Assembly: GCA_019056595.1 (NCBI GenBank) | Contig: CP036163.1 | Coordinates: 2,418,001-2,482,000 of the forward strand | Length of the DNA: 64,000 nt | Reading direction: 5' to 3' | From: Pectobacterium atrosepticum | Lineage (GTDB): Bacteria > Pseudomonadota > Gammaproteobacteria > Enterobacterales > Enterobacteriaceae | Part shown: positions 1-64,000 of the stretch, piece by piece | How the letters are laid out: each line of letters starts with the position of its first letter | Numbering within the stretch: position 1 is the stretch's first letter | Made by a program: the position numbers and the translations under genes | The notes under the pieces: model-generated | Databases searched by the model: none | Told to the model about the DNA's origin: nothing | What the model saw: the letters and a program-made list of their open reading frames with translations, nothing else

Positions 1-199
1 AGCCCAGAACAGCATTACTGCCCGCAAAGCCGACGGGCGGGATACGGATCGTCGCACCGTTTAACCCCATGACGACGCCGACCATCATCGGCCCCAGCAA
101 CAGCGCAGCAGGAACGTGGTAAACCTGTAGCCCAAACCCCAGAATTAATGAGACCGATAGCAGGATTCCCCATTGCACCCACGGTGACATCCCTTTCAT
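1..199 (-). CDS. AbrB-like membrane protein, N-terminal part only
   Basis: The first 66 residues of a leftward gene that runs off the left edge. The translation starts MKGMSPWVQWGIL and continues into hydrophobic segments containing PAALLLGPMMVG and AVLG, which resemble the start of E. coli AbrB (YbgN), a multi-span inner-membrane protein family. The biochemical role of the family is not settled. An in-frame GTG lies two codons upstream of the chosen ATG at 199. The rest of the gene is outside the window, so integrity cannot be judged. Confidence 0.6.
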   Translation of the reverse strand, partial: MKGMSPWVQWGILLSVSLILGFGLQVYHVPAALLLGPMMVGVVMGLNGATIRIPPVGFAGSNAVLG

Positions 200-216
200 G
201 TACACGACCTGTATTT

Positions 217-281
217 AAGAATAAAAAGTAAGAATAAAAAGTAAGAACAAGAATAAAAAATAGAAAGTAAGGATAGAAAAG
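217..281. repeat. AT-rich short tandem repeat
   Basis: Two exact 13-bp copies of AAGAATAAAAAGT (217-229 and 230-242) are followed by degenerate copies (AAGAACAAGAATAAAAAATAGAAAGTAAGG). The repeat lies directly upstream of the AbrB-like gene, in the 200-426 spacer, and may be part of its promoter region. Confidence 0.75.
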
Positions 282-383
282 CGATTCACCATTCTAAACA
301 GAATAGTTGGAGAATAAACAGGAATAGTAAGGTTGCAAACGATCAAGCAGAAAAGGGATTTTGTATCAAAGGGAGGAAACGTT

Positions 384-416
384 ATGCGCCTGATGGGTAA
401 TCCCCGTCAGGCGCAT
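384..416 (-). terminator. hairpin downstream of corA
   Basis: Perfect 10-bp inverted repeat ATGCGCCTGA / TCAGGCGCAT with a 13-nt GC-containing loop, just past the corA stop. No clear U-run follows on the corA strand, so it may be a processing or stability hairpin (REP-like) rather than an intrinsic terminator. Confidence 0.45.
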
Positions 417-426
417 CGGTGAAAAC

Positions 427-1377
427 TTAAAGCCAGTTTTTACGTTTGAAATAGAGGTAAGGCGCCTGTCCGGCGAGAATCATCAGTACGATCGCACCAG
501 GATAGCCAAACGACCACCTCAGCTCCGGCATAAACTCGAAGTTCATCCCGTAGCTCGATGCCACCAGCGTCGGTGGCAGGAACACCACGGATACCACTGA
601 GAAGATCTTGATAATCCGGCTCTGCTCGATGTTGATGAAACCCATTGCCGCCTGCATCAGGAAGTTAACTTTCTGGAACAGAGATTCGTTGTGCGGCAGC
701 AGAGATTCGATATCACGCAGAATTTCGCGCGCCTGCTCCAACTGACCGGATGGTAAACGAGCTTTACGCACCAGAAAGTTAAGCGCGCGCTGGGTATCCA
801 TCAGACACAGGCGGACCTTCCAGCCCACGTCTTCCTGTTCCGCCAGCGTAGACAGCGCATCGTCGTATTCGTCACCCTGACGCCCTTCCATAATGATGCG
901 GCTCAGCGATTCCAAATCGCTATAGATGTTTTCGATTTCGTCCGCCAGTTGCTCAATTTTAGTCTCAAAGAGATCGAGCAGCAGTTCGTAAGCATTGCCA
1001 TCCACCAGCGTTTGATTACGGGCGCGCATGCGATACAAGCGGAACGCAGGCAGTTCACGCTCGCGCAATGTATACAGGCGACCATCGCGAATGGTAAACG
1101 CCACGGTAGAGTTACCGGCGTGATCGTCAGCGTCTTCAAAAAAGAAAAAGGAGTGAATATGCAGGCCGTCTTCATCTTCAAAAAAACGTGCCGACGCTTC
1201 AATGTCTTCCAGTTCCGGACGGGTTGCCAGGCTTTGTCCCAGTTCGGTTTGTACTTTCTCACGCTCATCGTCTTCCGGCTCGATCAGATCGACCCAAATT
1301 GACGCGGTGAGATCATCGGAGTCATCCAATTCCAGACGAGATAAACGGCAATTATCCAGTTTAAATGCGCTCAGCAT
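427..1377 (-). CDS. corA: Magnesium/cobalt transporter CorA
   Basis: Inner-membrane pentameric channel for Mg2+ (also Co2+ and Ni2+). The 316-residue product has the usual length. It has a large acidic cytoplasmic N-terminal domain and two C-terminal membrane spans; the signature YGMN (GMN at 277-279) follows the first span and the protein ends in the basic KRKNWL. A longer reading frame extends 17 codons upstream, but the start at 1377 (MLSAFKLDN) matches E. coli CorA. A 400-nt leader upstream contains a candidate leader peptide, fitting the known leader-based control of enterobacterial corA. Confidence 0.97.
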
Positions 1378-1460
1378 GGGCCATAGCTCCCCTTTCAGTA
1401 GCAGAGATGGACAACGCGATTGAAGCACAGAAACAGAGGTGAGGTGTCACCAGCAGGTTT

Positions 1461-1480
1461 CAGTCCGTTCGACGGATCTG
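1461..1480 (-). promoter_or_regulatory. hairpin in the corA leader
   Basis: CAGTCCGT-TCGA-CGGATCTG forms a compact stem (arms CAGwTCCGT) between the candidate leader peptide and the corA start. On the corA mRNA it lies about 85-105 nt upstream of the ATG. The location suits a switch or Rho-related leader structure; function is inference. Confidence 0.4.
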
Positions 1481-1543
1481 ACTCATAGCGACAAAAACAG
1501 CATCGCTGACAACCACGAAGGGTATCAGCAGAGGAAGATAGCC

Positions 1544-1600
1544 TTAGAAGTTGTACCTAATGAACAGGTTCGTGAGCCAGTATCGACTGGGTGTGTCCAA
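1544..1600 (-). CDS. candidate corA leader peptide (CorL-like)
   Basis: An 18-codon reading frame, TTG GAC ACA CCC AGT ..., reading (M)DTPSRYWLTNLFIRYNF. It is preceded by a strong ribosome-binding site, GGAGG, at 1614-1610 with 9-nt spacing, and ends 166 nt before corA. In Salmonella, translation of a short leader ORF (corL) couples to Rho termination and sets corA expression. Position, strand and the strong Shine-Dalgarno support an analogous element here. I cannot verify the peptide against CorL from memory, and the TTG start lowers confidence. Confidence 0.45.
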   Translation of the reverse strand: MDTPSRYWLTNLFIRYNF

Positions 1601-1704
1601 GGCGTTAGTCCTCCAAGAATAATGATGCGCGCATGTTACGCTGAGATGAAAAAGACTTCAACTTTAAAACCGCGGCTGAAACACGCTGTAAAATATTGGT
1701 CAAA

Positions 1705-1721
1705 TGGATAAGCTTTATCCA
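1705..1721. promoter_or_regulatory. 17-bp palindrome upstream of corA leader
   Basis: TGGATAA-GCT-TTATCCA: perfect 7-bp arms, 3-bp centre, about 100 bp upstream of the leader ORF and 64 bp downstream of the cyclase-family gene's stop. It could be an operator for the corA promoter or the tail hairpin of the neighbouring gene. Confidence 0.35.
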
Positions 1722-1784
1722 ATAAATCCGTCGCTGGAATCGATAAAAACGCAGTCCCCCAAAAAAAGGAACCGCGTATATGAA

Positions 1785-2537
1785 CTAGGCGTTGCCCGGT
1801 AAATAGGCAATGGCACGGACGGGGAAACCGGGCGCACCGGCGAAATTAGGGTAGCTGACGTGAATATAAGCGCCGGTAGACGGCAGTTGATGCAGATTAT
1901 TTAGCACCTCAACCTGCCAAGCATTCTGGTTCAGTACGAAAAACTCGCCAATAAGCCCGTTGTTGCGACGGAAATCGGCGGCAGAATCCGTATCCAGCGT
2001 TTCATGCCCTACCGCGCTAATGCCGCGCTTTTCAAATAGGAATGTTAGCGCCTCAAGCGACCACCCCGGCGTATGGCTGTTTCCCTGTTCGTCTTTATTC
2101 GCAAAGGCGTCAATATCAGGCCAGCGCGTACTCCAGCCGCTAGCAAACGCGACAAAGCTTCCTGACGGAATGTTCCCGTGCTCACGTTCAAATGTCAGAA
2201 TGTCTTCGACAGAAAGGCGATAATCGGGATCGAGCGCGACGGCGTCTTGTTTGTGGATCACAACCAGCGGTAGCAACAGTTCTTTATTATCAATACGATC
2301 CAGATAACGCTTACCCGCCACAAAATGCCCCGGCGCATCAATATGCGTCCCCGTTTGCGTCGCAAACGTCACGGCCTGCGCATAAAACCCGTGATCTTCG
2401 ACATTGAACAAGGTCTTGCGCTGCAACACGCCTTCAAACGCACCAAAAATAGGAATCGACTCCGTAATCGTATGCGTGAGATCGACCCATTTTTTCCTCT
2501 GCAACTCGGCAATAATCTGGTCTAGCGTCATGGGCAT
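1785..2537 (-). CDS. Cyclase-family metal-dependent hydrolase
   Basis: A 250-residue member of the cyclase/kynurenine-formamidase-like family. The metal-binding signature QTGTHIDAPGHF lies at 61-72, and a second conserved block, around VGHETLDTDSA, follows in the C-terminal half. Family members are soluble Zn/Mn enzymes that hydrolyse or cyclise amide substrates, such as N-formylkynurenine and isatin. Substrate cannot be read from sequence, and no tryptophan-catabolic genes are nearby. The ribosome-binding site AAGGAG precedes the ATG. It sits between corA and uvrD, which I recall as near neighbours in E. coli, so it looks like an accessory insertion. Confidence 0.85.
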   Translation of the reverse strand: MPMTLDQIIAELQRKKWVDLTHTITESIPIFGAFEGVLQRKTLFNVEDHGFYAQAVTFATQTGTHIDAPGHFVAGKRYLDRIDNKELLLPLVVIHKQDAVALDPDYRLSVEDILTFEREHGNIPSGSFVAFASGWSTRWPDIDAFANKDEQGNSHTPGWSLEALTFLFEKRGISAVGHETLDTDSAADFRRNNGLIGEFFVLNQNAWQVEVLNNLHQLPSTGAYIHVSYPNFAGAPGFPVRAIAYLPGNA

Positions 2538-2659
2538 GCTCCTTTTTTATTGTGATACCACACATCCATCGATACGCGGCAGGCCACCTAGCATTGTCGA
2601 AAATGACGAGAAAGATTAATACAGGATTTTTATAAGATATGCAGTCACACGCGTGACGA

Positions 2660-4822
2660 TCACACCGTTTCCAGTCTGGCGTAGGCGGCAACCAGCCATT
2701 TAATACCCTGTCCCTGAAACGCGACCTGAAGACGGGCGTGCTCGCCGCTGCCTTCCAGATTCACGATGGTGCCTTCGCCGAATTTCGCATGGCGAACCCG
2801 TTGTCCCAGCTTGTAGCCGCTGTCATTTTCCGTTATCGGCGTGCCAAGGCGCTGGTGATTGACCGGGCGGGAGACGCTGGCACGTAACCGCACCTCTTCA
2901 ACGCATTCTTCAGGCAGTTCACCGACGAATCGGGAAGGCCGATGATAGGCTTCCTTGCCGTATAAACGGCGGGATTCGGCGTAGGTTATCGTCAGCTTTT
3001 CCATTGCGCGCGTGACGCCAACATAAGCCAGACGACGTTCTTCTTCCAGACGCCCACCTTCATCCAGCGACATCTGGCTGGGGAACATGCCTTCTTCCAT
3101 ACCGACGATAAACACCTGCGGGAATTCCAGCCCTTTCGCCGAGTGCAGCGTCATAAGCTGCACCGCGTCCTGATTGGCATCCGCCTGACCTTCACCCGCT
3201 TCCAGCGCGGCATGTGACAGGAATGCCTGAAGCGGCATCAGATCCTGATCTTCTTCCTGATAGCTGAACTGGCGCGTAGCCGTCACCAGTTCCTCCAGGT
3301 TTTCTACTCGTGCCTGCCCTTTCTCGCCTTTTTCCTGTTCGTACATACTCCACAGGCCAGAATCTTTAATCGCCCGGTCGGTTTGCACATGCAGCGGCAG
3401 TTCAGACGTTTCATAGGCCAGCGCATCGATCAATTCGACAAAGCGTTGCAGTGATGCCGCCGCACGCCCAGCCAGCACTTTCTCTTGCAACAGCACCCGC
3501 GTGGATTGCCACAGCGTCAGTTGACGATCGCGCGCCGTCTGACGCACCACGTCCAGCGTGCGATCGCCAATGCCGCGCGTCGGCGTATTCACCACACGCT
3601 CGAACGCCGCATCGTCATTACGATTGGAGATGAGACGCAGATAAGATAGCGAATCTCTAATTTCCTGACGTTCGAAGAAGCGCATTCCGCCGTAGATGCG
3701 GTATGGCATACTCTGCTGCAACAGCGCCTCTTCCAATACGCGCGACTGGGCGTTGCTCCGATACAGAATGGCGTTATCTTTCAGCACACCACCCTTTTCC
3801 TGCCAGGCTTTAATTCGGTTAACGACGTAACGTGCCTCATCCAGTTCGTTGAATGCGCAGTAAAGCGAAATAGGTTCGCCCTCGACACCTTCCGTCCATA
3901 GGTTCTTGCCGAGCCGCCCGCCGTTGTGGGCAATCAGGGCATTCGCCGCTTTCAGAATATTGCTGGTCGAACGATAGTTCTGCTCCAGACGGATTGTTTC
4001 TGCGCCGGCGAAATCTTTCAGGAACAGCTGAATATTTTCGACCTGCGCCCCACGCCAGCCGTAAATCGACTGATCGTCATCTCCAACGATCATCACCTTG
4101 GCGCTATCGCCCGCCAACATGTGGATCCAAGCGTACTGAATGCGGTTGGTATCCTGAAATTCGTCCACCAGAATATTGGTAAAACGCTCACGATAGTGGT
4201 TCAGCACATGCGGTTTGTTCAGCCACAGTTCATGCGCGCGCAGCAGCAGTTCGGCGAAATCCACCAGTCCAGCGCGATCGCACGCTTCCTGATAAGCCTG
4301 ATAGACACGCTGCCACGTTTGCTCGATAGGGTTGCCGTAGCTTTCAATGTGCTGCGGACGTAAACCTTCGTCTTTCTTACCGTTGATGAACCACATCGCC
4401 TGACGCGGCGGCCACTGCTTCTCATCCAGATTCAGCGCCCGAATCAGTCGTTTCAACAGGCGCAACTGATCGTCGCTGTCCAGAATCTGGAAATCCTGCG
4501 GCAGATTGGCATCCATATGGTGCGCACGCAGCAGACGGTGTGCCAATCCGTGAAAGGTGCCAATCCACATGCCTCCCTGACTGGTACCGATCAGATGGTT
4601 GATACGATGACGCATCTCTGCCGCGGCTTTGTTGGTAAACGTCACCGCCATGATGGAGTACGGCGAACAGTTTTCGACGGACAATAACCAGGCAATACGA
4701 TGAACCAGTACCCGAGTCTTGCCGCTGCCCGCCCCTGCCAGCACCAATAAATTGCTGCGCGGCGCGGCTACCGCGGCACGCTGTTTGTCGTTGAGGCCAT
4801 CGAGCAGATCAGAAACGTCCAT
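2660..4822 (-). CDS. uvrD: DNA helicase II UvrD
   Basis: Superfamily 1A 3'-5' helicase acting in nucleotide excision repair (displaces UvrC and the cut oligomer) and methyl-directed mismatch repair. The 720-residue length equals E. coli UvrD. Visible motifs: Walker [10 protein letters not shown] (28-36), DEFQDTN (motif II), [13 protein letters not shown] (motif III), QNYRST (motif IV), and a basic C-terminal RNA-polymerase-interaction tail with LGQRVRHAKFGEG. A LexA box lies just upstream, so SOS induction is expected. Confidence 0.98.
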   Translation of the reverse strand: MDVSDLLDGLNDKQRAAVAAPRSNLLVLAGAGSGKTRVLVHRIAWLLSVENCSPYSIMAVTFTNKAAAEMRHRINHLIGTSQGGMWIGTFHGLAHRLLRAHHMDANLPQDFQILDSDDQLRLLKRLIRALNLDEKQWPPRQAMWFINGKKDEGLRPQHIESYGNPIEQTWQRVYQAYQEACDRAGLVDFAELLLRAHELWLNKPHVLNHYRERFTNILVDEFQDTNRIQYAWIHMLAGDSAKVMIVGDDDQSIYGWRGAQVENIQLFLKDFAGAETIRLEQNYRSTSNILKAANALIAHNGGRLGKNLWTEGVEGEPISLYCAFNELDEARYVVNRIKAWQEKGGVLKDNAILYRSNAQSRVLEEALLQQSMPYRIYGGMRFFERQEIRDSLSYLRLISNRNDDAAFERVVNTPTRGIGDRTLDVVRQTARDRQLTLWQSTRVLLQEKVLAGRAAASLQRFVELIDALAYETSELPLHVQTDRAIKDSGLWSMYEQEKGEKGQARVENLEELVTATRQFSYQEEDQDLMPLQAFLSHAALEAGEGQADANQDAVQLMTLHSAKGLEFPQVFIVGMEEGMFPSQMSLDEGGRLEEERRLAYVGVTRAMEKLTITYAESRRLYGKEAYHRPSRFVGELPEECVEEVRLRASVSRPVNHQRLGTPITENDSGYKLGQRVRHAKFGEGTIVNLEGSGEHARLQVAFQGQGIKWLVAAYARLETV

Positions 4823-4875
4823 AGGTACGGGTTATCCGGTGACGGGAAACGCCGCGCATATCAGGGGCATTTCCA

Positions 4876-4891
4876 CTGGTGATTTATACAG
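4876..4891 (-). promoter_or_regulatory. LexA (SOS) box of uvrD
   Basis: CTG-N10-CAG core; on the uvrD strand CTGTATAAATCACCAG. It lies 54-69 bp upstream of the uvrD ATG. It closely resembles the E. coli uvrD operator as I remember it and fits the LexA consensus with an AT-rich centre. Confidence 0.85.
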
Positions 4892-4904
4892 ATTAATGCG
4901 GTGA

Positions 4905-5621
4905 TTATAGCAATGCCGACAGCGATGCCAACCGCGAAATTTCAATATGCGGCAGCAGCCGAGCGTCGCCAATCTGTGTCAGGCTGCCTTCACGCAGGTT
5001 AATCCAGCAGGCTTGCATACCGCAGCGGATCGACCCCGCCACATCGGTCGTGAGATCGTCGCCAACATGCAGAATCTCATGCAAAGGCAGATTGAGTTTT
5101 TCCGCCGCCAGATGGTACATATCATCAAACGGCTTGGCACGACCGTGCGGGCCGGCACGCAGGATGAAAGAAAAATAGCGTTCGAGGCCGAACCGATGCG
5201 GCTCGGCGTTGCCGTTGGTGATCGCCGCCAGCGGCACTTTCTCAGCTAATGCTGCCAACGTCTGGTGCGTCTCTTCGGTAATCGCAATCTGACTACGCCA
5301 GTGGGCAAAGTTTTCCATTGCCGCTTTTGCGCCATCCTTAGACTCTGCGGCACTCAGGCCACGATCTAACATCGCCAGTTCAACTGCACGGCGCCGCCAT
5401 TCAGTGACGTCGTGATAGATGTCCGGTTCGCGCTCCAGCAAGGTCTGGCGTAAGTTCTGGAAATCATCTGCCTGAAAATCACGAAGCGCAGGATGGTACT
5501 CTTGCAGGAAGCGGATTGACTCTTGCCCTGTGCGTCGAATGACGTCCGCGTTGTCGTATAGCGTGTCATCCAGATCGAACGTGATCGCACGGATCGGACC
5601 AAGAGATCGGTAAAAATGCAT
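4905..5621 (-). CDS. yigB: HAD-family phosphatase YigB
   Basis: Haloacid-dehalogenase-type cytosolic phosphatase; the E. coli enzyme hydrolyses FMN and 5-amino-6-(5-phospho-D-ribitylamino)uracil, linking it to flavin synthesis. 238 residues, same as E. coli. The nucleophile motif [10 protein letters not shown] is at 15-24; the later motifs ITNGNAE and [13 protein letters not shown] are present. The start codon overlaps the xerC stop by one base (TGATG), so it is translated as the last gene of the dapF-xerC run before uvrD. Confidence 0.95.
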
Positions 5622-6556
5622 CAGGGTTTCCCTCGTTTGGCGCGTGGATGCGCTGCATCGTACACGGAGGCTAAATGTTGAAAATCAAGATGGGTATAAA
5701 TCTGCGTCGTAGTCAGGTTGGCATGACCGAGCAGCTCTTGGACCGCGCGTAAATCACCGCTGGATTCCAGCATGTGCGTCGCAAAGGAGTGGCGCAGCTT
5801 ATGCGGGTGAACATGACTATTGATGCCTTGCTTAACACCCCATTCGGCAAAACGCTTTTGCACGTTACGCATCGAAATGCGTCGCCCCTGATTGGAGATA
5901 AACACGGCATCATCCTGCGGGCCAAATAGTTCACGCAGCGCTAGCCAGCGCTCCAGCCAAGTTACCGCTGTTTTTCCTATCGGTAATTTGCGCTCCTTGC
6001 TGCCTTTCCCCATCACCCAGATTTCGCCGCTTGCCAGATCGATATGCTGATAATCCATGCCGACCAGCTCTGCCAGACGCAGACCCGCGCCGTACATCAC
6101 TTCCAGCATTGTACGGTCACGCACCGCAAGGGGATCGTCCAGATCGATCTCCAGCAGGCGATTCACCTCATCCACATCCATATTCTTTGGCAATGGACGT
6201 CCGGCCCGCGGCGTGGATACCCCTTTAGCCGGATTTGCCGTCAGTACACCGCGTGACACCATCCAGTCGAGAAAACTGCGCAATGCCGATAAACGGAGCG
6301 CCAGACTTCCTGAATGTAGCCCATCACGCTTACTGCGGGACACCACGGAGCGCACGCTAGAGGCATCCAGTGCGCGCCAGTCAGCGATACCCGCAGCGGA
6401 GAGTATCGTGATAACCGCAGATAATTGGCGCGAATAGCTGGTCAATGTCAACGGACTTAACTGGCGTTCTACTTTCAGATAGCGCAGGAACGCATCAACA
6501 TCGGTTTGTAGAGGAGAAGAGGAAGCTGCCTCCGATGGCGCAGGCTGTCGGCTCAT
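5621..6556 (-). CDS. xerC: Site-specific tyrosine recombinase XerC
   Basis: With XerD it resolves chromosome dimers at dif. 311 residues: an N-terminal SAM-like core-binding domain (about 20-110) and a C-terminal catalytic domain. The catalytic set is visible: Arg in [10 protein letters not shown], Lys in GKGSKERK, His/Arg in [12 protein letters not shown], His in [17 protein letters not shown], and the nucleophilic Tyr at about 287. It overlaps yigA by four bases (ATGA) and yigB by one, so translation is coupled. Confidence 0.98.
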
Positions 6557-7257
6557 ACCCGCTCAACCCAGCGCGCCAGCATCGCAGGCAACATCATAGC
6601 CATTTGCTGAAGCAGCACGGTTCCCATACCATTCTGATAATGGTGACTGTCACGGCTGCTGAAAATCAGCACCCCCAAATCGTGATGATTTCCCATCAGC
6701 GACAGCGCGACCGAACCGACCTGTCTGGCCTGCGGTAGCAGCAGTAACAGTTCCGGCCCGTTTAGGCTGCCAAGATAGTGGTTATGTTGTCCGAAGCGCT
6801 GAATGCGCAACGGCTCAAACGAGGAGCGATTTAACCCAAGATGGGTAAAATCGGAAGGCGCGCCAATGCGCCATTTGTCGCTAAACAGACGAACCGCTGC
6901 CCCCGCTAGGCCCAGCTGACGCGCCCAACGCTGCAAGCGATCCAACATATCTGTCAGGCTTTCCGCCGACGCCAACTCAGTTTGTAACCCAAGCAGGCGA
7001 TTGAACAACACCTCGTTTGCGCCCGCCTGCTCCATCAACAGCGTGATTTCTTCCTCAAGCTGAGTGATGTGATTACGCTGGCGTGCCAGTTGCCATTCCA
7101 CCAGCGACACGGTCCCCCTGACGGGATGAGGAACGCGCATCTGCTCGACGGGACGCGCATTGCGGATAAAAAAATCAGGATTTTGTTGCAGGAACTGCAA
7201 AACCATCTCGTCACTGAGTGCGATCTCGCGTTCTGCCTGTTCCTCGACATTCTTCAT
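6553..7257 (-). CDS. yigA: DUF484 GAF-like protein YigA
   Basis: 234 residues, similar throughout to E. coli YigA, a conserved protein of unknown function with a predicted N-terminal helical part, a short coiled coil (about 65-85) and a GAF-like C-terminal domain. Conserved strings include [26 protein letters not shown] and [11 protein letters not shown]. The open frame extends further upstream, but ATG 7257 overlaps the dapF stop as ATGA and gives the E. coli length. It always sits between dapF and xerC in enterobacteria. Confidence 0.93.
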
Positions 7258-8078
7258 AAATGAATAAATCCATCGTAGACATGCGTTGCAGGCCCGGTCA
7301 TGAATAACGGATGTCCCGGCCCATCCCACTGGATATCCAACTCCCCGCCCGGCAGCGATACGCGAACTTTCGCGGACAATAATCCCTGCAGGATCCCTAC
7401 CGCCACGGCAGCACATGCGCCGCTACCACACGCCTGCGTTTCTCCCGCACCGCGCTCGTACACTCGCAGACGGACTGTCTGGCTATCGACGACCTGCATA
7501 AAACCGATATTGGCGCGATCGGGAAAACGCTCGTGGCTTTCCAGTAACGGCCCCAGTGTTTCCACTTTCGCCGTTTCCACATCCTCAACCTGAATCACAC
7601 AGTGCGGGTTGCCCATCGACACTACGCCACAAAGTACCGTGTGTTCGTCGGCACGCATGATGTAGGTTTTCTCCGCTTTGACCGCGCGAAATGGCACCTG
7701 CTGCGGCTCGAAATTCGGTTCGCCCATGTTAACGCGCACCAATTCATCGTCCGTAACAGACAGCACCATCCGGCCAGTCTGCGTACTGACAGCGATATCA
7801 CGCTTGTTGGTTAACCCTTTCAAGCGAACAAAGCGAGCAAAGCAGCGCGCACCATTACCGCACTGCGCCACTTCACTACCATCCGCATTAAAAATACGGT
7901 AATGAAAATCCAGTTCAGGATCGTAAGGCGGCTCGACCACCAAAAGTTGGTCAAATCCCACACCACAGTGCCGATCCGCCAAACGGCGAATCAGTTCGGG
8001 TGAAAAATAAACGTTTTGCGTAACGGCATCAACAACCATGAAATCGTTGCCTAACCCGTGCATCTTAGCGAACTGCAT
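7254..8078 (-). CDS. dapF: Diaminopimelate epimerase DapF
   Basis: Converts LL-diaminopimelate to the meso form used in lysine synthesis and peptidoglycan. PLP-independent, with two catalytic cysteines: Cys73 in QCGNGARCF and Cys217 in QACGSGACA, at the family positions. 274 residues, as in E. coli. First full enzyme of the leftward run; lptM lies 77 nt upstream. Confidence 0.98.
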
Positions 8079-8155
8079 TATCCTGACTCCCCCGCTTGCT
8101 TAACCGGGCGCGATAAACGTATACGTGACCTGTTATTTATTATTACCGTAACGCA

Positions 8156-8323
8156 TTAAGGACGTATTGACGGTTTCTTTTGTGGCTGCTGGTTCTCATT
8201 TTGCTGAGTCGCTGACGAGCCAGTCTTACCATCGGCTGGCATATAAAGCGGACCTTTCAGACCACAGCCCAATAAGCTGACTACTGATAGCACCAGAAAA
8301 AATGGGCGAAATACGTTTTTCAT
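8156..8323 (-). CDS. lptM: LPS-transport lipoprotein LptM (YifL)
   Basis: A 55-residue outer-membrane lipoprotein. MKNVFRPFF starts a short signal peptide ending in the lipobox SLLGC (Cys20), followed by the conserved GLKGPLYMP and a polar Q/N-rich tail. In E. coli, LptM assists oxidative maturation of the LptD/LptE LPS translocon. An in-frame ATG six codons upstream (8341) is possible, but the chosen start gives the typical signal peptide. Confidence 0.93.
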   Translation of the reverse strand: MKNVFRPFFLVLSVVSLLGCGLKGPLYMPADGKTGSSATQQNENQQPQKKPSIRP

Positions 8324-8359
8324 CACGTGAAGACCTGTCATTAATACTTGTATGCTCTC

Positions 8360-8365
8360 TATAAT
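8360..8365 (+). promoter_or_regulatory. probable -10 element of cyaY
   Basis: A consensus TATAAT, 36 nt upstream of the cyaY ATG in the lptM/cyaY divergent spacer. No good -35 hexamer is seen at 16-18 bp. Confidence 0.4.
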
Positions 8366-8400
8366 CGCAGGTGGATCATGAAAATCAATAGGAATCGAAA

Positions 8401-8721
8401 ATGAACGATAGCGAGTTCCACCAATTAGCCGACGAACTCATGCTTCAGTTGGAAGAAACGCTGGATCAATTTGAGGGTGATGCCGACATCGATTCCGAGA
8501 TTAACGGCGGTGTGATGACGCTGAGTTTCGAGAACGGCAGCAAAATCGTGATTAATCGGCAGGAGCCACTGCACCAAATATGGCTGGCAACCAAAACGGG
8601 TGGCTATCACTTTACCCTTCGGGAAGAACGCTGGGTATGCGATCGCAGCGGTGAAGATTTTATCGCACTGCTGTCATCAGCCTGTTCGGCACAGGCTGGG
8701 GAAACCGTTCACTTCGAGTAG
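8401..8721 (+). CDS. cyaY: Frataxin-like iron-sulfur assembly protein CyaY
   Basis: Iron-binding bacterial frataxin that binds IscS and modulates Fe-S cluster assembly. 106 residues, family length. The acidic ridge is visible in the N-terminal helix ([16 protein letters not shown]), as is the conserved Trp-containing core ([14 protein letters not shown]). Monocistronic and divergent from lptM, as in E. coli. Confidence 0.97.
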
Positions 8722-8773
8722 CGTTCCCTGTCTTCATGGCACCGCAATTCATAGCATTGCGATGCCTCGTACA

Positions 8774-9949
8774 TCAGCGCCGTCCCAGTAATATCAGCGC
8801 CAGTACCATCAGTAGCAACATACCGATGCCAAACATATTCACCAGCGGCCAGCCGCTGGTCAGCGCCATTAGGCTACCGGCAGACAGCGAGGCCAACGCG
8901 TTAGGCACATAAACCACCAGTGAGTTAATGCCCTGCAAACGGGATTTATGCACCGAATGGGTAAAAGCGTTCAGCATAAATGTCCCACCGTTGAACATAA
9001 ACGCCCACCCTACGCCAAACAGCACCAGCGCAAAGAGGAAGTGCAAGAACGTCAAACCACTCAACGCCACCGCCACACCAGCCAGATTACAAGCCATGCC
9101 GATCGCCACGGCCTGAACCGGCGTCAACCGTTTCGCCAGCACTACTAACAACAGCGCAGGGGCATACATGGCGACAAAATGCCATTGCAAAACCGTCGCG
9201 CTATGGCTGACGGAAAAGTGGTGCTGATGCATCGCCAGCGGCGCTGAATTCATTAGTAGCGTCATCACTACAAATCCGACGGAACAACTTGCCGTGCCTA
9301 ACACAAATGCCCGATTTCTCAGGATCGCCGCCAGCGGTTCACTGCGCTGGGCGCTAGCCGTAACAATCGGCATCGGGGGTAATTTAAGGCCAAGCAGCAG
9401 CAGTGACGTGATAACGCAGATAAACCCTGCGGCGATAAAACTGCCGAGAAACGGGTATGACGCCCAAAGCTGAGAAGCCTGACTAGCCGCAAACGGGCCA
9501 AGGAAACCGCCCAGGACACCACCGCTGATCACCCATGATATCGCCCGGTTTTTTTGCTGATTATCGGTAAAAATTTCAGCAGCTGCGAAACGATAATATT
9601 GATTGAAGGCGCAGGACATCCCCAGAACAAACGTTGAAAACACAAAGAGTGGAAAGCTGTGTAGCACAATCGCCAACGCCGCCAAAAGCGCTCCCACCAG
9701 CCCCAACAGCGTGCCGATGATGAACGTATTGCGCCTGCCGTATTTCGTCATCAATGAAGAAACGGCGTAAATCATCAGCGCCGCGCCGCACACCGTCGCG
9801 GTAATCGGTAATGTGGTCAGCAGCGGAACCGGCGTCATCGAGACGCCAACCAGCGTAGAACACAGCGTCATCAGGGAAATAATACTGCCGGTCAGCCCTT
9901 GTCCGAGCGCCAGCAGTATCAGATTTCGGCGTTGCAACGAATCCATCAA
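8774..9949 (-). CDS. MFS transporter, substrate unknown
   Basis: 391 residues with the 12 hydrophobic segments expected of a major facilitator permease. The loop between spans 2 and 3 reads SLMTKYGRRNTF, the usual MFS motif-A position. The closing LILLGRR is short, and no fused domain is seen. It lies between cyaY and cyaA, pointing the same way as cyaA and 45 nt downstream of it. E. coli has no such gene at this position as far as I recall, so it is probably a lineage-specific insertion. Substrate cannot be assigned. Confidence 0.85.
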   Translation of the reverse strand: MMDSLQRRNLILLALGQGLTGSIISLMTLCSTLVGVSMTPVPLLTTLPITATVCGAALMIYAVSSLMTKYGRRNTFIIGTLLGLVGALLAALAIVLHSFPLFVFSTFVLGMSCAFNQYYRFAAAEIFTDNQQKNRAISWVISGGVLGGFLGPFAASQASQLWASYPFLGSFIAAGFICVITSLLLLGLKLPPMPIVTASAQRSEPLAAILRNRAFVLGTASCSVGFVVMTLLMNSAPLAMHQHHFSVSHSATVLQWHFVAMYAPALLLVVLAKRLTPVQAVAIGMACNLAGVAVALSGLTFLHFLFALVLFGVGWAFMFNGGTFMLNAFTHSVHKSRLQGINSLVVYVPNALASLSAGSLMALTSGWPLVNMFGIGMLLLMVLALILLGRR

Positions 9950-9994
9950 TACATCCCTTTCTGAATGCGCTGAAAGCCGAGTGTCTGGCAGTGA

Positions 9995-12553
9995 CTATAA
10001 GATTTGTAGCCGCTGTTCCATCGTCATCACCTCATCATCCACCACGGGCGTAATGCACAGATGAGAAAGCGCGCTGCTGCGGAACGGAATCACCTGAGTG
10101 CGACCGTCCAACTGTACGATTTGGTAGAACTGCGGCAGGTTAAAATTGATAAAGCTGGAACCATAGGTAAAGCGATCGTGCGAAGACGAATAGAAGCGAC
10201 TGACATCGCGCACCAGCTCTTCTTTACTGCCTTCACAGTGGTGATACACCTCAACACGATTCGACTCATCCAGAATATAGATATTAAAGCCCTGATTTTC
10301 CGTCAGATCTTCAAAGAAAAATTGGATGATCCCTTCGCTGGCGACACCATCGACCACCGGCGGTAAATGCACATGGTTGGTTTCGACCTGAACCGGCTGG
10401 CCTTGCAGCTTGTTGTTGGAAATCGCGCCATAAAATTCGACCGCGTTCTCCAGCTTTTGCACTGACACACTCAGCCGTTCAAAGAACAGCCCCCAAGTTT
10501 GCCCTGCCACTTTCACCGCTTTGAAGCGACCTGGCTCCTGCTGGCGCGTACTGGTCAGACGCAGCTCAATACATTCGGAAACCAGCTGTTGCACGCGAGT
10601 ACGAATCAGCCCGCGCAGGTGCTGGCTATAGCAGAACACTTCCAGTGATTCCGGCAGCGCGGCATCCTGATGCATTTTGCCCAGAATGGTTTTCAGCGCT
10701 TCCAACACTGCCTGCTCACCGCTGAAATGCAGCGTACGCACTTCGTTCCACGAGTTGCGATACAGCAGGTCGATACTGCCAACCAGACACTGCTGCTGCT
10801 GGCCGAAACTGAACACATCCAGATGACGGAAATCGAAATGCACCACCTGATTGCGGAAAGCCGCCGTCGGATCGTGTTCCAGATTGACAATAATCGCCAG
10901 ATGACGAATTTCACACGGGCTGTACAGCGCCTTCGGCGTCGGTGCAGGCACGCGCAGCGGGAAGTGGTTAGCTACATCGTCCACCAGCGCTTGTAAGCGC
11001 GTGATGTCACACAGCTCGTTACCTTTAATGTACAGACGCGTGCTCGGTGTCAGCAGACCATTAAAATACGCCCACGCCACCAGCTTGTTCAGATAGCGAT
11101 TATATTCCAGCGGCTGATGGCTGATGATCGCATCCATCGACGGTGCCTGATTGTACAGATACCAGCCGGAACGGTTCGCACGACCAGGCGGAACATAAAT
11201 AAAGGTTAAATTCGGCTCCGACAAATCGGGCGAAATTTGCGGGTTCAGCAGAGTGACTTTGCCCGGCAGCGCTTCAAACGCGGCATACAGTTTACGGGTC
11301 AACACACCGATATCCTGCGGGCTGGCGCTGACGCTGAGATTATTGCGGCGGGCGAAGCGAATCAGGTTGCGATAAGTCTGCATCATCGCATCCAATAGCT
11401 CATTATGCGCTTCGCGTACCTGTTCGATTTTCCAGTTAGCGCGGTTATCTAACATCGCCAGATGTTCGTCGCTCCAGCCCCACTCTTGTACCAGTTGACT
11501 CAGAATCTGGCGACGCCAGCCGACGCAAGCTTGTTCTCTGGAGAGCTTTTCACAGACTTTTAAATAGAAACATCGACGCGCCAGATCGAGACGCGTTGGG
11601 TCGTTGATCGCCGTTAGGTAGTGCGTTACGCGATCCAACATCATGCAGTAAGGATCGAGACCAAAAGAGACGATCTCGCCGTCATGCAGGCGTTTTTTAA
11701 TTTCGGTCGAAAGCAGGCTGGTATCTGGGTATTCCCAAGAATAGGCTTCCAACAGCAGTGTTTTCAGTACGGCTTTATAAGGGGAATCGATACTTTTATA
11801 GAGCTGCCAAAGGCTCGCGCCGAAATACTCTTCCGCCGACAGCGTACTTAAGCCACCTAAATCCATCCACTCGTTCGGTGCCAGCGCCCCCTGCGAGTAC
11901 AGCGACAGCACATAGTCGTCGTAGTGGGATTCTTCTTCGACCGGCACCATGTTCCACAGAATGCGTTTACCGGCCATGCGCACGGCGGTACGGTAGAATT
12001 CGTCGAGTAACAGAATGTGCTGCATGGAGCCGCAGTCTTCACCGCCCAGACTGCCGCTTTCATTGTGGCGGAAACGGCTTTCATCCATCAGGAAGAAACT
12101 AACCTCAGCGCCCTGCGCTGCTGCCCACTGCTCCAGGAGCGTACATTTCTTCTGTAGGAGTTGGCGCTCTTCGCTATCCAGCCAGGATTGGTGGCACACC
12201 CAGATATCGAGATCGGAGCTACAGCTCTGCCCGATAGACGAGGTGCTCCCCATTGAATAGATGCCGGTGATCGGCAGCTCGCCCTGCGGATGAGAACCGT
12301 CAAACTGGCCCCAGCGCAGCGCGATGCTATCAAGGTATTGTTGTTGCTTTTCATCAGGCGTGTGAGTGCAGACACCGTGAGGCACTTTGCCTTCAAGGTA
12401 GCCGGGCATCAACGGGTGATGATGATGTAATAAAATGGGCAGAAGACTGTAAACCTGCTGAAAAGCGGGCTTCATTGCTCCCAGAGCACGCTCAACACGC
12501 AGTTGGTTGATCGCATCCAGTCTTTGCTTCAAAGTCTCGATGTAGAAGTACAA
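9995..12553 (-). CDS. cyaA: Class I adenylate cyclase CyaA
   Basis: Makes cAMP from ATP; activated by phosphorylated EIIA-Glc of the PTS. 852 residues (E. coli 848). The N-terminal catalytic half carries the nucleotidyltransferase motif [17 protein letters not shown] (102-118) with Asp114 and Asp116; the C-terminal half is the regulatory domain. Only the last 15 or so residues diverge clearly. The start codon is TTG (12553-12551), as in E. coli, where it limits translation. A CRP site lies upstream, giving autoregulation. Confidence 0.98.
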
Positions 12554-12652
12554 GACGTTTCGCCTGATTTATCCCAGTGCCTAGAAAAACCCCATGTTCC
12601 AAATTCGCCAATGATAAAATTAGAAGAATGTTTAGCGAATTATTGCTGGAAA

Positions 12653-12668
12653 CGTGATCAATTTAACA
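12653..12668 (-). promoter_or_regulatory. CRP site in the cyaA promoter
   Basis: On the cyaA strand TGTTAAATTGATCACG, a near-consensus CRP half-site pair (TGTxA-N6-TCACg), about 100 bp upstream of the TTG start. It resembles the repressive CRP site of the E. coli cyaA promoter as I remember it. Confidence 0.8.
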
Positions 12669-12767
12669 CCTTGCTGATTGGGCGTAAAGAAAGTAAAGAA
12701 AGTTAGACTTACCTATCTTGCTTTATTACGAATTTCTCTAACCGACGTCATCAGCACGGCTTCCTTA

Positions 12768-12891
<124 letters not shown>

Positions 12892-12951
12892 CTAGATTTG
12901 CGGCACCCAAATTTCAGTCCGTTTTAAAGGCGCACCGCTAATGCCCACAAC

Positions 12952-12981
12952 CTGACACCAACGCACCATCAATGATACGAT
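12952..12981 (+). promoter_or_regulatory. probable hemC promoter
   Basis: CTGACA (12952-12957), an 18-bp spacer, then TACGAT (12976-12981) preceded by an extended -10 TGa. It overlaps the upstream extension of the hemC open frame, which supports the downstream start at 13011. Confidence 0.5.
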
Positions 12982-13010
12982 GGCGAAAAATGATAAAAAC
13001 GGTATCAAGC

Positions 13011-13952
13011 ATGTTAGCCAATATTATTAGAATTGCCACCCGACAAAGCCCGCTAGCCCTATGGCAAGCACGATATGTTCAGCAGTGTTTGAACCACTTC
13101 TACCCCGATTTACACGTAGAACTGGTGCCGATGGTGACCCGTGGCGACATCATCCTGGATACGCCGCTGGCAAAGGTCGGTGGTAAGGGATTGTTTGTTA
13201 AAGAGCTGGAATTGGCGCTGCTTGAAGGGCGCGCTGATATCGCAGTCCACTCCATGAAAGATGTACCTGTCGAATTTCCCGATGGCCTAGGCCTGACCAC
13301 TATTTGCGAACGCGACGACCCGCGCGATGCTTTTGTTTCCAATCGCTACGACAGCCTCGAACAATTACCGGAAGGCAGCTGTGTCGGCACGTCCAGCCTG
13401 CGCCGCCAGTGCCAGCTACGCGCCCGACGTCCCGATCTGGTGATTCGTGATTTGCGCGGCAATGTCGGAACGCGTCTGGCAAAATTGGACAACGGCGAGT
13501 ATGACGCCATTATTCTTGCTGTCGCTGGCCTGAAACGCCTCGGCCTTGAAGAACGTATCCGCTGCGCGTTAAGCCCGGAAGAATCGCTGCCTGCCGTCGG
13601 ACAAGGCGCTATCGGCATCGAATGCCGTTTGGATGACGATCGCATTCGCCAACTGCTTGCCCCACTCAATCACACCGATACCGCCGCCCGCGTACTGGCT
13701 GAACGTGCTATGAATGTGCGCCTTGAAGGTGGCTGTCAGGTGCCGATTGGCAGCTACGCCGAACTGGAAGGTGATACGCTGTGGTTACGCGCGCTGGTTG
13801 GCGCACCGGATGGCAGCCAAATGATCGTCGGTGAGCGGAAAGGGAGCGTCTCAGACGCCGAAAAAATCGGGGTTGCACTGGCTGAAGAGCTGCTAGCAAA
13901 AGGGGCCAGCGCGATCCTTCAGGCCGTTTATCAAGGGCAAAGCTCATCATGA
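13011..13952 (+). CDS. hemC: Hydroxymethylbilane synthase HemC
   Basis: Polymerises four porphobilinogens to hydroxymethylbilane in heme/siroheme synthesis. 313 residues; the cofactor-attachment Cys is at 242 in [14 protein letters not shown], with conserved [13 protein letters not shown] and HSMKDVP. A frame extension of 13 codons was rejected: [16 protein letters not shown] aligns with the E. coli start, and the extension covers the promoter. Overlaps hemD by four bases (ATGA). Confidence 0.97.
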
Positions 13953-14689
13953 CTATTCTGGTTACCCGTCCGTCACCAACTGGCGAACAACTGGTGACCC
14001 GTTTAAGAAAGCTCGGCTATCACGCCTGGCACAGCCCGCTGATCGAGTTTTCGCCTGGACGAGAACTTGCTGGCCTGCCTGCACAATTACACGCGCTGCA
14101 CGCCGACGATCTGGTGTTTGCTCTCTCACAACACGCGATTCATTACGCCGATCCCATGCTGGCGCGCACAGGCACAAGCTGGCCTGCTCACCTCGCTTAT
14201 TATGCCATTGGCCGTACCACGGCACTGGCGCTGCATAAAATCAGCGCGCACCCCGTTACCTATCCACCCGAGCGTGAAACCAGCGAAACACTTCTACAAC
14301 TGCCTGAGCTGCAAGATGTTGCAGGGAAACGTGCACTATTATTGCGCGGCAACGGCGGAAGAGAATTACTGGGAGAAACGCTAATTGAACGGGGCGCTCA
14401 GGTAACCTATTGTGAATGCTATCAACGCAGAGACGTTCATTATGATGGGCCGGAGCAAAGCCGCCATTGGCAGCAAATAGGCATCGACAAACTGGTGATT
14501 ACCAGCGGAGAAATGCTACAACGGATCTATACTTTAGTACCTGATTACTATCGGGCTTCCTGGCTACTCGGTTGCCAGTTGATCGTCGTCAGCGAACGAC
14601 TGGCAGAACAGGCTCGTCAGCTCGGCTGGCGCGATATCCGAGTGGCTGATAACGCCGATAACGATGCGCTCGTGCGCGCACTACAATAA
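13949..14689 (+). CDS. hemD: Uroporphyrinogen-III synthase HemD
   Basis: Closes and inverts ring D of hydroxymethylbilane to uroporphyrinogen III. 246 residues, family length, with the typical [15 protein letters not shown] start and the [11 protein letters not shown] segment of the second domain. Sequence divergence is normal for this family. Start coupled to the hemC stop by ATGA. Confidence 0.95.
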
Positions 14690-14712
14690 ACCTGATCATG
14701 GGATGTACCATT

Positions 14713-15837
14713 ATGACGGAACACAATACCCCCACAGCTCCATCCGATGAGGTTGCTGAACGGGTTGAACCCGCGCATCAGCAGCAAGATCCCGCACCGC
14801 AGCCCAAGCGCAGTGGTGCTGTGCTGGGAGCGATCGCCATCGTGATTGCGCTGGCAATAGGCGCGGGATTGTATTACCACGGCCACCAGCAGGCACAGCG
14901 AGAAACCGCCTCGCTTCAACGTCTGGAATCACAGCTAAACGCCTTGCAGCAACAGCATAAGCAGGAACAACAGCAATGGCTGGATGCTCAACAGCAGCAA
15001 AGCAAAATACAGGACACCGCGACACAGCGTCTTGAGGCGCTAACGCGTCAGTCAGACGAGCTACGCGATAAACTGGCGGCGCTTTCCAGCCATGACACCA
15101 ATACCTGGCTGATCGCTCAGGCAGATTTTCTGGTAAAACTGGCAGGGCGTAAGCTGTGGAGCGACAAAGATGTCACCACCGCGGGCGCATTGTTGAAAAG
15201 CGCAGATGCCAGCCTCGCGGAAATGAACGACCCTAGCCTGATAGAAATTCGCCGCGCGTTGACCAACGATATCGGTGCACTGGCAGGCGTTAGCCAAGTC
15301 GATTTTGACGGCATCATCCTGAAAGTGAACCAGCTCACCGATCAACTTGACAACTTGCAGCTTGCCGACAACAACACCGATGAAGCGCCAATGGATGCCA
15401 ACAGCACAGAGCTGTCCGCTTCGTTGAGCGAATGGCGACAAAATCTGAGCAAAAGCTGGCACAATTTCCTGGCTGACTTTATCACCATTCGTCGTCGCGA
15501 CAGCGCTGCTGAGCCTTTGCTGGCACCGAATCAGGACGTGTATCTGCGTGAGAACATCCGCTCACGTCTGTTGGTTGCCGCACAGGCGATTCCTCGCCAT
15601 CAGAATGAAGTGTACAAACAGTCGTTGGAAACGGCAGCAACCTGGGTTCGCGCCTACTTCGATACCACCGACTCCACGACGCAGGCCTTTTTGGATCAGC
15701 TTGATGCCTTAAGCCAGCAGTCGGTTTCACTGGATGTTCCAACGGAGCTACAAAGTCAGGCGCTGTTGGAAAAGCTGATGCAAACGCGCGTTCGTAACCT
15801 ACTGGCTCAGCCGCCAGCCACACAGCAGGGAGAGTGA
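14713..15837 (+). CDS. hemX: HemX, membrane-anchored heme-operon protein
   Basis: 374 residues. An N-terminal Pro/Gln-rich cytoplasmic stretch (about 1-35), one transmembrane segment (about 37-58, [21 protein letters not shown]), then a long Gln-rich coiled coil and a C-terminal HemX domain. Often labelled uroporphyrinogen-III methyltransferase, but no SAM-binding methylase motifs are seen, so that name is doubtful. ATG 14713 (MTEHNTPT) is preferred over an ATG-less upstream extension at 14698. Between hemD and hemY. Confidence 0.9.
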
Positions 15838-15839
15838 AC

Positions 15840-17033
15840 ATGCTGAAAGTCTTATTGCTGTTCCTGATCCTGATCGCAGGCGTTGTGATCGGCCCGATCG
15901 TCGCGGGCCACCAAGGCTACGTCCTGATCCAGACGGATAACTATGACATTCAAACCAGCGTGACGGGTTTGGTCATCATGCTGGTGCTGTTTTTCCTCGC
16001 CTTTTTGGCGGTGGAGTGGGTGCTACGCCGAATCCTTCGAACAGGATCACGCACACGCGGCTGGTTCCTCGGCCGCAAACGCAGCCGTGCCAGAAAACAG
16101 ACCAAAGCCGCGCTGCTCAAGCTGGCCGAAGGTGATTATTTACAGGTAGAGAAACTGCTGACTCGCAATGCCGATCATGCCGAGCAGCCCGTAGTTAACT
16201 ATCTTTTGGCAGCCGAAGCCGCCCAGCAGCGCGGTGACGAATTCCGCACCAAGCAATACCTGGAGCGTGCCGCCGAGGTTGCAGATACCGATCAGCTTCC
16301 GGTGGATATTACGCGCGTACGTATTCAGCTAGCACGTAATGAAGATCATGCCTCACGTCACGGCGTGGACAAATTGCTGGAAGTCGCACCTCGCCACCCT
16401 GAAGTGCTGCGTCTGGCTGAGCAGGCTTTCCTGCGTACCCATGCCTACGGTGCCTTGCTGGATATTCTGCCTGCGATGCGCAAGATTAATCTGTACCCTG
16501 AAGCGCGTTTGCTGGATCTGCAACAGCGGGCCTATATCGGTCTGATGAATCAGGCGATGGCGGATGGCGGCAGCGAAGGGCTGAAATCATGGTGGAATAA
16601 TCAGAGCCGCAAAGTGCGTCATGAGATCCCACTTCAGATCGCAATGGCTGAGCATTTGATCGAGTGTGACGATCATGATACAGCACAGAAGATCATTCTT
16701 GATGGTCTCAAACGTCAGTATGACGAGCGTTTGATTCTGCTAATGCCCCGCCTAAAAGCTGGCAATCCGGAACAGCTGGAAAAAATGCTGCATCAGTACA
16801 TCAAGCAACATGGCGCAACGCCGCTGTTAAGCAGCACGTTAGGTCAACTACTGATGAAACACGGCGAATGGCAACAGGCCAGCGATGCCTTCCGCACGGC
16901 GCTGGAGCTACGTCCAGATGCTTATGATTACGCCTGGCGCGCCGACGCACTAGAGCGGCTGCATCTGCCGGATGAAGCGGCGCAAATGCGGCGTGAGGGG
17001 CTGTTACTCACGCTACAGCAACCAGCCAACTAA
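15840..17033 (+). CDS. hemY: HemY, TPR-containing inner-membrane protein
   Basis: 397 residues: two membrane spans (about 2-20 and 42-62), a basic cytoplasmic linker (RKRSRARKQ), and TPR repeats through the rest. Thought to act with HemX as scaffolds for late porphyrin enzymes. Not related to the protoporphyrinogen oxidase also named HemY. ATG 15840 gives the E. coli start MLKVLLLF; a GTG two codons upstream overlaps the hemX stop. Confidence 0.94.
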   Translation: MLKVLLLFLILIAGVVIGPIVAGHQGYVLIQTDNYDIQTSVTGLVIMLVLFFLAFLAVEWVLRRILRTGSRTRGWFLGRKRSRARKQTKAALLKLAEGDYLQVEKLLTRNADHAEQPVVNYLLAAEAAQQRGDEFRTKQYLERAAEVADTDQLPVDITRVRIQLARNEDHASRHGVDKLLEVAPRHPEVLRLAEQAFLRTHAYGALLDILPAMRKINLYPEARLLDLQQRAYIGLMNQAMADGGSEGLKSWWNNQSRKVRHEIPLQIAMAEHLIECDDHDTAQKIILDGLKRQYDERLILLMPRLKAGNPEQLEKMLHQYIKQHGATPLLSSTLGQLLMKHGEWQQASDAFRTALELRPDAYDYAWRADALERLHLPDEAAQMRREGLLLTLQQPAN

Positions 17034-17054
17034 TCACTGCATCATCTCTTTCAT

Positions 17055-17087
17055 AAGGCTCCTTCTTTGGAGCCTTATTTATTTTTT
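17055..17087 (+). terminator. hemCDXY operon terminator
   Basis: AAGGCTCC-TTCTTT-GGAGCCTT stem (17055-17076) followed by ATTTATTTTTT, 22 nt past the hemY stop. Confidence 0.88.
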
Positions 17088-17129
17088 ATGTTTCAATCGC
17101 AGGCTGTGACCCAGCATTTTCATCAGACG

Positions 17130-17340
17130 AAAAAAAACGCTTACCGATAAACGGTAAGCGTTGAAAATATCAGGTCTGTCAGACAACAGAATGGTGCCTC
17201 ACTCAACGTTATGTCCGGAAAGCCCGATGGAGATTTGCATCTTCATCTGGAGTTGGACGATAGGCACCTCAAAATTGGCTCTGCGTCATTCCCAGGATTA
17301 TGAAGCCGAAGCAAGCATAGAAGGTGGAATGAGCATCTAC
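17130..17340 (-). ncRNA. glmZ: Small RNA GlmZ
   Basis: A 211-nt sRNA that, with Hfq, base-pairs to and activates glmS mRNA; its decay is controlled by RapZ/RNase E and by its decoy GlmY. The 5' end GTAGATGCTCATTCC, the internal GGAATGACGCAGAGCC, the region CAACGTTGAGTGA and TGTTGTC..ACAGACCTG near the glmS-pairing site, and the position downstream of hemY all match E. coli glmZ as I recall it. The 3' end is an 11-bp terminator hairpin (17136-17162, AACGCTTACCG arms) followed by a T-run. The short rightward open frame across this region is antisense and spurious. Confidence 0.93.
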
Positions 17341-17346
17341 ACGCTT

Positions 17347-17368
17347 ATTTAAGCACAAATTATGCCAA
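17347..17368 (-). promoter_or_regulatory. overlapping sigma54 and sigma70 promoters of glmZ
   Basis: On the glmZ strand TTGGCATAATTTGTGCTT has GG (17366-17365) and GC (17354-17353) separated by exactly 10 nt, the sigma54 -24/-12 signature. The -12 C lies 12 nt before position 17341. TTAAAT (17352-17347) is placed as a sigma70 -10 for the same start. Overlapping sigma54/sigma70 promoters are known for glmY/glmZ in several Enterobacteriaceae. Confidence 0.82.
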
Positions 17369-17501
17369 CATGCATAATTTTATTGCTACGACCTCATCAA
17401 TTCAATTTAACTAGCTAATAGTAAATACTATTTTTATTTATCCGCTAGTGGGGAAGCAACAACACGCTGGGTGGTAAAAACGAGAGCGAACTCACAAAAC
17501 C

Positions 17502-17519
17502 TGTCGCCATTCAGAGACG
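17502..17519. promoter_or_regulatory. GlrR-like enhancer site 1 (one mismatch)
   Basis: TGTC-N10-GACg, matching the GlrR consensus TGTC-N10-GACA except the last base. About 160-180 bp upstream of the glmZ start. Confidence 0.6.
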
Positions 17520-17549
17520 AATTTATCAGATAAAATATTAATCATTATT

Positions 17550-17562
17550 AATCAATAAATTA
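17550..17562 (+). promoter_or_regulatory. IHF site between GlrR-like sites and glmZ promoter
   Basis: AATCAATAAATTA is a perfect match to WATCAANNNNTTR. DNA bending here would bring the two upstream activator sites to the sigma54 promoter. IHF dependence is known for sigma54 glmY/glmZ promoters. Confidence 0.65.
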
Positions 17563-17564
17563 AA

Positions 17565-17582
17565 TGTCTCTTTTTTGAGACA
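17565..17582. promoter_or_regulatory. GlrR-like enhancer site 2
   Basis: TGTCTCTTTTTTGAGACA: perfect TGTC-N10-GACA, with the arms extending to TGTCTC/GAGACA. Confidence 0.75.
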
Positions 17583-17597
17583 GCAGATCACCGCAGG

Positions 17598-17615
17598 TGT
17601 CGTTCTTTTCCGACA
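17598..17615. promoter_or_regulatory. GlrR-like enhancer site 3
   Basis: TGTCGTTCTTTTCCGACA: perfect TGTC-N10-GACA, about 260-275 bp upstream of glmZ, with symmetric inner CG bases (TGTCG/CGACA). Confidence 0.75.
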
Positions 17616-17641
17616 GTCCTGTCAAAGCTGTTGATTCAGCT

Positions 17642-17687
17642 TAAAAAATAAAAAAATATCCGCGCCGAGGAGTCGACGCGGATAGCA
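17642..17687 (-). terminator. terminator of the lyase/ABC/M20 operon
   Basis: On the leftward strand TATCCGCG (17687-17680) ... CGCGGATA (17665-17658), enclosing a 14-nt loop, then TTTTTTTATTTTTT. Lies 19 nt past the M20 gene stop, so the operon ends here and does not read into glmZ. Confidence 0.85.
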
Positions 17688-17705
17688 TTAAGTAACAGGT
17701 GGGAC

Positions 17706-18866
17706 TTAACGGGAGGACAGCTGTTCTAAACTCTGTTTAGCGACCTGATACAGATAGTGTGCGGTCGGGAACAGTGCACTGTCGTCAACGCGGAATTTCG
17801 GGTGGTGCAGCGCATAGGGTCCGCCGGAGCCAACCATCATAAAAGTACCCGGCAGTTTCTGCTGATAGAACGCAAAATCTTCACCAATCGGGCTGGCTTC
17901 GACGCGGCGTGCTTCAAAACCTTCATCACTTGCCACGTTCAGCGCAAACTCAACCCATTCTGGCGTATTGATCACTGATGGCGGCCCTGCGTGCCACAGG
18001 AACTCAATTTCCGCGCCAAAGCTGCTGGCAATACCCGAGACGATCTGACGGAAACGCTGTTCAATCAAATCACGCGTGTCCTGATTGAACGTTCGGACCG
18101 TGCCTTCAACGTAGGCCGTGTCGGGAATAACGTTCCAAGTGCTACCGCTATGGACCTGAGTAATCGACACCACTGCGTTATTGTCGGACGACACCGTGCG
18201 GCTGATGATGGTTTGCACCGCGGAAATCAGCTGACCCAGAATAATAATCGGATCGTTGCCTTCATGCGGCTTCGCCGCGTGACAGCCTTTCGCTGCAATC
18301 TTGATCTCAAAACGGTCAACGCCCGCCGTCAACGCACCGTCTTTCCCACCGATGACGCCAACGGGCAGCGTCGGATCGTTATGGATACCGAAAATCGCCA
18401 CCGCATTGTCCAACGCGCCAACCGCAATCACTTCCGGTGCACCCAGCCCTGTCTCTTCGGCCGCCTGGAACAAAATTCGCACCGTGCCTTTCAGCTCCGG
18501 CTCGATTTTCTTCAGCAGAATCGCCGCGCCCAGCGCTGCGGAAGAGTGAAAATCATGACCGCAGGCATGCATCACCCCTTTGTTGAGCGACGTGAATTCT
18601 ACGCCAGACTCTTCTTCAATTGGCAGGGCATCGATGTCCGAACGGACCACGACCAGTGGGCCATCCTGTAGGCCGCCGACTTCCGCGACCAGACCGGTTT
18701 TCAACGGCAGATCGAGGACGCGAATCCCTTCTTTTTCCAATACCGCACGAATCTTTTTCGTCGTTTCGAACTCCTGATTCGACAGTTCAGGATTGCGGTG
18801 TAAATCGTGGCGAAACGCCTGAATAAATTGAGCCAGAGGCTCGTGCTGAGGTGCTGTTCTCATCAA
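17706..18866 (-). CDS. M20-family amidohydrolase (N-acyl amino acid deacylase type)
   Basis: 386-residue cytosolic metallo-amidohydrolase of the M20D (hippurate/N-acetyl-amino-acid hydrolase) group. Metal-site residues are visible: Cys102 and His104 in HACGHDFH, the acidic pair Glu136-Glu137 in QAAEETG, His161 in FGIHND, and the C-terminal His in YALHHPKF. In the Bacillus yxe and ytm/snd sulfur operons, such an enzyme (YxeP, SndA) removes an N-acetyl group from a processed cysteine derivative. Last gene of the leftward six-gene operon; the same role is inferred here. No signal peptide. Confidence 0.88.
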   Translation of the reverse strand: MMRTAPQHEPLAQFIQAFRHDLHRNPELSNQEFETTKKIRAVLEKEGIRVLDLPLKTGLVAEVGGLQDGPLVVVRSDIDALPIEEESGVEFTSLNKGVMHACGHDFHSSAALGAAILLKKIEPELKGTVRILFQAAEETGLGAPEVIAVGALDNAVAIFGIHNDPTLPVGVIGGKDGALTAGVDRFEIKIAAKGCHAAKPHEGNDPIIILGQLISAVQTIISRTVSSDNNAVVSITQVHSGSTWNVIPDTAYVEGTVRTFNQDTRDLIEQRFRQIVSGIASSFGAEIEFLWHAGPPSVINTPEWVEFALNVASDEGFEARRVEASPIGEDFAFYQQKLPGTFMMVGSGGPYALHHPKFRVDDSALFPTAHYLYQVAKQSLEQLSSR

Positions 18867-18940
18867 TTCTTACTCCACATTATCGTGCCCTGTCTGACAG
18901 GACGGCCTTGTTCAGGCGTGCAGGTGTGTCTACGTGTGCG

Positions 18941-19702
18941 TTAAATATCGTACTCAAGCGGCTCAGGCAGTTTGGTCAACTGACGCAAGAAACGCTGGGT
19001 TTGCGGGTTGTCTGAGAAGCTAATCACCTGCTCCGCAGGGCCTTCCTCGACGATGTGACCGTCCGCCATGAAGATCACTCGGTCAGCCACTTCTTTCGCA
19101 AACTGCATTTCATGGGTGACGATCACCATCGTGGTGTCATTTTTCGCCAGCTTCTGAATCACCTGAAGCACCTCGTGTACCCTTTCTGGGTCAAGCGCCG
19201 AAGTTGGTTCATCAAACAAAAGAGCCTTCGGATCCACCGCCAGCGCACGTGCAATACTCACGCGCTGCTGCTGACCGCCGGATAACGTCACCGGATACTG
19301 TGCCGCCTGTGGCAGCAGGCCAACCTGCTCCAGCAAAGCCAGACCGACTTCAGTCGCCTGCTTCTTCGGCATTTTTTTCACGACAATCAGCGCTTCCGTT
19401 ACATTCTCCAGCGCCGTCTTGTTCTTAAACAGGTTATAACTCTGGAACACCATCGCCGTCTGACGGCGCAGCGCGTAGGCCTCCTTGGAGGAGTAACGAC
19501 GCGTATCCAGCGTTTGTTCACCAATTTCGATCGTACCTGACTCTGGCGTTTCCAGCAGGTTAAGGCAACGCAGCAGCGTGGATTTACCCGAACCCGATGG
19601 ACCGATAATCGCCACGACTTCGCCTTTCGCGATATCCAGACTAATGTTGTCCAACACCACCTGATCGCCAAAGCGTTTAGAAAGATTCTTTACACTGATC
19701 AT
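18941..19702 (-). CDS. Amino-acid ABC transporter ATP-binding protein
   Basis: 253 residues. Walker A GPSGSGKS (34-41), Q-loop MVFQSYNLF, signature LSGGQQQRVSIARAL, Walker B ALLFDEPTSALD, switch His in VTHEM. Typical of the polar amino acid uptake (HisP/GlnQ/YxeO/TcyN) class, including cystine importers. Nine nt downstream of the permease stop, 74 nt upstream of the M20 gene. Confidence 0.95.
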   Translation of the reverse strand: MISVKNLSKRFGDQVVLDNISLDIAKGEVVAIIGPSGSGKSTLLRCLNLLETPESGTIEIGEQTLDTRRYSSKEAYALRRQTAMVFQSYNLFKNKTALENVTEALIVVKKMPKKQATEVGLALLEQVGLLPQAAQYPVTLSGGQQQRVSIARALAVDPKALLFDEPTSALDPERVHEVLQVIQKLAKNDTTMVIVTHEMQFAKEVADRVIFMADGHIVEEGPAEQVISFSDNPQTQRFLRQLTKLPEPLEYDI

Positions 19703-19711
19703 GTCAGCCCC

Positions 19712-20395
19712 TTATCGCTGTAGCGAGTGATTCAGTTTCTTCTCAAGCTGTTTTTGCAGCCAAGCGTAAACCACAATCACCATCCAGTAAATCAGACCCA
19801 CAACCAAGAAGGTCTCAAAGAAACGCAGAGATTCAGCGGCAATCATCTTGCCTTCTGCGAACAGTTCGGAGACGCCCAGCGCAAAGGCCACTGAGGTATC
19901 TTTAATCAGAGAAATAAAGGTATTACCCGTCGCTGGCAGCGCATTCAGCATTGCTTGAGGCAACACGATGCGGCGATAGACCTGCGCTTTACTCATGCCA
20001 ATGGACAGGCCCGCTTCCGTCTGGCCGAAATCCACCGAGGCCAAGCCCGCACGGAAAATCTCAGCCATATAGGCGGAGGTTTTCAAGCTAAAGCCAATAA
20101 TTGCGGCCGTCATCGCATCCAGATTGGATAAGCCAGGGAATAGCTGTGGCAGGCCGAAGTAGATGATAAACAGCTGAACCAGCGATGGAATGCCGCGGAA
20201 CAGCGAGATATACAGTTCGACGATTTTTACTACGACGACGATCTTGCTTTCACGGACTAACGCCAAGATAAGGCCGAGAACCATAGCAAAAAACATCGAA
20301 ACCACGGCAAGAAACAGCGTGGTTGGCAAATACATTAATACCTGGGGAAAGACTTTTAACAGGTAGGCAAGATCGATATTCATGAGTAATACCAT
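19712..20395 (-). CDS. Amino-acid ABC transporter permease
   Basis: About 227 residues, about five membrane spans, with the EAA-type loop around AGLSIGMSKAQVYRRIVLPQA that contacts the ATPase. HisM/GlnP/YxeN class of polar amino acid uptake permeases, acting as a homodimer. Start is ambiguous: ATG 20395 has GGTGGAAG upstream and is preferred; GTG 20407 and ATG 20383 are alternatives. The Shine-Dalgarno region lies inside a hairpin (20402-20429). Confidence 0.92.
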   Translation of the reverse strand: MVLLMNIDLAYLLKVFPQVLMYLPTTLFLAVVSMFFAMVLGLILALVRESKIVVVVKIVELYISLFRGIPSLVQLFIIYFGLPQLFPGLSNLDAMTAAIIGFSLKTSAYMAEIFRAGLASVDFGQTEAGLSIGMSKAQVYRRIVLPQAMLNALPATGNTFISLIKDTSVAFALGVSELFAEGKMIAAESLRFFETFLVVGLIYWMVIVVYAWLQKQLEKKLNHSLQR

Positions 20396-20401
20396 TAATG
20401 C

Positions 20402-20429
20402 TTCCACCGGCCATATTGCGCCGGTGGAA
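20402..20429 (-). promoter_or_regulatory. intercistronic hairpin covering the permease ribosome-binding site
   Basis: Perfect 10-bp stem TTCCACCGGC / GCCGGTGGAA with an 8-nt loop. On the mRNA the 3' arm contains GGTGGAA, the probable Shine-Dalgarno of the permease. Stem-loops after binding-protein genes commonly protect that part of the mRNA, so binding protein outnumbers permease; here the stem may also lower permease translation. Confidence 0.65.
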
Positions 20430-20452
20430 CAGGGTTATGACTGTTGACTATA

Positions 20453-20506
20453 TAACGAATCATCTGGCTACATAACGAGTCATCACGCTAAATGACGACT
20501 CTGCCA
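20453..20506. repeat. 20-bp imperfect tandem repeat in the operon
   Basis: ATAACGAATCATCTGGCTAC (20453-20472) and ATAACGAGTCATCACGCTAA (20473-20492), then a decayed third unit (ATGACGACTCTGCC). Located in the 127-nt spacer between binding-protein and permease genes. Confidence 0.6.
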
Positions 20507-20522
20507 GAATGACGGCGTGAGG

Positions 20523-21314
20523 TTATTTAGCCGGTGATACCGTGATATCTTCGCCAAAATATTTTTCGGAGATAGATTTCAGACGTCCATCTTCACGCAT
20601 TTTCGTCAATTGTGCATCGAACTGTTTACGCAAGGCATCGCCTTTCTCGTCCTTATGGAACGGGAAGCTGACTTCTTCAATCACCAGCGGTTCGCCAACC
20701 AGCTTGAACGGCAGGTTACGCTTATTGATTTCCGCCAACAGGATCGGACGTGAATTCACGTAGCCTTCGACGCGCTTAGACAGCGCATCGTTCATCGCAC
20801 CATCACGTGTTTCATAGGTGCGAATAGTGACGCTGCCGTCGGCAAATGCTTTCTTCAGGTTGTTGACGTGGTTGGAACCCAGGACCCCGGCAACCGTCTT
20901 CCCTTTCAGGTCAGCCAACGTATTGATCGTGGTGTTGTCTTTGTGCGTCACAATCTGGCTGCCGTAGAAGCTGTACGGCTGGGCAAAATTGTATTTTTCC
21001 TGACGCGCGGGGGTAATTGCCACCACGTTCGCTACAGTATCCAGCTTTTTCGCTTCCAACTGCCCCATCAGGCCGCTGAAATCAGCGGTGACCCACTCAA
21101 CTTTGTAGTTCAGATCTTTCGCGATAGCTTCCGTGACTTCAACGTCAAACCCAACCAGCTTGTTATCTTGCTTGAAACCACTTGGATAACTCTGGCCTGT
21201 TGAACCCACTTTCAATACTTTTTCCTGCTCGGTGCCACTCTTCCCAGAATCACAGCCAGCAACAAGAAAGGCGGTCGTCAGCGCCAGAACAGACAACGTT
21301 ACTTTTTTCATCAT
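20523..21314 (-). CDS. Amino-acid ABC transporter substrate-binding lipoprotein
   Basis: 263 residues of the family 3 solute-binding class (FliY/YxeM/HisJ-like). The signal peptide ends in a lipobox, LVAGC (Cys21), so it is predicted to be lipid-anchored rather than free in the periplasm, which is less common for Gram-negative members. Conserved features: VGFDVEVTEAIAKDLNYKVEWV and the KYFGEDIT end. ATG 21314 overlaps the acetyltransferase stop (ATGATG/TGA), coupling the two. Ligand is not deducible; context suggests a modified sulfur amino acid. Confidence 0.93.
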   Translation of the reverse strand: MMKKVTLSVLALTTAFLVAGCDSGKSGTEQEKVLKVGSTGQSYPSGFKQDNKLVGFDVEVTEAIAKDLNYKVEWVTADFSGLMGQLEAKKLDTVANVVAITPARQEKYNFAQPYSFYGSQIVTHKDNTTINTLADLKGKTVAGVLGSNHVNNLKKAFADGSVTIRTYETRDGAMNDALSKRVEGYVNSRPILLAEINKRNLPFKLVGEPLVIEEVSFPFHKDEKGDALRKQFDAQLTKMREDGRLKSISEKYFGEDITVSPAK

Positions 21315-21853
21315 TTTACTGCCTCTCTTTTTAAGTTTTTATCTTTCCACTGGTCATACAATTGGTTATCAAGAATTTTTTCCATCCAGATGGTCAGGTG
21401 TCCTTTTCCCAGATTCGTCTGCCCGACTTCCTTGAAACCATAATTTCTGTACATCTCAATCAGCCACGGGTGGTTTTGCGCTGTGCCAAGCGACACCGCA
21501 GGCGCTTTGAGCTGGTTAATCAGAATTTCTTCTTCCAACCAGCTCATCATTTGCTTACCCAATCCCTGTTTTTTATAGCCAGGGTGCGTCGCAAACCAAC
21601 CCAGATGCGGTAGACCGAGCGGGCCCGGCTCAGGCCCCCACGGATAGCGGATGGTAAATGACGACACCATCTCCCCGCCTTTTTCCATCACATAAACGCC
21701 GTGTGAGGCAATGTGCGTGCGCACCATGCCAATATCTGCATGGGCGGCAGAAAAATTGATGCCCAACTGGCGAATCGGCTCAAACGCGGCCAATGCCAGC
21801 GCCAAAAAAGTCTCATCATCCGCAAGCGTAGCCTGACGAAATACGATACTCAT
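21311..21853 (-). CDS. GNAT-family N-acetyltransferase
   Basis: 180 residues. The acetyl-CoA-binding motif A is visible in WFATHPGYKKQGLGKQMM (Q/RxxGxG/A form), followed by MYRNYGFKEVG typical of motif B. Corresponds by context to YxeL/SnaA-type acetyltransferases that N-acetylate S-substituted cysteines in Bacillus sulfur operons. It lies 9 nt after the lyase gene and overlaps the binding-protein gene. Confidence 0.88.
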   Translation of the reverse strand: MSIVFRQATLADDETFLALALAAFEPIRQLGINFSAAHADIGMVRTHIASHGVYVMEKGGEMVSSFTIRYPWGPEPGPLGLPHLGWFATHPGYKKQGLGKQMMSWLEEEILINQLKAPAVSLGTAQNHPWLIEMYRNYGFKEVGQTNLGKGHLTIWMEKILDNQLYDQWKDKNLKREAVK

Positions 21854-21862
21854 GATTTCACC

Positions 21863-23227
21863 TTATGCTGGCAGCAGACCGGAGTTATCCGCATAGCGAA
21901 TCACCTCATCGACTTTCTGCGGTGCACTGCCGACGTAGTTGGCTGGGTTCAGCCATTCGTCCAGATCGGCGGCAGTCACCTGCTCGGAAAGGACTGGATG
22001 CGCCAACAGTACCGATTTAAAAGGCTGATTCTGCTCGAATGCCTGCATAGAGCATTCGTAAACCAGATGGTGGGCGGTCTGCTTACCGAGACGTTTGCCA
22101 ATCTCAAACATCACTTTCTCGGATAACAACAGGCCATTTTGCAGATCGAGGTTCGCCAGCATTTGCTTCTCGTTGACGGACATTCCACGCAGGATGCCAA
22201 GCGCATTCTGAAGCTGAGCAGACAGATAGATGTTGATTTCTGGCAGCGCGATCCACTCTGCACGCCAGCTCATCGCATCACGTTCATGCTCAACTTTCAT
22301 GGATTCGTGAATCAGCGCGGCGCTCTTAAACAGCGGTGCAGTCAAGCTCGCCAGCCCTTCCAACGCGGCAGGGTTACGTTTGTGCGGCATCGTGGTAGAA
22401 CCGATTTTCCCTTCAGAGAACGGCTCTTCGATTTCATTAATCTCGGTGCGCATCAGGTTGTACAGCTCGTTGCCAATCTTGCCCAGCGTACCGCTGATCA
22501 GAACCGTAACGGAGGCATATTCGGAGAAGCGATCGCGGGCAGACTGCCAGCCGATATTCGGTGTATTCAGCCCCAGTTTATCCAGCGTCAGGCGCTCAAT
22601 TTCTGGCCCTTTCTCGCCAAAAGAGGCATAGGTACAAATGGCACCATTGATGTTGCCGACCAAAACACGCTCTTTGATTTCACCCAGGCGTTCGAGGTGA
22701 CGGATAAATTCATCCAGCCAGACAGCCAGTTTGAAGCCAAACGTGGTGGGCAGCGCTTGCATGCCGTGGGTACGGCCAGCCATCAGCGTGTGTTGATGTT
22801 TCTTCGCCAAACGTTTCAGTTCAACGGCCAGCAGTTGTGTATCTCTGACGACAATATCAAAAGATTGTTTCAGTTGTAACACTGTCGCGGTATCAACGAT
22901 GTCCTGCGTGGTCACGCCGTAATGAATAAATTCACCCGCCGCGCCACATTGTCTCTGAATCGCTGCAATCGTCGGCATCAGGGAGTGCTTCATGCGTGCC
23001 GCATCTTTTGCAATCTCTTCAACGTTAAGCGCGCTTGCGTCAGCGTTTTCTGCAATGGTTTTTGCCGCATCCAGCGGAATGACACCCAGTTCACCCTCGG
23101 CAAGCGCCAAGGCAACTTCTACCTCGACCTGCTTAGTCAGACGGTTATGCTCGGACCAGACGCCGCGCATTTCAGGCGTGCCAAAATTATTCCCTATAAG
23201 AAGAAAATCAATAAGATGTGATGCCAT
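21863..23227 (-). CDS. Aspartase/fumarase-superfamily lyase (adenylosuccinate-lyase-like)
   Basis: 454 residues. Superfamily signature GSTTMPHKRNP at 276-286, GRTHGMQALPTTFG (151-164) and YGVTTQDIVDTA (103-114). The family eliminates fumarate from C-N (or C-S) succino compounds. It is distinct from housekeeping PurB, which lies elsewhere in enterobacteria and has different flanks. First gene of an operon with an amino-acid importer, GNAT acetyltransferase and M20 deacylase. That set matches the S-(2-succino)cysteine lyase pathway as I recall it: fumarate released from (N-acetyl-)2-succinocysteine. Substrate is inference from context. Confidence 0.88.
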   Translation of the reverse strand: MASHLIDFLLIGNNFGTPEMRGVWSEHNRLTKQVEVEVALALAEGELGVIPLDAAKTIAENADASALNVEEIAKDAARMKHSLMPTIAAIQRQCGAAGEFIHYGVTTQDIVDTATVLQLKQSFDIVVRDTQLLAVELKRLAKKHQHTLMAGRTHGMQALPTTFGFKLAVWLDEFIRHLERLGEIKERVLVGNINGAICTYASFGEKGPEIERLTLDKLGLNTPNIGWQSARDRFSEYASVTVLISGTLGKIGNELYNLMRTEINEIEEPFSEGKIGSTTMPHKRNPAALEGLASLTAPLFKSAALIHESMKVEHERDAMSWRAEWIALPEINIYLSAQLQNALGILRGMSVNEKQMLANLDLQNGLLLSEKVMFEIGKRLGKQTAHHLVYECSMQAFEQNQPFKSVLLAHPVLSEQVTAADLDEWLNPANYVGSAPQKVDEVIRYADNSGLLPA

Positions 23228-23327
23228 AATTAACTCGTTAGTGTTGGATTTATCAGGCGGGGGTTTATGTCGTCTTTTTAATTTTTAAAAATATAACATG
23301 CGGTAATTATGCGCTTTATACCTTTCG

Positions 23328-23362
23328 GATCTATCTTAGATCAAAAAGTTTGATTGCAAACT
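23328..23362. promoter_or_regulatory. two adjacent inverted repeats in the lyase/phosphatase spacer
   Basis: GATCTA-TCT-TAGATC (23328-23342) and AGTTTG-ATTG-CAAACT (23347-23362) lie 4 bp apart in the divergent 248-bp spacer. They are candidate operators for the lyase operon or the phosphatase; no regulator gene is adjacent. Confidence 0.4.
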
Positions 23363-23475
23363 ATGCATTTGGAAATGTTCGCTAACACTCTCTCCCGTAT
23401 TGAAAAACCCGCTTGTCACTTTTTCCTTCCTACAATGAAACTCCTTATCCGTATGACTGCTGACGAAGGATTATC

Positions 23476-24783
23476 ATGCTTTTCCACACGACATTACGCA
23501 TGCCCCGTACCTTATTGATTACCATGATCATTATTTCAACATTCGCTGCTCAGGCACGAGCCCAGGATCGCTACCTGATGGAAAAGGTGGTTGAAGTTAG
23601 CCGTCATGGCGTTCGTCCCCCGACAGAATCCAACACAACCGCACTGGAGTCCGGCACGGCACGACAATGGCCGCAGTGGGTCACGCGAGAGGGTGAATTA
23701 ACCGGACATGGCTATGCCGCCACCGTGATAAAAGGACACTATGAGGGCGAGTATTATCGCCAACAGCATCTGTTCGCTTCAGGTTGCCCAGCGGAACAGC
23801 AGATTTATGTACTTGCCAGCCCGTTACAGCGCACCCGCGCAACCGCGCAAGCTTATATGGACGGCATGTTTCCCGGCTGCGGCGTTACTACACATGCCGT
23901 TGAGGATGAAAAGCAAGATCCGCTGTTCCACGGCGATAAAATGGGGATTGGCACGCTTGATCCTGAACAGGCAAAAGCTGCTGTACTGAAAGCCATGGGA
24001 GGCGATCTGGATCTCGCTTATCAACGTCTGAAGCCCAGTATTGAGCAGCTAAAACAGATCGTATGTGGAGAAGATAAACCCTGTCCGGTGTTTGATAAAC
24101 CGTGGGCGCTCAAACAGGATAAAGACGGTTCGACTTCTATCAGCGGCCTGAATACGCTGGCGAATATGAGTGAAGTTTTCCTGCTGGAGTACAGCGAAAA
24201 TTTGCCACTGGCACAGGTTGCTTTTGGTCACGTCCGCAGCGCACAGGATCTTATTCCCCTGATGGCTCCGATGACCGCCAAATACGACTTCACCAATGAT
24301 GTTCCCTACATTGCACAGCGTGGCGGTTCACTATTGATGCAGCAAATCGCACAGGCACTCGCGCAAGGGACGCAAGCAGAGCAGGACACCACACAAGGCG
24401 AGCCGCCGACAGCCCCTTACTTGCTGTATGTCGCGCATGACACCAACATTGCCTACCTGCGCACGCTGTTGCAGTTTCACTGGCAACTACCCGGCGATAC
24501 CGCCGATAACATCCCACCCGCAGGCAGTCTGGTCTTTGAGCGCTGGCGCGATACCACGACTCAGCAGCGTTTTTTGCGTATTTATTTCCAGACACAGTCG
24601 CTGGATCAGATTCGTTCGCTGACGCCGCTGGGCGAGCAACAGCCGTTGCTGAAAGAGGAATTTACGTCTCAGAGCTGTCAGCAGACAGAAAAAGGCACGC
24701 TGTGTCCTTTTGATACGACGCTGGAATCCATGCGGAAAAGTATCGATAGCAGTGCGCTGGCAACGGTACATTACGCGCCGTAG
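23476..24783 (+). CDS. Periplasmic histidine acid phosphatase (phytase/AppA-Agp type)
   Basis: 435 residues. An N-terminal signal peptide is probably cleaved after ARA (about residue 29). Catalytic RHGVRPP at 43-49 gives the phospho-histidine; the C-terminal proton donor is in AHDTN. Several Cys pairs fit periplasmic disulfides. HDTN and the following PGDTADNIPPAGSLVFERW are closer to AppA phytase than to Agp glucose-1-phosphatase, but activity cannot be assigned firmly. A plant-associated bacterium could use it on phytate. Monocistronic and divergent from the lyase operon. Confidence 0.9.
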   Translation: MLFHTTLRMPRTLLITMIIISTFAAQARAQDRYLMEKVVEVSRHGVRPPTESNTTALESGTARQWPQWVTREGELTGHGYAATVIKGHYEGEYYRQQHLFASGCPAEQQIYVLASPLQRTRATAQAYMDGMFPGCGVTTHAVEDEKQDPLFHGDKMGIGTLDPEQAKAAVLKAMGGDLDLAYQRLKPSIEQLKQIVCGEDKPCPVFDKPWALKQDKDGSTSISGLNTLANMSEVFLLEYSENLPLAQVAFGHVRSAQDLIPLMAPMTAKYDFTNDVPYIAQRGGSLLMQQIAQALAQGTQAEQDTTQGEPPTAPYLLYVAHDTNIAYLRTLLQFHWQLPGDTADNIPPAGSLVFERWRDTTTQQRFLRIYFQTQSLDQIRSLTPLGEQQPLLKEEFTSQSCQQTEKGTLCPFDTTLESMRKSIDSSALATVHYAP

Positions 24784-24804
24784 CTCGATCTCCTGAGGAG
24801 AAGC

Positions 24805-24840
24805 AACGTCTTGTCGGGTTGATGAATCCGATAGGACGTT
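24805..24840 (+). terminator. hairpin after the phosphatase gene
   Basis: 13-bp stem AACGTCTTGTCGG / CCGATAGGACGTT (two G-U pairs, valid only on the rightward strand) with a 10-nt loop. No U-run follows, so its terminator role is tentative. Confidence 0.4.
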
Positions 24841-24865
24841 TGCAAGAGAAGGCAGATTTAAGACG

Positions 24866-24896
24866 AAAAAAAGCACATCTTTCGATGTGCTTTTTT
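24866..24896. terminator. bidirectional terminator at the end of the tRNA operon
   Basis: AAGCACATC-TTTC-GATGTGCTT stem (24871-24892), with A-run to the left and T-run to the right; serves the leftward tRNA transcript and possibly the rightward phosphatase transcript. Confidence 0.85.
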
Positions 24897-24903
24897 CTGT
24901 AAT

Positions 24904-24980
24904 TGGTCGGCGAGAGAGGATTCGAACCTCCGACCCACTGGTCCCAAACCAGTTGCGCTACCAAGCTGCGCTACTCGCCG
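24904..24980 (-). tRNA. proM: tRNA-Pro (anticodon TGG)
   Basis: 77 nt including encoded CCA. CGGCGAG acceptor stem, GGTTCGAATCC T-arm, and anticodon loop TTTGGGA. Last tRNA of a four-gene cluster whose order equals E. coli argX-hisR-leuT-proM. Confidence 0.98.
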
Positions 24981-25023
24981 AATGTACTGCTTTTTGAACA
25001 TCACTGATGTTCTAGCTTGTGTG

Positions 25024-25110
25024 TGGTGCGAAGAGAGGGACTTGAACCCTCACGTCCGTAAGAACACTAACACCTGAAGCTAGCGCGTCTACCAATTCCG
25101 CCACCTTCGC
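25024..25110 (-). tRNA. leuT: tRNA-Leu (anticodon CAG)
   Basis: 87 nt with encoded CCA. GCGAAGG acceptor stem, long variable arm of a class II tRNA, anticodon CAG. Reads CUG, the dominant Leu codon. Confidence 0.98.
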
Positions 25111-25159
25111 ATAACTCACAAACTTTTATTAACGAAAAACGTTAATGAACTGCTAAATC

Positions 25160-25236
25160 TGGGGTGGCTAATGGGACTCGAACCCACGACAACTGGAATC
25201 ACAATCCAGGGCTCTACCAACTGAGCTATAGCCACC
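25160..25236 (-). tRNA. hisR: tRNA-His (anticodon GTG)
   Basis: 77 nt with encoded CCA. The extra 5' G (G-1) opposite C73, the identity element of tRNA-His, is encoded. Confidence 0.98.
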
Positions 25237-25351
25237 ATCACCACATTTACATCTTATTACGCGGTACATCCTTTTTACGGGATACTTTCTTTACGAAGGT
25301 AAGTGTACCACCGCAGCTCTTGCACACAACATACTCGTTTACACAATATAA

Positions 25352-25428
<77 letters not shown>

Positions 25429-25449
25429 TTAGCGCCGTTGCGGGACGGG

Positions 25450-25478
25450 ATATTACGGACTTAGCGACTGACTGTCTA
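25450..25478 (-). promoter_or_regulatory. tRNA operon promoter
   Basis: On the leftward strand TAGACA (25478-25473), 17-bp spacer, TAATAT (25455-25450), then a GC-rich discriminator (CCCGTCCCGC) typical of stringently controlled stable-RNA promoters. Confidence 0.7.
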
Positions 25479-25570
25479 GTGCTTTTTTATCGAAATGATG
25501 CGTTTGCTTATGCTTTGTCCATTTCAAGCTAAATAACGTACAAATCCGCTCTTCCCGCCCCCAAATACGA

Positions 25571-26959
25571 CTATTTACCCCCTGCCAGCGACGTTTTTTT
25601 ACCCAATCCCAGCGCGAAATAACACAGGCTGACCACGGCTAAAAAGGCGACACCGACCAATAAAGACATTCGCGTATCGATATTTATATACATTCCCACC
25701 AGTACACACAGCAAAAATGCCATCGTCAGGTAGTTTACCCACGGGAACAGTATCGATTTAAACGGATGTGAGGCCAACGCGACACGATGCTGCTCACGAA
25801 AACGTAGTTGACTGATCAACACCACAAACCACGGCACCATACCCGGCAACACGCTGGCGCTATAAACATAAACAAACACTTTTTCCGGGTTAGGGATGAC
25901 GTAATTCAAAAGCGACCCAGCCACCAGACAAAGAATAGAAATCATGACGCCTGCTGCGGGTACACCGCTGGCCGTCACTTTACCTAGCCAGGCAGGAAGT
26001 TGACGGTTGTTAGCCAGCGAATACAGCATGCGACCACAGCTATACATGCCGCTGTTGCAGCCAGACAGCGCGGCCGTCAGCACCACAAAGTTGATGATGC
26101 CTGCCGCCGCCACAATACCGATTTTCGCAAACGTCAGCACAAACGGGCTGCCGGATGTACCGATTTCATTCCAGGGGAAAATCGTGACGATAACGAAGAT
26201 AGCGCCCACATAGAAAATCAGGATGCGCCACAGAATGTTATTGATCGCGCGCTTCAGCGTCACCTGCGGATTTTTCGCCTCGCCTGCCGTAATCCCCACC
26301 AGCTCAACGCCCTGATAGGACGCCACCACCAGACACAGCGCGAACAGCAGACCTTTCCAGCCTCCCGCAAGGAAGCCGCCGTGCTCGGTCAGGTTACTGA
26401 ATCCGGTCGCCTGACCGTGATTACCGAAGCCGAAGAAGATAATACCGACGCCGACTAATATCATCACGACGATGGTGGTGATTTTAATCATCGCAAACCA
26501 GAATTCGATTTCGCCATACAGCCTTACCGCAGCGAGATTTGCGCCCGCGACCAAAGCGACAGCGACAATCGCCGGTATCCACTGTGGCAGTTCAGGGAAC
26601 CAATACTGAACATACACGCCAATGGCGGTAATTTCCGAAATCCCGACCGCCATCCACATAAACCAATAGCCCCATGCGGTGAGATAACCGAAAAAGGGAT
26701 GCATGTATTTATGTGCGTAGACGGCAAACGATCCTGCGACCGGCTCTAGGTAGAGCATTTCGCCCATTGAACGCATGATGAAGAAAACGAAGATTCCAGC
26801 AACAATATAGGCCAGTAATACCGACGGTCCCGCCCACTTCAACGCACTCGCTGCGCCCATAAACAGCCCGACGCCGATCGTGCCACCTAGCGCAATCAGC
26901 TCAATATGTCGGGCTTCCAACCCTCGATGGAGTTTTTCCTGCTTTACATCTTCTGCCAT
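25571..26959 (-). CDS. yifK: Amino acid permease YifK (ThrP)
   Basis: 462-residue, 12-span APC-family symporter. From start ([21 protein letters not shown]) through the last spans it tracks E. coli YifK, reported as a threonine/serine importer (ThrP). The conserved GTIGVGLF and the [21 protein letters not shown] block are present. Only the cytoplasmic C-tail differs. Located immediately upstream of argX, as in E. coli; read-through into the tRNAs is possible because no terminator is visible between them. Confidence 0.94.
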
Positions 26960-27287
26960 ATATCCCTCTGTCTTTATGTTGTGCTTATCCCGGCTGTTGC
27001 CGGTTATTGTTCTTATTTCAGAAATGCTATCTGTTAGAAAGACTGTGTCCTCGCCTCAAATTGGCGGTCATGAAAATACCGTAATGTCGGTTTGAATAAC
27101 ACATCAAGGATGACGAATCCGCCAAAGATAGAATTCTGTCTTTCCGATTGTTTGGCAAACAGACAATTGAAGTCGAATAGGAATGAAAAATCAGGGTTAT
27201 CTACTGTAGAGAAAGGCGACGAGGGAAAGGCAGTGGGAAAAGACGACGAGAAAAGGTTGGCGCGTCCAACGCGCCAATTCAATGAAG
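26960..27287. other. yifK/wecG spacer
   Basis: 328 nt without a supported gene. It holds the leftward yifK promoter region (AT-rich, no clear hexamers assigned) and the wecG terminator hairpin. Open frames across it are low-complexity shadows. Confidence 0.6.
27245..27277 (-). terminator. wec operon terminator
   Basis: TTGGCGCG-TTGGA-CGCGCCAA stem (27257-27277) followed on the leftward strand by CCTTTTCTCGTC; 10 nt past the wecG stop. The U-run is imperfect. Confidence 0.7.
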
Positions 27288-28037
27288 CTATAGACGACCG
27301 CTGTAGTGATAAGCAACGTATTTCAACAACCTCAGCTGCCGAAAAATACGGCTCGGCTGGGACAGCAAGCGATACAGCCATTCCAACCCTAAGTTTTGCC
27401 ACACGAGCGGAGCACGCTTAACATGTCCGGTAAAGACGTCATACGTTCCACCGATGCCCATATACAGCGCATCAGGATAGTGGTGGCGACAATCGCGCAT
27501 CAGGATTTCCTGCCTTGGCGACCCCATCGCGACAGTGACGATTTGTGCGCCGCTGGCACGGATGCGCTCAAACAACGCATCACGCTGCTCTGGTGTAAAA
27601 TAGCCATCCTGACTACCGACAATATTCACATCCCACTGCGCACGCAGTTTCGCTTCCGTTTGCGCCAGTACATCAGGTTTGCCCCCTACCAGAAACACCG
27701 GCGTTTCCTGTTTGCCAGCCCGTTCCATTAGCGCTTCCCACAGATCAGCCCCCGCAATACGTGTGACGTCAGCCTGTGGGTACTTGCGTCGAATGGAGCG
27801 CACAATGCTGATGCCGTCCGCATACTTATATTCTGCGCGATCGAGCAGCGTACGCAGCGCCACCTCTTTTTCCGCCGTTAGCACCTTCTCAGCGTTAATC
27901 GCGACAAGCGTCCCCGTTTCAACCCGCTCTCCCGCAAATAGGTAGTCAACAAACGTCCCCATATTGCGGAAACCGTGAATGGGCAAACCACGAATGGTAT
28001 ACAGAGGGATTGTCTCTGTGGTTTTTAACGCGGTCAT
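27288..28037 (-). CDS. wecG: UDP-ManNAcA transferase WecG
   Basis: Transfers N-acetylmannosaminuronic acid to GlcNAc-PP-undecaprenol (lipid I to lipid II of ECA). 249 residues of the WecG/TagA/CpsF family with [29 protein letters not shown] and VAMGSPRQE. The upstream extension of the frame was rejected: ATG 28037 has a GGAGC Shine-Dalgarno and overlaps the wzyE stop as ATGA. Last gene of the operon. Confidence 0.96.
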
Positions 28038-29425
28038 ATCTGCTCCTTTATCACCGGATCCTGTACGGTATTGGGTGTCGGCGCGAGCGGCGTGGCGCGC
28101 ATGCGCCTCAGACGCTGCCGGATGAGTCCGGCGCTTTCCAGCAGCCAGTAAAGCAGTTTGGCAACGAGCAGGCACAGGCCAAATATCAGACAGAAAAACA
28201 CCACACGTGAAACAAAGGAATCGACGCCTTCGCGCGTTAGCACAATAATATTGAACACCGCACCGAAGCAGAACGCCTGCAAAATGGCGGCCTTATAGCG
28301 ATTGCTGTCGTTCTTCCCTAACTCGTACACCCAGTCGAACCACTTGATAACCAGCCCTACCGCAATCGCACCCAACGGGATAAATAGCACGCCGCCCATC
28401 ACCACCAGCGAGCCTAACAGCGTAGGGGATATCGCCAGCCCAGAGTGGTTATTCAACACTTCCCAGGTGAAATAGTTCGCGCTGTTTAACACCAGATTCG
28501 GACGGTCAGGCCATAGCCAGGAGGGAATAAAGACGTAGAAATCACGAGCAATCGGTGCCAGCCCCTGAAACTCAATCTTGTCATAATTCTGCCACAGCAG
28601 CGCCAGATTCTCCCAGGGCGAGAAGGTGTCACGAGTTAAATAGAGGAAGGTATAAAATGCGTAATCACCGCTGACGTCCAGCCCATAGCGCTTCAGCGCC
28701 AGCCAGAACATCCCGACAATACCAAATATCCCAGCAGCGACCAACATCCAGAGCGTAATCCAACCACGCACAATGCCAATAAACAGAAATAGGGCGAAGG
28801 CAATGATCAGATTCGCGCGCGTCCCGCCGACAATCACATATGTCAGCATTCCAAATGCGACCGTTCCGATGAGGAACAGTAGCCACGCTCGCTGCGTCTG
28901 GCGCAGGAAATACACCACCAGCATTGCCGGAATGAAGAAGTAGAAAAAGCGTTTCAACGCCACACCGGACACATCGCTAGAGAATATCTGGCTGTAAGAG
29001 CGCAGCTTAAACAGCAGGAAGCCATTGTTGAGGAAGAAAATACCGACGGTGGCTACCGCAATCAACGCCAGCAGCAGCCAGGTCAGATTAGCTTCAACTC
29101 GGTTCACCGTCAGGAGTGGAGCACGCGGCACGGAGGTTTTCTGGCGTAGTCGCGTCTTGTAGCTGACGTAATAGACAGCATAGAACGCCGTTGCGGACAA
29201 CATCGCCTGAAGCAGATACTGCACGGGGACGACTTCAACGCCAAACCGGAACACCAGCACGCAGGTAAAGGGAAAACCAAAATAGAACGTCAATAAATAG
29301 AGCAGCGAGAACAGCACGTTAAAGTTAAAACGTACGCGCCGAAACTCCATCCAGGTCAAGCTCAGGATGAAGATGACTGAAATCAGGTAGACGACAAACA
29401 GCCCTCCAAATTGCCCAAGCGTCAT
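28034..29425 (-). CDS. wzyE: ECA polysaccharide polymerase WzyE
   Basis: 463-residue inner-membrane protein with about 11 hydrophobic segments and a large periplasmic loop; polymerises ECA trisaccharide units at the periplasmic face. Overlaps wecF at its start and wecG at its end, as in E. coli. Identification rests on position, length and topology plus the family-like [19 protein letters not shown] region. Confidence 0.94.
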
Positions 29426-30507
29426 GTCGGTTCTCCCGTCGCCAACGCCAGCGCATCCCGCCAGCCTTGCAGATAATTGGGATTGAAGAACGCGATCTGG
29501 TGTTTATCTACCGATGCCAGTTGGCGCTGAGCCTCACGCACCAATGCTTCGTCCAGGTCGTCACCGTAAAACAGCACAGGAAGGCTTTGTTCTGTCAGAT
29601 CCTGCCAGAACGGGTTTTTCCGGCTGATCACAAACGGCACACCAAACTGAATCAACAGGCATAGCGTCCCGATTCCCTGCTGGCGATCGAAAATAAAATA
29701 GCCCAAATCACAAGTGCGCAGCATGTTGAGATAATCATCAAACGCCAGTTGGTCTTTCAGCAGTTGGAAATTTTTCACACCAAACAGCGCCAGACCGTCC
29801 TTTTCCACCTGTGCGATGTAGGACGCATTATTCGCAGGGTAGCCCATTGGCACAATGACCCGCACATTGTTACCGAACTGCTTGTGGATCGCCCGCAGCG
29901 CTTCCTGATGACGATTCGTGCGATCGCCAGAATTGCCGACCAGAATCGTCATCGGCCCAGCCAGTGGTTTATCAACCTTCATGCTCGTCAGCGCCGGATC
30001 CATCCGCGTAGGGAAATACAGCAATGACGTCGGCACGCGAGGGGCACGCTGCTCATACCACGCCAGATCGCCACGCGTGGCAAAAACATGCCCGATACGC
30101 TTTTGCGCCATACGCCGAAGCCAATAGAACAGCCGATATTTCAGGCCATTGGCTTCTTCATACAAATCCGCACCCCAAACGTGCCAGCAAACCTGCTCAG
30201 GTTTAATTTTCCCACTCAGCAGCGCCAGCCACAGCGTGGGATTAAACTGCCCATGCAGGAAAAAGCGCATCTTGCGGTTCGATTTTGCTCTGGCGATGAC
30301 CGCCTCAGCCAGCGTTTTTTTATCCACGCAGGTTTCGATACGCAATGCAGGAAAATCGGCCGGCGAAATACCGTCGTGGGAAGCCACGATGAAATGCCGA
30401 ATTTGATGCTCGGGGAGTTCCGTCGCCAGTACGTCGTTAAAAAAACGTAAAACGGTCTGGTTATGATGCGGGATATCAGATCCCAATACATGAATCAGTG
30501 TCGTCAT
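29422..30507 (-). CDS. wecF: TDP-Fuc4NAc:lipid II transferase WecF
   Basis: 361-residue cytosolic/peripheral glycosyltransferase (GT56) that completes ECA lipid III. Conserved [25 protein letters not shown] start, [10 protein letters not shown] and [23 protein letters not shown]. Four-base overlaps with wzxE and wzyE. Confidence 0.96.
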
Positions 30508-31754
30508 GCTCGCCTACGGTAAATAATGAATACGCAACAACAAAGCAAAAAATAGACCAGGTAGGTTGCCATATAGGCCTGCGCTGCGCCTTGTGCGCCA
30601 TAAAGCGGAATCAACCAGTGAGAAAAACCGGTTAACAGGAGAAACTGGCTGACTTCCGTGAGCAGATAAAAGCGCAGCGCCGCTTTCGCAATGACCAGAT
30701 AGCCAAAGACGTAAGCGCCCACTTTCATCACATCCCCTACCAACTGCCAAACGAAGAGATCTCTCATTGCCGTAAACTGGCTGGAGAACAGCAGCCAGAT
30801 TGCAAAATCGCGCAGCAGCCACACACACAAGCTGACACACGCCACAACGGGCAGCACAAACTTCAGCGAGCGAACAATCTCCTGCGCTAGCGCAGCCTTG
30901 TCCGTCAGGCGCGAAAGCGTCGGCAACAGATAAACGGTAAAGGAGGCGGTAATAAATTGCAGATAAGCATCGGAAATACTGCTGACGCCCTGCCAAATGC
31001 CCACTTCATCCCAGCTGTAATGCGCTGCCAGCAGGTTACGCATCATGATGTACGCCACGGGTAGCGTCACGGCAGTCATCAGCGCCATCAGCGTAAACTT
31101 GCCCAACTGCCCAGCGATGGCGCGATCCCACGCTGGTTTTAGCGACGCCAGCGACAACGGAGTACGACGCAGTAGCATAATTCCTGCCGGAATCACCAGC
31201 AACGCAGGCACCAACGCCAGCCCCGCGAGCGCGCCAACATAGCCACCCAGACGCAGGCAGAGCCAAAAAGCCGCTAGCCCGATCAGGCTACCGCCGATCA
31301 CGGCCAGCGCGTTGCCTATCGCATCCCGATAGCCTTTGAGGATCGCCAGAAATAGGTTGGCGTAGGCAATCCCCATCTGGATAAACGCCAGTGCGCGAAC
31401 CACATCGTGATAATCGTCATGCCCAAACAGCAGATTAGCGATAGGCGTTGCGGCTGCCAGAAAGAGTACCGCCAGCAGCGTTGAGAACCCCAGCACCAGC
31501 GTGATGGACGTGCCAAGCAGCGGCTTCAGCCGGTCCGGCTGTTGCTGATACTCCGCGACATATTTGGTGACGCCGTTAAAAATCCCCGCCCCGGCTAATA
31601 CGCCCAGCACCGTAATCAACTGGCGGAAATTCCCTGCCATCCCCACACCGCTAGGACCAAACGTGACCGCCAGCAGTTTGACGATAACCAGCCCCGCGCC
31701 AATTTTTATCAGCGTGGAGCCTGCCGTCCATATCGATGCTTTCGCCAACGACAT
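30504..31754 (-). CDS. wzxE: ECA lipid III flippase WzxE
   Basis: 416 residues, 12-span MOP/PST-type flippase that moves ECA lipid III across the inner membrane. N-terminus ([39 protein letters not shown]) matches E. coli WzxE closely. One base separates it from the wecE stop. Confidence 0.96.
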
Positions 31755-31755
31755 A

Positions 31756-32886
31756 TCAGGAGAAGAAGCTCAGAATGGTATTAATGACGGTGCGCTGATT
31801 GACGTCCGACAGGTTGTAGAACAGCGGTAAACGTACCAGCCGTTCGCTTTCCTGCGTGGTGTAGCGATCGTCACCGGAGAAACGACCGAAGTTCAGACCC
31901 GCCGGGCAGCTATGTAGCGGGATATAATGAAAGACTGTCATGATTTCGGCTTCTTTCATGTAATTGATAAACGCACTGCGGTCGTCCTGATCGCGCAGTT
32001 TGATATAAAACATGTGCGCGTTGTGGATCCCATTGGCAGGCACGGTCGGCAGTGTTATACGCCCCGCATCGGCCAGCGATTTGAATGCCGCATAGTAGTT
32101 CTGCCACAGTTTCAGGCGACGCTCGTTGATGGGTCGCGCGGCTTCCAGCTGTGCCCAGAGATAAGCAGCTTGAATATCCGCCATCAGATAGCTTGAGCCG
32201 ATGTCACGCCAGGTGTATTTGTCCACCTGTCCACGGAAGAACTGGCTACGGTTGGTGCCTTTTTCACGGATGATTTCCGCTCGTTCCACCAGCCTCGCGT
32301 CATTAATCAACGTGGCCCCGCCCTCACCGCCCGAGGTGTAGTTTTTGGTTTCGTGAAAACTGAAGCAGCCGATGTGACCAATAGACCCCAGAACGCGGCC
32401 TTTGTAGCTGGACATCACGCCCTGTGCCGCATCTTCCACGACATATAAATCGTATTTTTTCGCCAGTGCCATAATCGCGTCCATCTCGCAGGCGACGCCC
32501 GCGTAGTGAACCGGCACGATAATGCGTGTTTTTTCCGTAATTGCCGCTTCGATTTTCGTCTCGTCAATATTCATCGTATCTGGGCGGATATCGACAAACA
32601 CGATCTTCGCACCGCGCAGCACAAAGGCGTTGGCGGTAGAGACGAAGGTATAGCTCGGCATGATCACTTCATCGCCGGGCTTAATATCCAGTAGGATAGC
32701 GGCCATCTCCAGCGACGCTGTGCAGGAAGGCGTAAGCAGGACTTTCTTGCTACCGGAGTAATGTTCCAGCCACTGCTGACAGCGGCGAGTAAATCCGCCA
32801 TCGCCGCACAATTTGCCGCTGCTCATGGCAGCCTGCATATAATCCAGTTCCGTACCGACAACCGGTGGCGCATTAAATGGAATCAT
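31756..32886 (-). CDS. wecE: dTDP-4-amino-4,6-dideoxygalactose transaminase WecE
   Basis: PLP aminotransferase making TDP-Fuc4N for ECA. 376 residues, DegT/DnrJ/EryC1 fold; internal aldimine Lys181 in SFHETKNYTSGGEGG. Start set at MIPFNAPPVVGTELDYM, the E. coli start; the frame extends 32 codons upstream into wecD without support. Confidence 0.96.
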   Translation of the reverse strand: MIPFNAPPVVGTELDYMQAAMSSGKLCGDGGFTRRCQQWLEHYSGSKKVLLTPSCTASLEMAAILLDIKPGDEVIMPSYTFVSTANAFVLRGAKIVFVDIRPDTMNIDETKIEAAITEKTRIIVPVHYAGVACEMDAIMALAKKYDLYVVEDAAQGVMSSYKGRVLGSIGHIGCFSFHETKNYTSGGEGGATLINDARLVERAEIIREKGTNRSQFFRGQVDKYTWRDIGSSYLMADIQAAYLWAQLEAARPINERRLKLWQNYYAAFKSLADAGRITLPTVPANGIHNAHMFYIKLRDQDDRSAFINYMKEAEIMTVFHYIPLHSCPAGLNFGRFSGDDRYTTQESERLVRLPLFYNLSDVNQRTVINTILSFFS

Positions 32887-32890
32887 GTAT

Positions 32891-33622
32891 TCACCTGTAT
32901 AACCAATACGCCGTGCTCTCAATCGTGGCACCACGGCGAAGATAAAGACGAAGAGCCGCCACGTTGCCAACCTGCGTCGCAACCCGGAGGCGTATCAACC
33001 CTTGCTGTCGGCACCACGCTTCCGCCAGCGCCATCAGTTGTGAACCAATACCGCGTATCGTAACGCCCGGCCAGACGCCCAGCAGCCCGATACGGGCATC
33101 CGAGTCATCCAGTCTGCGCAGCGTGACCCATCCTTGTGGATGACCCGCGGCATCTTCCATCATCAAGCAACTGTGGTCGAACGTACCGCATACCGCATTT
33201 TCAACCCACTGAGCGTAAAAACGCCCACTATCCTCCGGCTGATACCACGGCGTACGGAAACGGCTCAGCGCAAAAACACGTGATGCCGCGTCCCTCAGAG
33301 CAGGAATATCATCGAGCGTGGCTTCACGCCAGCGCGGTAGTGGCGTAACGACTGTCGTCGGATGCAGCGGCAAACTGAGATCGACCTCGCCTTCCACCAA
33401 GCGAAAACCGAGATCGGCCAGCGCATCCGCCAGTACCAGATTGTCCGCCGCGATTTTGGCCTGCGTCAGCGCAAATACGTTCAACACATCAGGCGTCAAC
33501 ACAGGCGAAGAAGGCGAAAAATTCAGCTTACCGCTGTCAATCTGGAAGAATTCACTCTCCCAGCCCAGCGGTTCAACCGTGGCGCGAATTTCTCCCTTTC
33601 CTGCTGATATGGAATTGGACAT
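32891..33622 (-). CDS. wecD: dTDP-fucosamine acetyltransferase WecD
   Basis: GNAT enzyme that N-acetylates TDP-Fuc4N. 243 residues: divergent N-terminal half, conserved VEGEVDLSLPL, SRFRTPWYQPEDSGRFYAQWVENAV, and a C-terminal GNAT core ending RGATIESTAYWLYR. ATG 33622 has AAAGGAG in front and is preferred to ATG 33664, which has none. In E. coli the upstream neighbour is rffH; here it is rffG. Confidence 0.93.
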   Translation of the reverse strand: MSNSISAGKGEIRATVEPLGWESEFFQIDSGKLNFSPSSPVLTPDVLNVFALTQAKIAADNLVLADALADLGFRLVEGEVDLSLPLHPTTVVTPLPRWREATLDDIPALRDAASRVFALSRFRTPWYQPEDSGRFYAQWVENAVCGTFDHSCLMMEDAAGHPQGWVTLRRLDDSDARIGLLGVWPGVTIRGIGSQLMALAEAWCRQQGLIRLRVATQVGNVAALRLYLRRGATIESTAYWLYR

Positions 33623-33676
33623 CGTTTCGCTCCTTTCTTTTCCGCCATCTGGCTTTTCTGTCATCTCAATACAGGT

Positions 33677-34750
33677 TTAGTCGTTCAGTCCTAAACGCTC
33701 GCCGGTATAGGAACCGTCCTGCACACTGCGCCACCACTTTTCGTTATTCAGATACCAGCTGACGGTTTTTTTCATGCCCGTCTCAAACGTTTCTTCTGGA
33801 CGCCAGCCCAACTCACGTTCGATTTTCCCAGCATCGATCGCATAACGCATATCGTGGCCTGGCCGGTCTTTCACATAGGTGATGAGATCGCGATAATGCG
33901 CCACACCAGCAGGCTTATTCGGTGCCAGCTCTTCTAGCAGCGCGCAAATGGTCTGCACCACTTCAATATTTTTACGTTCGTTGTGGCCGCCAATGTTGTA
34001 CGTCTCACCGACTTCGCCTTCCGTCACGACTTTGTAAAGTGCGCGGGCATGGTCTTCGACAAACAACCAATCACGAATTTGTGCGCCATCGCCGTAAACC
34101 GGCAACGGTTTGCCCGCGACCGCGTTCAGAATCACCAACGGAATCAGCTTCTCAGGGAAATGGTAAGGGCCGTAGTTATTCGAGCAGTTCGTGATAACGG
34201 TCGGGAACCCGTAGGTGCGCAACCAGGCGCGAACAAGGTGATCGCTGGAGGCTTTCGATGCCGAATAAGGGCTGCTCGGCGCATAAGGTGTAGTTTCTGT
34301 AAACAGATCGTCCGTCCCATGCAGATCGCCAAAGACTTCATCGGTAGAAATATGGTGAAAGCGGAACGCATTCTTGTCCGCATCAGCCAGGTTCTGCCAA
34401 TAGTGGCGTGCTGCTTCCAGCATCGTATAGGTGCCGACAATATTGGTTTCGATAAACGCCGCAGGGCCGTCGATAGAGCGGTCAACATGGCTTTCTGCCG
34501 CTAAATGCATCACCAGCGCAGGCTGGTAAGCCGTAAAGACACGATCCAGTTCAGCACGATCGCAGATATCTACCTGCTCGAATGCGAAGCGTGAGCTATC
34601 GGCAACCGGTGCCAGTGAAGACAGGTTGCCCGCATAAGTCAGTTTATCGACAACCACGACGCTGTCCTGCGTCTCAGCCAAAATGTATCTGACTAACGCG
34701 GAACCAATAAACCCTGCACCACCGGTAATTAAAATACGTTTCAACGCCAT
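33677..34750 (-). CDS. rffG: dTDP-glucose 4,6-dehydratase RffG
   Basis: Short-chain dehydrogenase-type enzyme giving dTDP-4-keto-6-deoxyglucose for Fuc4NAc. 357 residues; GGAGFIGS Rossmann motif (10-17), catalytic STDEV (135-139) and YSASK (162-166). Overlaps the wecC stop by ten bases. Could instead be called RmlB; operon position decides for rffG. Confidence 0.96.
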
Positions 34751-36003
34751 ACTCCTTTGGTATCAATAACCCACTGTTGTTTCACATCGTCTGGGTTAAT
34801 CGCCTTAAACTGACGGTGGTCTACCAGCATCACTAGCACATCGGCTTCTTTTAATGCACTGCTGGTATCGACCAGTTTTACCTGCCCAGCCAAGACGGAC
34901 GGCAGGTGTTTGACATTCGGTTCGACGACTAACGTCACACCCGTATTCCACTGCGCAATCATGGAGGTAATTCCCACGGCAGGACTTTCGCGCAAATCGT
35001 CAATATCCGGCTTGAACGCTAATCCAAAGCAGGCCACAGTGACCTCGCTGGCGCGTTTATCCGTTTGTGCCAGATAATCCGCCACGGCCGCTTTGACCCG
35101 ATCCACCACCCAGAGTGGCTTGCCATCGTTCACCAATCTGGCGGTATGAATCAACCGAGCCTGCTGAGGATTCTGCGCCACGATAAACCAAGGGTCGACC
35201 GCGATACAGTGCCCACCTACGCCGGGACCGGGTTGCAGGATATTGACGCGAGGATGGCGGTTTGCCAATCGGATAAGTTCCCATACGTTAATGTTTTGTT
35301 CGGCACAAATCAGCGAAAGTTCATTGGCGAAAGCAATATTGACGTCGCGGAAGCTGTTTTCGGTCAGCTTACACATCTCGGCGGTGCGGGAGTTAGTGAC
35401 CACACACTCACCCTCCAGGAAGATGTTATACAGTTCGCTGGCGCGAGCAGAGCACACTGGGGTCATACCACCAATAACGCGATCGTTTTTAATCAGCTCA
35501 ACCACGACCTGACCGGGCAGCACCCGTTCAGGACAATAGGCAATATTGATATCCGCCGTTTCCCCAACCTGCTGCGGAAACGTCAAGTCCGCGCGCGCAT
35601 CGGCTAGCCACTCGGCCATTTGCTCAGTCGCCCCCACGGGGGACGTCGACTCAAGGATCACTAGATCGCCTTTCTTCAGCACTGGCGCGATGGACGCTGC
35701 TGCAGCCTGAACGTAGGCCAGATCGGGTTCGTGATCGCCTTTGAAAGGGGTAGGAACTGCGATCAGGAAAGCATCGGCTGGCACAGGTTTTGTCATCGCC
35801 TGAAGGTAGCCATTTTCCACCGCGACCTTGACCAAGGTATCTAAGTCGGGCTCGACAATATGAATTTCACCGCGATTAATGGTCTCAACCGCCAGTTTGT
35901 TCACATCGACACCGATGACTTTTTTCTGACGCGACGCAAATGCCGCTGCGGTGGGTAAACCGATGTAGCCTAAACCGATTACTGAAATGGTAGTAAAGCT
36001 CAT
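34741..36003 (-). CDS. wecC: UDP-N-acetyl-D-mannosamine dehydrogenase WecC
   Basis: NAD-dependent oxidation of UDP-ManNAc to UDP-ManNAcA, the ECA uronic acid. 420 residues; N-terminal [14 protein letters not shown], catalytic Cys in [16 protein letters not shown]-terminal NAD-type domain. Separated from wecB by a 125-nt structured spacer instead of the tight junction of E. coli. Confidence 0.97.
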
Positions 36004-36128
36004 AGTGTCACCTGATATTTTTATGTCTGCCGCCGTAAGGCGACGTTTAAAATCGCTCCTGGCGATTTTTCATGTCGAGCTATCCCTGTCCGACACCCTT
36101 CGGGTCGCTGCAAAAGCAGCGCTAAAAA
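36004..36128 (-). other. structured spacer between wecB and wecC
   Basis: 125 nt with several hairpins on the wec mRNA: AAAATCAT..ATGATTTTT around the wecB stop, GCGCTGC-TTTT-GCAGCG, and AAAATCG-CCAGGAG-CGATTTT. It looks like an inserted repetitive or regulatory element, but no second copy was found in this window. Confidence 0.5.
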
Positions 36129-37253
36129 TCATTTCCTATGATTTTTTAAAGCATCCACAATGCGTTGACAGGCTTGGCCATCGCCATAGGGGTTGTGGGC
36201 TCGGCTCATTGCCTGATACGCCCCTTCATCCGTCAGCAGCATAGATACCGCATCGACAATGCTCACCACTTCCGTGCCGACCAGTTTGACCGTACCCGCT
36301 TCTATCGCTTCCGGCCGTTCCGTCGTATCACGCATCACCAATACTGGCTTTCCTAACGACGGTGCTTCTTCCTGAATGCCACCCGAATCGGTCAAAATCA
36401 TGTAAGAACGATTCATCAAATACACGAAAGGCAGATAATCCTGCGGCGCAATCAGCATCACATTATCAATATCGCTCAGGATACGATTCACCGGCTCACT
36501 GACGTTAGGGTTCAGATGGACTGGGTACACAATCTGCACTTCAGGGTGTCGACGAGCGATATCCGCCAGCGCGCCACAAATACGCTCAAAGCCGCTACCA
36601 AAACTCTCGCGTCGGTGTCCGGTAACCAGAATCAGCTTTTTACTGCTGTCCAAAAAGGCATATTTCTCGTCGAGGCTGCGGCGTAGTGAGGCATCTCCGA
36701 GGATACGGTCGCGCACCCAAAACAACGCATCAATCACCGTATTGCCAGTCACAACAATATGCCGATCGGACAAATGTTCACGCAGCAAATTTTGGCGGGA
36801 ATGCTCCGTCGGAGCAAAATGGTACATCGCCAGATGCCCGGTCAGCTTACGGTTAGCCTCTTCCGGCCAGGGCGAATAGAGATTGCCAGTACGTAATCCC
36901 GCCTCCACGTGGCCGACAGGGATACGCTGATAAAAAGCCGCCAGACTGGTTGCCAACGTTGTGGTGGTATCACCGTGTACCAACACTAAATCTGGTTTAA
37001 ACTCCGCCATGACGGGTTCAAGTCCCGATAAAATCCGGCAGGATATCTCACTGAGCCCCTGCCCCGGTCGCATAATATTTAGATCGTAATCCGGTGTAAT
37101 ATCGAACAAATGCAACACCTGATCCAGCATCTCCCGGTGCTGGGCTGTTACGCAAATTCTCGATTCAAAGGCTCCATCCTGAGCCAAGGCATGAACCAGC
37201 GGTGCCATTTTAATGGCTTCCGGCCGGGTGCCGAAAACAGTCAACACTTTCAC
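36129..37253 (-). CDS. wecB: UDP-GlcNAc 2-epimerase WecB
   Basis: Non-hydrolysing epimerase making UDP-ManNAc. 374 residues (E. coli 376); [20 protein letters not shown] start, [17 protein letters not shown] and [19 protein letters not shown] catalytic/UDP-binding blocks. Its stop lies in an AT-rich hairpin. Confidence 0.97.
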
Positions 37254-37320
37254 ATTGAATCTCTTTAATCAGGTTAGGCGCAGGCGCTCGCTGAGCATCA
37301 AACGCAAATCAGCAAGCTGG

Positions 37321-38367
37321 TTAACGCAGACGGCGAGCCAGGGCAACACCCGCTCCCACTAGCACACCAATCGCACCCCACATCACCATCAGGAATGCCC
37401 GGCGCGGGCTGTCGCGTTTCACCGGTTCTTCCGGTGTACGCAAATAACGATACGTCTGGAAACTGGCCTCAAGCGTTGGGCCAACGTTCAGCGTCGCCAA
37501 CATCGCGCGATTTTGATCGTAATCCAGTTCATAATGCGGGCCGCTGGTCTGCAACGTTTCCAGTCGGGCTTGAAGCATCGGCCTGCCGAGCAGGAACATT
37601 TCCGATGCGGGGATTTCATCTGCTGGCGTATCCGTCTGGCTACGGCTAATACCTTGCTGTTGTGCGATTTTCAGCGCCAGTTCAACGCTGCGGACTTCAC
37701 GATCGTAAATCGCTTTTGCTACCGCTTCCTGACGCTTAATCTGCGACTTCATGAAAATGGTTCTGGCAGCCCAGGCTCCCTTGATTTCTTCATTCAAGTG
37801 GTTGGCTGCACGCTGACTGGCAAAAACCACATACTGACGAAGCAACGTGTTGGAATCTGAGGAGGTTTCCGCCACCAGCTTCACGGAGTCATTGGTTTTT
37901 TTCCCGTCATCACGCGCCGTAAACTGAATGTTGTTGACCAGCTCATCCAGCAAGGCTGCATCAGCCTTTTCATCACCTTCCAGACGTTGCTTATAATAGT
38001 CAGTCTGCAACCAGAAATCGCGGCGGGTATCGTAAGCCGCTAACTGCATGATGAATTCATCATAAGCACCAGCCGAAATAGACGGTTGTTCTGGCTGAGG
38101 AGAGGAAAACGATCGAGCGTCGAGGTTACGTAGGAATTGCTGCTGCGAGTAATAGCCGCCCAACATATTAACCGTCGGCTTGTCGGTAATCGATGTTGCA
38201 CCCCATTCCTGTTTAACAAGATAGGAATAGCCTAATGCCACGACGGCAAACAGCAGGCCGATTGCTATCGGCCACACCTTTCCACGCCACAGCAGGCGGA
38301 ATAAACCACGGATATCCAGTTCGTTATCAATCAACGCATTCCCGGTAGACAAGTTCTCTGATTTCAT
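37321..38367 (-). CDS. wzzE: ECA chain-length regulator WzzE
   Basis: 348-residue polysaccharide co-polymerase; two membrane spans (about 31-51 and 325-343) flanking a periplasmic helical domain, with a Pro-rich motif before the second span (RTPEEPVKRDSPRRAF). Sets ECA modal length with WzyE. 21 nt downstream of wecA. Confidence 0.95.
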   Translation of the reverse strand: MKSENLSTGNALIDNELDIRGLFRLLWRGKVWPIAIGLLFAVVALGYSYLVKQEWGATSITDKPTVNMLGGYYSQQQFLRNLDARSFSSPQPEQPSISAGAYDEFIMQLAAYDTRRDFWLQTDYYKQRLEGDEKADAALLDELVNNIQFTARDDGKKTNDSVKLVAETSSDSNTLLRQYVVFASQRAANHLNEEIKGAWAARTIFMKSQIKRQEAVAKAIYDREVRSVELALKIAQQQGISRSQTDTPADEIPASEMFLLGRPMLQARLETLQTSGPHYELDYDQNRAMLATLNVGPTLEASFQTYRYLRTPEEPVKRDSPRRAFLMVMWGAIGVLVGAGVALARRLR

Positions 38368-38388
38368 TACTTCCCCAAAATTATTTGG

Positions 38389-39486
38389 TCAGGATGACTG
38401 CTTTTGCTCATCGGAATGCCGCATACGGCGTTTGATTCGCTTGATAAAACGGGCGACCCGCCATGCTCGTTTCAGGCAGTAGCCATACAGTAGAAATGCA
38501 AGCAAGAATAATGCCAACATGACCCATTCGGGTATGAAAAAGAAATATTCTCCCAACACACCGACCGCAGCCAATAAAGCAGCGGCGAGCGTAATCAGCA
38601 AAAATGCCTGACGAGAGGAAAAGCCCGCCCGCATCATTAAATGATGGATATGCTGCCGATCAGGCGAGAACGGACTCATCCCTTTGCGCAAGCGCCGATA
38701 CATGATGGCGATCATATCAATCAGCGGGATAGCGATGATCCACAATGCCGTAACGGGATTAATCGGATGCTGCGGACCTTGCGTCGTCTGAATCAGAAGC
38801 CAGATAGCCGTGAAGCCAATCATCGTGCTACCCGCATCGCCCATGAAGACCTTATAGCGTCGTCCAAACATGCCGAGATTAAGCAGAATATAAGGCAACG
38901 TCGCCGCGATCATGGCGAAACACCACAATGCCAGATTCGTATGGCCGCTCAGATACAACAAAATTCCCATCGCCCCGAACGAGACGCTAGACAACCCGCC
39001 AAGCAGTCCATCGATCCCATCCACCATATTGAACGCATTGATAGCCGCCCAAACGGCAAACAGTGTCACCAGATAGCCAAATGGCCCCAGTCCCATCTGC
39101 CACGGGCCGAAAATATGCCCTAGGTTGTGTATCGTCAAGCCCGCAAGGGCCATCATCACCACAGCGACAAACGCCTGCACAACAGCGCGAATTTTCACAC
39201 TGATATCAAAACGATCGTCCAGCATGCCGACAAAAACCAGCACACCCGCGCACATCAGGTAAAGACGGAAGTTGGGAATATATTGATCGGTAATGAAGTA
39301 GGTAAAGCAGATACCTGCATACACGGAGATACCGCCAACCAGAGGTACAAGACCCCGATGACGTTTACGGTAGTTGGGACGATCGACAAGTCCTATTTTA
39401 CCCGCGATGCTGCGAGCAAAAAAAAGAAAGCCCAGAGAAAACAAGAAAATAAATAGTAATTCGGTACTCATAGTGAGTAAGTTCAC
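38389..39486 (-). CDS. wecA: UDP-GlcNAc:undecaprenyl-phosphate GlcNAc-1-P transferase WecA
   Basis: Starts ECA (and often O-antigen) synthesis on undecaprenyl phosphate at the cytoplasmic face. 365 residues, about 11 spans; NAFNMVDGIDGLLGG, VFMGDAGST and the HIHH motif (DRQHIHHLMM) present. Start codon is GTG (39486), reading MNLLTMS; an ATG five codons later is possible. First gene of the wec operon. Confidence 0.96.
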   Translation of the reverse strand: MNLLTMSTELLFIFLFSLGFLFFARSIAGKIGLVDRPNYRKRHRGLVPLVGGISVYAGICFTYFITDQYIPNFRLYLMCAGVLVFVGMLDDRFDISVKIRAVVQAFVAVVMMALAGLTIHNLGHIFGPWQMGLGPFGYLVTLFAVWAAINAFNMVDGIDGLLGGLSSVSFGAMGILLYLSGHTNLALWCFAMIAATLPYILLNLGMFGRRYKVFMGDAGSTMIGFTAIWLLIQTTQGPQHPINPVTALWIIAIPLIDMIAIMYRRLRKGMSPFSPDRQHIHHLMMRAGFSSRQAFLLITLAAALLAAVGVLGEYFFFIPEWVMLALFLLAFLLYGYCLKRAWRVARFIKRIKRRMRHSDEQKQSS

Positions 39487-39631
39487 CGTTAACAGCTTCG
39501 CTGTAGCTGTTCAGTATAGACTCGGTTTACGCCTTATATCCTATCGCCCACATTGATCGCCAGTAAAAATTGAAGTGATAACCGCGGCTTCCCAGCGGAA
39601 AACACGCATCACATCTGGTCAATTGGGGGAT

Positions 39632-39660
39632 AAAAAAACGCCACGACCCAGCGTGGCGTT
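39632..39660 (-). terminator. rho terminator
   Basis: AACGCCACG-CTGGGT-CGTGGCGTT stem (39637-39660) followed leftward by TTTTTTTATCCCC. It lies 130 nt past the rho stop because an ERIC element intervenes. Confidence 0.88.
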
Positions 39661-39679
39661 CCCCGAGTTATCCGTAATG

Positions 39680-39770
39680 TACCCGTCATACTTCAAGCCG
39701 CATATACGTTGGCTTCACGTTATTCAAAACGAACACGTTTTGTCCTGCAACTCGAATTATTTAGGGTATA
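39680..39770 (-). repeat. ERIC element, internally deleted
   Basis: About 91 bp. Read leftward it starts TATACCCTAAATAATTCGAG and ends GAAGTATGACGGGTA, the ERIC termini, but the core is shortened and altered (ACAAAACGTGTTCGTTTTGA) relative to the full copy at 12768-12891. It is transcribed as part of the rho 3' untranslated region. Confidence 0.85.
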
Positions 39771-39789
39771 TATAGATGACCGCCCGGAT

Positions 39790-41049
39790 TTATGAACGTT
39801 TCATCATATCGAAGAATTCATCGTTGGTTTTCGTCATCGCCAACTTATTGATGAGGAATTCCATCGCATCAATCTCGCCCATTGGGTGGATGATCTTACG
39901 TAGAATCCACATCTTCTGCAATTCTTCAGAGGTGGTAAGTAACTCTTCTTTACGCGTACCAGAACGATTGTAATCAATCGCTGGGAATACGCGTTTTTCT
40001 GCGATTTTACGAGCCAGGTGCAGTTCCATGTTACCTGTACCTTTAAACTCTTCGTAAATCACTTCATCCATCTTGGAACCGGTATCAACCAGCGCGGTGG
40101 CGATGATTGTCAGGCTACCGCCTTCCTCAACGTTACGTGCCGCACCGAAGAAACGCTTCGGACGATGCAGGGCGTTAGCATCCACACCACCGGTCAACAC
40201 TTTGCCGGAGGCCGGAACAACGGTGTTATATGCACGCGCCAAACGGGTAATGGAGTCCAGCAGGATGATAACGTCTTTTTTATGCTCAACCAGACGCTTC
40301 GCTTTCTCGATCACCATTTCAGCAACCTGAACGTGACGGGAAGCTGGCTCGTCAAACGTTGACGCAATGACTTCGCCTTTCACCAGACGCTGCATCTCGG
40401 TAACTTCTTCCGGACGTTCGTCAATCAGCAGCACCATCAGCACACAGTCAGGATGGTTGTAAGCAATGCTCTGCGCGATGTTTTGCAGCAGCATGGTTTT
40501 ACCCGCTTTCGGCGGCGCAACAATCAGGCCACGTTGACCACGGCCAATAGGCGAAGCCAGATCCAGCACGCGCGCCGTCAGATCCTCTGTCGAACCGTTA
40601 CCACGTTCCATACGCAGACGAGAGTTTGCATGCAGCGGTGTTAAGTTTTCGAACAGGATCTTATTGCGGGCGTTTTCAGGTTTGTCGTAGTTGACTTCGT
40701 TAACTTTCAACAGCGCAAAGTAACGTTCACCTTCTTTTGGCGGACGAATCTTGCCAGAAATGGTGTCACCAGTGCGGAGGTTAAAGCGGCGGATTTGGCT
40801 AGGAGAAACGTAGATATCATCGGGGCCTGCGAGGTAGGAGCTGTCTCCGGAGCGAAGAAAGCCGAAGCCATCCTGCAATATCTCCAGCACACCGTCGCCG
40901 AAAATATCCTCGCCGCTTTTGGCATGCTGCTTCAGGATAGCGAAGATAATATCCTGTTTACGCATGCGGGCCTGATTTTCAAGCCCCATATTTTCGCCAA
41001 GAGTAATTAACTCAGAAACTGGCGTATTCTTTAATTCGGTAAGATTCAT
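39790..41049 (-). CDS. rho: Transcription termination factor Rho
   Basis: Hexameric RNA helicase terminating transcription at rut sites. 419 residues, E. coli length. N-terminal OB fold with RNP-like DGFGFLRS, Walker A APPKAGKT, Walker [10 protein letters not shown]-loop/R-loop region. Near-identical to E. coli. A long leader (about 490 nt to trxA) is consistent with the known autoregulation of rho at its leader. Confidence 0.99.
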
Positions 41050-41543
41050 AGTGGTGGGTTCTTTAACTCGGGGTAAATCTCGAACTACTACGTGAATGGT
41101 ATGGCAGGATCATCCGTGCCTCTATAACAGCCTTCGACCACCGGATTCCTGTCTGGTTTCACACCTGAAGCGCATTAAATCCGCGCAAAACAAGATCCAC
41201 ACAAATGATATCCGCATAAATCAACGGCAGGAGATCGAAGACACATAAAATCAATTATTGTAAAACTAGTAGACTGCCCAAATCGGATCACAAACGTGTT
41301 GTAAAACAACCACTTTGCAAAACAATCATTTTATAAAACAATGACTTTTTGATTTAGACACAGAATAATACTTTAGACTCTAACTTTCAGGCTCAAGCTT
41401 AAGGGCTTAAACATAGGCAAGTACGATATGCAGTGTTAAAGAATCTAGCACGCTTCCCGACGAGCAGCAAGCAGTCAATATGAGAATTGCATATTGCCCG
41501 ATTGCGCCCGCCAGCAATACCCTTTTGAAGGGGATCAAGCTAA
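41050..41543 (-). other. rho leader and trxA/rho spacer
   Basis: 494 nt without a confident gene. Contains the rho promoter/leader, C-rich enough on the mRNA strand near the start codon (CCTGCCATACCATTCACG, TTTACCCCGAGTTAAAGAACCCACCACT) for Rho autoregulation, and a 16-bp-period repeat at 41300-41350. A rhoL-like short frame (41122-41217) is too weak to annotate. Confidence 0.6.
41300..41350. repeat. three-unit degenerate tandem repeat, 16-bp period
   Basis: AAAACAA occurs at 41303, 41319 and 41335, each followed by YSAYTTT (CCACTTT, TCATTTT, TGACTTT). The spacing is exactly 16 bp. Lies roughly 250 bp upstream of rho. Confidence 0.6.
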
Positions 41544-41870
41544 TTACAGATTCGCCGTCAGGAACTCTTTCAGTTGCCCTTTGGACAGCGCGCCGACTTT
41601 CGTCGCAGCGACTTCGCCGTTTTTAAACAGCAACAGAGTAGGAATACCACGGATACCATATTTCGGTGCAGTAGCCGGATTTTCATCAATGTTCAGCTTG
41701 GTAACCGTCAGTTTACCTTCAAATTCTTCAGCAATTTCATCCAGAATAGGAGCGATCATTTTGCAAGGACCGCACCACTCAGCCCAGAAATCAACGAGGG
41801 TAGCGCCCTCAGCCTGCAATACTTTTGTACCGAAGCTGTCATCAGTCAGGTGAATTATTTTATCGCTCAT
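41544..41870 (-). CDS. trxA: Thioredoxin 1 TrxA
   Basis: 108-residue cytosolic disulfide reductase. Redox motif WCGPC with Cys33 and Cys36, cis-Pro in RGIPTLLLF, and GALSKGQL. One residue shorter than E. coli at the C-terminus (ends TANL). Confidence 0.98.
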
Positions 41871-41988
41871 ATTTTACTCCACAGGATTATTTCTAGCTTG
41901 TTGGTGTAGCATTAACCAACAATGGCTTGACTTTATTTCACCGGATACGCTTTCGTAAAGCAATAGTTAGCTGATATTCTACCACACT

Positions 41989-43281
41989 ATGAGCAAAACA
42001 CACTTAACTGAACAGAAGTTTTCCGACTTCGCCCTGCACCCGCAGGTTATAGAAGCTCTTGAAAGTAAAGGGTTTCATTACTGCACGCCTATTCAGGCGT
42101 TAGCTCTGCCATTAACTTTGTCAGGGCGTGATGTTGCGGGTCAGGCGCAAACCGGTACCGGCAAGACGCTGGCTTTTCTCGCGTCTACTTTCCATTATCT
42201 GCTTTCACACCCTGCAAACGCAGAGCGTCAAACCAATCAACCGCGTGCCTTAATTATGGCACCAACCCGTGAACTGGCTGTCCAGATTCACTCTGATGCA
42301 GAAGCGCTGTCTCACCTGACTGGGTTAAAACTGGGTTTAGCCTACGGTGGCGATGGCTACGACAAACAGCTTAAAGTGCTGGAAAACGGCGTTGATATTT
42401 TGGTCGGCACCACCGGCCGCCTGATCGACTATGCCAAACAAAACCACATCAATCTGGGCGCGATTCAGGTCGTCGTACTGGACGAAGCGGATCGCATGTA
42501 CGATCTCGGCTTCATCAAAGATATCCGCTGGCTGTTCCGCCGCATGCCGGCAACGTCACAGCGTCTGAATATGCTCTTTTCCGCTACGCTCTCCTACCGA
42601 GTGCGTGAACTCGCGTTTGAACAGATGAATAACGCAGAGTACGTGGAAGTCGAACCGGAACAGAAAACCGGCCACCGCATTACAGAAGAACTGTTTTATC
42701 CGTCCAACGAAGAGAAAATGCGTCTGCTCCAGACCTTGTTGGAAGAAGAGTGGCCGGATCGCTGCATTATTTTCGCCAATACCAAGCATCGCTGCGAAGA
42801 CGTCTGGGGTCATCTGGCTGCCGATGGCCATCGCGTTGGGCTGCTGACGGGCGATGTAGCACAGAAAAAACGCCTGCGTATTCTGGAAGAGTTTACCCAG
42901 GGTAGTATTGATATTCTGGTAGCAACGGACGTTGCAGCACGCGGTTTACACATTCCTTCTGTAACTCACGTTTTCAACTACGATCTGCCGGATGACTGCG
43001 AAGACTACGTTCACCGTATTGGTCGTACTGGCCGTGCGGGACAAAGCGGATTTTCTATCAGTCTGGCCTGTGAAGAGTACGCGCTGAATCTCCCAGCTAT
43101 CGAAACCTATATCGGTCACGGTATCCCACTCAGCAAATACAACAGCGACGCGCTGATGAATGATTTACCTGCGCCGAAGCGTTTAACGCGCCCACCGCGT
43201 TCCAATAATGGCCCGCGCCGACACAATAGTGCGCCACGCCGCAGCGGAGCGCCCCGTAATAACCGTAAACGAGCGGACTAA
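41989..43281 (+). CDS. rhlB: DEAD-box RNA helicase RhlB
   Basis: Helicase component of the RNase E degradosome. 430 residues; Q-motif [25 protein letters not shown] in [26 protein letters not shown], and a basic Arg/Pro/Asn-rich tail. Divergent from trxA; 6 nt before gppA. Confidence 0.98.
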
Positions 43282-43287
43282 CCGTCG

Positions 43288-44784
43288 ATGCTGAGCTCTT
43301 CTTCACTTTACGCTGCCATCGATCTCGGCTCGAACAGCTTCCATATGCTGGTCACCCGGGAAACCGCAGGTAGCATTCAGACGCTGGCGAAAATAAAGCG
43401 TAAAGTCCGCCTTGCAGCAGGGCTGGATAAGCAGAATCGGCTCTCGCAGGAAGCGATGCAGCGTGGTTGGCAGTGTCTACAACTGTTCTCCGAACGGTTA
43501 CAGGACATTCCGCAGGATCAGGTACGCGTCGTCGCGACCGCAACCCTACGGCTGGCAACGAACGCTGACGAATTTCTGCAACGGGCTCAGGAAATTCTGG
43601 GCTTGCCGATTCAGGTTATCAGCGGTGAAGAAGAAGCACGCTTGATTTATCAAGGCGTGGCACATACCACGGGCGGCCCAGATGCACGCTTAGTCGTGGA
43701 TATCGGTGGTGGTAGTACCGAACTGGCAACGGGGATCGGCGCAAAAACGACCCAGTTGATCAGCCTCCCAATGGGATGTGTAACGTGGCTGGATCGCTAT
43801 TTCAGCGACCGCAATCTGGAAGCGGGTAACTTTGAACGCGCTGAAAACGCAGCGCGTGAAATGCTGCGTCCCGTCGCCGCCTCCCTACGAGAACAGGGGT
43901 GGCAAATCTGCGTCGGAGCTTCCGGCACAGTACAAGCACTACAGGAAATTATGGTTGCGCAGGGCATGGATGAATACATTACCCTGCCGAAGCTTAGACA
44001 GCTTAAAGAGCATGCTATTCAGTGTGATAAGCTGGAAGAGTTGGAAATTGATGGTCTGACGCTGGAACGCGCGCTGGTCTTCCCCAGCGGGCTCGCCATT
44101 CTGTTGGCGATATTCCAAGAGCTCGACATTAAGACGATGACGCTGGCCGGAGGCGCGCTGCGTGAAGGACTGGTTTATGGCATGCTGCATCTGCCTGTCG
44201 ATCAGGATATCCGCCACCGCACGCTGGCGACTCTGCAACGCCGTTATCTGCTGGATACCGAACAGGCTAAACGCGTCAGTACGTTGGCAGACAACTTCCT
44301 GCAACAGGTTGCCCGTGACTGGCAGTTAGATAGCCGATGTCGCGAGTTACTGCGAAGTGCCTGTATGGTGCACGAAATCGGTTTGAGCATTGATTTTCGT
44401 CAGTCACCCCAGCATGCAGCCTATTTGATTCGCCATAGCGATCTCCCCGGCTTTACGCCAGCCCAGAAAAAACTGTTAGCCACACTCCTGCAAAACCAGA
44501 TTAACCCCATCGATTTAATGCCGCTCAGTCAGCAGAATGCGCTACCGGTGAATCAGGCACAGCACCTGTGCCGCCTGTTACGTCTGGCGATTATTTTTGC
44601 CAGCCGCCGCCGTGATGACACGCTGCCAGCAGTACGGTTACGTGTGGAAGGCGAAGCATTGCGTTTGATTCTGCCTGCTGGCTGGTTGGCTCAACACCCG
44701 TTACGAGCAGAAATGCTGGAACAGGAAAGCCGCTGGCAGAGCTACGTACACTGGCCGCTGATGCTGGAAGAGGCCCCAGCTTAA
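43288..44784 (+). CDS. gppA: Guanosine pentaphosphate phosphatase GppA
   Basis: Converts pppGpp to ppGpp in the stringent response and also has exopolyphosphatase activity. 498 residues; Ppx/GppA fold with [36 protein letters not shown] and GGALREGL, followed by the helical HD-like C-terminal domain. In operon with rhlB. Confidence 0.97.
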
Positions 44785-44801
44785 CGGGACAAAAGGGATG
44801 G

Positions 44802-46823
44802 TTATTCCCCTTTTGCTTTCGCTAACATAGCCCGGATACTGGCGACGTTCGTCTGACCCTTCTGCATCCGCTCTTGCGCGCTAACGACTTTTCTTTCCGT
44901 TTCCCACACGACATCATCCTGCGGCAGTTCAAGCAGGAAGCGGCTCGGTTCAGGGCGTATCAATTCGCCATACTGCCGGCGTTCTTTGCACAACGTGAAG
45001 AACAGCTCACGCTGAGCACGCGTAATCCCCACGTATGCCAGACGCCGCTCTTCGTCGACGTTATCTTCATCAATACTGCTTTGGTGCGGCAACAGGCCTT
45101 CTTCCATCCCAACCAAAAAGACATATGGAAACTCCAGGCCTTTGGATGCATGCAGCGTCATCAGCTGTACCTGATCTTGATCCTCTTCACTCTCTCCACG
45201 TTCCATCATGTCCCGCAGCGTGAAGCGCGTCACCACCTGCGTCAGCGTCATAGGTTCATCCAGATCGGAGCCTTCCAGCATTTCCGTCATCCAGCTGAAT
45301 AGCTGATTCACGTTCTTCATCCGCATTTCTGCAGCTTTTGGGCTGGGCGAGGTTTCATAAAGCCAGCTTTCGTAGTCCAACCCATGTATCAGGTCACGCA
45401 CGGCGGCAACAGGCTCCCGCTCCGCCAGACGAGCAATTTCCTCCATCCACTGTGTAAACCGTTGTAGGGATTCCAATCCACGGCCGGTCAGCGACTGGCT
45501 CAACCCGAGATCAAAACTCGCGCTGAAAAGGCCTTTATTGCGTTGTCCTGCCCATTCGCCCAGCTTCTTCATCGTCGCTGGGCCAATCTCACGTTTGGGT
45601 GTGTTCACAATGCGTAAAAACGCGCTGTCATCATCCGGGTTGGTCAGTACGCGCAGGTAAGCCAGTAAATCTTTGATTTCAGGTCGGGAGAAAAAGGACG
45701 TGCCGCCGGAGATACGATACGGAATACGGTTCTGCATCAGCATCTTTTCAAACAGGCGTGACTGATGGTTGCCACGATACAAAATGGCATAGTCGCCGTA
45801 CTGGGTTTTTTTAATAAAGTGATGGGCAATCAGCTCGCCCACAACCCGCTCCGCTTCGTGATCTTCGTTATTGGCGGTAATCACTTTAAGTTCATCACCG
45901 TAACCCAGCTCCGAGAACAACCGTTTTTCAAAGACGTGCGGATTATTGGCGATGAGAATATTGGCTGCTTTCAGAATACGCCCGGATGAGCGGTAGTTTT
46001 GTTCTAGTTTGATCACATCAAGCGCGGGGAAATCCTGCTGTAGCAACACCAGATTCTGTGGTCGAGCACCGCGCCAGGAATAAATCGACTGATCGTCATC
46101 CCCCACGACGGTAAAACGTGCACGGGGGCCGACCAGCAGCTTAACCAGCTCATACTGACTGGTGTTTGTGTCCTGATATTCATCCACCAGTAGGTAGCGC
46201 AAGCGGTTCTGCCAGCGTTCACGCACCTCGGTATTCCGCTTCAGCAACAGCGTAGGGAGCAGAATCAGATCGTCGAAATCCAGCACGTTACAAGCACGCA
46301 GATGTTCGTGATAAAGCGAGTAGCAATGTACAAACAGCTTGTCACGTTCGGATCGAGCGGTCGCCGCGGCTCCGGCCGGATCGATCAGATCGTTTTTCCA
46401 GTTTGAGATCGTCGAGATCAGCTGTTGCAGCAGAACCTTATCGTTTTCCAGCCACTGCTCAGTCAATTCTTTCAGCAGCGCCATCTGATCCTGATCGTCG
46501 AACAGGGAGAAATTAGATTTCATACCCAACGCGACATATTCACGTTTGATAATCTCCAAGCCCAGCGTGTGGAAAGTCGCAATCATCAGCCCACGCGTTT
46601 CTTTACGCCCCAGCGTTTGCGCCACACGTTCCTTCATCTCACGCGCCGCTTTGTTGGTAAACGTCACAGCAGCTATGTGCCGAGCCTGATAGCCACACTG
46701 ACGGATAAGATGCGCAATTTTATTGGTGATAACGCGGGTCTTGCCTGAGCCTGCGCCCGCCAGAACCAGACAAGGTCCAGTGACAAATTCGACGGCATGT
46801 TGTTGGCTGGGGTTTAAGCGCAT
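44802..46823 (-). CDS. rep: ATP-dependent DNA helicase Rep
   Basis: SF1A 3'-5' helicase that clears proteins ahead of the replisome through its DnaB contact. 673 residues as in E. coli. [50 protein letters not shown]. Start at MRLNPSQQ; an ATG five codons upstream (46838) is less likely. A paralogue of uvrD, also in this window. Convergent with gppA with a 17-nt gap. Confidence 0.98.
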
Positions 46824-46982
46824 AACGATCTTGCTCACTCATAAAACGGAAGGCGATTGTAGCAGAAAGCGGTACCGATCTTGACCGAGGATTTGTTATT
46901 AAGGAAAACACGTCACTGTCCACATCTTGCGTTGCAAATGTTACATTGCGCGCAGGAATCTCTTTTGCAAAAAGGTAACAAC

Positions 46983-47264
46983 ATGGCAAATACCGCAGCA
47001 GCCCTGCACATCTTGGTGGACACTGAACAGCTGGCTAACGACATTCTTGCTCAACTGGAAAAAGGTGCCGATTTCCAAAAATTGGCGCAGAAACACTCAA
47101 CCTGCCCGTCAAAACGTAACGGCGGCGATTTAGGTGAGTTTCGTAAAGGCGACATGGTACCCGCTTTCGATAAGGCAGTGTTTTCCTGTGAATTGCTGAA
47201 ACCGTTTGGCCCAGTGAAAACCCAGTTTGGTTACCATGTAATCAAAGTGCTGTACCGCAACTAA
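46983..47264 (+). CDS. ppiC: Peptidyl-prolyl isomerase PpiC (parvulin)
   Basis: 93-residue cytosolic parvulin (rotamase C). Single PpiC-type domain: [49 protein letters not shown] 46983 is preceded by AAAGGTAACAAC; an upstream frame extension has no family match. Confidence 0.97.
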
Positions 47265-47289
47265 GTCATCACCCGACAGATCTACACAT

Positions 47290-47326
47290 AAAAAGCGCGC
47301 CCACCTTTCGGTTTGGCGCGCTTTTT
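47290..47326. terminator. bidirectional terminator between ppiC and putA
   Basis: AAAAAGCGCGCC / GGCGCGCTTTTT 12-bp stem with a 13-nt loop; A-run and T-run arms serve both convergent genes. Confidence 0.9.
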
Positions 47327-47343
47327 ATATTGAACACCCTACT

Positions 47344-50300
47344 CTAGCCTATCGTCATCAGGCTGGCATTACCGCCCGCGGCAGCAGTATTAATGCTCAG
47401 AGAGCGTTCAATCAACAGACGTTCCAGTTGAACATGGGTATCACCATTCGAATAGCCCAGTAGCAGAATAATCGGGCCATCGCGTTCTGCGAGCGCCTCG
47501 CTGATCTGACGTAACCGATCGGCATTCCCATGGAAGATAACGCCCTGAAAAGACACCTCGTGCCGTTGCCAGCCATGTGTGAACTGAATACGCGACTGCA
47601 ACTCTGCCGGCAAGCGAGCATAGAGCGTTTTCTCCTGTTCACCTTCCGGCCACAGCAGTTTCCCACCCGTTGCCAGCACCGCAGCCGCCTGAATCAAGCG
47701 ATCCTCATCATTGTCCGCCAGACACAATATCCGCTCGCGCGGCAACAGCGTGTAGGTATTACTCTCTCCTGTCGGACCGAGCAACCGTCGAGTTGTTCCG
47801 CTGACGCTATATTCTTTATAACGCTGACACAGGGTCGCCAGATCCTGATGCTCTCCGCTAATCGCCCAGTCTTCCAACGCCTGTAGTCCCGCCAACAGCA
47901 ATGCTCGGGCAGAGGTATCTGGTGCCTGCTCACGGTTCTGCTTGGCGAATTCTGCCGCAAGCGCGTCGTCCGGTCGGTGTGCCAGCAGTCGATACAGGTA
48001 AAGCGGCCCTCCTGCTTTTGGCCCAGTTCCTGATAAGCCTTCCCCGCCAAAAGGCTGGACGCCGACAACGGCTCCCACCATATTGCGGTTCACGTACTGG
48101 TTACCCACTTTTGCCCTGTTCGTCACTCGTTGGATGGTTTCATCAATGCGTGTATGCACGCCTAGCGTCAGGCCGTAGCCCGCTGCGTTAATCTGTTCAA
48201 TTAGCGTATCCAACTGCTGGCTTTGATAGCGAACGATGTGTAAAACTGGACCAAAAACTTCTTTTTCCAGCTCACTAATGTCATTCAGCTCAATCAGCGT
48301 CGGCTTCACAAACGTCCCCCCCAGCCACGCTGCGTCATCCTGCGGATACGCCGCCTGATACACCGTATGACCTTTCGCCCGCATCGTTTGAATATGCCGA
48401 TCCACGTTTTCTTTCGCCTCGGCATCAATCAGCGGGCCGATATCGGTTGATAACCGCTCAGGATTCCCCATTCGGCACTCCGCCATCGCGCCACGCAGCA
48501 TAGTCAGCGTGCGATCCGCGATATCCTCTTGCAGGCACAAAAGACGCAGTGCCGAACAACGCTGTCCGGCGCTGTCGAACGCTGAGGCGATCACATCATT
48601 CACTACCTGTTCCGTTAGTGCGGACGAATCGACAATCATGGCATTCAGGCCTCCCATTTCGGCAATCAGCGGCGTCAAACGCCCCTGTGGGTCAAGCCTA
48701 CCAGCGAGGCTGCGTTGCAGGATTTTGGCCACGGCAGTCGAACCGGTAAACACCACGCCGCGAACCCGTTCGTCGTTCACCAACGCAGCACCGATCGTTT
48801 CCCCCTGTCCCGGCAGTAGTTGCAATACGCCAGTGGGAACACCTGCTTCATGCAAAATACGCACAGCCTGCGCCGCAATCAGCGGCGTTTGTTCAGCCGG
48901 TTTCGCCAATACGCTGTTTCCTGCCGCCAGTGCCGCAGAAATTTGTCCGGTAAAGATCGCCAACGGAAAATTCCATGGGCTAATGCAGACGACGGGCCCC
49001 AGCGGACGATAGGTATCATTGGTGAACGTATCCCGAACCTGACCCGCGTAATAGCGTAAGAAATCCACCGCCTCGCGCACTTCCGCAATCGCGTTACTGA
49101 AGGACTTACCCGCTTCCCGCACCAGCAGCCCTAACAGATGTTGTAACTGCCCTTCCATCAATGATGCGGCCCGATTCAATATCGCGGCACGCTCTGCGGG
49201 TGGCGTCGCAAACCAGATAGTACCGGCATACACCGCCGTCGCTAGCGCCAATTCAACATCCGCTGTGGAAGCATCGCGAACATAGCCCACCACATCGTGC
49301 ACATCGGCTGGATTCACCACGGGCTTCTGTTCGCTCACCTCGCTTTTCCCCTCAATCATCGGCTCGGCATACCACGGCTGCACCGCATGACTCAGCAACG
49401 CGCTGGAGAGCGAAGCCAACCGATGCTCATTCGAGAGATCCAGCCCACTCGAATTTTTCCGCTCCTGACCATATAGCTGACGCGGCAGAGGAATACGGGG
49501 ATGCGGTGCGCCCATGCTCCACTCCACTTTTGCCAACGCCTCTACACCGCTAATCGGATCGGCAATCAGCGTTTCCAGCGCCATTGACGTATCCGCGATG
49601 CGATTAACAAATGAGGTATTCGCGCCATTTTCCAACAGGCGTCGCACCAGATAAGCCAGCAGCGTTTCATGGGTCCCTACCGGGGCGTAGATACGACATG
49701 GACGGTTTAACTTGCCATCCGCAACCGCGCCAACTACCTGATCATAGAGCGGTTCCCCCATGCCGTGCAGGCACTGGAATTCATACTGGCCGGGATAATA
49801 ATTGTTGCCCGCCATGTGATAAATCGCGCTTAACGTCTGTGCATTGTGCGTGGCGAACTGTGGGTAAATCAGATTCGGTACGGCCAATAGCTTGCGGGCG
49901 CAGGCCAGATAAGACACATCGGTATAAACCTTGCGCGTGTAGACCGGATAGCCCTCCAACCCATCAACTTGCGCCCGTTTGATTTCACTGTCCCAGTACG
50001 CCCCTTTCACCAGACGAATCATCAGCCGCCGATGGCTGCGCTGTGCCAGCTCAATCAGTGCATCGATAACATACGGGCAGCGTTTCTGATAAGCCTGAAT
50101 CACAAATCCAATGCCATTCCACCCTACCAGCTGAGGCTCCATACAGAGTTTTTCCAGCAGATCGAGTGAGATCTCCAGTCGATCTGCTTCCTCTGCATCA
50201 ATATTGATCCCGATATCGTACTGCCGCGCCAGCAGCGTCAGTGATAACAACCGTGGATACAACTCATCGATTACACGATCATACTGTGCACGGCTATAGC

Positions 50301-51312
50301 GCGGGTGCAGTGCCGATAGCTTGATGGAGATACCTGGCCCTTCATAAATTCCACGCCCGCTTGAGGCTTTGCCGATAGCATGAATCGCCTGCTGATAGGC
50401 CGTCAGGTAGGCGGCGGCATCGTGTTGCGTCAGCGCTGCTTCACCTAACATATCGTAAGAATAGCGAAAGCCTTTATTTTCCCGTTCACGGGCGTTAGCC
50501 AACGCCTCACCGATGGTTTCCCCAGTGACAAACTGCTCCCCCATCAGCCGCATAGCCATATCGACACCCTTGCGGACGAGCGGCTCACCACGTTTACCGA
50601 TAATGCGGTTCAGAGAATGAGACAGATGTGCTTCATTGTGTGTCGCCACCAGCTTTCCGGTAAACAGTAGCCCCCAGGTTGCGGCATTCACGAAAAGCGA
50701 TGGGCTGTGGCCAAGATGTGCCTGCCAGTTCCCTCTGCTGATTTTGTCGCGGATCAGCGCATCGCGTGTGGATTTATCAGGAATACGCAGCAACGCTTCG
50801 GCTAAACACATCAGCGCCACGCCTTCCTGAGAAGAAAGTGAAAATTCCTGTAGCAGCCCTTGCACAATGCCAGCACGACCATTTCCGACCTTCTGACTGC
50901 GTAATTTCTCTGCCAGTCGATAAGCCAATTTCTGGGTTAACTGCGATATTTCGTCGGTAAGTCTTGCCTGTTCAAGCAAGATAGGTACCAGTTCATTTTC
51001 AGGACGGCGATAAGCAGAAGTCATGGCGGCGCGGGTAACTGACTGGGGAAGAACCTGTTCGGCGAAATCAAGAAAGGGTTGGTGGGTTTCTTCTTCCCGA
51101 GATTGCGGCATAATCTCTTCCGCTTCAATGCGGCTGATGTTCGCCGATTGCGGTGTTTCAGGAGTGTCGAGGCCACTTTCGAGGCGTTCGAGGTAATGGA
51201 AAATAGCCTGTTTGATCAACCAGTGCGGTGTGCGATCAATACGCTGTGCAGCGACCTTGATACGCTCGCGCGTTTCCTCATCGAGTTTTACACCCATCGT
51301 GGTAGAGCCCAT
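47344..51312 (-). CDS. putA: Trifunctional PutA: put repressor, proline dehydrogenase, P5C dehydrogenase
   Basis: Oxidises proline to glutamate at the membrane and represses putA/putP when proline is low. 1322 residues. N-terminal ribbon-helix-helix (about 1-47, TTMGVKLDEETRERIKVAAQRIDRTPHWLI), FAD proline dehydrogenase barrel (to about 610, RLVKGAYWDSEIK, YPQFATHNAQT), aldehyde dehydrogenase (catalytic Cys in FDSAGQRCSALR), and C-terminal domain ending LMTIG as in E. coli. ATG 51312 chosen over 51342 by alignment to the RHH start. Confidence 0.98.
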   Translation of the reverse strand: MGSTTMGVKLDEETRERIKVAAQRIDRTPHWLIKQAIFHYLERLESGLDTPETPQSANISRIEAEEIMPQSREEETHQPFLDFAEQVLPQSVTRAAMTSAYRRPENELVPILLEQARLTDEISQLTQKLAYRLAEKLRSQKVGNGRAGIVQGLLQEFSLSSQEGVALMCLAEALLRIPDKSTRDALIRDKISRGNWQAHLGHSPSLFVNAATWGLLFTGKLVATHNEAHLSHSLNRIIGKRGEPLVRKGVDMAMRLMGEQFVTGETIGEALANARERENKGFRYSYDMLGEAALTQHDAAAYLTAYQQAIHAIGKASSGRGIYEGPGISIKLSALHPRYSRAQYDRVIDELYPRLLSLTLLARQYDIGINIDAEEADRLEISLDLLEKLCMEPQLVGWNGIGFVIQAYQKRCPYVIDALIELAQRSHRRLMIRLVKGAYWDSEIKRAQVDGLEGYPVYTRKVYTDVSYLACARKLLAVPNLIYPQFATHNAQTLSAIYHMAGNNYYPGQYEFQCLHGMGEPLYDQVVGAVADGKLNRPCRIYAPVGTHETLLAYLVRRLLENGANTSFVNRIADTSMALETLIADPISGVEALAKVEWSMGAPHPRIPLPRQLYGQERKNSSGLDLSNEHRLASLSSALLSHAVQPWYAEPMIEGKSEVSEQKPVVNPADVHDVVGYVRDASTADVELALATAVYAGTIWFATPPAERAAILNRAASLMEGQLQHLLGLLVREAGKSFSNAIAEVREAVDFLRYYAGQVRDTFTNDTYRPLGPVVCISPWNFPLAIFTGQISAALAAGNSVLAKPAEQTPLIAAQAVRILHEAGVPTGVLQLLPGQGETIGAALVNDERVRGVVFTGSTAVAKILQRSLAGRLDPQGRLTPLIAEMGGLNAMIVDSSALTEQVVNDVIASAFDSAGQRCSALRLLCLQEDIADRTLTMLRGAMAECRMGNPERLSTDIGPLIDAEAKENVDRHIQTMRAKGHTVYQAAYPQDDAAWLGGTFVKPTLIELNDISELEKEVFGPVLHIVRYQSQQLDTLIEQINAAGYGLTLGVHTRIDETIQRVTNRAKVGNQYVNRNMVGAVVGVQPFGGEGLSGTGPKAGGPLYLYRLLAHRPDDALAAEFAKQNREQAPDTSARALLLAGLQALEDWAISGEHQDLATLCQRYKEYSVSGTTRRLLGPTGESNTYTLLPRERILCLADNDEDRLIQAAAVLATGGKLLWPEGEQEKTLYARLPAELQSRIQFTHGWQRHEVSFQGVIFHGNADRLRQISEALAERDGPIILLLGYSNGDTHVQLERLLIERSLSINTAAAGGNASLMTIG

Positions 51313-51368
51313 AGAGTCCACTCCTGTAATGAGAAGATGCACATCGGGATACCGTCAATATCAATCAT

Positions 51369-51411
51369 GTTGCAACTTTGTGCAACCTTGTTAACAAATG
51401 GAATGGTTGCT
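51369..51411. promoter_or_regulatory. PutA-type operators between putA and putP
   Basis: GTTGCA (51369-51374) and its inverse TGCAAC (51381-51386), plus GTTGCT (51406-51411). The E. coli PutA RHH domain recognises GTTGCA elements in this divergent spacer. The facing pair is spaced 12 bp start to start. Confidence 0.65.
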
Positions 51412-51507
51412 GCCCATAATCATCTTCAGACCTCGTTCCGGCCTGAGTGATTACTATAAAACACAGCGTCGCCGCGACGGCGGCACGAAAAAAATGTGGA
51501 GAGTTAA

Positions 51508-52992
51508 ATGACAATAAGCACACCCATGTTGGTGACGTTTCTGGTGTACATTTTCGGGATGGTCCTCATCGGCCTGTTTGCCTACCGCGCTACCAATAAC
51601 TTTGGCGATTACATTCTGGGCGGACGTCGGATGGGTAGCGTGGTGACGGCCCTGTCGGCTGGTGCTTCTGATATGAGCGGCTGGCTGCTGATGGGCCTAC
51701 CGGGTGCCATTTTCATTTCCGGTATTTCTGAAAGCTGGATCGCGATTGGTCTGACGCTAGGCGCCTACCTGAACTGGAAATGGGTCGCTGGACGCCTGCG
51801 CGTCCACACCGAAATAAACCACAACGCGCTCACCCTGCCTGACTATTTCACCCACCGTTTTGAAGATAACAGCAAATTGCTGCGTGTGATCTCCGCGTTA
51901 GTCATTCTGGTTTTCTTCACCATCTATTGCGCATCCGGCGTCGTCGCGGGGGCTCGTCTGTTTGAAAGCACCTTTGGGATGAGCTACGGCACCGCACTAT
52001 GGGCAGGGGCCGCAGCGACCATCGCCTATACCTTTATCGGCGGCTTTCTAGCGGTAAGCTGGACGGATACGGTTCAGGCCAGCCTGATGATTTTCGCCCT
52101 GATCCTGACACCAGTTATGGTCGTCCTATCTCTTGGGGGAATCGATAGCTCGTTGATGGTAATTGAAGCGAAAAATCCGGCCAATCTGGATATGTTCAAA
52201 GGGCTGAATTTTGTCGCCATTATCTCGTTGATGGGCTGGGGCTTGGGCTATTTCGGCCAGCCGCATATTCTGGCGCGTTTTATGGCTGCTGACTCACACC
52301 ACACCATTCACAGCGCGCGCCGCATCAGTATGACCTGGATGATTCTTTGTCTGGCCGGTGCGGTGACGGTGGGCTTCTTTGGCATCGCCTACTTCAACAA
52401 TAACCCGGATCAGGCGGGTAACGTGGCGCAAAATAGCGAGCGCGTCTTTATCGAGCTATCTATGCTGCTGTTCAATCCGTGGATTGCCGGCATTCTGCTG
52501 TCTGCGATTTTAGCTGCTGTCATGAGTACGCTGAGCTGCCAATTGCTGGTGTGCTCCAGTGCCATCACCGAAGATTTGTACAAGCCATTCCTGCGCAAAA
52601 ATGCCAGTCAGAAAGAGTTGGTATGGGTGGGGCGCACGATGGTGCTATTAGTCGCGATCATTGCTATAGCGCTGTCGCTGAACCCTGAAAACCGTGTACT
52701 GGGTCTGGTGAGCTATGCTTGGGCAGGTTTCGGTGCCGCCTTCGGACCGGTGATTTTAATTTCTCTGCTATGGCCGCGTATGACGCGCAACGGCGCACTG
52801 CTGGGTATGATCGTAGGTGCGGCAACCGTGCTGATCTGGAAACAGTACGCCTGGCTGGGACTGTATGAAATCATCCCTGGGTTCATCTTCAACAGCTTGA
52901 CCATTTTCATCGTCAGTCTGCTGGGTAAAGCGCCATCAAAAACGATTACCGACCGCTTCAATCAGGCGGAAGCGGAATACCAGTCCGTTTAG
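51508..52992 (+). CDS. putP: Sodium/proline symporter PutP
   Basis: 494-residue solute:sodium symporter (SSS family), 13 predicted spans; high-affinity proline uptake feeding PutA. GASDMSGWLLMGLPGAIF (Na+/proline site region), RFMAADS, and the GWGLGYFGQPHI block are present. GGAGAG Shine-Dalgarno. Divergent from putA. Confidence 0.97.
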   Translation: MTISTPMLVTFLVYIFGMVLIGLFAYRATNNFGDYILGGRRMGSVVTALSAGASDMSGWLLMGLPGAIFISGISESWIAIGLTLGAYLNWKWVAGRLRVHTEINHNALTLPDYFTHRFEDNSKLLRVISALVILVFFTIYCASGVVAGARLFESTFGMSYGTALWAGAAATIAYTFIGGFLAVSWTDTVQASLMIFALILTPVMVVLSLGGIDSSLMVIEAKNPANLDMFKGLNFVAIISLMGWGLGYFGQPHILARFMAADSHHTIHSARRISMTWMILCLAGAVTVGFFGIAYFNNNPDQAGNVAQNSERVFIELSMLLFNPWIAGILLSAILAAVMSTLSCQLLVCSSAITEDLYKPFLRKNASQKELVWVGRTMVLLVAIIAIALSLNPENRVLGLVSYAWAGFGAAFGPVILISLLWPRMTRNGALLGMIVGAATVLIWKQYAWLGLYEIIPGFIFNSLTIFIVSLLGKAPSKTITDRFNQAEAEYQSV

Positions 52993-53000
52993 TCATAACA

Positions 53001-53036
53001 CCCGTGGCACAATCGCTGTGCCACGGGCTCATTTTT
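53001..53036 (+). terminator. terminator after putP
   Basis: CCCGTGGCACA-ATCGC-TGTGCCACGGG stem (53001-53027) followed by CTCATTTTTATCC. The putP and LysR genes converge here. Confidence 0.85.
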
Positions 53037-53922
53037 ATCCGAAATTGGCTCTGACAGCATCGACAAAGGTTTTAATTTTAACCGCCGATCGCCGTCCCAT
53101 CGGCACCATGACATGGACCGGGCGGGCAGGCCCATTATAGTCAGACAGCACCTGTACCAGACGCCCGCGGTCAATCTCCTTACGTAACACGGCCTCTGGC
53201 CCAAGCGTGATACCATAACCCGCTATCGCAGCATGTAGCAGCGCATTCCAGTCATTAGCAAAAAGCCTACCTTCTGGCCTAACTTCTTCAGGCTTCCCAT
53301 CCTTCTGAAATACCCACCGACAAGACGTGGCGACGGCGCGTGCACCATAAATAAGGCACGCGTGGCGTGAGAGACTCGATGGGGTATCCGGCGATCCTTC
53401 ACGCGCCAGATAGTCAGGCGACGCGCAAGCGATCAACGAGTAAGGCTGAAGCGGCCAGGCTACCATTGAACTATCCGCCAATTCACCGATGCGAATGATG
53501 ACTTCAAACCCCTCTTCAATGGGATCGACTATGCGATCATTCAGCGTCAGCGCAATTTGCGTGTCAGGATAACGCGCGAGATAGCGCGTGATAAACGGCG
53601 CGAGCAGATGTGACCCCCAGGTAACCGGTGCATTCACCTGAATGATACCGGAAGGGGTCACCTGCATTTCACGCGCAATCGCATCAGCATCTTCCGCTTC
53701 GGCAAGAACAACCTTGCAGCGCTCGTAATAGCGAAGGCCAATATCCGTTAGGCTCTGTTTACGCGTGGTACGGTTCAGTAGCCGGACCCCAAGCCTCGCT
53801 TCGAGCCATGCCACTTGCTTCGCCACCATCTGTGGTGAGATGCCCAGTACCTCTGCGGCAGCGACAAAAGACCCTAACTCCGACGCTTTGACAAAGATGT
53901 TCATGCTGGTCAGTCGATCCAT
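53035..53922 (-). CDS. LysR-family transcriptional regulator
   Basis: 295 residues. N-terminal winged helix-turn-helix (about 1-60, FVAAAEVLGISPQMVAKQVAWLEARLGVRLLNRTTR) and a C-terminal effector domain. Belongs to the CrgA/AaeR-like LTTR subgroup by general character. Divergent from the oxidoreductase at 54024 with a 101-bp spacer, so it probably regulates that gene. Effector unknown. Confidence 0.88.
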   Translation of the reverse strand: MDRLTSMNIFVKASELGSFVAAAEVLGISPQMVAKQVAWLEARLGVRLLNRTTRKQSLTDIGLRYYERCKVVLAEAEDADAIAREMQVTPSGIIQVNAPVTWGSHLLAPFITRYLARYPDTQIALTLNDRIVDPIEEGFEVIIRIGELADSSMVAWPLQPYSLIACASPDYLAREGSPDTPSSLSRHACLIYGARAVATSCRWVFQKDGKPEEVRPEGRLFANDWNALLHAAIAGYGITLGPEAVLRKEIDRGRLVQVLSDYNGPARPVHVMVPMGRRSAVKIKTFVDAVRANFG

Positions 53923-54023
53923 GATTCGCTCATATTTGTTGTTTGTTTTCTTTTAAAAGCACAATTTATCTTCAAATTGTAGGCAATTAAGATTCTCTTC
54001 TCAAAAGCATTAAGGAGAAAAAG

Positions 54024-54677
54024 ATGAAAATTGGCATTATTGGCGCAGGCTTTGTCGCCCGGGCGATCGCTAAACTAGCGCTTCAGAACGGTCATCAGGT
54101 CATGCTCAGCAACTCACGGGATCCCCAGTCGCTTTTCAGCCTCCGTCCCATGATCGGCTGCGATATCGGCACCGCCACTCAGGCAGCGCGATTTGGCGAC
54201 ATTATCGTGATCGCCGTTCCCTTTACCGCTATCGATAAACTCCCTGAGCAGGCTTTACAGGGCAAATCCGTCATCGATGCCGTCAACTACTATACCGAGC
54301 GAGATGGCAAGGTAGCTGCACTGGATACGCGCAGCATTACCACCAGCGACCTACTAGCTGGTTATTTACCGGGCGCAAAGATTACCAAAGCGTTCAATGC
54401 TATCACCATGACGCAGCTTGAAAGTGATGGTTTGCCTGCGGGTTCTGCCCATCGCCGGGCGCTACCGCTTGCGGGTGATCATGAGCAGGAAAAAACCATT
54501 GTTGCCGAACTCTATGATGCCTTCGGGTTTGATGTCGTTGATGCGGGAAAACTGTCTGAAGGATGGCGTTTTGAAAGGAACATGCCGTCTTACTGTGTAC
54601 GTATGACAAAAGCTGAATTAACCACTGCGCTGGCACTTTCCTTACGTGAAAGCACCGCCGAGACACAACATCGATAA
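54024..54677 (+). CDS. NADP-binding oxidoreductase (F420-dependent NADP reductase-like fold)
   Basis: 217 residues with an N-terminal Rossmann motif IGIIGAGFVARAIAK and HQVMLSNSRDPQS, typical of the NADPH/F420 oxidoreductase-like family. Enterobacteria lack F420, so it is likely a plain NADP enzyme of unknown substrate. GGAGAAAAAG ribosome-binding site. Pairs with the divergent LysR gene. Confidence 0.8.
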   Translation: MKIGIIGAGFVARAIAKLALQNGHQVMLSNSRDPQSLFSLRPMIGCDIGTATQAARFGDIIVIAVPFTAIDKLPEQALQGKSVIDAVNYYTERDGKVAALDTRSITTSDLLAGYLPGAKITKAFNAITMTQLESDGLPAGSAHRRALPLAGDHEQEKTIVAELYDAFGFDVVDAGKLSEGWRFERNMPSYCVRMTKAELTTALALSLRESTAETQHR

Positions 54678-54702
54678 CGCAGGCTGAGAGATAATCGCAG
54701 AT

Positions 54703-54732
54703 AAAAAAATGCTGCTCCCAAAAGAGCAGCAT
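54703..54732 (-). terminator. ilvC terminator
   Basis: ATGCTGCTC-TTTTGG-GAGCAGCAT stem (54709-54732) followed leftward by TTTTTTTAT, 37 nt past the ilvC stop. Confidence 0.9.
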
Positions 54733-54769
54733 AGCAATCATCGCGTTCCACTAAACGTAAAAGCGAACA

Positions 54770-56248
54770 TTAACCCGCGACAGCGATACGTTTCATGTCT
54801 TTCATGTAACCGCGCAGCGTGTGGCCTACGGTTTCGATCGGGTGGTTACGGATAGCTTCGTTAACATCACGCAGTTGCGCGTTGTCTACTTCGGTGCCAG
54901 CAACCGCTTTACCCAGATCGCCCGGCTGCAGAGATGCCATGAACGCACCTTTCAGCAACGGAACCGCTGCATTAGCAAACAGGTAGTTACCGTATTCTGC
55001 GGTATCAGAGATAACCACGTTCATTTCATACAGACGCTTACGCGCGATGGTGTTGGCGATCAGAGGCAGCTCATGCAGTGATTCGTAGTAAGCCGATTCT
55101 TCGATGATGCCGGAGCTCACCATGGTTTCAAACGCCAGCTCAACGCCCGCTTTTACCATCGCAACCATCAGCACGCCGTTATCAAAGTATTCCTGCTCAG
55201 CGATTTTACCGTCGAACTGCGGGGCGTTTTCGAACGCGGTTTTACCGGTCTCTTCACGCCAGGTCAGCAGTTTCACGTCATCGTTCGCCCAGTCAGCCAT
55301 CATGCCGCCGGAGAATTCACCGGAGATGATGTCATCCATGTGTTTCTGGAACAGCGGAGCCATAATGCCTTTCAGTTGCTCAGACAGTGCATAAGCGCGC
55401 AGTTTCGCCGGGTTAGACAGGCGATCCATCATCAGCGTAATACCGCCTTGCTTCAGCGCTTCGGTGATGGTTTCCCAGCCGAACTGAATCAGTTTTTCTG
55501 CATAAGCAGGATCGGTGCCTTCAGAAACCAGTTTGTCGAAGCCCAGCAGAGAACCGGCCTGCAACATACCACACAGAATAGTCTGTTCACCCATCAGGTC
55601 AGATTTCACTTCTGCAACGAAAGAGGATTGCAGAACGCCAGCACGGTGGCCGCCAGTTGCCGCAGCCCAGGCTTTGGCGATTGCCATGCCTTCGCCTTTT
55701 GGATCGTTTTCAGGGTGAACCGCGATCAGCGTCGGTACGCCGAAACCGCGTTTGTATTCTTCACGCACTTCCGTACCCGGACACTTCGGTGCCACCATCA
55801 CGACAGTGATGTCTTTACGGATTTGCTCACCGACTTCAACGATGTTGAAGCCGTGAGAGTAGCCCAGCGCTGCGCCCTGTTTCATCAGGGGCTGTACTGC
55901 CTGAACCACTGCGGAGTGCTGTTTGTCCGGCGTCAGATTAACGATCAGATCGGCCTGCGGGATCAGATCTTCGTAAGTGCCAACGGTGAAGCCGTTTTCG
56001 GTCGCTTTGCGCCATGATGCACGTTTTTCTGCAATGGCTTCAGCACGCAGGGCATAAGCGATATCCAGACCAGAATCGCGCATGTTCAGACCCTGATTCA
56101 GACCCTGAGCACCACAACCGACGATCACCACTTTTTTCCCTTTCAGGTAGCTCGCCTCATCGGCAAATTCATCACGCCCCATAAAGCGGCACTTGCCCAA
56201 TTGATCCAGCTGCTGACGCAGGTTTAATGTGTTGAAATAGTTAGCCAT
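54770..56248 (-). CDS. ilvC: Ketol-acid reductoisomerase IlvC (class II)
   Basis: Second step of valine/isoleucine synthesis: acetolactate or acetohydroxybutyrate to the dihydroxy acid, NADPH and Mg2+ dependent. 492 residues, the long enterobacterial form with a duplicated knotted domain. [20 protein letters not shown] and [15 protein letters not shown] visible. Divergent from its activator ilvY. Confidence 0.98.
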
Positions 56249-56376
56249 GTCGTGCTCCGTATACGGTTTTGTTTGTCTGTTATTCAGAAAAGGATTCCCG
56301 CCAGATGGGAATTCACTATGACCCCATCATATGACAGGAATTGCGTTGCTTAAATTGATATATTAACAACGTGACA

Positions 56377-56391
56377 TTGCACTATCTGCAA
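56377..56391. promoter_or_regulatory. IlvY-type operator between ilvC and ilvY
   Basis: TTGCA-CTATC-TGCAA, a LysR-type inverted repeat, about 25 bp before the ilvY start. IlvY binds two operators in this spacer in E. coli; a second, looser element (GTTGC..AACAAC, 56345-56370) lies just to the left. Confidence 0.6.
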
Positions 56392-56415
56392 GATAAAAAA
56401 CGGGGCCTGCATCGC

Positions 56416-57306
56416 ATGGATTTACGTGATCTCAAATTATTCCTGCACCTCGCGGAAAGCCGACACTTTGGCCGTACCGCCAAGGCGATGCACATCAGCC
56501 CATCCACGCTGTCGCGGCAAATTCAGCGGCTCGAAGAGGATTTAGGGCAGATGCTGTTTCTGCGCGATAACCGTACCGTACAGCTCACCGATGCCGGAGA
56601 GCATCTGAAGCTGTTCGCGCAGCAAACGCTGCTGCAATACCAACAGCTACGCCACACGATAGACCAGCACGGGCCGTCATTAAGCGGTGAACTGCGGATC
56701 TTCTGCTCCGTCACCGCCGCCTACAGCCATCTGCCGCCGATTCTGGATCGCTTTCGGGCGCTGCATCCTTTGGTTGAAATTAAACTGACAACCGGCGATG
56801 CCGCCGATGCCGTTGAGAAAATTCAGTCGAATGATGGGGATTTAGGGATTGCAGGACGCCCGGAAGCGCTACCTGCGAGCGTTGATTTCATGCCGCTCGA
56901 TAAACTGCCTCTGGCATTGATCATCCCAGCACTTCCCTGCCCGGTTCAGTCGCTGGTGCGCCAACCAGAACCGGACTGGGCGCAGATTCCGTTCATCCTG
57001 CCGGAACACGGCCCGGTGCGTAAGCGCATCGATCAGTGGTTCCGCCGCAATCACATCATCAATCCACAGATTTACGCCACCATCTCCGGACATGAAGCGA
57101 TGGTATCAATGGTCGCGCTGGGCTGTGGTATCGCGTTGATTCCCAACGTGGTACTAGAGAACAGCCCGGAGCCGGTACGCAGCCGTGTCTCTGTGTTTGT
57201 CGAACAGGTGATGGAACCGCTGGAGCTGGGCGTCTGCGTACAGAAAAAACGGCTTAGCGAACCGCTGATTGCCGCCTTTTGGGACATATTACAGGACACG
57301 CCATGA
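56416..57306 (+). CDS. ilvY: LysR-type activator IlvY
   Basis: Activates ilvC when acetolactate/acetohydroxybutyrate accumulate. 296 residues; HTH region LHLAESRHFGRTAKAMHISPSTLSRQIQRLEEDLG and conserved SVTAAYSHLPPILDRFR. ATG 56416 (MDLRDLKLF) is the E. coli start; the 15-codon upstream extension runs into the operator. Its stop overlaps the next gene by ATGA. Confidence 0.96.
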   Translation: MDLRDLKLFLHLAESRHFGRTAKAMHISPSTLSRQIQRLEEDLGQMLFLRDNRTVQLTDAGEHLKLFAQQTLLQYQQLRHTIDQHGPSLSGELRIFCSVTAAYSHLPPILDRFRALHPLVEIKLTTGDAADAVEKIQSNDGDLGIAGRPEALPASVDFMPLDKLPLALIIPALPCPVQSLVRQPEPDWAQIPFILPEHGPVRKRIDQWFRRNHIINPQIYATISGHEAMVSMVALGCGIALIPNVVLENSPEPVRSRVSVFVEQVMEPLELGVCVQKKRLSEPLIAAFWDILQDTP

Positions 57307-58103
57307 AGATAGCCTTCACTGCCATCGCTGCCGCAGGGGTGACGCTCGCCTCCCTCAGCCACCCTGCGCAAGCCGCCAGCTTCCCCTGCGAAAAAGCCGC
57401 CTCTGTGCAGGAAAAGCTGATTTGCGCCAGCCCGTTGCTCGGGCAACTAGATGAAGAACTGGCGCAGGCATGGAAGACATCCCGCACGTTCCTGACAGCG
57501 TACGACAACAGCGCGCCGTGGGAGAAAACGCTCAACCAGTTCCAGCGCAGCTGGCTTACCACACGCGACCAGTGCAAAGACGAGGACTGCCTGCGACAGC
57601 GTTATCAGCAGCAGTTAAACCGACTGCGTTACCTAAATGACATCGCGCAGCACGCATTCCCTTCACCGATTACGCCCGTGAAAAGCACGTCCTGCTTCCA
57701 CGGCTCGTTCAGCTATGAGTATGTGATGTCGGGGCTTTCCGCCGAGGAGTACCGCGATTTGGGGGATTATTTTCGAGAGATGTACGATCAGAAAGCGCCC
57801 TACCATGCCGTCAGCCTGACCATGACCAACCAACGTGGCAAGATTGAGGGCGGCGCGTCCATTGCATTCCGCTACGGTAACAAACTGGATGATTCTGACT
57901 TCACGGCCCGTCAGATGAGCGATATGCAAGCCATTGGCAAAGGTGAAAGCAGCTTCGGTCAGCAGGTGAAAATACTGCTCACCTGCATTGACGATGATCA
58001 TCTGCAAATCGCCACCTTCGGCAGCAATCAGGAGGAAGGCTACCTGTTTAACTATCTGTTGGAGCGCGATCAAATCCCATTGAAGCAGGAACAAACACCG
58101 TAG
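57303..58103 (+). CDS. Secreted LprI-like (DUF1311) protein
   Basis: 266 residues. Signal peptide cleaved after about residue 24 (SHPAQA-AS). The mature N-terminal part has the LprI/DUF1311 pattern: FPCEKA..VQEKLICASPLLGQLDEEL and a Cys pair in QCKDEDCLRQRY. Related proteins inhibit lysozyme in some bacteria, but function here is unknown. The C-terminal half has no recognised domain. Translationally coupled to ilvY by a four-base overlap, which is unusual. Confidence 0.78.
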   Translation: MKIAFTAIAAAGVTLASLSHPAQAASFPCEKAASVQEKLICASPLLGQLDEELAQAWKTSRTFLTAYDNSAPWEKTLNQFQRSWLTTRDQCKDEDCLRQRYQQQLNRLRYLNDIAQHAFPSPITPVKSTSCFHGSFSYEYVMSGLSAEEYRDLGDYFREMYDQKAPYHAVSLTMTNQRGKIEGGASIAFRYGNKLDDSDFTARQMSDMQAIGKGESSFGQQVKILLTCIDDDHLQIATFGSNQEEGYLFNYLLERDQIPLKQEQTP

Positions 58104-58121
58104 CGTTAGCGATCTCTGGCT

Positions 58122-58865
58122 CTAGCGTTCAAACCACTTATCCGCCGAAAATACCCGCGTATCGGACTCTGCTTCCTGCGCGGCTTTCTTCATGGTTTCG
58201 ATGTTCATCAGGTAATGATAGAGCGGTTCAAGCTGGGTAAATCCCTGAGACAGAACCGCCACCAAATCACCGGAAAACAGCGCTTCCATATCCTGTCGGG
58301 TGCATATCGCGGCAAACGATTTGCGGTTATACCAGTTAGCTAATTCCGGCTCTTGGTCTTTAATCAGCGGGCGTTTGTAGCTGTCGCCTTCCAGCGTGAA
58401 GGTATTCCCCAGACAGCTTACCACTTCAAGAAACTGCGGCGAATTACCGCGCAGCGTCTGACGAAACAGATCCATCGTATTACGCGTCGCACTGTAATAG
58501 CCCAGCCCGTAGCGCCAGGTATCCGGCGTGATTTCAAAGAAATACACCGGCGCGTCCGTCCAGTCTTTACGAGTGCGCTTGAAGGTCAGCCACATATGGC
58601 TGCGATAGCGTGATTTATCGTGAGAAAAGCGCGTATCGCGGTGAATACGGGAGAGGGTCTTGCCGATGGCGGGGCGTGTTTCAAAATGGTCGTCAATTTG
58701 CAACATGGTCAGACTGAGTTCATCCACCAGCGTGCGGAATGGCGCAACCAGTTGCTCATCATAAACCGCACGATGCTCGTCAAACCACGCTTTATCGTTG
58801 TACTGACGCACCTGCTGAAGAAACGTTAAACCCGCTTGAGAAAAACCCGTGAACTGCGTTGCCAT
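58122..58865 (-). CDS. DUF2461 (TIGR02453) family protein
   Basis: 247 residues, cytosolic, no signal peptide. Recognisable family blocks: LTFLQQVRQYNDKAWFDEHRAVYDE and RIHRDTRFSHDKSRYRSHMWLTF. Function of the family unknown. It stands convergent with the LprI-like gene and downstream of ilvA. Confidence 0.85.
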   Translation of the reverse strand: MATQFTGFSQAGLTFLQQVRQYNDKAWFDEHRAVYDEQLVAPFRTLVDELSLTMLQIDDHFETRPAIGKTLSRIHRDTRFSHDKSRYRSHMWLTFKRTRKDWTDAPVYFFEITPDTWRYGLGYYSATRNTMDLFRQTLRGNSPQFLEVVSCLGNTFTLEGDSYKRPLIKDQEPELANWYNRKSFAAICTRQDMEALFSGDLVAVLSQGFTQLEPLYHYLMNIETMKKAAQEAESDTRVFSADKWFER

Positions 58866-58906
58866 AAAGAAATGCCATCCCTGTTGCTATCAGATGACAT
58901 AAAGAT

Positions 58907-58941
58907 AACGCCGCCGACGGTGAAACACCATCGGCGGCGTT
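58907..58941 (-). terminator. hairpin at the end of the ilvGMEDA operon
   Basis: AACGCCGCCGA / TCGGCGGCGTT 11-bp GC-rich stem, inner GG/CC pairs, 18 nt past the ilvA stop. The trailing T-run is poor (ATCTTTATG), so it may act partly as a stability hairpin. Confidence 0.65.
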
Positions 58942-58958
58942 AGGGGGACACCCAGCAA

Positions 58959-60503
58959 TTAACCCGCTAGAAAGAAGCGGAATGCCGGGTTATTGGTTTC
59001 GTCATGGCATTCATAGCCCAGCGCCAGCAAGTGCTGCTCAAACTCCCGATCGCCCGCCTCCAGCTCGAACCCAGCCAGAACGCGGCCAAAATCCGTGCCG
59101 TGGCTGCGGTAATGGAATAGAGAAATATTCCAGTGCGCCCCCAGCGTATGCAGGAATTTCAGTAATGCACCCGGCGACTCTGGGAATTCAAAGCTGTACA
59201 GACGTTCCTGCAACGGTTTGGAAGGACGTCCGCCGACCATATAGCGAACGTGTAGCTTCGCCATTTCATCATCGGACAAATCCACTACTTCATAACCGTC
59301 TGCGGAAAGCTCAGCGATGATCTCCTGCCGTTCCGCATAGCCGCGCGTCAAGCGCACACCGACAAAAATGCAGGCGTCTTTGGCATCCGCGTAGCGATAG
59401 TTGAACTCCGTGACAGAACGACCACCCAACAGTTGGCAAAACTTCAGGAAGCTTCCCTGTTGCTCAGGGATCGTCACAGCCAGCAAGGCTTCGCGCTGTT
59501 CGCCCAGCTCGCAGCGTTCGGAAACGTAACGTAATCCGTGGAAGTTAACGTTCGCACCGGACAGAACATGCGCCAAGCGCTCACCCTGAATCTGATGCTG
59601 TTGGATGTACTTTTTCATCCCCGCCAACGCCAGCGCACCAGACGGTTCAGCAATCGCGCGGACATCTTCGAACAGATCTTTCACTGCCGCACAGATGGCA
59701 TCGCTGTCGACGGTAATCACGTCATCCAGATATTCCCGACATAGGCGAAACGTTTCATCGCCGATGCGCTTCACCGCCACGCCTTCGGCAAACAGCCCGA
59801 CACGCGGCAGATCGACTGGTTGCCCAGCATCCAGCGCCGCGCGCAGACAGGCGGAATCTTCCGCTTCCACGCCGATCACCTGAATCTGCGGCATCAGCTG
59901 TTTAATCAGTACGGCAACGCCTGCCGCCAAGCCACCACCACCAACTGGCACAAACACGCGATCCAGATGCGCATCCTGCTGTAACAACTCCATCGCCAGC
60001 GTGCCCTGCCCGGCAATCACCGCAGGGTGATCGAACGGCGGCAGAAAAGTCATATGTTGTTGCTCTGACAGCTCAATCGCCTTGGCTTTGGCTTCATCAA
60101 AGTTAGCGCCGTGTAGCAGCACTTCTCCGCCAAAACCACGCACCGCATCCACCTTGATGTCGGCTGTCGCCACCGGCATCACAATCAGCGATTTAATCCC
60201 CAGCTTGCTGGAGGAGAGTGCAACACCTTGCGCATGGTTACCGGCTGACGCCGTCACCACGCCGTGCGATTTCTGTTCATCGCTCAGACCCGCCATCATT
60301 GCGTACGCGCCACGCAGCTTAAAGCTGTGCACCGCGTGTCGGTCTTCACGTTTTACTAGAATGACATTACCCAGCCGCGAAGAGAGCTTATCCATCTTCT
60401 CCAGCGGCGTGACCTGCGTGATTTCATACACTGGCGAGCGCAAGATCGCGCGCAGGTACTCCGCGCCTCCCGGCGCGGCAGGAAGAGGTTGTGACACAGC
60501 CAT
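58959..60503 (-). CDS. ilvA: Threonine deaminase IlvA (biosynthetic)
   Basis: PLP enzyme, first step of isoleucine synthesis, feedback-inhibited by isoleucine. 514 residues as in E. coli. Catalytic Lys62 in HSFKLRGAY, Gly-rich PVGGGGLAAGVA, and two C-terminal ACT-like regulatory domains. ATG 60503 preferred: GGGAGG lies 9 nt upstream, whereas ATG 60509 would leave 3 nt. Start lies just after the ilvD stop. Confidence 0.97.
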   Translation of the reverse strand: MAVSQPLPAAPGGAEYLRAILRSPVYEITQVTPLEKMDKLSSRLGNVILVKREDRHAVHSFKLRGAYAMMAGLSDEQKSHGVVTASAGNHAQGVALSSSKLGIKSLIVMPVATADIKVDAVRGFGGEVLLHGANFDEAKAKAIELSEQQHMTFLPPFDHPAVIAGQGTLAMELLQQDAHLDRVFVPVGGGGLAAGVAVLIKQLMPQIQVIGVEAEDSACLRAALDAGQPVDLPRVGLFAEGVAVKRIGDETFRLCREYLDDVITVDSDAICAAVKDLFEDVRAIAEPSGALALAGMKKYIQQHQIQGERLAHVLSGANVNFHGLRYVSERCELGEQREALLAVTIPEQQGSFLKFCQLLGGRSVTEFNYRYADAKDACIFVGVRLTRGYAERQEIIAELSADGYEVVDLSDDEMAKLHVRYMVGGRPSKPLQERLYSFEFPESPGALLKFLHTLGAHWNISLFHYRSHGTDFGRVLAGFELEAGDREFEQHLLALGYECHDETNNPAFRFFLAG

Positions 60504-60508
60504 CAGCA

Positions 60509-62359
60509 TTAGCCTCCCAGCTTGCTTTTATCCCGCACAGCGCCTTTATCCGCACTGGTTGCCAGGATAGCGTACGCACGCAGCGCAAAAGATACCTGAC
60601 GTTCACGATTATGTGGCGTCCAGGCGGCATCGCCTCGTGCCAATTCTGTTTCGCGACGGCTTGCCAATTCATTTTCCGCCACGTCCAATACAATACTGCG
60701 GCTCGGGATATCAATGGCAATCATGTCGCCGTCCTGCACCAAACCAATGATGCCACCGCTTGCTGCTTCTGGAGACGCGTGGCCGATGGACAGGCCCGAA
60801 GTCCCACCGGAGAAGCGGCCATCAGTGATCAGTGCACAGCTTTTACCCAAGCCCATCGATTTCAGGTAGGTGGTCGGATACAGCATTTCCTGCATGCCCG
60901 GGCCACCTTTCGGCCCTTCGTAGCGGATAACGACCACATCGCCCGCCACCACTTTACCGCCCAGAATCGCTTCTACCGCGTCATCCTGGCTTTCGTAGAC
61001 TTTTGCCGGGCCGCGGAAAATCAGGCTCTCTTTATCAACACCAGCAGTTTTCACGATGCAACCATCTACCGCGATGTTGCCGTACAACACCGCCAACCCG
61101 CCATCCTGACTGTAAGCATACTCACGTGAGCGTATGCAGCCTTCCTGACGATCGGTATCCAGTGAATCCCAGCGGCAATCCTGAGAAAACGCTTTGGTCG
61201 TGCGAATACCTGCCGGGCCAGCAGAATACATACGCTTCACGCTTTCATCCTTCGTCAGCATGACGTCGTAGGCTTCCAGCGTTTCCGGCAGCGTTTTACC
61301 CAGCACGTTGTTGACTTCACGGTTCAACAGACCGGCTCTGTCCAACTCGCCTAGAATACCGATAACCCCACCGGCACGGTGCACGTCTTCCATATGGTAT
61401 TTCTGACCGCTTGGCGCGACTTTACACAGGTGTGGCACCTTACGTGAGAGGCGGTCGATATCCGACATGGTGAAATCAATTTCACCTTCCTGTGCCGCAG
61501 CCAGCAGGTGCAATACAGTATTGGTGGAACCGCCCATCGCGATATCCAGAATCATGGCGTTTTCAAATGCGGCTTTATTGGCGATATTGCGCGGCAATAC
61601 ACTTGCGTCATCCTGCTCGTAATAACGTTTTGCCAGACCCACGATACGCGTACCTGCATTCAGGAACAGGTCTCTACGATCGGCATGCGTCGCGAGCAAT
61701 GAGCCATTCGCTGGCTGAGAAAGCCCCAGCGCTTCAGTCAGGCAGTTCATGGAGTTTGCTGTGAACATCCCCGAGCAGGACCCGCAGGTCGGACAGGCGG
61801 AACGCTCAATTTGCTCACTATCGGCATCGCTGACGTTAGGGTTCGCCCCCTGGATCATGGCATCGATGAGATCGAGCTTGATAATTTGGTTAGAAAGCTT
61901 GGTTTTCCCTGCTTCCATCGGACCGCCGGACACGAAAATCACCGGAATATTCAGGCGCAGTGACGCCATCAACATCCCCGGGGTGATTTTGTCGCAGTTG
62001 GAAATACACACCATCGCATCCGCACAGTGGGCATTGACCATGTATTCCACGGAGTCGGCAATCAGTTCACGGGAAGGCAGAGAATAGAGCATACCGCCGT
62101 GGCCCATAGCGATACCGTCATCGACCGCAATGGTGTTAAATTCTTTCGCGACGCCGCCGGAGGCTTCGATCTGTTCGGCAACCAATTTACCCAGATCGCG
62201 CAAGTGCACATGGCCGGGCACGAATTGGGTGAAGGAGTTGACCACTGCGATAATCGGTTTACCAAAATCGTCGTCGGTCATCCCGGTGGCGCGCCACAAG
62301 GCTCGTGCACCAGCCATATTACGGCCGTGTGTGGTTGTGGCTGAACGGTACTTAGGCAT
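60509..62359 (-). CDS. ilvD: Dihydroxy-acid dehydratase IlvD
   Basis: Fe-S enzyme forming the branched 2-keto acids. 616 residues; cluster-binding Cys in [12 protein letters not shown] and [20 protein letters not shown]. Its stop abuts ilvA, and it lies 73 nt downstream of ilvE. Confidence 0.98.
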
Positions 62360-62432
62360 GCTCTATTACTCCAAAAATTACGAATTGGGCGATGACGGAA
62401 CGCGTCACCGCCTGACTGTCTGTCTTAACTAA

Positions 62433-63359
62433 TTACTGATTTACCGGATCCAACCAGCCCCATTTATCTTCGGTTTCACCCGTAAAGAGGCCAAAGAACG
62501 CCTGCTGCAAGGCTTGGGTGACCGGACCGCGTTTGCCAATGCCGACCTGAATGCCGTCTACGCTACGCACTGGGGTAATTTCTGCTGCGGTACCGGACAT
62601 GAAAACTTCATCCGCCAGATACAGTGACTCGCGGGACAGCACCTGCTCGCGCACTTCATACCCTGCATCCTTCGCCAGCTTGATGATAGCGTCACGCGTA
62701 ATGCCCGGCAGCGCCGAAGAGGTAAACGGCGGCGTGAAGATAATCCCGTCCTTCACTTCGAACAAATTCTCGCCCGCCCCTTCAGAAACATAGCCGTGGA
62801 CATCCAACGCGATCCCTTCCTGATAGCCGTGGCGGCGTGCTTCGCTACCCACCAGCAGGGAGGACAGATAGTTGCCACCCGCTTTAGCGGCGGTTGGAAT
62901 AGTATTCGCTGCGACACGATTCCAGGATGACACCATCGCATCAATGCCTGCTTCCAGCGCCTCCTCACCCAAATATGCGCCCCACGGGAAAGCCGCAATA
63001 ATAACGTCGGTTTGATAACCGTCTGGCGGGTTAACGCCCATACCCACATCACCAATGAACACCAATGGACGAATATAGGCACTAGTCAGGTTATTTTTGC
63101 GCAGCGTTTCACGGCAGGCTTCCATCAGCTCATCCACACTTTGCGCGACCGGCATACGGTAAATTTTTGCCGAATCACGCAGGCGCTGCATATGCTCACG
63201 GTGACGGAAAACCACCGGACCCTTATGTGAATTGTAGCAACGAACGCCTTCAAAGACGGAGGTGCCATAGTGCAGGGCATGTGACATGACGTGTACTTTG
63301 GCTTCAGCCCAAGGAACCATCTCGCCATTGAACCAAATATAATCCGCTTTTTTTGTCAT
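62433..63359 (-). CDS. ilvE: Branched-chain amino acid aminotransferase IlvE
   Basis: Fold type IV PLP aminotransferase, last step to valine, isoleucine and leucine. 308 residues; PLP Lys159 in TAAKAGGNYL, plus VFEGVRCY and FMSGTAAEITPVRSVDG. 24 nt downstream of ilvM. Confidence 0.98.
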   Translation of the reverse strand: MTKKADYIWFNGEMVPWAEAKVHVMSHALHYGTSVFEGVRCYNSHKGPVVFRHREHMQRLRDSAKIYRMPVAQSVDELMEACRETLRKNNLTSAYIRPLVFIGDVGMGVNPPDGYQTDVIIAAFPWGAYLGEEALEAGIDAMVSSWNRVAANTIPTAAKAGGNYLSSLLVGSEARRHGYQEGIALDVHGYVSEGAGENLFEVKDGIIFTPPFTSSALPGITRDAIIKLAKDAGYEVREQVLSRESLYLADEVFMSGTAAEITPVRSVDGIQVGIGKRGPVTQALQQAFFGLFTGETEDKWGWLDPVNQ

Positions 63360-63383
63360 TCTTTTTTCCCTTACTCTTCTGCG

Positions 63384-63644
63384 TTAGGCGCTGATCTGCT
63401 GTGATGTCGTCATCGGTTGAACGTCAACGCAGGCGATATCCAACAGCTTGCTCAATTGGGTTGACAATAAATCCACCGAACGATGGCTGGCAACGGTCAG
63501 TTCAATATTAATGTGATCGGTATTGGTCGTTTGCACCATATTCATAGCGCACACTTTGAAGCCGCGATGACGGGTAACACGCAATACACGCTCCAGGACC
63601 TCGGGACGAAAGCGTGCCTGAATCGAAAGTTGATGGTGTGTCAT
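63384..63644 (-). CDS. ilvM: Acetolactate synthase II small subunit IlvM
   Basis: 86-residue ACT-domain subunit of AHAS II. RFRPEVLERVLRVTRHRGF and INIELTVASHRSVDLLSTQL are typical. ATG 63644 (MTHHQLSIQ) gives the E. coli-like start; an in-frame ATG at 63683 lies in the repeat spacer. Separated from ilvG by 77 nt, unlike the overlapping E. coli genes. Confidence 0.95.
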   Translation of the reverse strand: MTHHQLSIQARFRPEVLERVLRVTRHRGFKVCAMNMVQTTNTDHINIELTVASHRSVDLLSTQLSKLLDIACVDVQPMTTSQQISA

Positions 63645-63675
63645 TCTGTTATCTCCAGCACTTATTCTGTGTAAA

Positions 63676-63734
63676 TCAGCCATTAGTGGGTTTCGTCGAG
63701 CTTATTTGGTTTTATCGAGCCTTACTTGGTTTTA
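63676..63734 (-). repeat. short tandem repeats spanning the ilvG stop
   Basis: On the gene strand: TTGATAAAACCAAGTAAGGC, TCGATAAAACCAAATAAGC, then a decayed third unit TCGACGAAACCCACTAATGG. The first copy encodes the last ilvG codons (LDKTK-stop). Confidence 0.7.
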
Positions 63735-64000
63735 TCAAGCATCGTTTCATTGCCCGCGCCCGGCGGAACCAGCGGCCAGACATTTTCATATTCGTCGATC
63801 GAGACGTGCAGTAAATAGGGTCCTTCGCTGTTAAACAGGGCATCCAGCGCGACATCAATTTGGTCTTTACGGGTGATGCGCTGGCCGGGGATATCAAACG
63901 CACTTGCCAGCGTCAGGAAGTCAGGGTTATCGGAGAGGTCGGTTTCACTGTAGCGCTCATCAAAGAATAACTGCTGCCACTGGCGTACCATGCCTAACCG
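63722..64000 (-). CDS. ilvG: Acetolactate synthase II large subunit IlvG, C-terminal part
   Basis: Last 92 residues of a ThDP-dependent AHAS; the start lies beyond the right edge. RLGMVRQWQQLFFDERYSETDLSDNPDF and GPYLLHVSIDEYENVWPLVPPGA match IlvG II. The visible part is intact; whether the known K-12 frameshift region is intact cannot be seen. Operon order ilvG-M-E-D-A is as in E. coli. Confidence 0.95.
   Translation of the reverse strand, partial: RLGMVRQWQQLFFDERYSETDLSDNPDFLTLASAFDIPGQRITRKDQIDVALDALFNSEGPYLLHVSIDEYENVWPLVPPGAGNETMLDKTK

Follow-up and report, generated by a model that had tools for sequence, protein, structure and literature searches.

A six-gene operon of Pectobacterium atrosepticum with a 2SL-type lyase and its probable role in salvage of S-(2-succino)cysteine

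A six-gene operon in the window analyzed here (i.e., a stretch of 64,000 nucleotides from the P. atrosepticum genome, to which all coordinates refer) is very probably an scm/yxe cluster of the S-(2-succino) lyase (2SL) type that salvages S-(2-succino)cysteine (2SC). Fumarate build-up leads to succination damage to cysteine and, to our knowledge, few salvage routes for succinated cysteine are known. An initial sequence-only reading had proposed that this operon salvages succinated cysteine by means of a lyase; this proposal is supported by the placement of the lyase in a 2SL clade (support 98/98), by the gene order in Enterococcus italicus and by the fact that the genome encodes PurB separately. 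The present analysis observed the content and order of the genes and the orthology of the lyase to an enzyme that has been assayed; as the pathway itself has been in print since 2022, the operon is an orthologue of a known system and does not represent a new pathway.

Operon layout and gene classes

The ORF list with translations placed six ORFs between positions 17706 and 23227, all on the minus strand, and Pfam backed the gene class of all six, which confirms the gene classes and the leftward orientation that had been assigned initially. In operon order, the genes encode a lyase of 454 aa (21863..23227; Pfam Lyase_1 and ADSL_C), a GNAT N-acetyltransferase (21311..21853; Acetyltransf_7/1/10), a solute-binding lipoprotein (20523..21314; SBP_bac_3, with the lipobox LVAGC in the translation), a permease (19712..20395; BPD_transp_1), an ABC ATPase (18941..19702; ABC_tran) and an M20 amidohydrolase of 386 residues (17706..18866; class assigned by Pfam, TTG start with an in-frame ATG at 18863). 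ATG 20395 or 20383 is a likelier start for the permease than GTG 20407, the start given in the ORF list. NCBIfam returned related families for five of the six genes, most with scores below the model cut-offs; the GNAT gene gave no NCBIfam match and no solved-structure relative at E 1e-3.

The tight spacing described for this operon holds at three of the five junctions, i.e., lyase-GNAT (9 nt), GNAT-lipoprotein (4-nt overlap) and permease-ATPase (9 nt), and does not hold at the lipoprotein-permease (115 nt, or 127 nt to ATG 20395) and ATPase-M20 (74 nt) junctions. A candidate for the shared terminator is an intrinsic-terminator-like hairpin with a 12-pair stem and a T-run, which follows the M20 stop on the minus strand (17657..17684); this hairpin had the most pairs among the eight matches of the terminator scan, the total number of which was no higher than in shuffled sequences (mean 7.4). 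A promoter scan yielded one match, located outside the operon (17405-17377), as compared to 6.0 expected in shuffles, and is uninformative with regard to a promoter.

Identity of the lyase

According to Hillmann et al. 2022 (PMC9706529), the 2SL of Dickeya dadantii and E. italicus (the assayed E. italicus enzyme being from strain DSM 15952) takes the place of YxeK, the monooxygenase of yxe clusters, and cleaves N-acetyl-2-succinocysteine, yielding fumarate and N-acetylcysteine. A lyase-based 2SC route in related soft-rot bacteria, as mentioned in the initial reading, is on record for D. dadantii. The main text of that paper does not contain the name "Pectobacterium", and Pectobacterium may be among the 27 2SL loci left unnamed there.

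When aligned with the E. italicus DSM 15952 gene (L053), the window lyase showed 62.8% identity across 454 residues. In the Dickeya oryzae genus set, all nine genomes had one lyase match each at E <= 1e-150 (88-90% identity); D. dadantii, from which the other assayed enzyme comes (UniProt E0SKP1), bears the same genus name. A tree that took in 24 of the 59 lyase loci placed the window lyase, together with the E. italicus gene, within a 25-row 2SL clade (support 98/98). All five PurB rows as well as the PcaB, XcbD, ArgH-labelled and AspA-labelled rows fell outside this clade, where branches were long; the ArgH and AspA labels are guesses from rank in TIGR00928 match lists. Clustering with PurB or ArgH, which had been named initially as the outcome that would speak against the lyase assignment, was thus not observed. 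We infer that the window lyase is a 2SL of the fumarase/aspartase superfamily, which would cleave N-acetyl-S-(2-succino)cysteine to fumarate and N-acetylcysteine. PcaB (3-carboxymuconate cycloisomerase) was ruled out by a TIGR02426 score under the cut-off (266.2 vs. 355.75 bits) and by the tree, in which the two PcaB rows form a branch that excludes the lyase, and ArgH and AspA, both with guessed row labels, were ruled out by the tree.

As several small thiols serve as substrates of 2SL enzymes (PMC9706529), as the related XcbD enzymes act on another thiol adduct, a sulfonate one, and as a substrate is not readable from sequence alone, we considered whether the same salvage scheme could have another S-adduct (e.g., of another unsaturated acid) and not 2SC as its natural substrate. 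This seems quite improbable, given orthology to enzymes whose best substrate tested was N-acetylcysteine/N-acetyl-2SC and which strongly prefer N-acetyl-2SC over 2SC (PMC9706529), and given that both clade membership and gene order are kept.

Hardly any probability attaches to the lyase being a second adenylosuccinate lyase (PurB), the name that automatic annotation would give, even though the TIGR00928 (purB) score of the window lyase exceeds the cut-off (370.7 vs. 326.2 bits) and four Pantoea plasmid orthologues carry the annotation purB (one region read). The genome encodes a separate PurB elsewhere (508.5 bits), and E. italicus likewise holds both PurB and 2SL genes. Moreover, the alignment showed the N-terminal motif NNF in 25/25 2SL rows, including the window lyase, and R-Y at the same place in 5/5 PurB rows; the N-terminal R-Y pair has a role in PurB. 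Together with the tree, this motif difference rules out PurB as the identity of the lyase despite the TIGR00928 score. Because the NCBI purB model accepts 2SL proteins and Pantoea plasmid copies are named purB, mislabels of this kind would be put right by a model specific to 2SL.

Operation of the lyase in the synthetic direction (thiol plus fumarate), as in XcbD, which is named for making 3-sulfopropionylcysteine, is extremely unlikely: the XcbD model (NF052536) is the second-best NCBIfam model for the window lyase, though under its cut-off (441 vs. 600 bits), and the published 2SL equilibrium lies toward the adduct (PMC9706529), but the import and deacylase genes of the operon indicate breakdown, and the XcbD row (L122) adjoins a phosphosulfolactate synthase gene and falls outside the 2SL clade. 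The window lyase and XcbD have superfamily and thioether chemistry in common, and L122, which passes the XcbD model at 695 bits, is 37.7% identical to the window lyase; XcbD was ruled out as the lyase identity by the NF052536 score and the tree position.

Putative roles of the other genes

In the favored 2SC salvage pathway, the ABC transporter would bring in 2SC, which would be N-acetylated by the GNAT enzyme; beta-elimination by the lyase would then remove fumarate from N-acetyl-2SC, and the resulting N-acetylcysteine would be converted to cysteine through deacetylation by the M20 enzyme. The lyase reaction, with its equilibrium toward the adduct, would be pulled forward by product removal. 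All substrates, as well as the direction of flux, are predictions for the Pectobacterium operon.

Compared to the proteins at the same places in E. italicus (L053), the lipoprotein, permease and ATPase showed 67% (229 residues), 62% (223 residues) and 66% (247 residues) identity, respectively, and probably have YxeM-, YxeN- and YxeO-like roles. The best NCBIfam models were a cystine binding protein for the lipoprotein (146.7 vs. cut-off 312) and TcyN for the ATPase (313.8 vs. cut-off 406). The GNAT protein (38% over 156 residues to its L053 counterpart) may have a ScmL/YxeL-like role, i.e., N-acetylation of 2SC. For the M20 protein, which is 54% identical to the L053 M20 and scored over the TIGR01891 cut-off, the best solved-structure match was YxeP (1ysj; E 4.4e-117, residues 18-381 of 386). 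This alignment retains HACGHD, AEE, the H of G-x-H-N and HHP; HACGHD, AEE, G-x-H-N and HHP are metal-ligand motifs of M20 enzymes. The M20 protein matches YxeP over its whole length and is a putative ScmP/YxeP-like N-acetylcysteine deacetylase, an activity reported as demonstrated for ScmP (YxeP) itself (PMC12757645).

The B. subtilis yxeKLMNOPQ (scm) cluster has the acetyltransferase, transporter and M20 deacetylase roles in common with the window operon; the M20 protein is closest to YxeP among solved structures, and the likeness to YxeL and YxeMNO is one of role. The two differ in that B. subtilis has the monooxygenase YxeK where the window has the lyase, and in that the six window genes do not include YxeQ. 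Neither these six genes nor, on visual inspection, the ORF list for 15000-26000 contained a yxeK. Replacement of the Bacillus yxe monooxygenase by the lyase, as initially suggested, agrees with the six-gene content and with the grouping of the lyase with assayed 2SL.

Gene order and distribution

The genome-context search recommended for the six-gene set used the lyase to find 59 loci; 34 of these (E. italicus and 33 others; gaps of <= 2600 nt allowed) had all six genes in identical order, and because this order recurs so often the grouping is above chance. The other 25 loci did not have one or more of the six genes in order, so the set is not universal. The E. italicus 2SL-type cluster (L053; lyase 63%) and two Dickeya loci (L019 and L020) match the window in all six genes and their order; the window operon differs from them in its host genus, its GNAT, which has diverged (38% identity to the E. 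italicus protein), and its own local regulatory DNA. The lyase was present in 24 of 24 sampled genomes of the genus, and therefore these soft-rot bacteria seem to possess 2SC salvage as a constant trait. Separately, certain lineages showed no adjacent deacylase gene or a different transporter nearby.

Candidate regulatory DNA

A palindrome, GATCTA-AGA-TAGATC (minus strand, 23328..23342), precedes the lyase start by 101-115 nt and represents a candidate operator. It occurs as a single exact copy in the 5.04-Mb genome; with one mismatch allowed, four places were found as compared to two for the reversed control. Among 57 loci searched upstream (L006-L062, with L063 and L064 left out), 16 had an exact copy, at -112 to -115, all in Pectobacterium, Brenneria and Samsonia. 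Inexact copies were found with one mismatch (L008), two mismatches (three Symbiopectobacterium loci) and three and four mismatches (two Dickeya loci), while the other 35 loci showed four or five mismatches, the level of shuffled letters. Conservation of the palindrome is weak evidence because, within Pectobacterium, the 150 nt upstream are largely conserved anyway.

A second locus of the same genome, approx. 1.9 Mb away, represents a YtnJ-type cluster, which includes the only protein of the genome over the TIGR03860 cut-off (YtnJ-like). As in the window operon, M20, GNAT, binding proteins and permease flank the breakdown enzyme, which is an FMN monooxygenase where the window operon has the lyase. 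It is conceivable, if rather unlikely, that a dedicated, undescribed regulator, which would sense succinated cysteine or a shortage of cysteine, uses the palindrome as its operator and that, in addition, thiol salvage is divided between an oxygen-independent lyase cluster and an oxygen-requiring YtnJ-type cluster.

Between the binding-protein and permease genes, just before the permease start, a stem-loop with nine pairs and a loop of eight (minus strand, 20403..20428) was predicted; folding, performed without shuffle controls, also gave a stem at this junction in 22 of 22 loci folded (out of the 59). GTG 20407 sits inside the 3' arm of the stem-loop.

Phylogenetic placement of the lyase

A scan of the named genomes with the window lyase yielded 59 loci (L006-L064), including 11 named Pectobacterium loci with lyases 98-99% identical to that of the window, which places the window in this genus or close beside it. 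The locus of Enterococcus italicus DSM 15952 (L053) shows 62.8% identity over 454 aligned residues; according to PMC9706529, this is the strain whose S-(2-succino) lyase (2SL) was assayed, and the second assayed 2SL comes from Dickeya dadantii. Within the Dickeya oryzae genus set, 9/9 genomes carry exactly one lyase match at E ≤ 1e-150 (88-90% identity).

A tree was built from 42 rows: the window lyase, 24 loci out of the 59 (among them L063), two plasmid loci picked as 2SL candidates, and 15 further members of the superfamily. The window lyase was placed inside a 25-row 2SL clade (support 98/98), which also takes in rows from E. italicus, Clostridiaceae, Aerococcus, Pasteurellaceae, Orbaceae and Enterobacterales. 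Outside it fell five PurB rows, two PcaB rows, an XcbD row, a 40% identical paralogue and the rows labelled ArgH and AspA; the tree program warned of long branches in this outer part. This placement agrees with the sequence-only reading, for which a lyase clustering inside PurB or ArgH with matching substrate residues would have counted as refutation. One of the plasmid candidates, L126 (Variovorax, 47%), was placed outside the clade with the XcbD row (92/85).

Near the N-terminus, the alignment showed NNF in 25/25 2SL rows versus R-Y at the same place in 5/5 PurB rows; the superfamily loop GSxxMPxKxNP was retained. The R-Y pair of PurB probably contacts the nucleotide phosphate. Against NCBI's purB model TIGR00928, PurB and 2SL (window 21863-23227) of the source genome scored 508.5 and 370.5 bits, respectively, both above the cut-off of 326.2, and this separate PurB is the genome's only other protein above the cut-off. 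That 2SL passes this cut-off explains the purB annotation of four Pantoea plasmid copies (one at 7001-8371 of plasmid locus L125), which is likely a mislabel.

Operon organization and inferred pathway

The ORF listing places six ORFs on the minus strand at 17706-23227 of the window, and Pfam agrees with the protein classes first proposed for 6/6 genes (lyase, GNAT, solute-binding lipoprotein, permease, ATPase and M20 deacylase); NCBIfam lists kin for 5/6, with none for GNAT. Intergenic gaps along the operon are 9, -4, 115 (127 to ATG 20395), 9 and 74 nt, so that the description of most junctions as a 9-nt gap or overlap applies to the three tight junctions of five and not to those of 115 and 74 nt. 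A 12-pair terminator-like hairpin, a candidate for the proposed shared terminator, lies 3' of the M20 gene.

Folding predicted a stem-loop at 20403-20428, between the binding-protein and permease genes. The listed permease start, GTG 20407, falls within an arm of this stem-loop; ATG 20395 or 20383 is therefore the likelier start. The pre-permease stem was predicted in the window and in 22/22 loci folded out of the 59 (without shuffle control); its place is kept among Pectobacterium, Brenneria and Dickeya while the arm sequences differ. Stems of this kind can lift expression of the binding protein above that of the permease.

The pathway was published in 2022, which makes the window operon an ordinary orthologue, well conserved, of a system already known. 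PMC9706529 reports that 2SL enabled a B. subtilis yxeK mutant to grow again on S-(2-succino)cysteine (2SC), that fumarate release from N-acetyl-2SC was more efficient than from 2SC by approx. 60-fold for the D. dadantii enzyme and 320-fold for that of E. italicus, and that the equilibrium lies toward the adduct, so that the reaction has to be drawn onward by a subsequent step. ScmP (YxeP) is described in PMC12757645 as a highly specific N-acetylcysteine deacetylase, and YxeP is the best match of the window M20 among solved structures (E 4.4e-117). From orthology and gene order, the published 2SL and ScmP functions would be expected to carry over to the window. The sequence-only reading, with its proposed salvage of cysteine sulfur from succinated thiols, comes out right in both observation and mechanism.

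Conservation of gene order

The order lyase-GNAT-binding protein-permease-ATPase-M20 recurs in 34/59 loci found with the lyase (gaps of up to 2600 nt tolerated), including that of E. italicus and the two named loci from Dickeya. These 34 include three Pasteurellaceae loci (L048, L058 and L060) with approx. 1.3 kb from ATPase to M20; in Haemophilus seminalis (L058, 12214-13536) an MmgE/PrpD gene occupies this interval. No M20 follows the ATPase in 14/59 loci; 13 of these are from Orbaceae, and the remaining one, L054 from Clostridiaceae, has a weak M20 match upstream of the lyase. The Orbaceae loci, from Gilliamella (12) and Zophobihabitans (L026, L029-L031, L034, L035, L037, L039, L040, L042, L045, L050 and L056), keep the other five genes and show no M20 match within the locus. 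Seven of the 59 carry a lyase-GNAT-M20 set, and four carry other or shorter sets; some genes of L021 and L022 match piecewise, and the broken lyase copies of L062 and L064 were counted by pieces. In Klebsiella michiganensis (L033, 9917-15262), lyase-GNAT-M20 is followed by an MmgE/PrpD-family gene, which we take to be YxeQ-like, and a convergent ABC transporter.

Distribution of the lyase

The lyase was found at ≥ 98% identity in 24/24 sampled genomes of the genus, in 0/16 genomes of the order outside this family at a comparable level (best match 31% identity, E 4e-66) and, in an even family-wide sample, at E ≤ 1e-180 in 8/149 genomes (source genome included in the genus and family counts). 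The lyase therefore looks fixed in the genus and patchy around it. Plasmid copies comprised four records (60-80% identity), all from Pantoea.

Upstream palindrome

A pattern search located the palindrome GATCTA-AGA-TAGATC upstream of the operon (23328-23342). GATCTA-N3-TAGATC has a single exact copy in the whole source genome; with one mismatch allowed, 4 places were found versus 2 in the control. Exact copies lie upstream of 16/57 loci, each from Pectobacterium, Brenneria or Samsonia. In 37/57 loci the match is at chance level, namely in 35 that have four or five mismatches and in the two Dickeya loci. As the upstream region is mostly conserved throughout Pectobacterium, it is chiefly the Brenneria and Samsonia copies that carry weight as evidence. 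The divergent neighbor of the operon (23476-24783) encodes a branch-2 histidine phosphatase.

Related loci in the source genome

Another region of the source genome (contig G000:C2, approx. 516-524 kb; L133, 10365-17800) combines an M20 gene (TIGR01891) with an FMN monooxygenase resembling YtnJ (E 2e-169); its neighbors, named by eye, are a flavin reductase, two binding proteins, GNAT and a permease. With this second cluster, the organism seems to have two putative routes for S-modified cysteine, one lyase-type and one monooxygenase-type. The 40% lyase paralogue lies near 4757493 of the same contig (L134, 5917-9802) and has as neighbors, named by eye, genes for a DASS anion symporter and for a divergently oriented regulator of GntR type; it scored 356.4 against the PcaB model, barely above the cut-off of 355.75.
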